DNA of 39,310 bases, from NCBI GenBank assembly GCA_020056225.1, contig JAGVIE010000057.1, positions 1-39,310 on the forward strand, in the 5' to 3' direction. Origin of the DNA: Bacteroidota bacterium. GTDB lineage: Bacteria > Bacteroidota > Ignavibacteria > UBA10030 > SZUA-254. Within the stretch, counting starts at the first letter, position 1, and each line of letters starts with the position of its first letter. The notes beneath the pieces are model-generated. The model had not been told where the DNA came from. It did not search any database and worked only from the letters and a program-made list of their open reading frames with translations. The position numbers were made by a program, and so were the translations under genes. Of this stretch, positions 1 to 39,310 are shown in pieces.

Positions 1-1398
1 ACAAACGATGTTGAGGTGTTGAACGAAATGTTTTCATCGGGTATCGTGATGGTGTTTAGCGATGTCTTCACCATTATCGGTATTCTCTATTTCATGTTCA
101 CGATGAGCTGGGAGCTGGCACTGTTATCGCTTAGTGTTTTACCCTTGCTGTTTTACGGTACATTTCTTTTTCGAAGAAAAGCCCGCGAAGCATACCGCGA
201 AGTACGGTTGCAGGTTGCACGCATCAATACATTCATGCAGGAACATATCACCGGCATGATGGTCGATCAGATATTTAACAGGGAGAAAAAATCTTATAAT
301 CAATTTTCCGAGATAAACTCCTCGCACCGTGACGCGAACATCAAATCGATTTTCTATTATGCACTTTTCTATCCGGGTGTCGATCTCATCGGCGCTATCG
401 CAATCGGACTCATAATCTGGTATGCAGGCATCGGCGCATTAGAAGGCTCGCTCACAGTTGGTACTGTGATTGCATTTTTCCAGTTCAACGAAATGTTCTG
501 GAGGCCCATACGCGATCTCTCTGAAAAATACAACATCATGCAGACTGCGATGGCGTCTTCAGAGCGCCTATTCAAACTTTTAGATGACCAAACGCTCATA
601 CCGAATCCACAAACTCCGGTTTCACTTGAAAAAATAAATGGTGATATTGAGTTTCGTAATGTGTGGTTCGCTTACAACGACGAAGAATGGGTTTTAAAAA
701 ATGTATCTTTTAAAATCAATCGAGGTGAGACAGCCGCTTTTGTCGGGCACACCGGCGCAGGAAAAACAACGATCATCAATCTTATCTGCCGTTTTTATGA
801 ATTCCAAAAAGGTCAAATCCTCATAGATGGCACTGATATCCGCTCAATCAACAAAGAAGATTTGCGGAAGCGTATGGCAATTGTTCTACAGGATGTTTTC
901 CTTTTCTCCGGCGATATTAAATCGAACATCAACCTCGGTAACGATGGTATATCTATCGACCGCGTTAAAGCATCCGCTCGTGTTGTGGGAGTGAATCGCT
1001 TCATTGAAAAGCTTCCGAAACAATATGACGAAGAAGTAAAAGAGCGCGGCGCAACTCTGTCTGTCGGACAAAAGCAATTAATTTCATTCGCACGCGCGCT
1101 TGCGGTTCATCCGAAAATACTCGTACTCGATGAAGCAACATCCAGCGTTGATACTGAGACCGAGATCCTAATTCAGCAGGCAATTAATAAATTGCTTCAA
1201 GGCAGAACATCTATCGTTATCGCACATCGTCTCTCCACTATCCAGCGTGCAAACAAGATTATCGTAATGCATAAAGGCGAAATCCGTGAGATGGGGACAC
1301 ATCAGGAATTGATCGCGCTCGAAGGAATCTATTATAAACTTTACCGACTTCAGTACAAGGAACAGGAAAAGCTGGTTGTTGGTAAGGGTGGAAATTGA
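1..1398 (+). CDS. ABC exporter, fused permease-ATPase (MsbA/LmrA type), 5' truncated
   Basis: The reading frame is open from base 1 and runs off the left edge, so about the first 130 residues, including the first membrane helices, are missing. What remains is the second half of an ABC transmembrane domain (several hydrophobic helices up to about base 590) followed by a full nucleotide-binding domain: Walker A GHTGAGKTT near 745-771, Q-loop LQDVFLF near 885-905, signature LSVGQKQ near 1058-1078, Walker B ILVLDEATSS near 1118-1147 and switch IAHRLS near 1216-1233. The signature has V in place of the usual G (LSVGQ), which is common in one half of heterodimeric exporters. A partner half-transporter may therefore lie just upstream of the window. 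Substrate cannot be predicted; family members export lipids, drugs or peptides. Confidence 0.95.
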   Translation, partial: TNDVEVLNEMFSSGIVMVFSDVFTIIGILYFMFTMSWELALLSLSVLPLLFYGTFLFRRKAREAYREVRLQVARINTFMQEHITGMMVDQIFNREKKSYNQFSEINSSHRDANIKSIFYYALFYPGVDLIGAIAIGLIIWYAGIGALEGSLTVGTVIAFFQFNEMFWRPIRDLSEKYNIMQTAMASSERLFKLLDDQTLIPNPQTPVSLEKINGDIEFRNVWFAYNDEEWVLKNVSFKINRGETAAFVGHTGAGKTTIINLICRFYEFQKGQILIDGTDIRSINKEDLRKRMAIVLQDVFLFSGDIKSNINLGNDGISIDRVKASARVVGVNRFIEKLPKQYDEEVKERGATLSVGQKQLISFARALAVHPKILVLDEATSSVDTETEILIQQAINKLLQGRTSIVIAHRLSTIQRANKIIVMHKGEIREMGTHQELIALEGIYYKLYRLQYKEQEKLVVGKGGN

Positions 1399-1423
1399 AC
1401 CTGAACATTCTTAACTTATCTTA

Positions 1424-1569
1424 CTCAACCCCCTTGGGGCTGTCTAATAAGTCCGAGAGTGTGTCACATTGAGCTTGTCGAAATGTGAAATTTAGCGGCA
1501 TTGAGCCTTCGACAAGCTCAGGCTGACAGTAATTGATTCTTTTTAGACAGCCCCATTGAGAGGGTTGAG
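1424..1569. repeat. Nested palindromic MITE-like element inside an outer inverted repeat
   Basis: Three nested inverted repeats are visible. The outermost is CTCAACCC (1424-1431) with GGGTTGAG (1562-1569). The next is GGGGCTGTCTAA (1436-1447) with its exact complement TTAGACAGCCCC (1543-1554). The innermost is TGAGCTTGTCGAA (1470-1482) with TTCGACAAGCTCA (1508-1520). The 119-bp core 1436-1554 has the form of a small non-autonomous element with 12-bp terminal repeats and no coding capacity. The outer arms read like the stem of a terminator for the ABC gene that has been split by the insertion; that is inference. The GCTTGTCGAA/TTCGACAAGC core is a palindrome found as a repeat in many bacterial genomes. 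Confidence 0.7.
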
Positions 1570-1639
1570 TTTCGTAAGGTTTATTGCAACTAAACGAAAC
1601 AGCAAATCGAAACGTCTTATTATAAGAAAGGGGATTACC

Positions 1640-3100
1640 ATGAAAAAAACATTATTTATCATCCTGTTTGTTTTGACTGCCTGTGCCAATCAAAACATTT
1701 TTTCCCAAATGAAGCAAACAACTGCCGGAGAGCGCACATCTGTTGATTTGACAATTTATAATCAGAATCTCTCGCTTATTCGCGAGGAAAGAAAAATAAC
1801 TATTCCCGCAGACATGAGTCGTGTGATTATTCCTGATATTCCTTCAACAATAGACGGAACGTCGCTTCACTTCTCAAGCTTAACAGACCCTACTGCTGTT
1901 CGAGTGCTTGAGCAAAACTATCAGTACGATCTTGTCAGTCAGGCGAAGCTGATGGAAAAATATATCGGGAAAGAAATCGAGTTCCTTCGCTTGAATGAGG
2001 AAACAAAAAAAGAATACACGGTTAAAGGAAAATTGATTTCCTCCAGCTTCGGTGGCGGATTAGTTGCCGAGATAAACGGTAAGATTGAAATCAATCCTGC
2101 GGGTCGTCTTATACTTCCCTCACTTCCTGAAGGATTAATTTTAAGACCACAGCTTGAGTGGCTCGTTGAAAATGAAAAAGCAGGCGAGCACAAAACCGAA
2201 ATCAGTTATCTTGCCGGACAGCTTTCGTGGAACGCGAATTATGTTGCCTTGCTGAATAAAGATGACTCTAAGTTGGATATGACCGGCTGGGTAACACTGA
2301 CGAACAACTGCGGAACTTCATTCCATGATGCGGGCTTGAAGCTTGTAGCGGGTGATGTGAACATTGTGCGGCAGGATTTTGACGGTATGAGACCGAGGAT
2401 GATGGAAATGGCGGCGAAATCTGCCGAGCCGCAGTTCAAACAAACCGATCTGTTTGAATTCAAACTCTACTCACTTCAGCGGTGCACCGACCTGAACAAT
2501 AACGAGACAAAGCAAATCGAGCTGGTAACAGGGAAGAATGTTACTTCGAAGAAAGTATTCATCTACGACGGCATATCCGACCAGTGGCGGTATTGGTATA
2601 ATAATTATTCTTATAGAGACCAAAGCAGTTTCGGACAGCAGTCGAATACAAAGGTTGGTGTGTTTGTTACATTCAAGAACGATTCGAAATCGGGGCTTGG
2701 CATTCCTTTGCCGAAAGGAAAAATTCGTGTGTACAAACGCGACGATGACGGCAAAGAGCAGTTCATCGGCGAGGATTTGATCGATCACACACCCAAAGAC
2801 GAAGAGCTTCGACTTTACTTGGGAAATGCTTTCGATATAGTTGGCGAGCGTGCGCAGAAAGATTTTAAAACGATAAGTAAAAGAGTTGTGGAAGAGACGA
2901 TTGAGATAAAAGTCCGCAACCACAAAAAGGAAGCGGTTGAGATTCAGATTTACGAGCACCCATGGCGTTGGAGCGAGTGGGACATTGTCACCTTCTCAAC
3001 AAACTTTGAGAAGGTGGATCAATCCACGATAAAATTTCCGGTGAAGATCGGAAAGGACGAAGAGAAAGTTATAACATACACGATACGGTATTCGTGGTAA
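1640..3100 (+). CDS. Exported DUF4139 domain protein
   Basis: A 486-residue protein. The frame is open upstream to 1556, but the ATG at 1640 is chosen because it follows an AAAGGGG ribosome site and begins a clear signal peptide (KK then a hydrophobic run). An LTAC lipobox-like motif lies at about residues 13-16, and a Bacteroidetes-style IFSQ cleavage site follows a few residues later, so it may be a lipoprotein or a plain secreted protein. The mature part begins with the hallmark VDLTIYNQNLSLIREERKI and continues with an all-beta region (SYLAGQLSWNANYVALL, LKLVAGDVNIV) typical of DUF4139 proteins. Function of the family is not established. It stands alone: the repeat lies upstream and a terminator downstream. 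Confidence 0.85.
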   Translation: MKKTLFIILFVLTACANQNIFSQMKQTTAGERTSVDLTIYNQNLSLIREERKITIPADMSRVIIPDIPSTIDGTSLHFSSLTDPTAVRVLEQNYQYDLVSQAKLMEKYIGKEIEFLRLNEETKKEYTVKGKLISSSFGGGLVAEINGKIEINPAGRLILPSLPEGLILRPQLEWLVENEKAGEHKTEISYLAGQLSWNANYVALLNKDDSKLDMTGWVTLTNNCGTSFHDAGLKLVAGDVNIVRQDFDGMRPRMMEMAAKSAEPQFKQTDLFEFKLYSLQRCTDLNNNETKQIELVTGKNVTSKKVFIYDGISDQWRYWYNNYSYRDQSSFGQQSNTKVGVFVTFKNDSKSGLGIPLPKGKIRVYKRDDDGKEQFIGEDLIDHTPKDEELRLYLGNAFDIVGERAQKDFKTISKRVVEETIEIKVRNHKKEAVEIQIYEHPWRWSEWDIVTFSTNFEKVDQSTIKFPVKIGKDEEKVITYTIRYSW

Positions 3101-3140
3101 TGACCTCACCCGTAACCCTCTCCTATGAGGAGAGGGTGCA
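3101..3140. repeat. Short palindromic repeat (ACCCTCTCCT/AGGAGAGGGT)
   Basis: A perfect 10-bp inverted repeat, 3115-3124 with 3128-3137, closes a 3-base loop. The preceding CCTCACCCGTAACCCTCTCC wording is the kind of dispersed intergenic repeat seen across many bacterial genomes. It lies just after the stop codon of the DUF4139 gene and before the true terminator. Confidence 0.6.
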
Positions 3141-3156
3141 AAAACATCCGCCCCTT

Positions 3157-3190
3157 AAAACGGCTCACCCGATAAAGTGAGCCGTTTTTA
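3157..3190 (+). terminator. Rho-independent terminator after the DUF4139 gene
   Basis: The stem AAAACGGCTCAC (3157-3168) pairs with GTGAGCCGTTTT (3177-3188) across an 8-base loop, and the second arm runs into a T-rich tract (TTTTTATTT). The A-tract on the other side makes it usable in both directions. Confidence 0.85.
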
Positions 3191-3300
3191 TTTAAAATAC
3201 GTTCATTATTAGTGTTTTTTAGTAAAAATGATTTTTATTTGACTATGAATTGGATGTTTTATATTTTGAGCTAGCCAATTTCATCAGAATGTAAAGAACA

Positions 3301-4185
3301 ATGTTTTACAGAAGAAAAATACTACTTGCTTTGTTGGAAGCTTGCGGAGGTGAATTAAACAGCACAGATATGGAGAAACTTCTTTTCCTTTTTTGTAAAG
3401 AAAAGGGAGTAAATTATTATGACTTTTTCCCTTACCGCTTTGGATGTTTCAGCTTCCTTTCATACCAAGATAAACGGGTACTGACACAGCAAGAATATTT
3501 AGCAAACGATGAGGGTTTCCGAGCCGGTTCGAGTAGATCATTCTCTAGAAGTCTTGAAACTGAGGATAAACTGTTTCTCAAAGATTTTGCTTTCCGGACT
3601 AAGCACTTACGCGGAGACGCTTTAGTTCGGCATGTGTATCTCAAGTATCCATATTACGCAAGCCGCAGTGAAATCAGGAATCGTGTTCTGAGTAAAGTAG
3701 AACAAGCAATGATTACACCATATGCACATGATAAGAACGATATATGCTTGTTTACTATCGGTTACGAAGGATTGACGATTGATGCTTATATTGATAAGCT
3801 CATTCACAATAATATTGCCATGGTTATCGATGTACGGAGAAACCCAATTTCAATGAAGTACGGATTTAGTAAGACTCGCTTTTCGAATTATCTAAATCGT
3901 TCGGGTATTTTTTACGAACATTTTCCTGAGTTAGGGATCGCTTCGTCTAAAAGGAAAAATCTTGAGACAAAGAAAGATTACACACTGTTGTTTAAGCGAT
4001 ATGCAACTACGACGCTACCACAATGTGAGGATAAACTTGAAAAAATCCGACGTTTTCTCGATGCACACAAACGTGTAGCCTTAACCTGTTTCGAGGCAGA
4101 GACTACATCATGTCATCGCCACAAAATCACAGAACTACTTCAAGCAAATAAGAATTGGAATATTCCTATTGTCCATATTTCGTAA
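3301..4185 (+). CDS. DUF488 domain protein with N-terminal helical domain
   Basis: A 294-residue two-part protein. Residues 1 to about 140 form a mostly helical region beginning KILLALLEACGGELNSTDME, reminiscent of the start of SocA/DUF4065-type domains (weak resemblance only). Residues 151-294 are a DUF488 domain: FTIGYEG at 151-157, DVRRNP at 177-182, and a conserved Cys/His cluster CFEAETTSCHRH at 263-274. DUF488 function is not firmly established; the Cys-rich C-terminal motif is its most conserved part. No strong ribosome site is visible. The next gene starts 17 bases after this stop and is very likely co-transcribed, suggesting a functional pair. Confidence 0.85.
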   Translation: MFYRRKILLALLEACGGELNSTDMEKLLFLFCKEKGVNYYDFFPYRFGCFSFLSYQDKRVLTQQEYLANDEGFRAGSSRSFSRSLETEDKLFLKDFAFRTKHLRGDALVRHVYLKYPYYASRSEIRNRVLSKVEQAMITPYAHDKNDICLFTIGYEGLTIDAYIDKLIHNNIAMVIDVRRNPISMKYGFSKTRFSNYLNRSGIFYEHFPELGIASSKRKNLETKKDYTLLFKRYATTTLPQCEDKLEKIRRFLDAHKRVALTCFEAETTSCHRHKITELLQANKNWNIPIVHIS

Positions 4186-4202
4186 CATTTGCGGAGGCAT
4201 TC

Positions 4203-5072
4203 ATGGCGTACTTACCGGAAAATCTTGATCAAGTTAAAGTCCTTATCACCGTAAAAACATACCCTCTCCCGTCTAATAAATATGAAGAACTTGTGTGTAC
4301 GGCAGGTGTTTTGGAGAATGGTAATTGGATTCGCATTTATCCTATTCCATTTAGATCGCTGCCGAAAGATAAGAAGTTTGAAAAATATGAATGGATTGTA
4401 GCGGATCTGGTAAGAAACAAAAGTGATTTTCGACCTGAAAGCTACCGACCTAAGTCCGATGCCTCGAATATTCGCATTCTTGAAAAAATTGGAACTGAGC
4501 ATGAATGGGCTGAACGTAAGAAATACGTATTGAAAGAAGTATTTAATTCATTTAAGGAATTGATCCAGCGAGCAAAGAGTGATGAAAAAAAATCGCTTGC
4601 CACGTTTCGACCTTATAAGATCATTGATTTTATTATTGAGGAAGACAAGCGAACGTGGAAAGAGCAATGGATTGCAAACTATGACCAGTACGACATTTTC
4701 GAGATTGACAAAAAGGGTGAGGGTAAATTAAAGAAGATTGTTGGTAAAGTTCCTTATAAGTATTCGTATCGGTTTCTCTGCGAAGATGAAAAAAGCCCAA
4801 GGACACTTATGATTGAAGATTGGGAAATAGGAGCATTGTATTGGCATTGTCTTGCTCAAGCAGAGAGCGATGAAGAAGAAGCAAATCGTCTCGTGAAGAA
4901 AAAGTATTTTGATGAATTTGTAATGAAAAAAGATTTGTGTTTCTTTGTTGGCACTACCAAGCGATATCACAACGTTGGACCAAACCCGTTTGTCATTATC
5001 GGTGTGTTTTACCCTCCGACAAAAGACGATCGGGGACAACAGAACTTGTTTGCTAATGAAACTGGTTATTAG
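4203..5072 (+). CDS. Conserved hypothetical protein, partner of the DUF488 gene
   Basis: The frame is open from 4155, but the ATG at 4203 has an excellent GGAGG site (4193-4197) at 5-base spacing, giving 289 residues. I cannot name the family. The N-terminal region contains ITVKTYPLPSNKYEELVCTAG (about residues 15-35) followed by GNWIRIYPIPFR (40-51), which looks like a conserved beta-strand motif; a charged helical middle (DEKKSLATFRPYKIIDFI) and a final beta segment (LCFFVGTTKRYHNVGPNPFVI) follow. There is no signal peptide or membrane helix, so it should be cytoplasmic. Tight coupling to the DUF488 gene suggests the two proteins act together; from memory such neighbours recur, but I cannot verify that here. 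Confidence 0.75.
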   Translation: MAYLPENLDQVKVLITVKTYPLPSNKYEELVCTAGVLENGNWIRIYPIPFRSLPKDKKFEKYEWIVADLVRNKSDFRPESYRPKSDASNIRILEKIGTEHEWAERKKYVLKEVFNSFKELIQRAKSDEKKSLATFRPYKIIDFIIEEDKRTWKEQWIANYDQYDIFEIDKKGEGKLKKIVGKVPYKYSYRFLCEDEKSPRTLMIEDWEIGALYWHCLAQAESDEEEANRLVKKKYFDEFVMKKDLCFFVGTTKRYHNVGPNPFVIIGVFYPPTKDDRGQQNLFANETGY

Positions 5073-5501
5073 CAATTGGAGCCGAGAATGTTAATTATTA
5101 AGGCGATGACAACAGGTAGGATTTTTGTAACACTAACGAATACTAGGACCACAGATGAAAACATTGACCACATTAAACACTAATGAACACATTGAATACT
5201 AGAATCACTGTAACTTATTGATCCCTATATATCGGTGGTGCAGAAATTCGCCTCGATCTTTAATATCGGTGCAGTTTTACGTCGACCAAGTGTCTACGTC
5301 TGGCGCACACACCAAATTCGTGAGGCGCTCACGCTCAAAAGATCGTCCTTTTAACTGCCTCGGCTTATCTTTATCTTATATCCAGCATTCGACAATGTGG
5401 CTCTCGTATCGCTGGTTGACGAAGGCAGACTTTGCAAGGCTTGGCCAGCATTGCAAGGTCGATTTAATTAACGGCATAGAAATAATTCGCAGGAGATAGT
5501 T
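5073..5501. other. 429-bp non-coding gap with degenerate low-complexity repeat
   Basis: The stretch from about 5110 to 5210 is an A/C-rich series of near-copies (ACACTAACGAATACT, CCACAGATGAAAACATTG, AACACTAATGAACACATTG) resembling the CCACAGATTAACAC-type low-complexity repeats common in bacterial intergenic DNA. Downstream, a small inverted repeat GTGAG-GCG-CTCAC lies near 5320-5332, and TTGCAAGGC/TTGCAAGGT occur as a short direct repeat near 5434-5459. A 93-codon open frame at 5218-5499 has no family resemblance and a biased composition, and is not called as a gene. Confidence 0.5.
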
Positions 5502-6065
5502 ATGGTATTGGTACGTAGTTTGTTCAGCACACCAACGAAAAGGGAATCAAAGCATAAACAAATACGAGAAGAGTTTTTCTCCGGGTTCGCTGATAAGGTC
5601 TGGAGTTTAAAAACAAACAAGGAGGAGAAGGGATGGTGGACCATACCTAGAACCATGCCACTCATTATGACACTCCTGAACATACTGGATAAGAAGGGTA
5701 ATATGTCTCGCGTCTATTTAGAACTTTGGTGCCGCGCTTTCGATGAGGGAATTGTTGAGGTAACTGATGAGGAAATCCACGCCTATGCTTGTGGTTTTCT
5801 CTCCTCAAGAGGTGCTCGGACCTGGCGGGAGAGGATTGTAATGTTAGAAAAATTGGGGTTCATAAAGACACAAAGCATTGCGAGGCGCAAGTACAAATAC
5901 ATTTTACTATTGCACCCACACAAAGTGATTGCTTCACTCAAGGAAGACGATAAAATTCCTAATAATTGGTATGATGTTTTTCGCAATCGAGCCATTGAAA
6001 TTGGTGCCGGGATACCACAGGTGCAAGACGATGAAAAGAAAAAACAGAAGAAAGCTACAGCTTAA
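5502..6065 (+). CDS. Conserved hypothetical protein, probable winged-helix fold
   Basis: A 187-residue protein starting at an ATG with an AGGAG site about 8 bases upstream. Not recognised by name. The middle reads as a helical bundle (PRTMPLIMTLLNILDKKGNMSR and YLELWCRAFDEGIVEVTDE), followed by RGARTWRERIVMLEKLGFIKTQ and a basic beta-hairpin-like RRKYKYILLLHPHKV, which together resemble a winged helix-turn-helix of the kind found in plasmid replication or phage proteins. The C-terminus is very lysine-rich (EKKKQKKATA). Similar small proteins are, to my memory, scattered across unrelated bacteria, consistent with horizontal spread. It has long non-coding DNA on the left, so it is probably its own transcription unit. 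Confidence 0.7.
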   Translation: MVLVRSLFSTPTKRESKHKQIREEFFSGFADKVWSLKTNKEEKGWWTIPRTMPLIMTLLNILDKKGNMSRVYLELWCRAFDEGIVEVTDEEIHAYACGFLSSRGARTWRERIVMLEKLGFIKTQSIARRKYKYILLLHPHKVIASLKEDDKIPNNWYDVFRNRAIEIGAGIPQVQDDEKKKQKKATA

Positions 6066-6248
6066 AAGAACCAACACCTCATAATACATGTTAAGTGTTT
6101 TAATGCTGTAAGGGTGGAATGGATTGACTTAGATGATATAACTTTTGTTTTTGTTACAATTGCTTTGCCCTGAGATCTGCAGTTACCCTCAGTATGAAGT
6201 TCTCTCATAAATCGAGATTTTTTACGTTCAACATTTGATATTACATCT

Positions 6249-7172
6249 ATGAGCCAAACAGATCCAACACGACCAGACGATATTCCTTTTTTGAAAATCT
6301 TCTTCAAATCATATTTGGTTGACCACTTCTTGCACAAACAAGTAACTCTGTTGAATATACTGGAGAACTATTCGAAGCTGAAGGATGAAGTAATGCAGGG
6401 AGCTGGTGAAATTGACGATGCACAATACCTTTTGTCACTTAGAACCGAAATCAGGGCCAATCTTTTTCAGGCTATCGAGACCTTATTCGAACTCATCTTT
6501 ACCCTCGAGGGTCGGAACGGTGTCATTTACAATCCGTACATCTGGTATCATCTTTCCACCTCTCATTGGAGGAAAAATCTTAGCAAAATAGAAGCGATCG
6601 GAAATGGTCAAGTCGATTTTTTAGATCGGATCGTTATTGCAAATCCTAAGACCAAATTGAAAGTTCCTTTTGTTCAATACGTTTTTTATTTCGGCTGTGT
6701 CGACATATCATTGATGCCTGCAATCCTGAACAGCCTCCAACCTATAAAGTCAATATTGATTGCACTTGCAAAGGAATTCTCCGACAGGGATGAGTATAAT
6801 GCCTTCAAACATTCCCTGCGATTATTTCCTATTATCCGGTTCTTTGAATTCTACAAGCAGGGAATAACCGACCCATTACTAAAAATCGATTTGAGTAATT
6901 CTCTCACGGTTCTTAAAAAAGGAACAGATGACTCTATGGTTTTCCAGATTAAGCCCCTCGATACAGTTAGGGATTACAGAATGTGCCTCTTGTGTTGCAA
7001 CCTGATCTCGAACATAGTTAGGAGCCGTCGAGCCCATTTCTATAAGGGTGAATCCGTTTCTCTTAATACATTTTCTGAAGAAACGCTACCTTGGGCAACC
7101 GAATCGCATACGAAGGTTAACCCAATGACCATTAAACTAAGCGCTAATAATGAAACAAATCCACAGGGATAG
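6249..7172 (+). CDS. Hypothetical protein, all-helical, unknown function
   Basis: A 307-residue protein with no family I can name. It appears largely alpha-helical without a signal peptide or convincing membrane helix. Visible motifs are a helix RANLFQAIETLFELIFTLEG (about residues 70-90), the segment DEYNAFKHSLRLFP in the middle, and RSRRAHF near residue 255, an R-x4-H arrangement seen in HEPN-type ribonucleases, although that short motif occurs by chance. There is no Shine-Dalgarno sequence before the ATG, which is common in this phylum. It sits alone between two gaps, in the same accessory-looking stretch as the DUF488 pair. Confidence 0.65.
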   Translation: MSQTDPTRPDDIPFLKIFFKSYLVDHFLHKQVTLLNILENYSKLKDEVMQGAGEIDDAQYLLSLRTEIRANLFQAIETLFELIFTLEGRNGVIYNPYIWYHLSTSHWRKNLSKIEAIGNGQVDFLDRIVIANPKTKLKVPFVQYVFYFGCVDISLMPAILNSLQPIKSILIALAKEFSDRDEYNAFKHSLRLFPIIRFFEFYKQGITDPLLKIDLSNSLTVLKKGTDDSMVFQIKPLDTVRDYRMCLLCCNLISNIVRSRRAHFYKGESVSLNTFSEETLPWATESHTKVNPMTIKLSANNETNPQG

Positions 7173-7499
7173 AGCAACTCGTAGAAGTTTCCATCTGTCG
7201 CCTTCCGCTGCCGCTCATGAGCGAGCAGCTTTTGTGGTTGCGCTATTGTTTGCTCATTCATGTTTGCACACTCTTTCGTGCACAACCACTCGCGAGCGAA
7301 TGGCTGCGAAACATCTAAAAGTGCGACTTCCTCTTTAGCCCGTCACACAAAGCCCCACTATTTTTCAAGATTTATTTTATGCACTTGCTCTTGCTGTCGC
7401 ATTCCGTATAATTAGCGACATCACTTGTACATTCTGCCAATCAGAAATTTAGCTATCATACAACACATTTTTTTGCTTAACAACTCAAAGGAGTAAACC
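7173..7499. other. 327-bp non-coding gap with strong palindrome and promoter
   Basis: It contains a hairpin built on the perfect 12-base palindrome CGCTCATGAGCG (7212-7223), flanked by GCTGC (7207-7211) and GCAGC (7225-7229), and a second inverted pair GTGGTTG (7234-7240) with CAACCAC (7283-7289). The right part carries the promoter for the next gene. A 62-codon frame across 7150-7338 is the by-product of this palindromic DNA and is not called. Confidence 0.55.
7385..7412 (+). promoter_or_regulatory. Sigma70-type promoter for the small membrane protein gene
   Basis: TTGCTC (7385-7390), a 16-base spacer, and a perfect TATAAT (7407-7412), followed by a leader of about 80 bases to the start codon at 7500. 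Confidence 0.55.
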
Positions 7500-7853
7500 A
7501 TGGACAAAGCCGGGAAAAGTCTTTTCGTTTTTGGTCTCTATATGATTTTCATTGTAGGGATGGGATTCATCTTTATGCCGACATTCATACTCGATATGTT
7601 TGGTTTGAAGTATGGCGACGACACATGGATAAGATTCGTAGGACTATTAGCTTCAATAATAGGAGTCTATTATATCGTAGCCGTAAAAGCGAAGTTGAAT
7701 CAGCTATTTATCTGGACTGTCTGGATGAGATACTATGCTGCCGCTTTTATGGTAACGCTGCTAATCTTAGATAAGGTCGGGTCACCGATTCTTATCTTCG
7801 CTTCAGTCGACGCCATCGCGGCGACATGGACTTTGTTATCTTTAAAGAAATAG
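7500..7853 (+). CDS. Small integral membrane protein, four predicted helices
   Basis: A 117-residue protein with an AAAGGAG site 7 bases before the ATG. Four hydrophobic segments are visible: about 8-30 (FVFGLYMIFIVGMGFIF), 43-62 (WIRFVGLLASIIGVYYIV), 70-90 and 95-113. Basic residues lie between helices 2 and 3. It resembles the many short four-helix bacterial membrane proteins annotated as hypothetical; no catalytic or metal-binding motif is apparent. The downstream broken outer-membrane-type gene starts 18 bases after its stop, so the two were probably an operon. Confidence 0.8.
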   Translation: MDKAGKSLFVFGLYMIFIVGMGFIFMPTFILDMFGLKYGDDTWIRFVGLLASIIGVYYIVAVKAKLNQLFIWTVWMRYYAAAFMVTLLILDKVGSPILIFASVDAIAATWTLLSLKK

Positions 7854-7871
7854 GGTTAACCGAGTTATACA

Positions 7872-8421
7872 ATGACAATTCGATACCGTTTTATTCTACT
7901 TGTATTTTTCATTGCATCGCCATGCGGCAATCCCCCTATCTATGCGCAAGAATCTTCGTTCAACGCTGATAGCCGTTACTATTGGGCTGATGTCGGTATT
8001 GGAGGGGCTTGGGTATACGAAGGAATAGGTTCGCCTACAGATAAATCAGGATTTTCGATAGGGCTCGGCTTATACTATAGGAAAGGAAATGAGCTATTTT
8101 CATTACGAATCACCGGTACTGTAGAACCACGAATGCACCTGTGGGGAAATCAGCCGGACGAGAGCATCTCGGAATACGGCGTGCTCTATGGCAGAGTTAC
8201 AAAAAGCATCTTACGGCGTTGCATCCGTTTCCGGAGGTATCAGCATTGTGGTTGTATCGCTTTATACTTCGTTTACAACCGTCGGGATTCCGTTAGAAGC
8301 GCAGCTCATTTGGACACCGACTAAAGTTTTCGGGATCGGTTTCAAGGGATTTGCAAATTTGAATCCTCAGAAATCCTTTGCTGGATTGTTATTCTGTATA
8401 GAACTTGGAAAACTAAGATGA
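7872..8421 (+). pseudogene. Exported beta-rich protein gene broken by a one-base frameshift
   Basis: The first frame (7872-8324) has a signal peptide ending near IYAQ, then alternating beta-strand sequence (DVGIGGAWVYEGIG, FSIGLGLYYRKGNE, FSLRITGTVE) like a small outer-membrane beta-barrel. After YGVLYGRVTK the frame turns into Arg/Cys-rich nonsense, while the coherent continuation (ASYGVASVSGGISIVVVS to FAGLLFCIELGKLR) lies in the next frame and ends at 8421. Removing one A from the AAAAA tract at 8201-8205 restores a single protein of about 182 residues ending in a typical beta-barrel terminal strand. It is either a recent pseudogene, a phase-variable homopolymer, or an assembly error; these cannot be told apart here. 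Confidence 0.75.
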
Positions 8422-8498
8422 AGACGAGCGACACACATCCAGCGTTGTGTCGTACCTGCGGCGAAGCCGTCCTCTGGGAAAGTGAGTCGCACTTTATC

Positions 8499-9509
8499 TC
8501 AACGTTTCCCATTCAAAAACTCCTCACACAAATTTACATCTTCAACGCTGCCAAGAAATACGGGCGTATGCTGGTGAAGAGTTGTCGGTTGAACTTCAAG
8601 TATGCGCTTCTTGCCGTCGATAGCTCTGCCGCCCGCCTGCTCGATTATGTATGCCATGGGATTGCATTCGTAGCATAAGCGTAATTTACCGGCAGGATTT
8701 TTTTTGTCGCCGGGATAAGCGAAGATACCGCCATACATTAATGTCCGGTGCGCGTCGCCGACCATCGTCCCGATGTATCGCAATGAGTACGGTCTGCCTG
8801 TCGCTTTATCGTCTTCAGTAATGTACTGGATATAGTTTTGTAAATTTTCATCCCAGTTGCGGTAGTTGCCTTCGTTCATGCTGTAGATTTTTCCTTTTTG
8901 AGGAATGATAATTTTTTCGTTCGAAAGGACAAACTCACCGACACTGGGATCGAGCGTGAAACCATGCACACCGCGTCCGGCAGAATATACAAACACGGTA
9001 CTCGATCCGTAGATGATGTAACCTGCGGCTACCTGCTTCAATCCTTTTTGCAGGCAATCTTCTAATTTTCCTTTACCGCCGGAAGAAACTCTTTTATAGA
9101 TACTGAAGATCGAACCGATCGTTATATTCGCATCGATGTTCGATGAACCGTCAAGCGGATCGTACAATAGTACATATTCCCCCGAACGATACTCCTCCGG
9201 AATATGGAGTATGTCTTCGTTTTCCTCCGAAGCCATAACGCAAAGATGTCCGCTGAAATCCATCGCGCGGTAAATTGTTTCATCGGCGAACTCATCTAAT
9301 TTTTTTACAGCGTCGCCGCTGGCATTGATGCGGCCCGTCGATCCGAGTATGTTGACCAATCCGGCTTTACTAACTTCACGCCAAACGAGTTTAGCGGCAA
9401 CGGAGAGATCGTGTAACAGTTCGGAAAATTCGCCGGTAGCGCCGGGGTGCAAATGTTCCTGCTCATGGATAAAGCGTTCCAGTGTCATTAGCTTTTTCGG
9501 ATTGTTCAT
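8499..9509 (-). CDS. fbp: Fructose-1,6-bisphosphatase class I
   Basis: A 336-residue protein matching class I FBPase, which hydrolyses fructose 1,6-bisphosphate to fructose 6-phosphate in gluconeogenesis. Metal and active-site motifs are present: SEEN at residues 94-97 and YDPLDGSSNID at 116-126, with the substrate-binding NEGNYRNWDEN and YIGTMVGDAHRTLMYGGIFAYPGD further on. Length is typical. The start ATG at 9509 is used; an internal ATG at 9488 is possible. The gene is convergent with the broken gene before it and divergent from etfB. Confidence 0.97.
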   Translation of the reverse strand: MNNPKKLMTLERFIHEQEHLHPGATGEFSELLHDLSVAAKLVWREVSKAGLVNILGSTGRINASGDAVKKLDEFADETIYRAMDFSGHLCVMASEENEDILHIPEEYRSGEYVLLYDPLDGSSNIDANITIGSIFSIYKRVSSGGKGKLEDCLQKGLKQVAAGYIIYGSSTVFVYSAGRGVHGFTLDPSVGEFVLSNEKIIIPQKGKIYSMNEGNYRNWDENLQNYIQYITEDDKATGRPYSLRYIGTMVGDAHRTLMYGGIFAYPGDKKNPAGKLRLCYECNPMAYIIEQAGGRAIDGKKRILEVQPTTLHQHTPVFLGSVEDVNLCEEFLNGKR

Positions 9510-9563
9510 TGCGGCTGCTTTCGCTTATTGAAATACGGTTGGAAGAAATAATCGAATTGAAAA

Positions 9564-9592
9564 AATGTACTGAAATCTACGATGAGTTGCAA
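9564..9592 (-). promoter_or_regulatory. Putative promoter for fbp
   Basis: On the minus strand, TTGCAA (9592-9587), a 17-base spacer, and TACATT (9569-9564), followed by a leader of about 50 bases to the fbp start. Confidence 0.45.
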
Positions 9593-9601
9593 TATCAATT
9601 C

Positions 9602-9630
9602 TTGCCTTTTATTCAGATAGTGACTATATT
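9602..9630 (+). promoter_or_regulatory. Putative promoter for the etfB-etfA operon
   Basis: TTGCCT (9602-9607), a 17-base spacer, and TATATT (9625-9630), about 70 bases before the etfB start at 9705. It is arranged back to back with the fbp promoter. Confidence 0.5.
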
Positions 9631-9704
9631 CATGGTAAATCACGGAAAACTTCACGATGTTTTCATCGTTCGTTTCAAGAATCTAACATTTCACAGAACA
9701 TTTT

Positions 9705-10451
9705 ATGAAATTTGTCGCTTGTATCAATCATGTGCCCGACACCGAAGCCAAAATCAAAATCGGATCCGGGGGAAACGCAATTGACCGTACCGGGGTTAAT
9801 TATATTCTGAATCCGTATGATGAATTCGCGATCGAAGCCGCGCTCCAGTTGAAAGAAAAAAAGGGCGGCGAAACATTTGCCGTGACGTTAGGCGGCGATT
9901 CGCATAAAGAAACTCTTCGCAAGGCGCTCGCAATGGGTATCGATAAGGTTATCCTTCTGAAAGACGATTCGGTAAGGGATTCTTTCTCGGTTGCAAAAGC
10001 TTTGGCTGATGAATTGAAAAAACTCACGCCCGACTTTATCTTTTTCGGAAAACAGTCAATCGATTATAACGGTGAACAGCTTCCCGGACTTGTTGCCGAG
10101 ATGTTGGGAATACCCTCGGTATCAACCGTCGTGAAAATGTCCGTGGAAGAAACGAAGGTAATTTGTGAGCGCGAGATCGAAGGCGGGCATGAAGTGGTCG
10201 AGACGTCGTACCCCGTCGTTATCTCCGCTCAAAAAGGACTGAACGAGCCGCGCTATCCATCGCTAAAAGGAATCATGGCTTCAAAATCGAAACCGATTGA
10301 AGAACGCCAGCCGATAGCGGTTCCATCTGCCGCTGAAGTTGTTGGGATGCAGAAACCTCCGTCAAAACAATCCGGCAAAATTGTCGGGACTGACGCGACT
10401 GCGGTTCCGGAGCTTGTAAGATTATTACATGAAGAAGCAAAAGTCATTTAA
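9705..10451 (+). CDS. etfB: Electron transfer flavoprotein, beta subunit
   Basis: A 248-residue EtfB. It begins MKFVACINHVPDTEAKIKI and carries the family motif NYILNPYDEFAIEAALQLKE, the nucleotide-fold segment TLGGDSHKETLRKALAMGID, and DGEQ-like DYNGEQLPGLVAEMLGIPSV. With EtfA it forms the heterodimer that collects electrons from acyl-CoA and related dehydrogenases and passes them to the quinone pool. etfA follows after a 67-base AT-rich gap with no terminator, so the two are one operon. No fix/bifurcating partner genes are adjacent. Confidence 0.96.
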   Translation: MKFVACINHVPDTEAKIKIGSGGNAIDRTGVNYILNPYDEFAIEAALQLKEKKGGETFAVTLGGDSHKETLRKALAMGIDKVILLKDDSVRDSFSVAKALADELKKLTPDFIFFGKQSIDYNGEQLPGLVAEMLGIPSVSTVVKMSVEETKVICEREIEGGHEVVETSYPVVISAQKGLNEPRYPSLKGIMASKSKPIEERQPIAVPSAAEVVGMQKPPSKQSGKIVGTDATAVPELVRLLHEEAKVI

Positions 10452-10518
10452 TAGATATGCGATATGAGATGTATAAAAATATTTTTTTTAATTTTTAATT
10501 TTTTATTTTGACTTGATT

Positions 10519-11493
10519 ATGAAACTACTTGCATTTGCAGAACAGCGTGAAGGAAAATTCAAAAAATCGGCTTTCGAAGTTACCCAAACCGCAAAAGGAA
10601 TTGCCGATAAACTCGGCACCGAGCTTGTGGTTCTGGTTATCGGCAACAACATTGAAGGCATAATTCCGGAACTCGGGGCATACGGAGCCACGCGGGTAGT
10701 CGCTGTACAGGAAGAACGGCTCCAGTATTATTCCACTATGGCTTATGCAAAGATCACCGCAGAGGTTGCTTCGAAAGAACAGGCTACGATTCTTTTCTTT
10801 CCTGCAAGCCAGATGGGAAAAGATTTAGCTCCCCGAATCGCAGCCAAGCTATCGGCAGGCATGGCAGCGGATTGTACAGCTTTGAAAATCGAATCCGGTG
10901 AAATAATAGCCTCACGACCGGCTTATGCGGGCAAAGTAATTCTCGATGTAAAAATTACTTCGCCGGTTAAAATTTATACGCTTCGCCCGAATGTTTTCAC
11001 CGCGGTTGCGATAAATGGCGGCAAGGTATCGACCGAGAAATATACTCCTCAACTTACCGATGCAGATTTTTCCGCAAGAGTTACAGCGGTAAAAGTTGCC
11101 GAAGGTCGCCCTGATGTTACGGAGGCAAGCATCATTGTTTCCGGCGGCAGGGGAATGAAAGGTCCCGAACATTTCAACCTCATCGAAAAATTAGCCGACG
11201 TTCTCGGCGGCGCTGTCGGTGCATCGCGTGCAGTTGTCGATGCAGGATGGAGACCACACGATGAGCAGGTGGGACAAACCGGTAAAACGGTATCTCCGAC
11301 ATTGTATGTTGCGTGCGGTATTTCAGGAGCGATACAACATATTGCCGGCATGTCTTCATCTAAGTATATTGTAGCTATCAATAAAGATAAAGATGCGCCA
11401 ATTTTTCAGATTGCCGATTACGGAATTGTGGGAGATGTATTTGATGTTCTTCCGCCGCTAACTGAAGAATTAAAAAAGACACTTGGGAAATAA
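10519..11493 (+). CDS. etfA: Electron transfer flavoprotein, alpha subunit
   Basis: A 324-residue EtfA. The ATG at 10519 is preferred over the in-frame TTG at 10513. The N-terminal half is the AANH-like fold; the C-terminal half has the FAD-binding signature: SGGRGMKGPEHF, then GASRAVVDAGWRPHDEQVGQ, GKTVSPTLYVACGISGAIQH, and the terminal PIFQIADYGIVGDVFDVLP. Standard length. It is co-transcribed with etfB upstream and the nuclease gene downstream (gap of 15 bases). Confidence 0.97.
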   Translation: MKLLAFAEQREGKFKKSAFEVTQTAKGIADKLGTELVVLVIGNNIEGIIPELGAYGATRVVAVQEERLQYYSTMAYAKITAEVASKEQATILFFPASQMGKDLAPRIAAKLSAGMAADCTALKIESGEIIASRPAYAGKVILDVKITSPVKIYTLRPNVFTAVAINGGKVSTEKYTPQLTDADFSARVTAVKVAEGRPDVTEASIIVSGGRGMKGPEHFNLIEKLADVLGGAVGASRAVVDAGWRPHDEQVGQTGKTVSPTLYVACGISGAIQHIAGMSSSKYIVAINKDKDAPIFQIADYGIVGDVFDVLPPLTEELKKTLGK

Positions 11494-11508
11494 ACTGATT
11501 GGAGTTTT

Positions 11509-12072
11509 GTGGAAAAAGTTCAAGTTGACATATTAGGTTTATCGACAAGTCCTTCCAGCGGCGGGGCTTATGCTCTCATTTTAAAAGAAGTCAACGGAAA
11601 CCGAAGACTGCCAATCATCATCGGCGCCTTTGAAGCACAATCCATTGCGCTTGAGATTGAAGGAATTAAACCACCTCGCCCATTGACACACGATTTGATG
11701 AAAAATATTCTCGAGTCGTTAGACACAGAGCTTACAGAAATTACAATCAGTGAACTTAAAGACGGAACATTCTTTGCAATGCTGAGCTTCGATAATCAGG
11801 AAGTCGACGCCCGACCAAGCGATGCAATTGCGCTGGCGGTTCGTTTCGGCGTGCCGATATTTGTCGCGGAAAAAGTGATGGATGAAGCCGCATTCCTCCC
11901 CGAAGCTGACGATCAGGAACAAGGAAGTAAAACTACAACTAAAGGCGGCGAGGTTAGTTTAACAAAACTTGAAGCGCTCCGCGCACAGCTTAATGAAGCA
12001 ATCGAGCGTGAAGAGTACGAGCGTGCGGCTAAGCTTCGGGATGATATCAGAAAGATTGAACAGCAGCACTGA
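11509..12072 (+). CDS. Bifunctional nuclease family (DUF151) protein with C-terminal UVR motif
   Basis: A 187-residue protein starting at GTG with a TTGGAG site 5 bases upstream. Residues 1 to about 130 match the BFN/DUF151 family (GAYALILKEVNGNRRLPIIIG, EAQSIALEIEG, PRPLTHDL, VDARPSDAIALAVRFGVPIF). A short linker leads to a UVR motif (LTKLEALRAQLNEAIEREE, YERAAKLRDDIRKIEQQ) like those in UvrB/UvrC and protein-arginine kinase activators, which mediates protein-protein contacts. Members of the BFN family have been reported as nucleases or stress-related proteins; the exact substrate here is unknown. It is the last gene of the etfBA operon. Confidence 0.9.
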   Translation: MEKVQVDILGLSTSPSSGGAYALILKEVNGNRRLPIIIGAFEAQSIALEIEGIKPPRPLTHDLMKNILESLDTELTEITISELKDGTFFAMLSFDNQEVDARPSDAIALAVRFGVPIFVAEKVMDEAAFLPEADDQEQGSKTTTKGGEVSLTKLEALRAQLNEAIEREEYERAAKLRDDIRKIEQQH

Positions 12073-12098
12073 TTATCGCGGTTAATCACTTTTCTTTT
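12070..12098. terminator. Convergent terminator-like hairpin overlapping both stop codons
   Basis: TGATTA (12070-12075) pairs with TAATCA (12083-12088) across a 7-base loop, followed on the plus strand by CTTTTCTTTT. The arm on each side contains the TGA stop of the gene on that strand (nuclease gene on plus, pdxJ on minus). The stem is only 6 bp, so strength is uncertain. Confidence 0.4.
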
Positions 12099-12802
12099 AA
12101 CAATTCTAACATCTCCCGAACCGCTTCTTCAAGTCCCACAAACACCGCTCGCACAATTACTGCGTGACCGATACTTACTTCTTCTATCTCCCGGATTTTG
12201 GCAACCGGTTTCATATTATCATAATCAAGTCCGTGTCCCGCATTTACGCCAAGCCCGAGCTTTCTTGCAAAAACTGCCATAGCGTGAATCCGTTCGAGAT
12301 GTCTGTTTCTTGATCTTTCTGTGCGGGCATTCGCGTACTCGCCGGTATGTATCTCTATCATGTCGGAGTCGATCTCCTTCGCAGTTTGAATTTGATCGCG
12401 CACCGGATCAATAAAAAGACTAACCGGAATTCCCTTATCATGAAATCGTGAAATCGTTTTTTTAAGTGGGCGTTTCAATCGAACGACATCCAGACCGCCA
12501 ACGGTTGTTAACTCTACGCGTTTTTCAGGAACCAGAGTTACAAGATCGGGTTTTACCTGAAGCGCGATGCGTATTATTTCAGGTGTTGCCGCCATTTCTA
12601 AATCTAATTTCGTTGTAATGATCTTTCGCAGTCTCACAACGTCAACATCACGTATGTGCCGGCGGTCTTCACGCAGGTGGCAAACGATACCATCGGCTCC
12701 GGCACGCTCTGCAATTAGCGCCGCTCCAACTGGATCGGGCACTGTGCCGCCGCGGGCATTACGTAGTGTGGCAACATGATCGATGTTGATTGACAATCTC
12801 AT
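12086..12802 (-). CDS. pdxJ: Pyridoxine 5'-phosphate synthase
   Basis: PdxJ condenses 1-deoxyxylulose 5-phosphate and 3-amino-2-oxopropyl phosphate to pyridoxine 5'-phosphate. The frame is open further upstream, but the family start MRLSINIDHVATLRNARGG fits the ATG at 12802, giving 238 residues (normal length) and removing a 24-codon extension that would overlap the YbbR gene. Visible motifs: DPVGAALIAERAGADGIVCH, HLREDRRHI, LVPEKR with ELTTVGGLDV, SLFIDP, EIHTGEYA and GLGVNAGHGLDYDN. It is downstream of, and 22 bases from, the YbbR-domain gene. Confidence 0.96.
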   Translation of the reverse strand: MRLSINIDHVATLRNARGGTVPDPVGAALIAERAGADGIVCHLREDRRHIRDVDVVRLRKIITTKLDLEMAATPEIIRIALQVKPDLVTLVPEKRVELTTVGGLDVVRLKRPLKKTISRFHDKGIPVSLFIDPVRDQIQTAKEIDSDMIEIHTGEYANARTERSRNRHLERIHAMAVFARKLGLGVNAGHGLDYDNMKPVAKIREIEEVSIGHAVIVRAVFVGLEEAVREMLELLKEK

Positions 12803-12824
12803 AAGATTTGAACTTTCCGGCTGG

Positions 12825-13751
12825 CTATAATTTTTTTCGTATGATGTACTGAAAACGTTCCGGTTTTCTGCCAATTACTTTAACTTCCGGCGGGACTGTC
12901 AGTACCGGAGTAACCGCAACAGAAGAATCTTGAACTAAAAATTGATAATTAATTGAAACCTGGAAATCTTCGTTTGATAATTTTGCAAGCTGATCGATTC
13001 CACCGCGGATGATGATATCCATTTTGGGCGGGATAAAAATCACTTCCCGGTTTGGCGGCATAGAAAGCGCATGGACCGGAACACCGGTAAATATTTTTTC
13101 TGCAAACGGCTGAACGTCAATCGTCAGCCTGATCGAATGATTGAGGAGCGTTAAGGAATAATTCTGCGGTTCTTCCAGGGGCAGGTTGATATCGACGGGT
13201 GCACGAAGATCGTCGAACCGTGTAAAATTAGTAAGCCATGATGTGATATTATCTATTAGTATCCGTGAACCGCCCACAACTACACTCTCCGGAAAAACAC
13301 GGACCGATCCAACCTGTCCATATCCTTCCTTAAATGAGAGCATGAGATTGGTAACAACCGGAACATGTTTTTCTTTATAATCATCCAGCGCCAAAATTAT
13401 TGTATCGGGTTTCACGTCGAGCGGGTGTAGCACAACGGGAAGCTTTACATGTTCCAGTAATTCACGTCCCGTAATAATGAAGTCTTCCGATCCCACGGTT
13501 GAAAAATCGATAAAGTAATTCATGTCGGGCATGAGGTATAATCCCGCAAGCGACCACCCGCTGCCTTTGAAGCGAACATTAACATTGCGCGCGATCGGAT
13601 ACTTTAGCGCTTTCCCTGCCCTGACATTTTCCACAACAACGGGGAACTGCTTAACTACCGTATATTCATCTCTTAAATTGACGGCAATCCATGTCAGCAC
13701 CGCAAATATAATTGAGGCAACAACAATATGATATCTTTTTTTTTCCATCAT
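12825..13751 (-). CDS. YbbR-domain protein (CdaR-like)
   Basis: A 308-residue protein with one N-terminal membrane helix (HIVVASIIFAVLTWIAV) and an extracytoplasmic region made of repeated YbbR-like beta domains (FPVVVENVRAG, VPVVTNLMLSFKEGYGQVGSV, VFPESVVVGGS, FTGVPVHALSMPPN). In Firmicutes such proteins (CdaR) regulate the diadenylate cyclase CdaA; no cdaA is visible here, so that role is inferred from family only. The first ATG at 13751 and the next at 13748 are equally possible. It starts only a few bases past the T-tract of the BMC terminator and has no room for a promoter of its own there. Confidence 0.75.
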   Translation of the reverse strand: MMEKKRYHIVVASIIFAVLTWIAVNLRDEYTVVKQFPVVVENVRAGKALKYPIARNVNVRFKGSGWSLAGLYLMPDMNYFIDFSTVGSEDFIITGRELLEHVKLPVVLHPLDVKPDTIILALDDYKEKHVPVVTNLMLSFKEGYGQVGSVRVFPESVVVGGSRILIDNITSWLTNFTRFDDLRAPVDINLPLEEPQNYSLTLLNHSIRLTIDVQPFAEKIFTGVPVHALSMPPNREVIFIPPKMDIIIRGGIDQLAKLSNEDFQVSINYQFLVQDSSVAVTPVLTVPPEVKVIGRKPERFQYIIRKKL

Positions 13752-13754
13752 GCA

Positions 13755-13790
13755 AAATAAAAAAACTCCACCCAGAACAATTGGATGGAG
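13755..13790 (-). terminator. Terminator-like hairpin between the BMC genes and the YbbR gene
   Basis: Read on the minus strand, CTCCATCC (13790-13783) pairs with GGGTGGAG (13773-13766, one G-U pair) over a 9-base loop and is followed by TTTTTTTATTTT. The second arm contains the only GGAG-like ribosome site upstream of the YbbR start codon at 13751, so the hairpin could also act as an attenuator or hide that site. Confidence 0.7.
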
Positions 13791-13809
13791 CTAATTGTAC
13801 GATTAATTA

Positions 13810-14415
13810 TCATTTAGGAAATTTAACTTTCATGAGTTCATCAATAAGTTGATCCCTGTTGGCTCGAGATATCTGCCGTCCGAATATTGTAAGTCCCTGA
13901 ACGCTCCGCGCATAACGCCGTAATTCATGGACAGACATAGCATCAAGCTGACCGCGAAAAGTTTGTTCATCATCGCTCATCGAGACAGCAGGAGAAGATA
14001 TTGCGGATTCCGGTTCTTCGGGAGCCACCATCGGTTCTATTTTCTCTTCTACTATTTTTCTGGTTTGAATTACTTTTCCGGTATGTTTCTGTGAGGCGGG
14101 AATATTTTTCTTCAAAACAGGCGCCTTGATTATTTTTGGCGCTAACGGGAAAATGAGTATTTCCGTATCATCATGGGGACGGGGAATAACATGTACCGAT
14201 ACCAGCTCACCTACACGCTGAGCCGCTGCGGCTCCGGCATCAACTGCCGCTCGAACCGCCGCAACATCACCTTTGATTTTAACGGTAATCAGACCGCCGC
14301 CGGTGCGTTCCTTGCCTATCAGTTCCACCTCTGCCGCTTTCGTCATAGCATCTGCGGCTTCGATAGCACCGACAAGACCTTTGGTCTCGATTAATCCGAG
14401 CGCATAATCAAGCAT
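13810..14415 (-). CDS. BMC-H shell protein with long C-terminal extension (Rho_N/SAP-like tail)
   Basis: A 201-residue protein. Residues 1-95 are a standard bacterial microcompartment hexamer domain ([59 protein letters not shown]) with the central pore loop TGGG. About 50 residues of low-complexity, Pro/Lys/Glu-rich linker follow. The last 45 residues ([34 protein letters not shown]) form a compact helical motif like Rho_N/SAP domains, which often bind nucleic acid; it could equally be a protein-docking module. Extended BMC-H proteins of the PduK/EutK type are known, and EutK carries a helix-turn-helix tail. It lies 46 bases downstream of the plain BMC-H gene. Confidence 0.93.
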
Positions 14416-14461
14416 AAAATCCCTGTTGATCTTCCAAACTTAATGAAGAGAATATTCTCAA

Positions 14462-14758
14462 TTATTTTTCAGATGAGCGCTTCGGAAGAATCATCTCAAC
14501 ATCGCTGTGCGGACGCGGGATGACGTGTACCGATACAAGTTCGCCAACACGCTGAGCGGCTGCGGCTCCGGCATCGGTAGCGGCTTTCACTGCGCCAACA
14601 TCGCCACGCACCATAACGGTGACGTAACCACCGCCGATAACTTCTTTTCCGATTAGTGTTACTTTTGCAGCTTTCACCATTGCGTCTGCCGCTTCGATGG
14701 AGCCAACAAGACCTTTCGTCTCAACCATCCCTAATGCATCAAGTGATATTTCCGCCAT
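14462..14758 (-). CDS. BMC-H shell protein (PduA/EutM/CcmK type)
   Basis: A 98-residue protein consisting of a single BMC domain: [78 protein letters not shown]. Six copies would form a flat hexagonal tile of a polyhedral protein shell, with a pore lined by the IGGG loop. An AAAGGA ribosome site precedes the ATG. Together with the extended paralogue it forms a two-gene shell operon. No pentamer (EutN/CcmL), trimer, aldehyde dehydrogenase or signature enzyme is present in the window, so the compartment's cargo is not identified. Confidence 0.96.
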
Positions 14759-14812
14759 TAACTAGTCCTTTCTACAAATTTTTCTGTGGCATTGGATTTC
14801 TTTCGTGAATCG

Positions 14813-14841
14813 AATATACTGAAATGGGAGCATATTGTCAA
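14813..14841 (-). promoter_or_regulatory. Strong promoter for the BMC operon
   Basis: On the minus strand, a perfect TTGACA (14841-14836), an exact 17-base spacer and TATATT (14818-14813). Expected start of transcription is near 14806, giving a leader of about 48 bases. This is the best consensus promoter found in the window. Confidence 0.7.
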
Positions 14842-14850
14842 TTCGGGTGG

Positions 14851-14879
14851 TTGCTTATCTATCGGTATTTAGGTATATT
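14851..14879 (+). promoter_or_regulatory. Putative promoter for the AsmA-rsmA-PAP2 operon
   Basis: TTGCTT (14851-14856), a 17-base spacer, and TATATT (14874-14879), about 30 bases before the start codon. It lies back to back with the BMC promoter, with only 9 bases between the two -35 boxes. Confidence 0.5.
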
Positions 14880-14909
14880 TTTTTACGTTGAAGGTAAATT
14901 AAGAGGAAA

Positions 14910-17447
14910 ATGCAAATGGCTTTAACTAAAACCGCAAAAACATGGATCATAATAGCATCTATTCCGTTAGTGCTCCTTATCGCTGTGATAATCGGGTTAA
15001 AATTTTATCTGACGAGCGAACGTCTTAAAGCTCTCATCATCCCCACAATAGAAGACGCTACACACCGTACTGTTACCGTGCGGGATGTTTCATTCTCCGT
15101 ATTTCCGTCTTTCGCTGTTTCAATCGATGTTCTTAAAATATCAAACCCCGATGGAATGAAATTCGATAAAGAATATTTCCTCTCTCTCGATAACCTGAGG
15201 TTGAAAGTGAACCTTTTCGCACTGCTCAGCAATAAACTCGACATCAAGTACATTGTTCTCGATCATCCGGTCATCAACATGGAAGTGCTTGTAGATGGAT
15301 CCAATAATTATTCTATGTCGGAAAATAAATCTCCCGACGGAAATTTACATATCGAAAAAAACAGTGGCGGCGCACTTCTTCTTTCTAACCTTGAAATTAA
15401 TAATGGCGAGATTGAATTCATCAACCGGAAATCCGATTTACGATTTGTCATGCTCGGTGTAAATCAGAAATCTAGCATCTCCTCCGAAAGCGGAACAAGG
15501 TCAATAGAGATAAACGGAACCATCACGACTGAAAAAGTGAGCTATGGAACAATTGCCTCGTGGCTTCTTATCGATCAACCGCTGACGGGAACATTAAAAC
15601 TAACTTACAACATCGACAAAGATATTTTATCGTTCGATGCTGTCGAGGCAAAGTTAAAAGAACTTCCGCTAAATGTCTCCGGCTCGATCTCACAGCTACA
15701 ACAGGAAACGATGTTTTTCGATCTCACAATTTCAACACCCGGCACAAAAATGGGTCAGCTTCTCTCGCTCATTCCGGCGGATCTGCTAAAAGCTGCAAAG
15801 GGATTATCGAGTTCCGGCGACGTTAAGTTTTCGACAATCGTAAAGGGCGCGCTCGGTGAAATTCAGACCCCCGGCGCTGTCGGTTCATTTACGGTTTCGA
15901 ATGGAACTATACAGTACAGCGGACTTCCGAAATCGATTACAAACATAAATATTGCCGGCGGATTCAAACGACCCGAAGTTTGTTCCGGCGAAAAGCCGGT
16001 GGGGAATTTTTCGCTCGACAAATTCACTGCCTCACTCGGCGGGAATGAATTAAAAGGAAAAATGAGCGTTACGAATTTCGACGATCCGTTCCTTGCGGCT
16101 TCATTTGCAGGCACAGTAAACCTCAACGAAGTCAAAAATTTCTATCCCCTCGAGCAGGGAACTGAACTCGGAGGTACGATGAGGGGAGATGTTTCCATTG
16201 AAGGTAAAATAAAATTGCCGCAGGGCATCAAAGCAGATGGCAGGGTCGAATTCCAAAACGTCAGCATACAAACCGCCGGTTCAGCTAAACCTCTTAACAA
16301 TCTGAACGGTACAATTACATTCAACAACCAATTGATCGAATCCAAACAACTATCAATGAATATAGGTCAATCGGATTTGAATATAACATTTATAATGAAA
16401 AACTATCTCTGTTTGGTTTTGGAAGACAGCGCGAAGACCGGCAGAAAGCCGAGCGCTTCATTGACACTTACATCGAAGCAGCTACGTACGGTCGATTTAA
16501 TGCCTGCTGAAAGCAAGCCGCCAACCGGTTCTGAGAAGAAAAAATCGCAGGATAAGCAGAGCGGGTTTTTACCCGGGTTCGACATAGACGCCAATGTGAA
16601 TATCGATAAGCTTGCGACCGAGAAATTCGAGTTCAACAATGCTCATGGCGCGGTATCGATTTCGAACGGCATCATCAACTTGAAAAATTTTTCTATCAAC
16701 GCATTTCAGGGCAATATTCTATCTAAGGGAACGCTCGATGTGCGAGATGTCAAGACGCGTCCGTTTGATCTTGATCTGGAAATTGTAGGCGTAGAATCGA
16801 ACTCTATCTTATCGAAGTTTACTTCGTTCGGCAACAATATTTTCGGGAAGTTTTCGATGAACACAAAAATCAAAGGCGATTTGAACGACACTCTCGGTTT
16901 AAATACCAAGACACTTGCCGGCGACGGGAAGGTTCAGATATTCGACGGCAAACTATTAGGGTTTCCCTTGACTACTAAACTTTCAGAGTTTACAGGAATT
17001 AATGAACTTCGCGAAGTTAATTTCAAGAATTGGGTTAACGCTTTCACTATTGCCGATGGGCGCGTGAACATCAAAGACCTGAAAGTCAATGCCGGTTTAA
17101 CCGATTTCCTTGTCAATGGTTCGCACGGTCTCGATGGATCTATGACGTACAATTTAACGACCAAACTTCCCTCTTCGGTTTCCGATCGGCTAAAATTACC
17201 CGGTGTGGGCAGCCAGCTTATTCAATTCTTTAAGGATAAAGATGGGCGTATTAATTTAAACTTCGACGTTACCGGTATGACTTCAACTCCCGCGCTTAAA
17301 TTAAACACCAAAGCTCAGGAAGAAATGGCAAAGCAATCTTTAGAGCAAGCAAAACAGAGGCTTCTGGAACAGGGGAAGAAAAAAGTCGGTGACGATTTGC
17401 AGAAGAAGATCGATGAGGGATTAAAAAAATTGTTCAAGAAGCCGTAA
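14910..17447 (+). CDS. AsmA family protein
   Basis: An 845-residue envelope protein with one N-terminal membrane anchor (WIIIASIPLVLLIAVIIGLKF) and a long periplasmic beta-rich body. The segment after the anchor (LKALIIPTIEDATHRTVTVRDVSFSVFPSFAVSIDVLKISNPDG) is the AsmA N-terminal signature, and the C-terminal part (DGRVNIKDLKVNAGLTDFLVNGS, GLDGSMTYNLTTKLP) matches the AsmA-like C-terminal domain. Family members form bridge-like grooves that move phospholipids between membranes. The ATG at 14910 has a GAGGAAA site; an in-frame ATG two codons later is possible. rsmA starts three bases after its stop. Confidence 0.9.
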   Translation: MQMALTKTAKTWIIIASIPLVLLIAVIIGLKFYLTSERLKALIIPTIEDATHRTVTVRDVSFSVFPSFAVSIDVLKISNPDGMKFDKEYFLSLDNLRLKVNLFALLSNKLDIKYIVLDHPVINMEVLVDGSNNYSMSENKSPDGNLHIEKNSGGALLLSNLEINNGEIEFINRKSDLRFVMLGVNQKSSISSESGTRSIEINGTITTEKVSYGTIASWLLIDQPLTGTLKLTYNIDKDILSFDAVEAKLKELPLNVSGSISQLQQETMFFDLTISTPGTKMGQLLSLIPADLLKAAKGLSSSGDVKFSTIVKGALGEIQTPGAVGSFTVSNGTIQYSGLPKSITNINIAGGFKRPEVCSGEKPVGNFSLDKFTASLGGNELKGKMSVTNFDDPFLAASFAGTVNLNEVKNFYPLEQGTELGGTMRGDVSIEGKIKLPQGIKADGRVEFQNVSIQTAGSAKPLNNLNGTITFNNQLIESKQLSMNIGQSDLNITFIMKNYLCLVLEDSAKTGRKPSASLTLTSKQLRTVDLMPAESKPPTGSEKKKSQDKQSGFLPGFDIDANVNIDKLATEKFEFNNAHGAVSISNGIINLKNFSINAFQGNILSKGTLDVRDVKTRPFDLDLEIVGVESNSILSKFTSFGNNIFGKFSMNTKIKGDLNDTLGLNTKTLAGDGKVQIFDGKLLGFPLTTKLSEFTGINELREVNFKNWVNAFTIADGRVNIKDLKVNAGLTDFLVNGSHGLDGSMTYNLTTKLPSSVSDRLKLPGVGSQLIQFFKDKDGRINLNFDVTGMTSTPALKLNTKAQEEMAKQSLEQAKQRLLEQGKKKVGDDLQKKIDEGLKKLFKKP

Positions 17448-17450
17448 ATA

Positions 17451-18278
17451 ATGGCTCCGATTACTCGTTTAAAAATCAAGCCGAAACAATCCCTCGGTCA
17501 AAATTTTCTAACCGATGATAATATTGCCCGGAACATAGTCCGCGAATTACACTTAAAAGAAGATGATATTATTATTGAAATCGGACCGGGACAAGGCGCG
17601 CTCACAAAACATCTTGCAGGAAAAACAAGAAAACTCATTGCCGTAGAAGTGGATAAAAGAGTTGTAAATGAACTTCGTGACAATTATCAGTCGGAAAATG
17701 TCGAAATAGTACATCAGGATTTTTTAAAGGTATCGCTTTCACAGATTCAGGAAAGATTCAAAATCAAACTCCGGCTGGTGGGCAATATCCCCTATCATCT
17801 TACAAGCCCGATATTATTTAAAGCGTTCGAAGAGCGGAATGCTGTTCAAGACATAACAATGATGATTCAGAGGGAAGTCTCACGAAGGATAGCTTCGAAG
17901 CCAAACAGCAAAGATTACGGGATTCTTTCGGTATTTTCTCATTTTTACGGATCTCCGAAGTGTCTCTTCAACGTTTCCCCAAATTGTTTTTATCCGAAAC
18001 CCAAAGTAACTTCTACTGTAGTACAAATACAATTACATGAAAGAATTCCTTACAAGGTCGATAGAAAATTGTTTGCGCTGGTTGTTCGCACTGCTTTCGG
18101 GAAGAGAAGGAAAACGTTGAGCAACAGTCTTTCATATCTTCCATACAGCAAAGAAATTATGAACTCTCTCTTAGAAAAAGTCGAATTCCCTCTTGATATG
18201 CGTCCCGAACAATTGACAGTTGAGCAATTTGTCGAGTTGACAAAACAAATCGAACAATCGCTGAAACGAGATTCATGA
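17451..18278 (+). CDS. rsmA: 16S rRNA dimethyladenosine transferase
   Basis: RsmA/KsgA dimethylates two adjacent adenines near the 3' end of 16S rRNA during small-subunit maturation. The 275-residue sequence has the expected motifs: KPKQSLGQNFLTDDNIARNI, the SAM-binding IIEIGPGQGALTKHL, the acidic VEVDKR, and the catalytic NIPYHLTSPILFK; the C-terminal domain FYPKPKVTSTVVQI and TAFGKRRKTLSNSL is complete. It lies between the AsmA gene and a PAP2 gene whose ATG overlaps its stop. Confidence 0.97.
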   Translation: MAPITRLKIKPKQSLGQNFLTDDNIARNIVRELHLKEDDIIIEIGPGQGALTKHLAGKTRKLIAVEVDKRVVNELRDNYQSENVEIVHQDFLKVSLSQIQERFKIKLRLVGNIPYHLTSPILFKAFEERNAVQDITMMIQREVSRRIASKPNSKDYGILSVFSHFYGSPKCLFNVSPNCFYPKPKVTSTVVQIQLHERIPYKVDRKLFALVVRTAFGKRRKTLSNSLSYLPYSKEIMNSLLEKVEFPLDMRPEQLTVEQFVELTKQIEQSLKRDS

Positions 18279-19237
18279 TGAATTTCATCGATTCATTTCG
18301 GAAACTCCGGGCTGTGGATGTTGTAATAATAATATTCATCCACATTCTCTCGTTGATTAGCATTGTTTTTCTGTCCGGTGAACAGACGCGGCTTCTCATT
18401 GTGGTTGTAAATTTAATAGTGACTGCTTTTATAATATTGCTGTCGCGCGCTTGCCAAACTTCAACTGGCGGAATTGTAAGTCGCTTATATGATTGGTATC
18501 CGGTGCCGATGATATTTTTCATTTTCAAGGAAGTGCACATCGTAATTCAGTCCCTCGCGCGAAACAATTGGGACAACGCATTTATAGGAATCGATAGAGC
18601 AATCTTCGGCGTTGATCCAACTGTCTGGCTTGCAAAATTTGCATCGCCGGTTCTGACCGAAATCCTGCAAGTTGCATACGCGAGTTATTATTTTATTATG
18701 CTCGCTGTCGGATTCGAGCTGTATATGAAAAAGGAAAATATAAAATTTTCATTTTCCATATTCACGATTGTTTATGGCTTCGTTCTTTCATACTTAGGTT
18801 ATCTGGCGTTTCCGGCTGTGGGACCGAGATTTACTCTTCATGATTTTTACGCCATGGATGCCGAGCTTCCCGGCGTTTGGTTAACCAATTCTATCAGAGA
18901 TTTTATCAATGCCGGTGAATCGATAACAAAGGGTACAACTAACGCAATCGCAGTCGCTCAACGGGATGTGTTCCCGAGTGGTCACACTCAAATGACGCTT
19001 ATTAGTATGTTTCTCGCGGCTCGTTATAAGCTGACATCCCGTCACTTGATTCATTTTTTCGGAACATTACTTACTATCAGCACTGTTTATTTACGGTACC
19101 ATTACGTAGTCGATCTTTTTGGTGGAATCATTTTTACGTTATTCACCCTTTGGAGTGCGCCGAAGTTATTTATCTTTTGGGAAAGGCATCGAACAGCCGG
19201 GAAAGTTATCGATCGCGATTTTGATAAGATGTTCTGA
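18275..19237 (+). CDS. PAP2 superfamily membrane phosphatase
   Basis: A 320-residue polytopic membrane protein (about six hydrophobic helices) with the PAP2 catalytic motifs: PSGHTQMT at residues 234-241 and RYHYVVDLFGG at 274-284, where His276 and Asp280 are the expected catalytic pair. The GIDRAIFGVDPTVWL segment (about 105-119) and a late PAP2 core resemble the subgroup related to inositol-phosphoceramide synthase/phosphatidic-acid phosphatases, acting on lipid phosphates at the membrane. The first motif KxxxxxxRP is not evident, as is usual in that subgroup. Its ATG overlaps the rsmA stop (ATGATGA), so translation is coupled. Confidence 0.85.
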   Translation: MMNFIDSFRKLRAVDVVIIIFIHILSLISIVFLSGEQTRLLIVVVNLIVTAFIILLSRACQTSTGGIVSRLYDWYPVPMIFFIFKEVHIVIQSLARNNWDNAFIGIDRAIFGVDPTVWLAKFASPVLTEILQVAYASYYFIMLAVGFELYMKKENIKFSFSIFTIVYGFVLSYLGYLAFPAVGPRFTLHDFYAMDAELPGVWLTNSIRDFINAGESITKGTTNAIAVAQRDVFPSGHTQMTLISMFLAARYKLTSRHLIHFFGTLLTISTVYLRYHYVVDLFGGIIFTLFTLWSAPKLFIFWERHRTAGKVIDRDFDKMF

Positions 19238-19255
19238 TAAAATTCCAGCTAAACC

Positions 19256-19381
19256 TTATAGTCCACTTCCGGAAAGTAGAAGAATTGCGCTTAGAATAAT
19301 TAGTATTATTGAAGTGCCCCACCCGACAATATCGTGAAATATGTTGCCGGCATACCATTCCCTTATCTTCGCCTTATTCAC
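19256..19381 (-). CDS. Possible 41-residue single-helix membrane protein
   Basis: A GTG-initiated frame encoding VNKAKIREWYAGNIFHDIVG followed by the very hydrophobic run TSIILIILSAILLLSGSGL and a stop. The charge distribution (basic, then a 19-residue helix) is that of a small membrane protein. No convincing Shine-Dalgarno is present, but a TATACT -10-like box lies just upstream on the minus strand. It may also be the 3' remnant of a larger decayed membrane-protein gene. Confidence 0.3.
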   Translation of the reverse strand: MNKAKIREWYAGNIFHDIVGWGTSIILIILSAILLLSGSGL

Positions 19382-19452
19382 GATGACTATCTTTTAAGTA
19401 TAAACTAAGTGTAGTATGAAATCGGACACAACAATTCCTTCACGCCGATCTT

Positions 19453-19481
19453 TTGCATTTAATACTCCCTTTTTGTAATTT
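19453..19481 (+). promoter_or_regulatory. Putative promoter for the plsC-kdsB-DUF502-pyrG operon
   Basis: TTGCAT (19453-19458), a 17-base spacer and TAATTT (19476-19481). The leader to the plsC ATG would be about 155 bases, long enough for the leader ORF described separately. Confidence 0.45.
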
Positions 19482-19528
19482 ATGCAAACAAAGATGCAAT
19501 TCACCTGTGAAAGGAGCGCATTGCGCCG

Positions 19529-19645
19529 ATGAAATCTTCGCCGGAACATTTCTTTTACTTACTGCACCCTTCTATTTATTTCACGGTTACTATATCGATA
19601 AAATTACCCCACCACCGGGCACTAAGAGGAACGTATCAAATATGA
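19529..19645 (+). CDS. Possible leader peptide overlapping the plsC start
   Basis: A 38-codon frame beginning MKSSPEHFFYLLHPSIY, preceded by GAAAGGAG (19509-19516) at 12-base spacing. Its TGA stop (19643-19645) overlaps the plsC ATG (19642-19644) as ATGA, the arrangement of coupled translation used by the next genes of the operon. The composition does not look like a known protein, so it may be a regulatory leader or chance. Confidence 0.25.
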   Translation: MKSSPEHFFYLLHPSIYFTVTISIKLPHHRALRGTYQI

Positions 19646-20349
19646 TCGTATCCTGGATAAAAATCCTCATGATTTTTTTGTATACGGCAGTTGTCGCTGT
19701 TCTAACATTGTTATCGATTCCCTTCGATCGTCACGGCAACTTATATCATGGATGCGCACGGTTATTTGCCCGAGGTGTCCTGGTAATCAGCGGAGTAAAA
19801 GTCATAGTAGAAGGTGCCGGGAATTTAGATCGGTCAAAGAGTTACATTTATATTTCAAATCATGCCAGCCAGTTTGACATTCCTTCCATCATTGCGGGAA
19901 TACCTGATCAGATCCGTCTTGTATACAAGAAGGAGTTGGAAAAAGTCCCATTCATGGGATGGGCATTAAAGTTCGGCAAAATCTATATAAGCATAAACCG
20001 GGCTAAGGGTATAGATGCCGCGCAAAGTCTCGAAGAAGCCGCAAAAAATATTCGCACAGGCGCTTCCGTTCTTCTTTTCGCTGAAGGCACTCGTTCGCCG
20101 GACGGTAAACTTCAACAATTTAAGCGCGGTCCATTTTACCTTGCAGTAAAATCGGGCATTCCGGTTATTCCGGTTACTATCAATGGAAGTCATAAGATTC
20201 TTCCAAAACATTCAACAAGAATCAAGCCGGGAATAATTCGTTTAGTGCTGGCAAATGAGATCAAGCCACCGCAGGAAGGCGGAAAAGAAACCGAGTTATT
20301 ACTGCGCGATGAAGTTCGGGAAATCATACAAAAAAACTTAGCGGAATGA
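19642..20349 (+). CDS. plsC: 1-acyl-sn-glycerol-3-phosphate acyltransferase
   Basis: PlsC converts lysophosphatidate to phosphatidate at the inner membrane. Although the frame is open upstream to 19453, the ATG at 19642 has an AAGAGGA site and is followed directly by the expected N-terminal membrane helix (IVSWIKILMIFLYTAVVAVL), giving 235 residues, a normal length. Catalytic box NHASQFD (residues 73-79, H-x4-D) and the substrate box FAEGTRSPDG (146-155) are intact, as is the later GIPVIPVTI motif. The stop overlaps the kdsB start (ATGA). Confidence 0.93.
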   Translation: MIVSWIKILMIFLYTAVVAVLTLLSIPFDRHGNLYHGCARLFARGVLVISGVKVIVEGAGNLDRSKSYIYISNHASQFDIPSIIAGIPDQIRLVYKKELEKVPFMGWALKFGKIYISINRAKGIDAAQSLEEAAKNIRTGASVLLFAEGTRSPDGKLQQFKRGPFYLAVKSGIPVIPVTINGSHKILPKHSTRIKPGIIRLVLANEIKPPQEGGKETELLLRDEVREIIQKNLAE

Positions 20350-21122
20350 AAAATAAATTGAATATAATCGCAATAATTCCGGCGCGCTACGCCTCAACCC
20401 GCCTACCGGCAAAACCTCTGATCGATCTTTGTGGTAAACCGATGATTCAACATGTCTATGAACGGACAAAGCGGTCGACACTCGTTGACAGAGTTATCGT
20501 TGCAACCGACCATGAAGAAATTGTTCAAGCAGTAAAAAAATTCAACGGCGAAGTTATGATGACTCCCCCCGATCTCAAATCGGGCAGCGACCGAATCGCT
20601 TATGCGGCGAAAGAACTTGATCAGGCGGATATCATTGTCAACGTTCAAGGTGACGAACCGTTGGTTGCCCCGGAGACGATTGATGAAACAATTCGACCCT
20701 TAATTAACGATACTGCGATTCAGGTTGGAACAGCAATAAAAAAGATTACGTTAACCGACGAATTGACAAACCCGAACATAGTGAAAGTTGTGATCGATAC
20801 GAATGATTTTGCATTATATTTTTCACGGTCACCGATTCCCTATTATAGAGATGATGTAAAAATAGAAAACTGGCACCATCGTCATACATACTATAAACAT
20901 TTCGGTTTATATGTTTTCAGGAGAGATTTCCTTTTTCTGTTTACTTCGTGGAAGGAATCGATGCTGGAACGCACCGAAAAACTAGAACAATTACGCATCA
21001 TTGAGAACGGATATAAAATAAAAGTCGCGGTCACAGAGCACGACAGCGTCCCCGTTGATACTATGGAAGATGCGGATCGAGTAAGAAGTATTTTAAAACA
21101 ATCGAAAGCGCAAAGTTCATGA
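20346..21122 (+). CDS. kdsB: 3-deoxy-manno-octulosonate cytidylyltransferase
   Basis: KdsB activates KDO as CMP-KDO for LPS inner-core synthesis. The 258-residue sequence has the CTP-binding start IIPARYASTRLPAKPLIDL, GKPMIQHVYERT, IVATDHEEI, the NVQGDEPLVAPETID acidic motif, and SRSPIPYYRD with YKHFGLYVFRRDFL. It is proof that the organism is a Gram-negative making KDO-containing LPS. It overlaps plsC upstream and DUF502 downstream by 4 bases each, so translation is coupled along the operon. Confidence 0.97.
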   Translation: MKNKLNIIAIIPARYASTRLPAKPLIDLCGKPMIQHVYERTKRSTLVDRVIVATDHEEIVQAVKKFNGEVMMTPPDLKSGSDRIAYAAKELDQADIIVNVQGDEPLVAPETIDETIRPLINDTAIQVGTAIKKITLTDELTNPNIVKVVIDTNDFALYFSRSPIPYYRDDVKIENWHHRHTYYKHFGLYVFRRDFLFLFTSWKESMLERTEKLEQLRIIENGYKIKVAVTEHDSVPVDTMEDADRVRSILKQSKAQSS

Positions 21123-21748
21123 ATACTGACGAAAGCAAACCGACCTTTTGGGGAGTTTTACGAAACACATTCGGCAGAGGATTAGTTGTTATGGTTCCCG
21201 TAGTAATAACTTTCTGGGTTTTGAATATTCTCTTCAGCGCAGTGGATGGAATTGCGTCGCCGATATTCGACAGGATATTCGAAAGACACATTCCGGGCAT
21301 CGGATTCATAACTATGATTGTACTGATACTCATAGTCGGGTCTTTATCCCGCAATCTTATTGCCCGCACTGTGCTCAGAACGTTTGAGCGGCTCATCTCA
21401 ACTGTGCCTCTTGCCCGGACTATCTACACGGCTATGAAAGATATCATCAGCGCTCTGCAGCCCGGTAAAAAGGGAAGATCTTTCCGCGAGGTCGTGATAA
21501 TCGAGTATCCAAGTCCGGGCTTTTCAACTATTGGATTCGTGACTAACGAAATCTCAATTGAAAATCAAAATGAACTTGAGGAAATGATCAGCGTTTATAT
21601 TCCTAATCCGCCAAACCCGACTTCCGGATTTCTTGTATTGGTTCCGCGTAAGAGCGCGAAGACCCTGCAGATGACAGTGGAAGAAGGATTGAAGCTGGTT
21701 CTTTCGGGTGGAATAGTTACTTCAGGCAATCTCACAATGAAATCTTGA
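21119..21748 (+). CDS. DUF502 family membrane protein
   Basis: A 209-residue protein with two membrane helices (about 20-42, RGLVVMVPVVITFWVLNILF, and 58-75, GFITMIVLILIVGSL) and a soluble C-terminal part. Family motifs: RTFERLISTVPLARTIYTAMKDII, REVVIIEYPSPGFSTIGFVT and the closing EEGLKLVLSGGIVT. DUF502 members are widespread and linked by neighbourhood to envelope genes; no biochemical role is established. The ATG overlaps the kdsB stop (ATGA). Confidence 0.9.
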   Translation: MNTDESKPTFWGVLRNTFGRGLVVMVPVVITFWVLNILFSAVDGIASPIFDRIFERHIPGIGFITMIVLILIVGSLSRNLIARTVLRTFERLISTVPLARTIYTAMKDIISALQPGKKGRSFREVVIIEYPSPGFSTIGFVTNEISIENQNELEEMISVYIPNPPNPTSGFLVLVPRKSAKTLQMTVEEGLKLVLSGGIVTSGNLTMKS

Positions 21749-23371
<1,623 letters not shown>

Positions 23372-23526
23372 CATTAAGTTTATAAATAGAATTACTCTCA
23401 CTTACAACTTTGATCGCGTTTTTGATTTGAGCTTAACTTTACCCGGCGCAAATTCGGGGAAAATATTTTTTGTGCTTCATAGAGATTAAGTATATTTGGA
23501 CTAAGTAAAGAACAAACATCGTTGAT

Positions 23527-24333
23527 ATGCTAATGCGTCAGCCTATAGGATCAATTTATTTATTGCTTCTGACTTTTATTCTGTCCGCGTCGGTGTTTTC
23601 TCAATCGCCATATAAATGTTCGTGGACAAAAGATGGAATAATTTTCGGAACAAGTTTAGCGACGGGTGTCACCGCTCTCACAGTCGATAATCTGCCGAAA
23701 CCTGTAACACCCGGTGAAATCAATGGACTCTCGAGACTATCGATAAGCCGGTTTGACCGCGGTGCAACATATAAGTTTTCGGCAAATCTCGATGAAGCCA
23801 GTAATGCGGTTGTCGGGATCAGCATAACTGCCCCGATAGTTCTCTTGCTCGACAGTTCAATGCGGAAAGATTGGAAGACGATAACCGTAATGTACATAGA
23901 GACCATGACAATCTCAGTTTCACTTCCATCCCTTGGTAAGGGCGCCGCAAAAAGGATTCGTCCCTTTGTTTACAACCCTGATGTTCCGCTTGAAAAAAAA
24001 ACTACAGCCGAGGCTAGAAAGTCGTTTTTTTCCAGACATACTACTCTTGCGTTCGCTTCGGCAGTTTTCATCTCGACAGTTTATAGCAGCTACCATCCGC
24101 AATCCGATTGGAAGCCGTATATATGGGCAGGCTCGCTTCTGGGGGCAGGCTGTGTCGGATACTTACGATACGAATCGGGGTCGCACTTCCCAACAGATAT
24201 AATCACCGGCGGATTGATAGGTGGAGCAATCGGGTATCTGATTCCATTATTGCATCAGATAAGTGATGAAACCTTGAGTGTTTACCCTTCCATCGGACAG
24301 TCACCGGGAGTTTCAATGCAAATTAAGTTTTGA
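23527..24333 (+). CDS. Exported PAP2-family phosphatase
   Basis: A 268-residue protein with an N-terminal signal peptide (IYLLLLTFILSASVFSQ). PAP2 motifs are complete: KRIRPFVYNP (142-151), SRHTTLAFA (169-177), and RYESGSHFPTDIITGG (214-229), so the catalytic His and Asp residues (171, 220, 224) are present. The last part is a glycine-rich hydrophobic segment. It probably removes phosphate from a lipid or polyprenyl carrier on the periplasmic side. It differs from the multi-helix PAP2 protein at 18275 in having a cleavable signal. Start ATG 23527 or 23533. A TATATT box lies about 30 bases upstream, but no good -35 is evident. Confidence 0.85.
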   Translation: MLMRQPIGSIYLLLLTFILSASVFSQSPYKCSWTKDGIIFGTSLATGVTALTVDNLPKPVTPGEINGLSRLSISRFDRGATYKFSANLDEASNAVVGISITAPIVLLLDSSMRKDWKTITVMYIETMTISVSLPSLGKGAAKRIRPFVYNPDVPLEKKTTAEARKSFFSRHTTLAFASAVFISTVYSSYHPQSDWKPYIWAGSLLGAGCVGYLRYESGSHFPTDIITGGLIGGAIGYLIPLLHQISDETLSVYPSIGQSPGVSMQIKF

Positions 24334-24439
24334 ATATGAAGGGATTAATATTCGTGGTTGTTCATTCATTTCCATAAGATTTTTTCCAAGAGACTTCTGA
24401 TTTATTCGTTTTTTGTCATGTTTCTCCCGCTTCAGATGG

Positions 24440-24510
24440 AAAAACATCTTGATTCTAAAGAATATGAGACCGTTCTCCAGTCTTCCGACTGGATCAGGGT
24501 GACGATAAGA
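24440..24510. repeat. Palindromic intergenic element
   Basis: TCCAGTC (24476-24482) pairs with GACTGGA (24487-24493) across TTCC. The flanking GGATCAGGGTGACGA wording looks like a dispersed repeat rather than unique regulatory DNA. It is in the gap between the PAP2 gene and the T9SS gene. Confidence 0.4.
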
Positions 24511-24544
24511 ATGATTTTTCAGAAGATTCTCCAAATTAATCCTC

Positions 24545-24573
24545 TTGATTCTTAGTTTAATTCCACGTATTTT
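24545..24573 (+). promoter_or_regulatory. Putative promoter for the T9SS cargo gene
   Basis: TTGATT (24545-24550), a 17-base spacer and TATTTT (24568-24573), ending 27 bases before the start codon at 24601. Confidence 0.45.
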
Positions 24574-24600
24574 TTCTCATTCCATTTTATCAATTATTTT

Positions 24601-27600
24601 ATGGTGAAGACCGTGCACCGCATATGTGTTCCGACTCTAAGTCTAATTACTTTTATTATTGCCTGTTTTATTTCATTCACATTTGTCGAGGAACTTTCTT
24701 TCAGGAATCGTGAAGAATTGAAAGAGAGTGGTACTTCGGGCGCATTGGAAGCGTTGAATTTCTGGACGCTCTCCCGCGCATATCCGGATAAAGACATTCC
24801 TGCATCCAAATATTTCAGAGCATTTCAAACTAGAAAATTAATAGTGCGGGAAGTTTCAAGCGACTTAAGTTCCGGTAGTATCTGGGATCCTATAGGTCCG
24901 CTCAATTTACAGGGCAGGTCAAAAAGTGTGGCGCTCAATCCTTTAAATCCAAATACCGTTTATGTCGGTACAGCGAGCGGCGGCTTATGGCGTTCGCGCA
25001 CGGGCGGTCTTGGCGGTGACTGGGAACAGGTGAAACTTGGATACCCCGCGTTGGGAATCAGCGCAATAGTTATCGATCCCACCGATTCGAACACGATGTA
25101 TTTAGGGACGGGTGAAGTATATCGGTATGCTACGGCGCTTGGCGGACTTGTTGCTCGAACAACAAGGGGAAGCTACGGAATCGGTATTCTGAAAACAACC
25201 GACGGCGGAAACACATGGGTGAAAAGTTTAGACTGGTCTTACAGCGATCAGAGCGGTATTCAAACATTAAAGATGAATCCTCTCAATCCGCATACTATCT
25301 GGGCGGCAACCACAGAGGGAATATATAAAACAACAAATGCCGGCGCGACATGGGAAGAAAATCTCTGGGTTTATATGGCGGAAGATATTGCGATTCACTT
25401 AACAGATACTAACAGAGTTCTTTGTACTATCGGAAATTTTACTTCAAGCGTTACCATGCTTACAACAGACGGCGGAATCAATTGGAACAGTTCACCTTTG
25501 CCAAGCTATACCGGTAAAACAATGCTTGCGGTATATGCCGCTCATCCGAATGTTGTCTATGCAAGCGCCGCCGATGATACTACGGGTATTGCCGCTCTTT
25601 ACCGTTCGACAAATTTTGGCGGAAGCTGGACAAAGTTAAAACAATATTCCAGCACGAACGGATTATACGGCGTTCAGGGTTGGTATTCTCATTTTGTAGC
25701 TGTTCATCCACAGGATTCAAGCATTATTGTTCTAAATGCTGTCGGACGTAGCAGGTCGATCGATGGAGGAAAAACATTTTATAGTGTTTCAAGCGGTTAC
25801 TCCGACAATCATTCTTACGCAATCCATCCAACCGATCCGAACATACTCTATGTTGTGAACGATGATGGTATTTACCGCTCTACTGATTTCGGCGATTCAT
25901 ACGATAATATAGGGTTTGGTTTGCAATCGGGGCAAATTTACAGCGGATTTTCCTGTTCAACAACGGATTCATTGATAGCTCTCGCTCAATCACAAGACCA
26001 CATTCCTGGTTATCGCTATTTGGGTAATTCTATTTGGGATCATGGAAGCGCGACCGACGAGAGCGGGTGGACTGCGATAGATCCATCAAACGATAATATT
26101 ATGTACGCTGTTAACCGTTACGGCGGCACTATTTTTAAATCTATCGATAGAGGCGGTACATTCTTCGGTGTCTGGTCTTTTGGCGGATACGGCGCGTGGA
26201 ATTCACCATTCGTAATCTGTCCATCGAATACTAATATTCTTTATTTTAGCGACAGGAGAATTTTCAAATCGACAGACGGCGCAATGAACTGGTCACAAAT
26301 GAACGGCGGCAGTTTACTTGACGGCAACCCCGCGCTTTCAATGGCTGTTTCGGCAACCAATCCGGATACTGTCTATGTCGGTACTGCGCCCATTAGTACA
26401 TACGCACATATATTCCGTACAACCGATGGCGGAACATCATGGACAAATATTACCGGCACACTTCCCGATAGATATCCGATCGATTTAGCTGTTGATCCGA
26501 ATAATTCAAAAATTGTTTATGCCGCATATGGGGGATTTGGAGCAGGACATCTTTTCAAATCGTCCAATGCCGGGACAAATTGGTTCGATGTCAGCGCAAC
26601 ACTACCGGACGCGCCCACAACGGCGATAGCTGTAGATCCGAAACATACGGATGTGGTGTATGCTGGTAACGATATTGGCGTTTACGTCTCAACCAACGGC
26701 GGTGGCAGCTGGTCGAGTTTCCAGACAGGGCTTCCGGATGCAGTTCTTGTTTCCGATCTTGTTATCTCTCAATCGAACAGGACATTGCGCGTGGCAACCC
26801 ACGGCAACGGCGTTTGGGAAAGAAAACTTCTATATGAATTACCATCGAACTATTTTGATTATAAAGCTCTCGCTATAAATTCACCGGGTGAAGGATCTAT
26901 ATTCAATCTTGGAACCGAAATAACGCAACTGCGGGCATCCTTCAGGAATCTCAGCACACAGGCACAAACCGATTCTTTTGACGTTAAGTATAGAATACTT
27001 CTCGGCGACTCGGAAGTTTACTCTTCAACAAAACGTATTGCCGGATTAGATAAAGAGGAAACAAAACTTGTATTGTTTGATGGAAGCTATCTTCCGACTG
27101 TTGACGGAACTTACCTTGCGCAGGCTGTCACTCTCACAGCCGATAATTACACCAGTAACGATACTGTGCACAGCACATTCAATGTGGTTGCTGCATCAAC
27201 CGTTTCCAACTGGTCTGTTTCAAAAATTTATTCTCCTTACAATGAAATTGTCAGTGGATCAAGTGGACCATCCGGTGATGACGTCCAACTGAAGGCGCCT
27301 ATACAATTCAACTTCCTCTATGACAAACATTTATATGATTCTGTACAGATTAGCACAAATGGTTGGATTGAGCTGGGAACAGGAACGCCGGGATATTTAT
27401 TAGGTTTATCCACAAGCTCACAGCTTGGAGGGTATTTCCAATTTTCACTTGCAACAACCGGGCATCCGACAAAAGCGCTTGGTCCCTGGTGGACTGATCT
27501 GAGCGCGGAAGCCGGTCATATAAGCTACATAACCACAGGTTCTGCCCCGAACCGGATATTCGTCGTTCAATGGAAGGATGTTCCGGCATATTGTTGTGAT

Positions 27601-28170
27601 CCTGCAACAACAACATTTCTAAATTTCCAGGTTAAGCTTTATGAGACATCCAATATTATAGAGTTCTCATATGGTTCGCTGATTGCCGGCGCGCTTCCTT
27701 CATGGACCGGGGCTTCAATCGGCTTGAAAGATTATGCTGGCGGTGATTACCGATATTACGACATCGCTCGTCATGCATCCGGACTTGAGAGTGAATTAAA
27801 GAACGATCTTCTTCCCGAAAGCGATTGGCCCGGTGCAGATAGCTGTTTTCTGATTGTAACGAACGTTAGCGTAGGTGTGAAAGAAGTTGCTATTTCGCTT
27901 TTGCCTACTGATTTTAAGCTCGGTCAGAATTATCCGAATCCTTTCAATCCCTCGACGACAATCTCTTTTGATTTACCAACGAGGAATGCTGTCAGCTTGA
28001 AAGTATATGACATACTCGGAAAAGAAGTGATGACACTCGCAGATGGTGAATATTCCGCCGGGGCATATAATATTACTGCCGACCTTAGCCGACTTGCGAG
28101 CGGCATGTATTTATATAGATTGAAAGCGGGAAACTTTACAGATGTGAAGAAGATGGTGTTAACGAAGTAA
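24601..28170 (+). CDS. Large secreted sortilin/BNR-repeat beta-propeller protein with T9SS sorting domain
   Basis: A 1189-residue protein. An N-terminal hydrophobic signal (about 9-28) is followed, from about residue 90 to 740, by roughly ten copies of the Asp-box-like motif (TTDGGNTW, TTNAGATW, STNFGGSW, SIDGGKTF, STDFGDSY, TTDGGTSW, SSNAGTNW, STNGGGSW), as in sortilin-type or sialidase-like multi-blade propellers. A region of beta domains follows (QLKAPIQFNFLYDKHLYD, AGHISYITTGSAPNRIFV). The last 80 residues are the type IX sorting domain: LGQNYPNPFNPSTTISFDLP, VYDILGKEVMTL and SGMYLYRLKAG, ending KMVLTK. It is expected to be exported through the outer membrane and attached to or released from the surface. 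Ligand unknown. Confidence 0.92.
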   Translation: MVKTVHRICVPTLSLITFIIACFISFTFVEELSFRNREELKESGTSGALEALNFWTLSRAYPDKDIPASKYFRAFQTRKLIVREVSSDLSSGSIWDPIGPLNLQGRSKSVALNPLNPNTVYVGTASGGLWRSRTGGLGGDWEQVKLGYPALGISAIVIDPTDSNTMYLGTGEVYRYATALGGLVARTTRGSYGIGILKTTDGGNTWVKSLDWSYSDQSGIQTLKMNPLNPHTIWAATTEGIYKTTNAGATWEENLWVYMAEDIAIHLTDTNRVLCTIGNFTSSVTMLTTDGGINWNSSPLPSYTGKTMLAVYAAHPNVVYASAADDTTGIAALYRSTNFGGSWTKLKQYSSTNGLYGVQGWYSHFVAVHPQDSSIIVLNAVGRSRSIDGGKTFYSVSSGYSDNHSYAIHPTDPNILYVVNDDGIYRSTDFGDSYDNIGFGLQSGQIYSGFSCSTTDSLIALAQSQDHIPGYRYLGNSIWDHGSATDESGWTAIDPSNDNIMYAVNRYGGTIFKSIDRGGTFFGVWSFGGYGAWNSPFVICPSNTNILYFSDRRIFKSTDGAMNWSQMNGGSLLDGNPALSMAVSATNPDTVYVGTAPISTYAHIFRTTDGGTSWTNITGTLPDRYPIDLAVDPNNSKIVYAAYGGFGAGHLFKSSNAGTNWFDVSATLPDAPTTAIAVDPKHTDVVYAGNDIGVYVSTNGGGSWSSFQTGLPDAVLVSDLVISQSNRTLRVATHGNGVWERKLLYELPSNYFDYKALAINSPGEGSIFNLGTEITQLRASFRNLSTQAQTDSFDVKYRILLGDSEVYSSTKRIAGLDKEETKLVLFDGSYLPTVDGTYLAQAVTLTADNYTSNDTVHSTFNVVAASTVSNWSVSKIYSPYNEIVSGSSGPSGDDVQLKAPIQFNFLYDKHLYDSVQISTNGWIELGTGTPGYLLGLSTSSQLGGYFQFSLATTGHPTKALGPWWTDLSAEAGHISYITTGSAPNRIFVVQWKDVPAYCCDPATTTFLNFQVKLYETSNIIEFSYGSLIAGALPSWTGASIGLKDYAGGDYRYYDIARHASGLESELKNDLLPESDWPGADSCFLIVTNVSVGVKEVAISLLPTDFKLGQNYPNPFNPSTTISFDLPTRNAVSLKVYDILGKEVMTLADGEYSAGAYNITADLSRLASGMYLYRLKAGNFTDVKKMVLTK

Positions 28171-28193
28171 GTTTATTAACTTTAACTAAATAA

Positions 28194-28231
28194 GCGAGAT
28201 GTCGATTACTCGGCATCTCGCGTTTCTATTT
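28194..28231 (+). terminator. Rho-independent terminator after the T9SS gene
   Basis: GCGAGATG (28194-28201) pairs exactly with CATCTCGC (28214-28221), followed by GTTTCTATTTT. Confidence 0.75.
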
Positions 28232-28318
28232 TGTAACAACATGCGATGAATATCGTATTGCATATCAAGTGAAATCTGCTTAGCTTTAACAAACTTCAAA
28301 CTACTTTCTTTTAAAAAC

Positions 28319-30670
28319 ATGAAATTATCGACCGATCGTTTCTTTCTTGGCTTTATAATAATTCTGCTTGTAATTTGTTCATCGGAAATTATTGCTCAGA
28401 ATCTCTATGTTCTCCGCGGCAGTGTTTCCGATGCGGCTAACGGTGAGCCGCTCGCCGCCGCCAACGTAAGAATTCTCGGAACATCAAGGGGGACAATCGC
28501 CAACGCGCAAGGAAACTATTCGCTCTCACTTGAACCGGGGAATTACAAAATAATTTTCAGCTACCTTGCATATCAGCCTGAGACTTTGCAAACAACAATC
28601 AAAGAACCGCTGATTTATAACAGCAGGCTCCAGCCATCGCCCATTCAAATGCCCGAAATGCTTGTGCTTGCTGAAGACCCTGCGATTGAAATTATCCGTA
28701 AAGCTATTGCCAATAAGAAAAAGTGGATCGATAAACTAAAATCGTACAAGTTCGACGCATTCACACGTCAGGCGCTGAGGCGCGATACTTCCATCGCAAG
28801 CATTACAGAATCGTACTCAACCGGCTATATGCTGGTCGGCGATACTCTTCGCGAAGTTATTAAACAAAAACGCCAAACGGAAAATATACCCGGAACCGAA
28901 AATTTTGCCGCAGTACATCGTATAGTCAATTTCAATGACGATATGATTAACCTTTTCAATGTCGGCATAAACAATAAATCTACCTCCTTCAAGTTCATCG
29001 GACCTACAGCCCCAGAGGCGCTTGATTATTATGATTACAAACTTCTCGGCACAACCGTTGTCAATCATGTTGATATTTATAAAATTCAGATGATTCCAAA
29101 ATCGCGTTTGCGGCCGCTCTTTCAGGGAACGATTATGATCGCCGAGGGAACATATGCCGTGATGGGCGTTGACGTCAAACCGAACGAGACATTTACATTT
29201 CCTTTCATCAAAGATATCGATTTGCGTTACCGGCAGCAGTTCGCTTTATATGATACAATTTTCTGGATGCCGATCGATAACCGCATCAACGGGGCGCTCA
29301 GCATCAGTCTGATGGGTTTTTCACTGCCGAGAATCGGAATCGATATTACATCCTCCATCTACGATTATGCGGTAAACATCACGATACCGGACAGTGTTTT
29401 ACACAAACGTTCCCTTACCGTCGATTCGCTTGCCGCTAAATTCGACTCGACTTTCTGGGCACAGCACGAGATACTGCCGCTAACTCTGGAAGAACAAAAA
29501 GCATATGAAACACTCGACAGCACACAGACACTTGAGAAACAGTTCAAGCCAACCGGCGCGCTTGCATCCCTGACCGGCGAAGGGACAAACGCTCTTTTCA
29601 GATATGTCGATGCGCGATTTAATCGTGTGGAAGGATTTTTCTTCGGCGGAAAGCTTGAGCTTGATACCCTCATGCCGTTCTTAGGCGTTAACGGTTCGGC
29701 AGGATATGGATTTTCTGATAAGAGATCGAAGTATGAAATTGGCGCGATTGTTTTCCCGACTAAAAACCGCCGGATAAAAATTGGGGGAACATATTATGAT
29801 CGGCTCGACAACGTCAATGATGAAGGATACTACAGTCCTTTTACGATCGCTCTCATGGCTCTAATCGATAAAAACGATTACCGCGATTACTTTCGGGCGA
29901 AAGGGTGGAGAACTTTTTTATCTTACGATCCTTCAAGAACATTGAGCGGATCGTTAAGCTTCGTCGATGAAAAGCACTATTCACTTTCGAATGTCACCGA
30001 TTACAGTTTCTTCTCCCGCGAGAAAGCCTACCGGATTAATCCCCTGATCACCGAAGGAAAAATGCACAGTATTCAATTCGATGCACGATGGGGCGACGCG
30101 CCCGTTGCGCTCAACCTTATTCCTCGCGATGCTGTTGAGTTGAGCATTGAACATTCATCTCCAAAAATTTTGAAGAGTGATTTTAACTTCACACGGTATC
30201 AAGCGATTGTGAATTATAACATCGCGACATTTTCCCAAAGTCTGCTTTTCCCGCCGACACTGAAAATAAAACTAAGCGGCGGCATTGGAGCCGGCACGCT
30301 TCCTCCGCAGCGGTTGTTTGTTCTCGACTCGCGCGCAAGCGGTTACGCGCCGTTCGGGGTGCTTCATGGCGCGCGCGTGAAAGAATTCGGCGGAGATCGT
30401 TTTGTAATGCTGAACATCGAGCATAATTTCCGCAGTACACCGTTCCTTGCGCTCAACATTCCTTTTCTCTATCGCAACAGCATCGAGTTGATTCTCCATG
30501 GTTCGTTCGCTCAAACATGGATGAACACAACATCAACATCTGAGGGCTGGTATTCGGAAGCGGGTATCGGCATCAGCAGAATATTCGATATACTCCGCGC
30601 CGATCTTACATACAGATTCAGTGAGCCGAGACGATTTTATTTTACTATGAGTGTAGCGAATATATTTTAA
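28319..30670 (+). CDS. DUF5686-type outer membrane protein with carboxypeptidase-like regulatory domain
   Basis: A 783-residue exported protein. The signal peptide (FFLGFIIILLVICSSEIIAQ) is followed by a CarboxypepD_reg beta-sandwich (about 30-110: LRGSVSDAANGEPLAAANVR, GTSRGTIANAQGNYSLSLEPG), then the DUF5686 body (PAIEIIRKAIANKKKWIDKL, SYKFDAFTRQALRRD) and a C-terminal beta-barrel ending in an aromatic strand (YFTMSVANIF), the usual outer-membrane sorting signal. Such proteins are typical of Bacteroidetes/Chlorobi surfaces; function unknown, possibly a transport or assembly scaffold. A weak promoter (TTGCAT-N17-TAGCTT, 28258-28286) precedes it. Confidence 0.85.
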   Translation: MKLSTDRFFLGFIIILLVICSSEIIAQNLYVLRGSVSDAANGEPLAAANVRILGTSRGTIANAQGNYSLSLEPGNYKIIFSYLAYQPETLQTTIKEPLIYNSRLQPSPIQMPEMLVLAEDPAIEIIRKAIANKKKWIDKLKSYKFDAFTRQALRRDTSIASITESYSTGYMLVGDTLREVIKQKRQTENIPGTENFAAVHRIVNFNDDMINLFNVGINNKSTSFKFIGPTAPEALDYYDYKLLGTTVVNHVDIYKIQMIPKSRLRPLFQGTIMIAEGTYAVMGVDVKPNETFTFPFIKDIDLRYRQQFALYDTIFWMPIDNRINGALSISLMGFSLPRIGIDITSSIYDYAVNITIPDSVLHKRSLTVDSLAAKFDSTFWAQHEILPLTLEEQKAYETLDSTQTLEKQFKPTGALASLTGEGTNALFRYVDARFNRVEGFFFGGKLELDTLMPFLGVNGSAGYGFSDKRSKYEIGAIVFPTKNRRIKIGGTYYDRLDNVNDEGYYSPFTIALMALIDKNDYRDYFRAKGWRTFLSYDPSRTLSGSLSFVDEKHYSLSNVTDYSFFSREKAYRINPLITEGKMHSIQFDARWGDAPVALNLIPRDAVELSIEHSSPKILKSDFNFTRYQAIVNYNIATFSQSLLFPPTLKIKLSGGIGAGTLPPQRLFVLDSRASGYAPFGVLHGARVKEFGGDRFVMLNIEHNFRSTPFLALNIPFLYRNSIELILHGSFAQTWMNTTSTSEGWYSEAGIGISRIFDILRADLTYRFSEPRRFYFTMSVANIF

Positions 30671-30832
30671 TTTTCTTAAGCCACGAGGTAAGCTCGCCTT
30701 CCGATTAATCACTCAATACTCATCTACTTTGTATTCAAATACTTTTCTTGCATCTTATCACATTTCTACGTAATTTTTTTCAATAATTTTCGTTGAGATT
30801 GAACTAATTCTATAATATTTCAACTATTTCGC

Positions 30833-32938
30833 ATGTCTATCAAAAACATTTTACTTACGGTCATCATGGCAACGATTGGAACCACTGCAATATCTGCGCG
30901 GCAGGTTGCGCTTACGCGGGAGAAATTATTTGCCTCCCTATACTCTACTAAAAAACTCGGCTGTACTGTTAAAAAGGATGGAACGACTTTCCGTCTTTTC
31001 GCGCCTCGCTCAACACAGGTATGGCTTGTTCTCTTCGAGAATTTCGACGATGAAAAAGGCGAGGAGATCAAGATGGTGCGCGATTCCTGCGGCGTGTGGG
31101 AATATTATTCCTTCGGCAGATTATACGGAAAGTATTACGGATACCGGATCGAAGGTCCTAAGGAACCGGGCGAGAAGTTCGATTCATCCATAGTTATCAG
31201 CGACCCATATTCGAAAGCGGTAGTCACCAAAAATAATTACCATCATCCCGCCAGGACATTTATACTCGATACCAAATACGATTGGGAAGGAGATACGTTT
31301 GTCGTACCGACGAATCATAACGAACTGATCATCTATGAAGCACATCTACGCGATCTCACCGCGCATCCATCATCGGGTGTGAGCGCGCGGGGAACATATC
31401 CCGGCTTGACTGAAAAAGGAAAAACCGGCGGACTTTCATATTTGAAAGAACTTGGCATAAATGCGGTAGAATTTTTACCGCTTCAAAAATTCGGCAACAT
31501 CGAAATCCCTTATAAAAACAACAGCGTAACGAACGATAGCGGTGAAGTAAATACCTGGAATCCTTACGAGCGAAATCACTGGGGATATATGACAAGCTAT
31601 TTCTTCGCGCCGGAAACATACTACACTTCCGACGGCACAATGGTTCGCGGTGATTACAACGGCATCGGCGGGCGGGCTGTAAAAGAAATGAAGGATCTCG
31701 TGAAGACACTCCACCGCGAAGGCATTGCCGTCATCATGGATGTTGTGTATAACCACGTCTCACAGTACGATTATAATCCGTTCAAGTACATCGATAAGTT
31801 TTATTACTTCAATACAGATTCGTCCGGCAACTTTACAAAAGCATCGGGATGCGGCAACGATTTTTATACATCGCGTCCAATGGCTCGGCGGCTTATTATC
31901 GAAAGCATTAAATACTGGATGAAGGAATACCACATCGATGGTTTCCGATTTGACCTTGCGACAATGATTGATTGGGAAACATGCAAACAAATTGCTATTG
32001 AAGCAAAGAAGATCAATCCGAATGTCATTTTGATCGCCGAAGCATGGGGCGGCGGAAAGTACGATCCTCCCGGATTCAGCGATATCGGGTGGGCATCGTG
32101 GAACGACAGGTTCCGCAACGGTGTTAAGGGACAAAACCCTCACAACGATGCCGGTTTTATCTTCGGAAGATTCCAAGATAAAAATTCAAACCGATCTGTC
32201 AAGAGTTTCGTGACCGGTACATTGCGTCAAGATGGCGGTATGTATCTTCAAAAAGAACACAGCGTCAATTATCTTGAGTCGCACGACGACAATACTATGG
32301 GGGATTTCATACGCATCGCCACCGGCACTGCAACCGAAACTACTCTTGTCGCTGAAACGGATAGCCACGTCAAACTTACGTCTGCGCAACTTGCACTCAG
32401 CAAAATTGCCGCACTGTTTCTTTGCACTTCGCAAGGTCCTCTTATGATTCATGAAGGGCAGGAATACGCGCGAAGCAAAGTAATTGCTCCCACAAGCGTG
32501 CCGGATCTTCGCGTTGGAATGATAGACAGAAACAGTTACGAGAAAGACAATGAAACCAATTATCTCAACTACTACCATCGTGACCTCAACCGTGAGTTGT
32601 TCGATTATTATAAGGGACTTATCGATCTTCGGAAGCAATATCCAATTTTCAGCAGTGCGCCGAAAGAAGCTGTGGAATTTTTATCAACCAATGATGATTT
32701 TCTGATTGCCTTTAAACTCGACGCGAAGAAAACAAAATCGGTTAAAGGAAAAGACAATTTCATCATAATCATTAACGGCAATCCGACAAAAACAGGTGAG
32801 ATTAATTTACCTAAGGGTAAATGGTCGGTAATAGCAAACGACAAAAGAGTCTCTCTCAAAAAACCTCTTGCAATGTTAACAAACACTGCAATTGTTCCGG
32901 CTACCTCGGGAATTATAATTATGAAAGAGGGAAAATAG
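30833..32938 (+). CDS. Exported GH13 alpha-glucan hydrolase (pullulanase-like)
   Basis: A 701-residue protein with a short signal peptide (ILLTVIMATIGTTAISA). A CBM48-like domain (KDGTTFRLFAPRSTQVWLVLF) precedes the GH13 barrel. The four conserved regions are present: VIMDVVYNH with Asp303, GFRFDLAT with nucleophile Asp374, IAEAWGGG with acid/base Glu403, and LESHDDNT with Asp485. The YEAHLRDLTAHPSSGV motif and the domain order fit type I pullulanase/debranching enzymes acting on alpha-1,6 links of glycogen or pullulan. The C-terminal all-beta domain is complete. Because it has a signal peptide it should act outside the cytoplasm, unlike GlgX. A TATAAT at 30811 may be its -10 box, but no good -35 is visible. 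Confidence 0.92.
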   Translation: MSIKNILLTVIMATIGTTAISARQVALTREKLFASLYSTKKLGCTVKKDGTTFRLFAPRSTQVWLVLFENFDDEKGEEIKMVRDSCGVWEYYSFGRLYGKYYGYRIEGPKEPGEKFDSSIVISDPYSKAVVTKNNYHHPARTFILDTKYDWEGDTFVVPTNHNELIIYEAHLRDLTAHPSSGVSARGTYPGLTEKGKTGGLSYLKELGINAVEFLPLQKFGNIEIPYKNNSVTNDSGEVNTWNPYERNHWGYMTSYFFAPETYYTSDGTMVRGDYNGIGGRAVKEMKDLVKTLHREGIAVIMDVVYNHVSQYDYNPFKYIDKFYYFNTDSSGNFTKASGCGNDFYTSRPMARRLIIESIKYWMKEYHIDGFRFDLATMIDWETCKQIAIEAKKINPNVILIAEAWGGGKYDPPGFSDIGWASWNDRFRNGVKGQNPHNDAGFIFGRFQDKNSNRSVKSFVTGTLRQDGGMYLQKEHSVNYLESHDDNTMGDFIRIATGTATETTLVAETDSHVKLTSAQLALSKIAALFLCTSQGPLMIHEGQEYARSKVIAPTSVPDLRVGMIDRNSYEKDNETNYLNYYHRDLNRELFDYYKGLIDLRKQYPIFSSAPKEAVEFLSTNDDFLIAFKLDAKKTKSVKGKDNFIIIINGNPTKTGEINLPKGKWSVIANDKRVSLKKPLAMLTNTAIVPATSGIIIMKEGK

Positions 32939-33002
32939 ATATGATAAACGCTACGATAATAAAATCATAAGCCAACAGCAAATAACAAATTACCACCGAC
33001 AA

Positions 33003-34397
33003 ATGACAATAGAATTTCTTGGCGCCGCACGAACAGTAACAGGTTCAATGCATCTTCTTCATATTAACGGTTATCGTATCCTACTCGATTGCGGACTCTT
33101 CCAGGGAAGGCGAGCCGAAGCTAATGAGCGCAATAAAAGTTTTCCATTCGATCCTAAATCGATTGATGCAGTTATCCTTTCACATGCACACATCGACCAT
33201 AGCGGCAATCTGCCGAATCTCGTTAAGCAGGGATATAACGGTCCGATCTATTCCACGCCTGCGACAAAAGACTTATGTGAAATAATGCTTGCCGACAGCG
33301 GCTATCTCCACGAGAAAGATGCCGAGTATCTAAATAAGAAACGCAGGAAAAACTATGAACCGCCAATCGAACCGCTCTACACCGTCGATGATGCAGTAAA
33401 AACATTGGAATATTTCCGGGAAATTTCTTATGAAAAATCATTTGACGTTCTCAGGAATGTAACGGCAAAATTTACAGATGCCGGACATATTCTTGGCTCT
33501 GCCTCTATCAGGATAGCAAGTAAAGAAAATGGAATGATGCAAACTCTCGGTTTTAGCGGTGACATCGGCAGGTGGAACATGCCAATTATCAGGGATCCTC
33601 TCCACATGGGTAATGTTGATGCTCTGATTGTGGAAAGTACCTACGGGGGTAAGTTGCACGATCCGCCTGATGATATGGAAAAGCATCTCATCGCCGATCT
33701 TGAACGCACAATCAGCCGCGGAGGAAAAGTTTTAGTGCCTGCATTCAGCGTCGGAAGAACTCAAGATCTGGTTTACTCTTTGCATAAATTATTTGATGAG
33801 GGAAGATTGCCTCGGATTCCTATATATATCGATAGTCCGCTCGCAATTAATGCAACAGAAATTTTTAAGAAACATCCGGAATGCTTCGACGAGGAAACGT
33901 TCAAGCATATCGATCAGCATCACGATCCATTCGGGTTCAAGCAATTACGGTATGTTCGAACTGCCGAAGAATCAAAACAACTCAACGACAAGAAAGAACC
34001 GTGCATGATAATATCTGCATCCGGAATGTGCGAAGCCGGGCGCATTTTGCACCATCTCGCTAATAATATCCAGGACCCCCGCAATACCGTTATGATGGTC
34101 GGGTATTGCGCTGAACACACACTTGGCAAACGGCTTATTGACAGGGAAGAAGAAGTTAATATTCTTGGCGGCACGTATATGAGAAAAGCGGAAGTTGTCG
34201 TTCATAATTCTTTCAGTGCGCACGCGGACAATGATGATCTACTGAAATACATTAACCGCTTCGATAAACGGCATCTTCAAATAATATTTTTGGTCCATGG
34301 TGAAATAGAACGCTCCACGAGTTTGCAAAATGGATTGAAAGAAACCGGATTCACGGATATTGTAATCCCCGTAAGAGAGCAAAAAGTAGATTTGTAA
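33003..34397 (+). CDS. Metallo-beta-lactamase/beta-CASP RNA-processing exonuclease family protein
   Basis: A 464-residue protein with the MBL zinc motifs: ILSHAHIDHSGNLP near residues 59-72, AGHILGSAS about 160-168 and, at the end, the RNA-specificity (RMMBL) domain with HNSFSAHADNDDLLKYI. The middle is the beta-CASP insert (DALIVESTYGGKLH, VPAFSVGRTQDLVYSLH, IYIDSPLAINATEIF, MIISASGMCEAGRILHHL). The family includes bacterial and archaeal RNases of the CPSF-73 type, so it is probably an RNA endo/exonuclease of the cytoplasm. There is no signal peptide and no clear operon partner; 64 bases separate it from the GH13 gene. Confidence 0.92.
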   Translation: MTIEFLGAARTVTGSMHLLHINGYRILLDCGLFQGRRAEANERNKSFPFDPKSIDAVILSHAHIDHSGNLPNLVKQGYNGPIYSTPATKDLCEIMLADSGYLHEKDAEYLNKKRRKNYEPPIEPLYTVDDAVKTLEYFREISYEKSFDVLRNVTAKFTDAGHILGSASIRIASKENGMMQTLGFSGDIGRWNMPIIRDPLHMGNVDALIVESTYGGKLHDPPDDMEKHLIADLERTISRGGKVLVPAFSVGRTQDLVYSLHKLFDEGRLPRIPIYIDSPLAINATEIFKKHPECFDEETFKHIDQHHDPFGFKQLRYVRTAEESKQLNDKKEPCMIISASGMCEAGRILHHLANNIQDPRNTVMMVGYCAEHTLGKRLIDREEEVNILGGTYMRKAEVVVHNSFSAHADNDDLLKYINRFDKRHLQIIFLVHGEIERSTSLQNGLKETGFTDIVIPVREQKVDL

Positions 34398-34410
34398 TTA
34401 TTGTAAGTCT

Positions 34411-34439
34411 TTGCACCCGCTTACTTATTCTGTTATATT
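34411..34439 (+). promoter_or_regulatory. Putative promoter for the SDR/beta-barrel operon
   Basis: TTGCAC (34411-34416), a 17-base spacer and TATATT (34434-34439), leaving a leader of about 90 bases before the SDR start. Confidence 0.5.
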
Positions 34440-34533
34440 ATAATGTTTCCTTGAAACAACTCATGAACTTTATATATCATATGACAAGCAATAATCGGTT
34501 CAGCGGTTTCCTCAAACGAAGGAATATCGAGCA

Positions 34534-35325
34534 ATGAATACGGGTCTTCAGGGTAAAGTTGTTCTAATCACCGGAGCCAGCAAGGGTATAGGCAGAGCTA
34601 TTGCGCAGGCTCTGGCTGAAGAGGGTGCGCGGCTTGCATTGTGCGCCCGCGATGAACGGGAATTGAAACTCGCTACAGATCAAATCCAATATCATACTAA
34701 GGCGGACATCATTGCTGTCAAGGCAAACACTACGAAATTGAATGACATCAGGAGGTTCGTCGCCGCAACAGCAAAGAAATTCAACCGCATCGATATTCTC
34801 ATCAATAATGCCGGCGGTGCGCATATCGGCGGGATATTCCAAACAACCGACGAAGATTGGGAATATCATCTTCAATTTAAACTCCTCGGTTACATTCGAA
34901 TGGCAAGAGAAGTGATACCCCACATGAAAAAAAACGGCAGCGGCAAAATCATCAACATCATCGGAACAGCCGGTAAAGAGCCGCACCCTTTATATATGGT
35001 GCCGGGGGTTACGAACGGCGCCCTGATTAATTTTACAAAATCACTTTCCAGAGAACTCGAACCCGATAAAATTATTGTCAATGGCATAAATCCGGGAACA
35101 ACGGATACTCCGCTTACGATCGAGACTTTCAATACTATGGCTGAAATTTTACGGAAAACTCCTGAAGAGATCCGGCAATCGATAGTTGAGCAATCTCCCC
35201 GCGGATACATCGCCTCACCTGAGGATATTGCAAAGATCGTTGTCTTCATCGCTTCCGACGCAGCCAATTTTATTAATGGTGTTTCGCTCAATGTGGATGC
35301 CGGAAAAATTCTGGGGCTATGCTGA
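34534..35325 (+). CDS. Short-chain dehydrogenase/reductase homologue lacking the catalytic tetrad
   Basis: A 263-residue SDR with an intact nucleotide-binding Rossmann start (VLITGASKGIGRAI, residues 10-23) and the structural NNAG motif (91-94). However, aligning through the conserved NGALINFTKSLSRELEP helix puts Pro157 at the catalytic Tyr position and Asn161 at the catalytic Lys position, and the Ser position in IINIIGTAG is occupied by Ile/Gly. The Asn of the tetrad also seems to be replaced (Lys116). It probably binds NAD(P) but cannot work by the standard mechanism. Its stop overlaps the start of the outer-membrane beta-barrel gene by 7 bases. Confidence 0.88.
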   Translation: MNTGLQGKVVLITGASKGIGRAIAQALAEEGARLALCARDERELKLATDQIQYHTKADIIAVKANTTKLNDIRRFVAATAKKFNRIDILINNAGGAHIGGIFQTTDEDWEYHLQFKLLGYIRMAREVIPHMKKNGSGKIINIIGTAGKEPHPLYMVPGVTNGALINFTKSLSRELEPDKIIVNGINPGTTDTPLTIETFNTMAEILRKTPEEIRQSIVEQSPRGYIASPEDIAKIVVFIASDAANFINGVSLNVDAGKILGLC

Positions 35326-37256
35326 GACATTTTCCAATGCATGCCCTGCTTGGATTGGCGTTTTTTTTATCATCCATTACGAACGCACAGGAAGAATATT
35401 CGACTGCAAAGCGAATTATAGGAATTCAGGTGGATACACTTCAACGCAATACCGCATCAATTCTATTTGACAAATCCCTGAATACATATCACTGGACCGG
35501 TGCGACTTTTTACAAAAATTCGATCGGTCCGTTATTTATTCGACTAAACGAACAGTTTCTATCGACTCTAATAAGAACTAATCGCAATCTTATTACCGAT
35601 AATCAATTATTTGATATGCGGCTTCGTTATCGGCTGACAGATAAATTATCGGCGGCATCAAATGTTTCATCGTTTATCCTTTCCGATAATCGCGGCGTAG
35701 GAACGGGCATCGGGAAAGCTTCTTCACATGGCGCTTACGGCGGAGTTGCCATCCAACCTTTCGAACAATTGATTATTGAACCTCTCATCGGAATACGGTT
35801 TGACAAACAGCTCGATCAGGAGAATCGTGGTATTTCCTACTGGCTTAGTCTAAATTCCGACAGCATCACATTTTCCGGATATCTTAGCCGGGTAAGAGGA
35901 TCATTTCAATACGATAAGCTTAATCCGCGCACGCTTGAAACTCACAATGCTTCCGTTGGAATTGAGAAAATATTTTTTGGGCAAACACGCAATCTTGTTC
36001 AGTTCAATTACTATCGTAACCGGCGGGATTTTTATCTCTCCGCCGATTCTGCTCTTATGCGCCAACATAATATATTATACAATATCGAATCCCGATTCGA
36101 TAATGTATTCGCTATCAGTGATACGCTTAATTACAGCGTGAACGATAGAATGTTGTGGACATTTCATGGGAATATCTACTCGCGCGAGATTAATCGTTCA
36201 ACGAGATACAAAAATATAAATGACCCGTCGCAATCTCAACCAAACACAAGCGTTAATGAATTGAAAATGGAAGGAACAATGCGTGCTATGTATATATTCG
36301 GCAAGTCGCTCATGTCTTCTCTGGCATTTTCATATCTTGAGCGAGATGAAAAACACCGGCTGCCCGAAATTGGCAAGGATGGCTCGTCTGCAACAGACCT
36401 GATTACTAAAAACGAAGAGCGAAAGAATAACCATGCGCGGCGCACATCGTTAGCCTCGATGATGGAATGGCGTGTTTCATCTTCCGATACCGTTTCACTT
36501 TCCGGTTCTGCCACTATACTTAAATATGACACACCGAGCAAAGAGAACGACGATGACCGCGATGAGCTTTTATATCTTGTTAATCTTTCTACGAACCATC
36601 GTATAAATCAGCATTTGCATGTTCATCTTGCTGTTGACGCAAGCCTATCGCACCTTGTATATCTCTTTGCGGCGCGAAGCGCCGATAATAATTGGAATCG
36701 TGTTATTCGGCTTGCGCCCGTAATCGAATATCTGCCGTGGAAGAATATTATCACCTCGAACACATTTGAGGTGCTTGCAAATTATACGGTTTATGATTTT
36801 GAGTCGGTATCTTCATCGCCCCGCAGCTATTCGTTCCGTCAATTTGCATTCATTGATTCTACCAGTATATCCATAACGCCGCGTTTGGGGGTTCATTGGT
36901 TCAACAATATTCGCCTTTATGAACGTGGGGAATTACAATGGCAGACATTCTCCGAGCGTCCCGTCAATTATTTCGAAGAAAAGACATATCTTGGTGCTAT
37001 TCGATATCGTTTCGATGAGAGTTTGCTTTTGTCTATAGGTATTCGTTATTTTAGTCAGTTAAAATTTGATTATAATGGTCGCGAACGCTCTCTCAACGGT
37101 TATCTTCGCAGCATAGGACCTGTATCGAGCATAGAAATTGATGTTGGACAGCGGACGCATTGCTCAATTCGTGGATGGTATGAATCACAGTCACAAATCG
37201 GTCAACCACCACGCAGTGTGACCATGATGTCACTATTACTCAATATTAATCTTTGA
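35319..37256 (+). CDS. Outer membrane beta-barrel protein, unknown function
   Basis: A 645-residue protein with a signal peptide (LLGLAFFLSSITNAQ, cleavage after about residue 23) and almost entirely alternating beta-strand sequence with many aromatic residues, as in large outer-membrane barrels; the last strand MMSLLLNINL is a plausible C-terminal assembly signal. It has no plug or TonB-box that I can recognise. Related sequences are common in Ignavibacteria as unannotated proteins. The start ATG 35319 overlaps the SDR stop; an ATG at 35337 is an alternative. The next gene begins 8 bases after its stop. Confidence 0.8.
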   Translation: MLRHFPMHALLGLAFFLSSITNAQEEYSTAKRIIGIQVDTLQRNTASILFDKSLNTYHWTGATFYKNSIGPLFIRLNEQFLSTLIRTNRNLITDNQLFDMRLRYRLTDKLSAASNVSSFILSDNRGVGTGIGKASSHGAYGGVAIQPFEQLIIEPLIGIRFDKQLDQENRGISYWLSLNSDSITFSGYLSRVRGSFQYDKLNPRTLETHNASVGIEKIFFGQTRNLVQFNYYRNRRDFYLSADSALMRQHNILYNIESRFDNVFAISDTLNYSVNDRMLWTFHGNIYSREINRSTRYKNINDPSQSQPNTSVNELKMEGTMRAMYIFGKSLMSSLAFSYLERDEKHRLPEIGKDGSSATDLITKNEERKNNHARRTSLASMMEWRVSSSDTVSLSGSATILKYDTPSKENDDDRDELLYLVNLSTNHRINQHLHVHLAVDASLSHLVYLFAARSADNNWNRVIRLAPVIEYLPWKNIITSNTFEVLANYTVYDFESVSSSPRSYSFRQFAFIDSTSISITPRLGVHWFNNIRLYERGELQWQTFSERPVNYFEEKTYLGAIRYRFDESLLLSIGIRYFSQLKFDYNGRERSLNGYLRSIGPVSSIEIDVGQRTHCSIRGWYESQSQIGQPPRSVTMMSLLLNINL

Positions 37257-37264
37257 TTATTTAA

Positions 37265-37687
37265 ATGACTACTAATGAACATTTCAAAGATGTTTTAATT
37301 CTTCAAAGTGATCCGCAGCAGGTTACTAAAGTCGAACACTATTTGGAAAATATCAGCAAGTTGCTGAATCTTGATGAGATACAGTTCAATAAACTGCTGG
37401 TCGCTGCTACAGAGGCGGTCAATAACGGAATAATTCACGGGAACAATCGTAATCCCAAGAAGAAGGTTACGTTGACTTGCGAATACCTTAATGACACGCT
37501 CATCGTTACTGTTGAAGACGAAGGAACTGGAATTAATCCCGCAGCCCTACCCGACCCGCTATCGGAGGAAAATTTATTACGCGAGAACGGACGGGGAATT
37601 TTTCTCATGCGTTCATTGATGGATGAGGTTGGTTTCGCGCATACTTCGCACGGAGCGGCGGTAATAATGAAAATGAATTTGAAATAG
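37265..37687 (+). CDS. RsbW-like ATP-binding protein (anti-sigma/serine kinase type)
   Basis: A 140-residue GHKL-ATPase domain of the HATPase_c_2 type: N-box EAVNNGIIHGNNRNPKK (about 49-65), G1-like VEDEGTGINPAALPDP, and G2-like ENGRGIFLMRSLMDEV. The family comprises RsbW/SpoIIAB-type serine kinases that act as anti-sigma factors or phosphorylate anti-anti-sigma partners. No sigma factor or anti-anti-sigma gene is adjacent, so its target is unknown. It lies 8 bases after the barrel gene and ends at a terminator. Confidence 0.9.
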   Translation: MTTNEHFKDVLILQSDPQQVTKVEHYLENISKLLNLDEIQFNKLLVAATEAVNNGIIHGNNRNPKKKVTLTCEYLNDTLIVTVEDEGTGINPAALPDPLSEENLLRENGRGIFLMRSLMDEVGFAHTSHGAAVIMKMNLK

Positions 37688-37710
37688 GTCTATAGTTTTA
37701 TTGAAAATAA

Positions 37711-37743
37711 AAAGCCATCCCGATTTTTCGAGATGGCTTTTTT
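37711..37743. terminator. Bidirectional rho-independent terminator
   Basis: AAAGCCATC (37711-37719) pairs exactly with GATGGCTTT (37732-37740), flanked by A- and T-tracts on both sides, so it can end the RsbW-like transcript on plus and the rplU-rpmA transcript on minus. Confidence 0.88.
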
Positions 37744-37760
37744 ACGCATATTAAAAACAG

Positions 37761-38015
37761 TTAGTCGGTTACAATACTCACGACTTTTTTGGCTTTTCCG
37801 AACTTTTGGAAGGATACAATACCATCCTTCATTGCAAAGAGCGTATCATCACTGCCAATGCCGATATTTACACCGGGGGCAAATCGTGTTCCGCGCTGGC
37901 GCACGATAATACTTCCGGCGGTAACTTTCTCGCCGCCAAATCGTTTCACACCCAATCGTTGTGAATTACTATCGCGTCCGTTTCTTGAACTTCCGCCGCC
38001 TTTTTTATGAGCCAT
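37761..38015 (-). CDS. rpmA: 50S ribosomal protein bL27
   Basis: An 84-residue bL27, located near the peptidyl-transferase centre. It starts [20 protein letters not shown], the highly conserved N-terminus, and contains [20 protein letters not shown] and [20 protein letters not shown]. An AAGGAG site precedes the ATG. There is no cleavable extension of the Firmicutes type. It lies 12 bases after rplU, the usual pair. Confidence 0.98.
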
Positions 38016-38027
38016 ACAAAATTCTCC

Positions 38028-38336
38028 TTAACCGATATCTGTTATTTCAATTTCAGTGTACTGCTGTCTATGTCCGCGACGAAGACGATAACCTTTACGT
38101 TTCTTCTTCTTAAAAACAATTACCTTATCGTCCTTCACAAAACCGATGATCTTCGCGGCTACCGAATGGTCTTTCATAAAAGGATTACCGATTTGCACGT
38201 TTTTATCATCAGCCATAAGTAACACACGATCAAATTTCACCGTACTTCCAATCGCCGCAGACAACCGAGGAACAAAAACCCGCGCTCCTGGGCTGACTTT
38301 TAGCTGCTGCCCGCCGATATCAACTACCGCAAACAT
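38028..38336 (-). CDS. rplU: 50S ribosomal protein bL21
   Basis: A 102-residue bL21 with the family motifs MFAVVDIGGQQLKVSPG at the start and the basic C-terminal KKKRKGYRLRRGHRQQYTEI that contacts 23S rRNA. The normal rplU-rpmA order is kept; obgE is not next to them in this window. Confidence 0.97.
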   Translation of the reverse strand: MFAVVDIGGQQLKVSPGARVFVPRLSAAIGSTVKFDRVLLMADDKNVQIGNPFMKDHSVAAKIIGFVKDDKVIVFKKKKRKGYRLRRGHRQQYTEIEITDIG

Positions 38337-38382
38337 AATGATTTTCCCTTATTTTTAAGTGATTTCTAAAATTTCTGACTAT

Positions 38383-38411
38383 AATGTACTAATATTTTGT
38401 CAGAAAGTCAA
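38383..38411 (-). promoter_or_regulatory. Putative promoter for rplU-rpmA
   Basis: On the minus strand, TTGACT (38411-38406), a 17-base spacer and TACATT (38388-38383). The same stretch contains the inverted repeat TTCTGAC/GTCAGAA, which could be an operator. Confidence 0.5.
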
Positions 38412-38426
38412 AGTTAAAGATTTTAT

Positions 38427-38455
38427 TTGACTTTTATTTGAAATCTCTATATGTT
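38427..38455 (+). promoter_or_regulatory. Putative promoter for the response regulator gene
   Basis: TTGACT (38427-38432), a 17-base spacer and TATGTT (38450-38455), with a leader of about 85 bases. It is back to back with the rplU promoter. Confidence 0.5.
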
Positions 38456-38544
38456 AATTAGGAATTTCAATTCGAAAAATTCATTATCGCTGCTGTAGGG
38501 ACTCAGTTATTACGTCTCTGTACGACACAATCTTTACCTAACTC

Positions 38545-38928
38545 ATGAAGAAGAAAACTGTTCTGATAGTTGAAGACAGCCCGGGATTCTCCGAGCTGAT
38601 GAAATATGTTGTTGAGGACGAAGGCTATAGGGGGGTTGTTTTCCCACTTGAAGAAAATTTCATCCATTGGGTTGATAAAGAAAAACCTTCTGCCATAATA
38701 ATGGACCTCGCTTTAAACCGATTAAGCGGATTTGACCTTATTAGGGAAATCAAAGCTAACACAAAGCATAAAAATATCCCTATTATTGTTATTACCGGCC
38801 GTGACCTGGATGTTAAGGATATAACCGAGCTGAAGATTCATGGCATTCCTTATCTTCGTAAAGGACGGGTCGATATGCACGAAATCCATCAAGCAATCCG
38901 GAACATCGTGGACAAATCTGAAAAATAG
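38545..38928 (+). CDS. Receiver-only response regulator
   Basis: A 127-residue protein that is a single CheY-like receiver domain: acidic pair Glu10-Asp11, phosphoacceptor Asp54 in IIMDLAL, the switch Thr84 in VITGRD, and Lys106 in YLRKGR (the proline that normally follows the lysine is replaced by glycine). There is no output domain and no histidine kinase nearby, so it probably acts as a phospho-relay or by protein binding, as CheY/DivK-like proteins do. It is read divergently from rplU. Confidence 0.93.
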   Translation: MKKKTVLIVEDSPGFSELMKYVVEDEGYRGVVFPLEENFIHWVDKEKPSAIIMDLALNRLSGFDLIREIKANTKHKNIPIIVITGRDLDVKDITELKIHGIPYLRKGRVDMHEIHQAIRNIVDKSEK

Positions 38929-39021
38929 CCCCCTCTTACCATTTTACGTAATTTTTTCTTCCTTTAGCATGGAAATCTATTAATAACGGTAGGCGGAAAT
39001 TTTTTCTCTTGCTATTAAGCA

Positions 39022-39049
39022 TTGACAAGATTATATTTTGTTATAGATA
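39022..39049 (+). promoter_or_regulatory. Putative promoter for the 38-residue membrane protein
   Basis: A perfect TTGACA (39022-39027), a 16-base spacer and TAGATA (39044-39049), 22 bases before the start codon. Confidence 0.5.
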
Positions 39050-39071
39050 GTGTGTACTCCAAGAAAGTATT

Positions 39072-39188
39072 ATGGTCATTACATTAGAAGAAAAAATATC
39101 TTTAGCGTTTTGGTGGGTCGTCGGAATCGCGATAACTTCCTACCTGTTTTTGGGTATTATCAATACCCTTATGGTTGTTCTACATTAA
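39072..39188 (+). CDS. Small single-helix membrane protein (38 residues)
   Basis: An ATG-initiated frame encoding MVITLEEKISLAFWWVVGI, then ITSYLFLGIINTLMVVLH and a stop. An acidic/basic head of about 9 residues precedes one hydrophobic helix of about 27. An AAGAAAG stretch is a weak ribosome site, and a good promoter lies just upstream. Single-helix micro-proteins of this size often associate with larger membrane complexes; no family is recognised. Confidence 0.5.
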   Translation: MVITLEEKISLAFWWVVGIAITSYLFLGIINTLMVVLH

Positions 39189-39280
39189 TTAATCTCTAAG
39201 TGTTTGAGACTGATTGATCTTCCCCCTAATTTTCGGACAGAGAGAAAAGCCAGTATATTAGAGAAAAGGAGAAGTCCGAA

Positions 39281-39310
39281 ATGGAAGCAGAACAAGTCAG
39301 AAGAAGAAGA
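39281..39310 (+). CDS. Start of a gene cut off by the right edge
   Basis: An ATG at 39281 follows an AAAGGAGA site (39265-39272) at 8-base spacing and opens a frame starting MEAEQVRRRR that runs off the window. Too short to identify. Confidence 0.5.
   Translation, partial: MEAEQVRRRR

Follow-up and report, generated by a model that had tools for sequence, protein, structure and literature searches.

The locus examined here raises the question of what two closely spaced genes do together, the first (gene A) encoding a protein in which Pfam recognises DUF488 and the second (gene B) a protein without a Pfam match. Both lie in the window, the whole stretch of 39,310 nucleotides from a Bacteroidota bacterium that was analysed, and a first-pass annotation made from the sequence had taken them for a candidate two-gene system of the kind often found in defence, in toxin-antitoxin pairs or in nucleic-acid modification, and the pair may indeed have a role of one of these kinds, as its setting suggests. 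The description of two genes 17 bases apart (4186-4202) with a strong ribosome-binding site on the second agrees with what was found, the site reading GCGGAGG and the start of gene B being placed at ATG 4203 in preference to the TTG 4155 of the automatic open reading frame list (Table 1).

Comparison with PADLOC-DB 2.0.0 identified both genes: gene A matched PDLC04505 with 353.7 bits over residues 1-293, gene B matched PDLC04508 with 374.5 bits over nearly its full length, and both HMM components of PDC-M19 are present and adjacent. The pair is the PADLOC phage-defence candidate PDC-M19, an entry that has candidate status only. The earlier view of both proteins as being of unknown function stands as regards their activity and falls in another respect, since both already carry PADLOC models. 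No name, mechanism or test of PDC-M19 was found in a literature search that was non-exhaustive and placed preprints outside its scope; the method behind the PDC candidate list is described in the accessible part of PMC12988326. Neither protein scored above any NCBIfam cut-off, and gene A is the sole DUF488 match found in the host genome.

Table 1. Positions in the window of the gene pair, its predicted domains and the island that holds it
Feature	Position	Strand	Details
Accessory island with the pair	3108-8495	.	5.39 kb; blastn of the window against L228 (same-family genome), 75 bases there
Gene A (PDC-M19A)	3301-4185	+	294 aa, ATG to TAA
Panacea-like domain, A residues 1-137	3301-3711	+	hhalign against SocA_Panacea; VIA to 7yk3_B
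DUF488 domain, A residues 146-294, rhodanese/phosphatase-like fold	3736-4182	+	PF04343; VIA
C-x-E-x5-C-H-R motif, codons 263-273, presumed active site	4087-4119	+	61-sequence alignment; putative enzymatic role
Ribosome-binding site GCGGAGG of gene B	4191-4197	+	sequence; 5 bases 5' of ATG
Gene B (PDC-M19B)	4203-5072	+	289 aa, predicted tandem OB-fold
First OB fold, B residues 2-110	4206-4532	+	invariant E29, C32, R44, D75, R77, R105; boundaries estimated from VIA
Second OB fold, B residues 111-277	4533-5033	+	invariant D206, W207, G250; boundaries estimated from VIA

Near-obligate pairing of genes A and B

Loci were picked for gene B from genomes (the best 80 of 549 confirmed, by a narrower B profile) and from viral contigs (39, from the B profile), and a DUF488 gene adjoins B in 80/80 and 39/39 of these respectively. 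By record title, the genome loci include Bacteroidota, Chlorobi, Chloroflexota, Cloacimonadota, Bacillota and Thiotrichaceae. The pairing of A and B is near-obligate and far beyond chance; this gene-neighbourhood check bears out the fixed pair proposed by the first-pass annotation, while rare co-occurrence of the two families, which had been named there as the outcome that would tell against it, is contradicted by the same adjacency. Chance neighbours are likewise ruled out by these counts. In a tally of 145 loci, which includes copies of the window and near-identical phages, A lies upstream of B on the same strand in 125 (among them L004, L016 and L017, in which B is interrupted), a short A is convergent with B in 14, B comes first in two, three have no open B frame by the B model and one is without A. 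The distances among A proteins and among B proteins correlate over 117 pairs with r 0.83, against a permutation maximum of 0.19, host relatedness being left in.

A match to B was found in 23/72,556 plasmid records, 11 of the 23 being predicted conjugative, and in 7/50,697 phage records, all of them Gordonia. When 11 of the 23 plasmids were inspected, DUF488 adjoined B in nine, of which L210 was assigned by sequence only and L208 has a partial B, and did not in two plasmids of Sulfolobales. In these two, pSOG2 and a plasmid of Saccharolobus shibatae, the gene after B (L024:5846-6352 and L203:6858-7349) is not DUF488 and encodes a protein whose EID...E(A/M)K pattern resembles that of PD-(D/E)XK nucleases; no family or structure match was found in support of this. 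In a Streptomyces plasmid, what appears from the residues to be a helix-turn-helix is joined to DUF488 and the fusion is paired with B (L205:4786-5478).

DUF488 as a whole is broad, being found in 66/247 sampled genomes of the phylum, and on this ground A might be an ordinary metabolic or housekeeping enzyme beside which B came to lie by chance. This is highly improbable, as the pairing is near perfect across phyla, phages and plasmids. The distribution is also patchy, with B-family matches, some of them weak or broken, in 21/296 sampled genomes of the phylum, and a relative has a near-empty site where the window has the pair.

The near-empty site concerns the island around the pair. In G172, a genome of the same family, 90 bases separate the matches to the two genes that flank the island, upstream a DUF4139-like gene (28.4 bits, under the Pfam cut-off) and downstream a gene which we take to be a fructose-bisphosphatase, and a gain of the island here rather than a loss in the relative is favoured because of the patchy distribution. 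The G+C content is 0.38 for the pair, 0.40 for the island and 0.43 for the window, and two orphan genes in the island (5502-6065 and 6249-7172) have no PADLOC, NCBIfam or above-cut-off Pfam match. Of the earlier description of an accessory-looking stretch rich in repeats, the accessory part holds, given the lower G+C and the near-empty site, whereas the repeats proved to be short two-copy matches of the kind that chance gives and one degenerate array just 3' of B (5138-5209, about 2.6 copies of a 28-base unit). Further on in the window, two overlapping frames at 7872-8421 resemble pieces of one exported protein and are possibly a broken gene.

Predicted folds of the two proteins

The predicted model of A (pLDDT 96.1, pTM 0.92) agrees with the earlier claim that this DUF488 protein carries an extra N-terminal domain: about 145 residues precede the DUF488 fold and form a confidently predicted separate domain. 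By Pfam, DUF488 (PF04343) spans residues 160-280 with 84.5 bits against a cut-off of 22.2, DUF488-N3a (PF22751) is a near miss below its cut-off (26.9 bits against 27), and the PADLOC models PDC-M45B and PDC-M45C also match A, with 45.4 and 38.8 bits. In the VIA comparison the C-terminal domain resembles tetrapyrrole methylases, diphthine synthase and PTP-fold phosphatases, with Z 8.2 to 10.1 in the rows listed, presumably the range expected for the rhodanese/phosphatase superfamily. The Cys/His cluster, noticed as intact from the single sequence, is also conserved in relatives: an alignment of 61 A proteins shows no variation at C263, E265, C271, H272 and R273. The DUF488 domain is presumably an enzyme, and catalysis would fall to A. 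In a 2023 treatment of the rhodanese-phosphatase superfamily, Burroughs and Aravind reportedly predicted DNA-end processing for the DUF488 clade. The related DUF4326 is proposed, in the part of PMC9503650 that was available, to process terminal phosphates on ADP-ribose. A separate observation, and a possible lead on ligands near DUF488, is an archaeal ParB-CTPase-fold protein fused to DUF488-HTH, for which CTP binding is reported in the excerpted text of PMC12704722.

Comparison of the N-terminal domain of A with a SocA_Panacea alignment (nine loci) gave an hhalign probability of 94 over 122 columns, against 0.1, 0.6 and 2.0 for three unrelated alignments that served as controls. The C-terminal parts of DarG (12 loci) gave 29, and the Panacea and DarG alignments compared with each other gave only 1.7. 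The Pfam profile SocA_Panacea (PF13274) had no match on A at E up to 1. At the level of structure, the domain matched the DarG chain 7yk3_B with VIA Z 11.8, at 3.1 Å over 135 residues, this being the only listed row that falls wholly inside the N-terminal part; judging from its length and the aligned motif, the chain is probably the C-terminal part of DarG. A sequence search of solved structures with A returned nothing convincing, the sole hint again being the DarG chain, at E 0.56. The Panacea-like domain is absent from the convergent and short forms of A and is therefore not essential.

The predicted model of B (pLDDT 92.1, pTM 0.88) consists of two OB folds like those of single-strand DNA-binding proteins, at moderate scores. 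The first Foldseek matches were RPA, CST and telomere end-binding proteins (TEBP) at E of about 2e-5, with large rmsd and TM-scores of 0.23 to 0.30 by query length, and VIA placed LEF-3 highest (Z 7.3), followed by RPA70 (6.3) and the HIN domains of HIN-200 (near 6); all of these listed structural neighbours we take to be OB proteins. With RPA, CST, TEBP and HIN-200 the model of B shares a tandem OB architecture; it differs from them in that a sequence search of solved structures (PDB) with B gave nothing convincing, and in that B has a conserved set of E, C, R and D residues. Thirteen positions are invariant across 61 aligned B sequences, including D206 and the six listed for the first fold in Table 1. 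B may bind exposed DNA, as the modelled folds would lead one to expect, and its invariant E, C, R and D residues leave room for B being an enzyme in its own right.

A second type of OB protein also occurs beside DUF488. Cassettes of Pfam DuOB with two DUF488 genes, possibly of the PDC-M45 type, were seen at L212-L214, and DuOB with at least one DUF488 at L211. These resemble the pair in having an OB-type protein next to DUF488 genes and differ from it in having two DUF488 genes and no Panacea-like domain seen there. The sequence link between B and DuOB is also weak: DuOB (PF22557) is unlisted for the B of the window at E up to 1, a Sulfolobus homologue of B reaches 18.7 bits against a cut-off of 27, and the profile-profile comparison gave an hhalign probability of 15.

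Loss pattern, other partners and neighbouring genes

Among 395 genomes, 22 loci were found with a near full-length A free of stops, and a twenty-third, L254, has a fragmented A. Of the 22 loci, 14 have an intact B, five a B with stops or frameshifts and one a B cut by a contig edge, while in two B was not found; two of the five interrupted copies are sisters with the same stop. In the sister genomes G011 and G016 (L016 and L017), B has a shared in-frame TAG with A intact. In the reverse direction, A is intact in 15/15 of a phylum sample picked for intact B, and no stop interrupts the DUF488 domain in any of the 80 genome loci chosen by way of B, a contig edge cutting it in one; A is odd in four of the 80, L103, L108 and L126 (N-terminal part) and L115 (contig edge). 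The comparison of 8/22 with 0/15 gives a Fisher p of 0.012, or 0.027 once one sister and the contig-edge case are removed, for samples that overlap, are small and are uncorrected for kinship. B thus appears to depend on A more strongly than A on B, as would be expected of a toxin and its antitoxin, and A proteins with other partners could give the same loss pattern.

Since B is lost beside a surviving A more often than A beside a surviving B, the pair may also be read as toxin and antitoxin: B would be harmful on DNA, and A would be the keeper that docks by means of the Panacea-like domain and possibly repairs damage through DUF488, until infection upsets A and frees B; the logic would be that of DarTG, with unrelated catalytic parts. 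Such a keeper would suit both the eight loci in which B is broken, absent or cut and the stop-free DUF488 domains of the 80 genome loci, with the limits on the loss samples given above. Panacea is described as an antitoxin domain in the available part of PMC8832971, yet short forms of A without the Panacea-like domain still accompany B. Furthermore, where B is missing, A may sometimes be paired with something else, its neighbours in such loci including SSB, HipA-like or DUF3037 genes. Convergent gene order, which is unusual for toxin-antitoxin pairs, also occurs here and, all considered, the reading is rather unlikely.

The A proteins without B were followed in viral contigs, a search of which for A gave 62 loci, 60 of them newly fetched and 21 of these on contigs already seen. 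No B was found in 15/60 of the fetched A-type loci. SSB or ERF/YqaJ genes lie within 4 kb in 13/15 of the loci without B against 3/45 of those with B, a comparison biased towards the loci without B, since that set supplied three of the five query sources (L262, L263, L207, L028 and L296); leaving out the 21 of the 45 B loci whose contigs had already been chosen for B (names compared by eye) turns the second figure into 0/24. The loci L262-L266, L311 and L321 are related prophages (DNA identity 86-95% for the listed pairs); they lack B and have an SSB gene close to the gene of an A-type protein, the SSB gene of L262 being divergent from A. A second group is suggested by the prophages L288, L290, L296, L303 and L319, the alignment comparison among them covering L296 and L303; in all five a DUF488 gene that is short or a fragment lies close to a YqaJ exonuclease, joined by ERF in L296 and L303. 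In L311, L319 and L321, A is represented by fragments alone, and L274, L290 and L319 end so soon after A that a downstream B would be invisible. Given the two prophage groups, the fragments, the early ends and the queries taken partly from the same loci, the SSB/ERF/YqaJ link amounts to about three independent cases. A recurring theme may nonetheless be discerned, that of DUF488 beside a single-strand DNA-binding or DNA-end protein. At L240:9-1471, an A without B stands behind HipA-like and DUF3037 genes.

Mobile settings of this kind raise the possibility that the pair is a helper in the DNA metabolism of phages and plasmids, acting in end processing, recombination, anti-restriction or DNA marking, with no role in host defence. 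In L296 the YqaJ exonuclease, with ERF upstream, ends 4 bases before the short relative of A; in Mu-like phages the pair lies near structural genes, with Portal_Mu relatives in 7/39 viral loci, which also fits a phage-serving role; and nearly half of the matching plasmids are, as noted, predicted conjugative. However, this is unlikely, as the pair is also chromosomal in the sampled genomes of the phylum and has restriction genes near it in some loci, and its place in Gordonia phages points elsewhere. In Nymphadora and Eviarto the pair stands beside the immunity repressor; in Nymphadora it consists of genes 42 (DUF488) and 43 (B), flanked by gene 41, a relative of Kita gene 44 (37% identity), and by the repressor gene 44, with a one-base overlap between genes 43 and 44. 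Its relative Kita has no such pair, although the integrases are 99% identical, and the two phages differ by the exchange of a segment rather than by a clean insertion, because their repressors have no match to each other. The slot is similar to that of CarolAnn 43/44, which are, in the accessible part of PMC6426606, prophage defence genes cotranscribed with the repressor, and of another kind.

The first-pass annotation had also named enrichment in defence islands as a point to check. When 1,611 neighbours of 119 loci were clustered, and the clusters named by Pfam from one representative each, the recurrent neighbours included an integrase (12 loci), HsdM (10), Mu portal (10), HsdS (9) and HsdR (9); no conserved third gene is fixed among them, the largest cluster reaching 12 loci. 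At E up to 1e-10, 353 PADLOC families were matched by the 128 flank genes scanned (of 464) and 47 by the 118 control genes scanned (of 216, on 18 stretches from the same phylum as the window), a rough comparison in which families and not genes are counted and the flanks belong to other genomes, in part from other phyla. The top eight Pfam families of the flanks include N6_Mtase (4), ResIII (4), HSDR_N (3), HsdM_N (3) and Fic (3), all of them missing from the first 25 of the controls; the controls too hold one type II methyltransferase with a restriction enzyme and a few other defence matches. A direct search found relatives of HsdM in 8/80 and of HsdR in 7/80 genome loci, against 0/18 control stretches (1,240 against 271 kb); the excess of type I restriction is small, and 18 controls are too few to make it firm. 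As to enrichment, the flanks match more defence-family models than the controls, in a rough comparison with unmatched controls.

A possible mechanism and its relation to known systems

Given the excess of defence models in the flanks and the carriage by phages and plasmids, a conflict module fits, and it is tentatively suggested, as the reading to which we would give first place, that the pair is a mobile two-gene module, PDC-M19, directed at DNA, in which B binds DNA, DUF488 acts there and the Panacea-like domain restrains it. B, as a predicted tandem OB-fold protein, would bind exposed single-stranded or end DNA, and the DUF488 enzyme of A, of the rhodanese/phosphatase superfamily, would then act on the B-bound DNA or on groups attached to it. 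The Panacea-like domain of A would dock on B or on the DNA complex and restrain this activity, and the restraint would be lifted once foreign or damaged DNA appears; the purpose would presumably be antiviral. Among the points that weaken this module reading are the fold matches of B, of moderate strength and none above VIA Z 7.3, and the failure of the Panacea and DarG alignments to match each other. It also counts against the reading that, according to the available part of PMC12409345, the PADLOC candidates PDC-M63AB and PDC-S04 gave no defence in a native host. Most of the evidence is shared between the DNA-directed module, the toxin-antitoxin pair and the phage or plasmid helper.

Comparison with known systems places the pair near DarTG and PanAT. 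The N-terminal domain of A has the fold of the DarG chain in 7yk3 and, as in DarTG, A combines an enzyme domain with one that may bind a partner; in contrast, the B of the window is a predicted OB-fold protein and not an ADP-ribosyltransferase. Membership of DarTG was rejected, there being no match to DarT (PF14487) in the host genome G000 and no Pfam match to a macrodomain in A. With the PanAT pairs it has in common a Panacea-like domain beside a fixed partner gene, whereas the domain of A lies below Pfam detection and is joined to DUF488, and the partner is a predicted twin-OB protein; the word DUF488 is absent from the main text of PMC8832971. A more specific and quite improbable version would have the Panacea/DarG-type domain imitate or gate single-stranded DNA on its twin-OB partner while DUF488 makes or removes a modification at DNA ends or ADP-ribose-like adducts, a DarTG-like switch built from unrelated parts; this would be a new two-part immune chemistry directed at DNA and shared by bacteria, phages and plasmids.

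What is added here to the candidate entry is the Panacea-like domain, the twin-OB fold, the swaps of partner, the asymmetry of loss and the near-empty site, part of which may already stand in Burroughs and Aravind 2023. DUF488 is widespread in the phylum and is still a domain of unknown function in Pfam; the pair links one branch of it, across phyla, to an OB-fold partner and a Panacea-like domain. The pattern of A kept and B lost, together with the swaps of partner, yields sharp predictions that separate a sensor-effector logic from that of a toxin and its antitoxin and, given that the pair is present in a group of phages, those of Gordonia, for which a lysogeny system already exists, a long-standing unknown is made testable.
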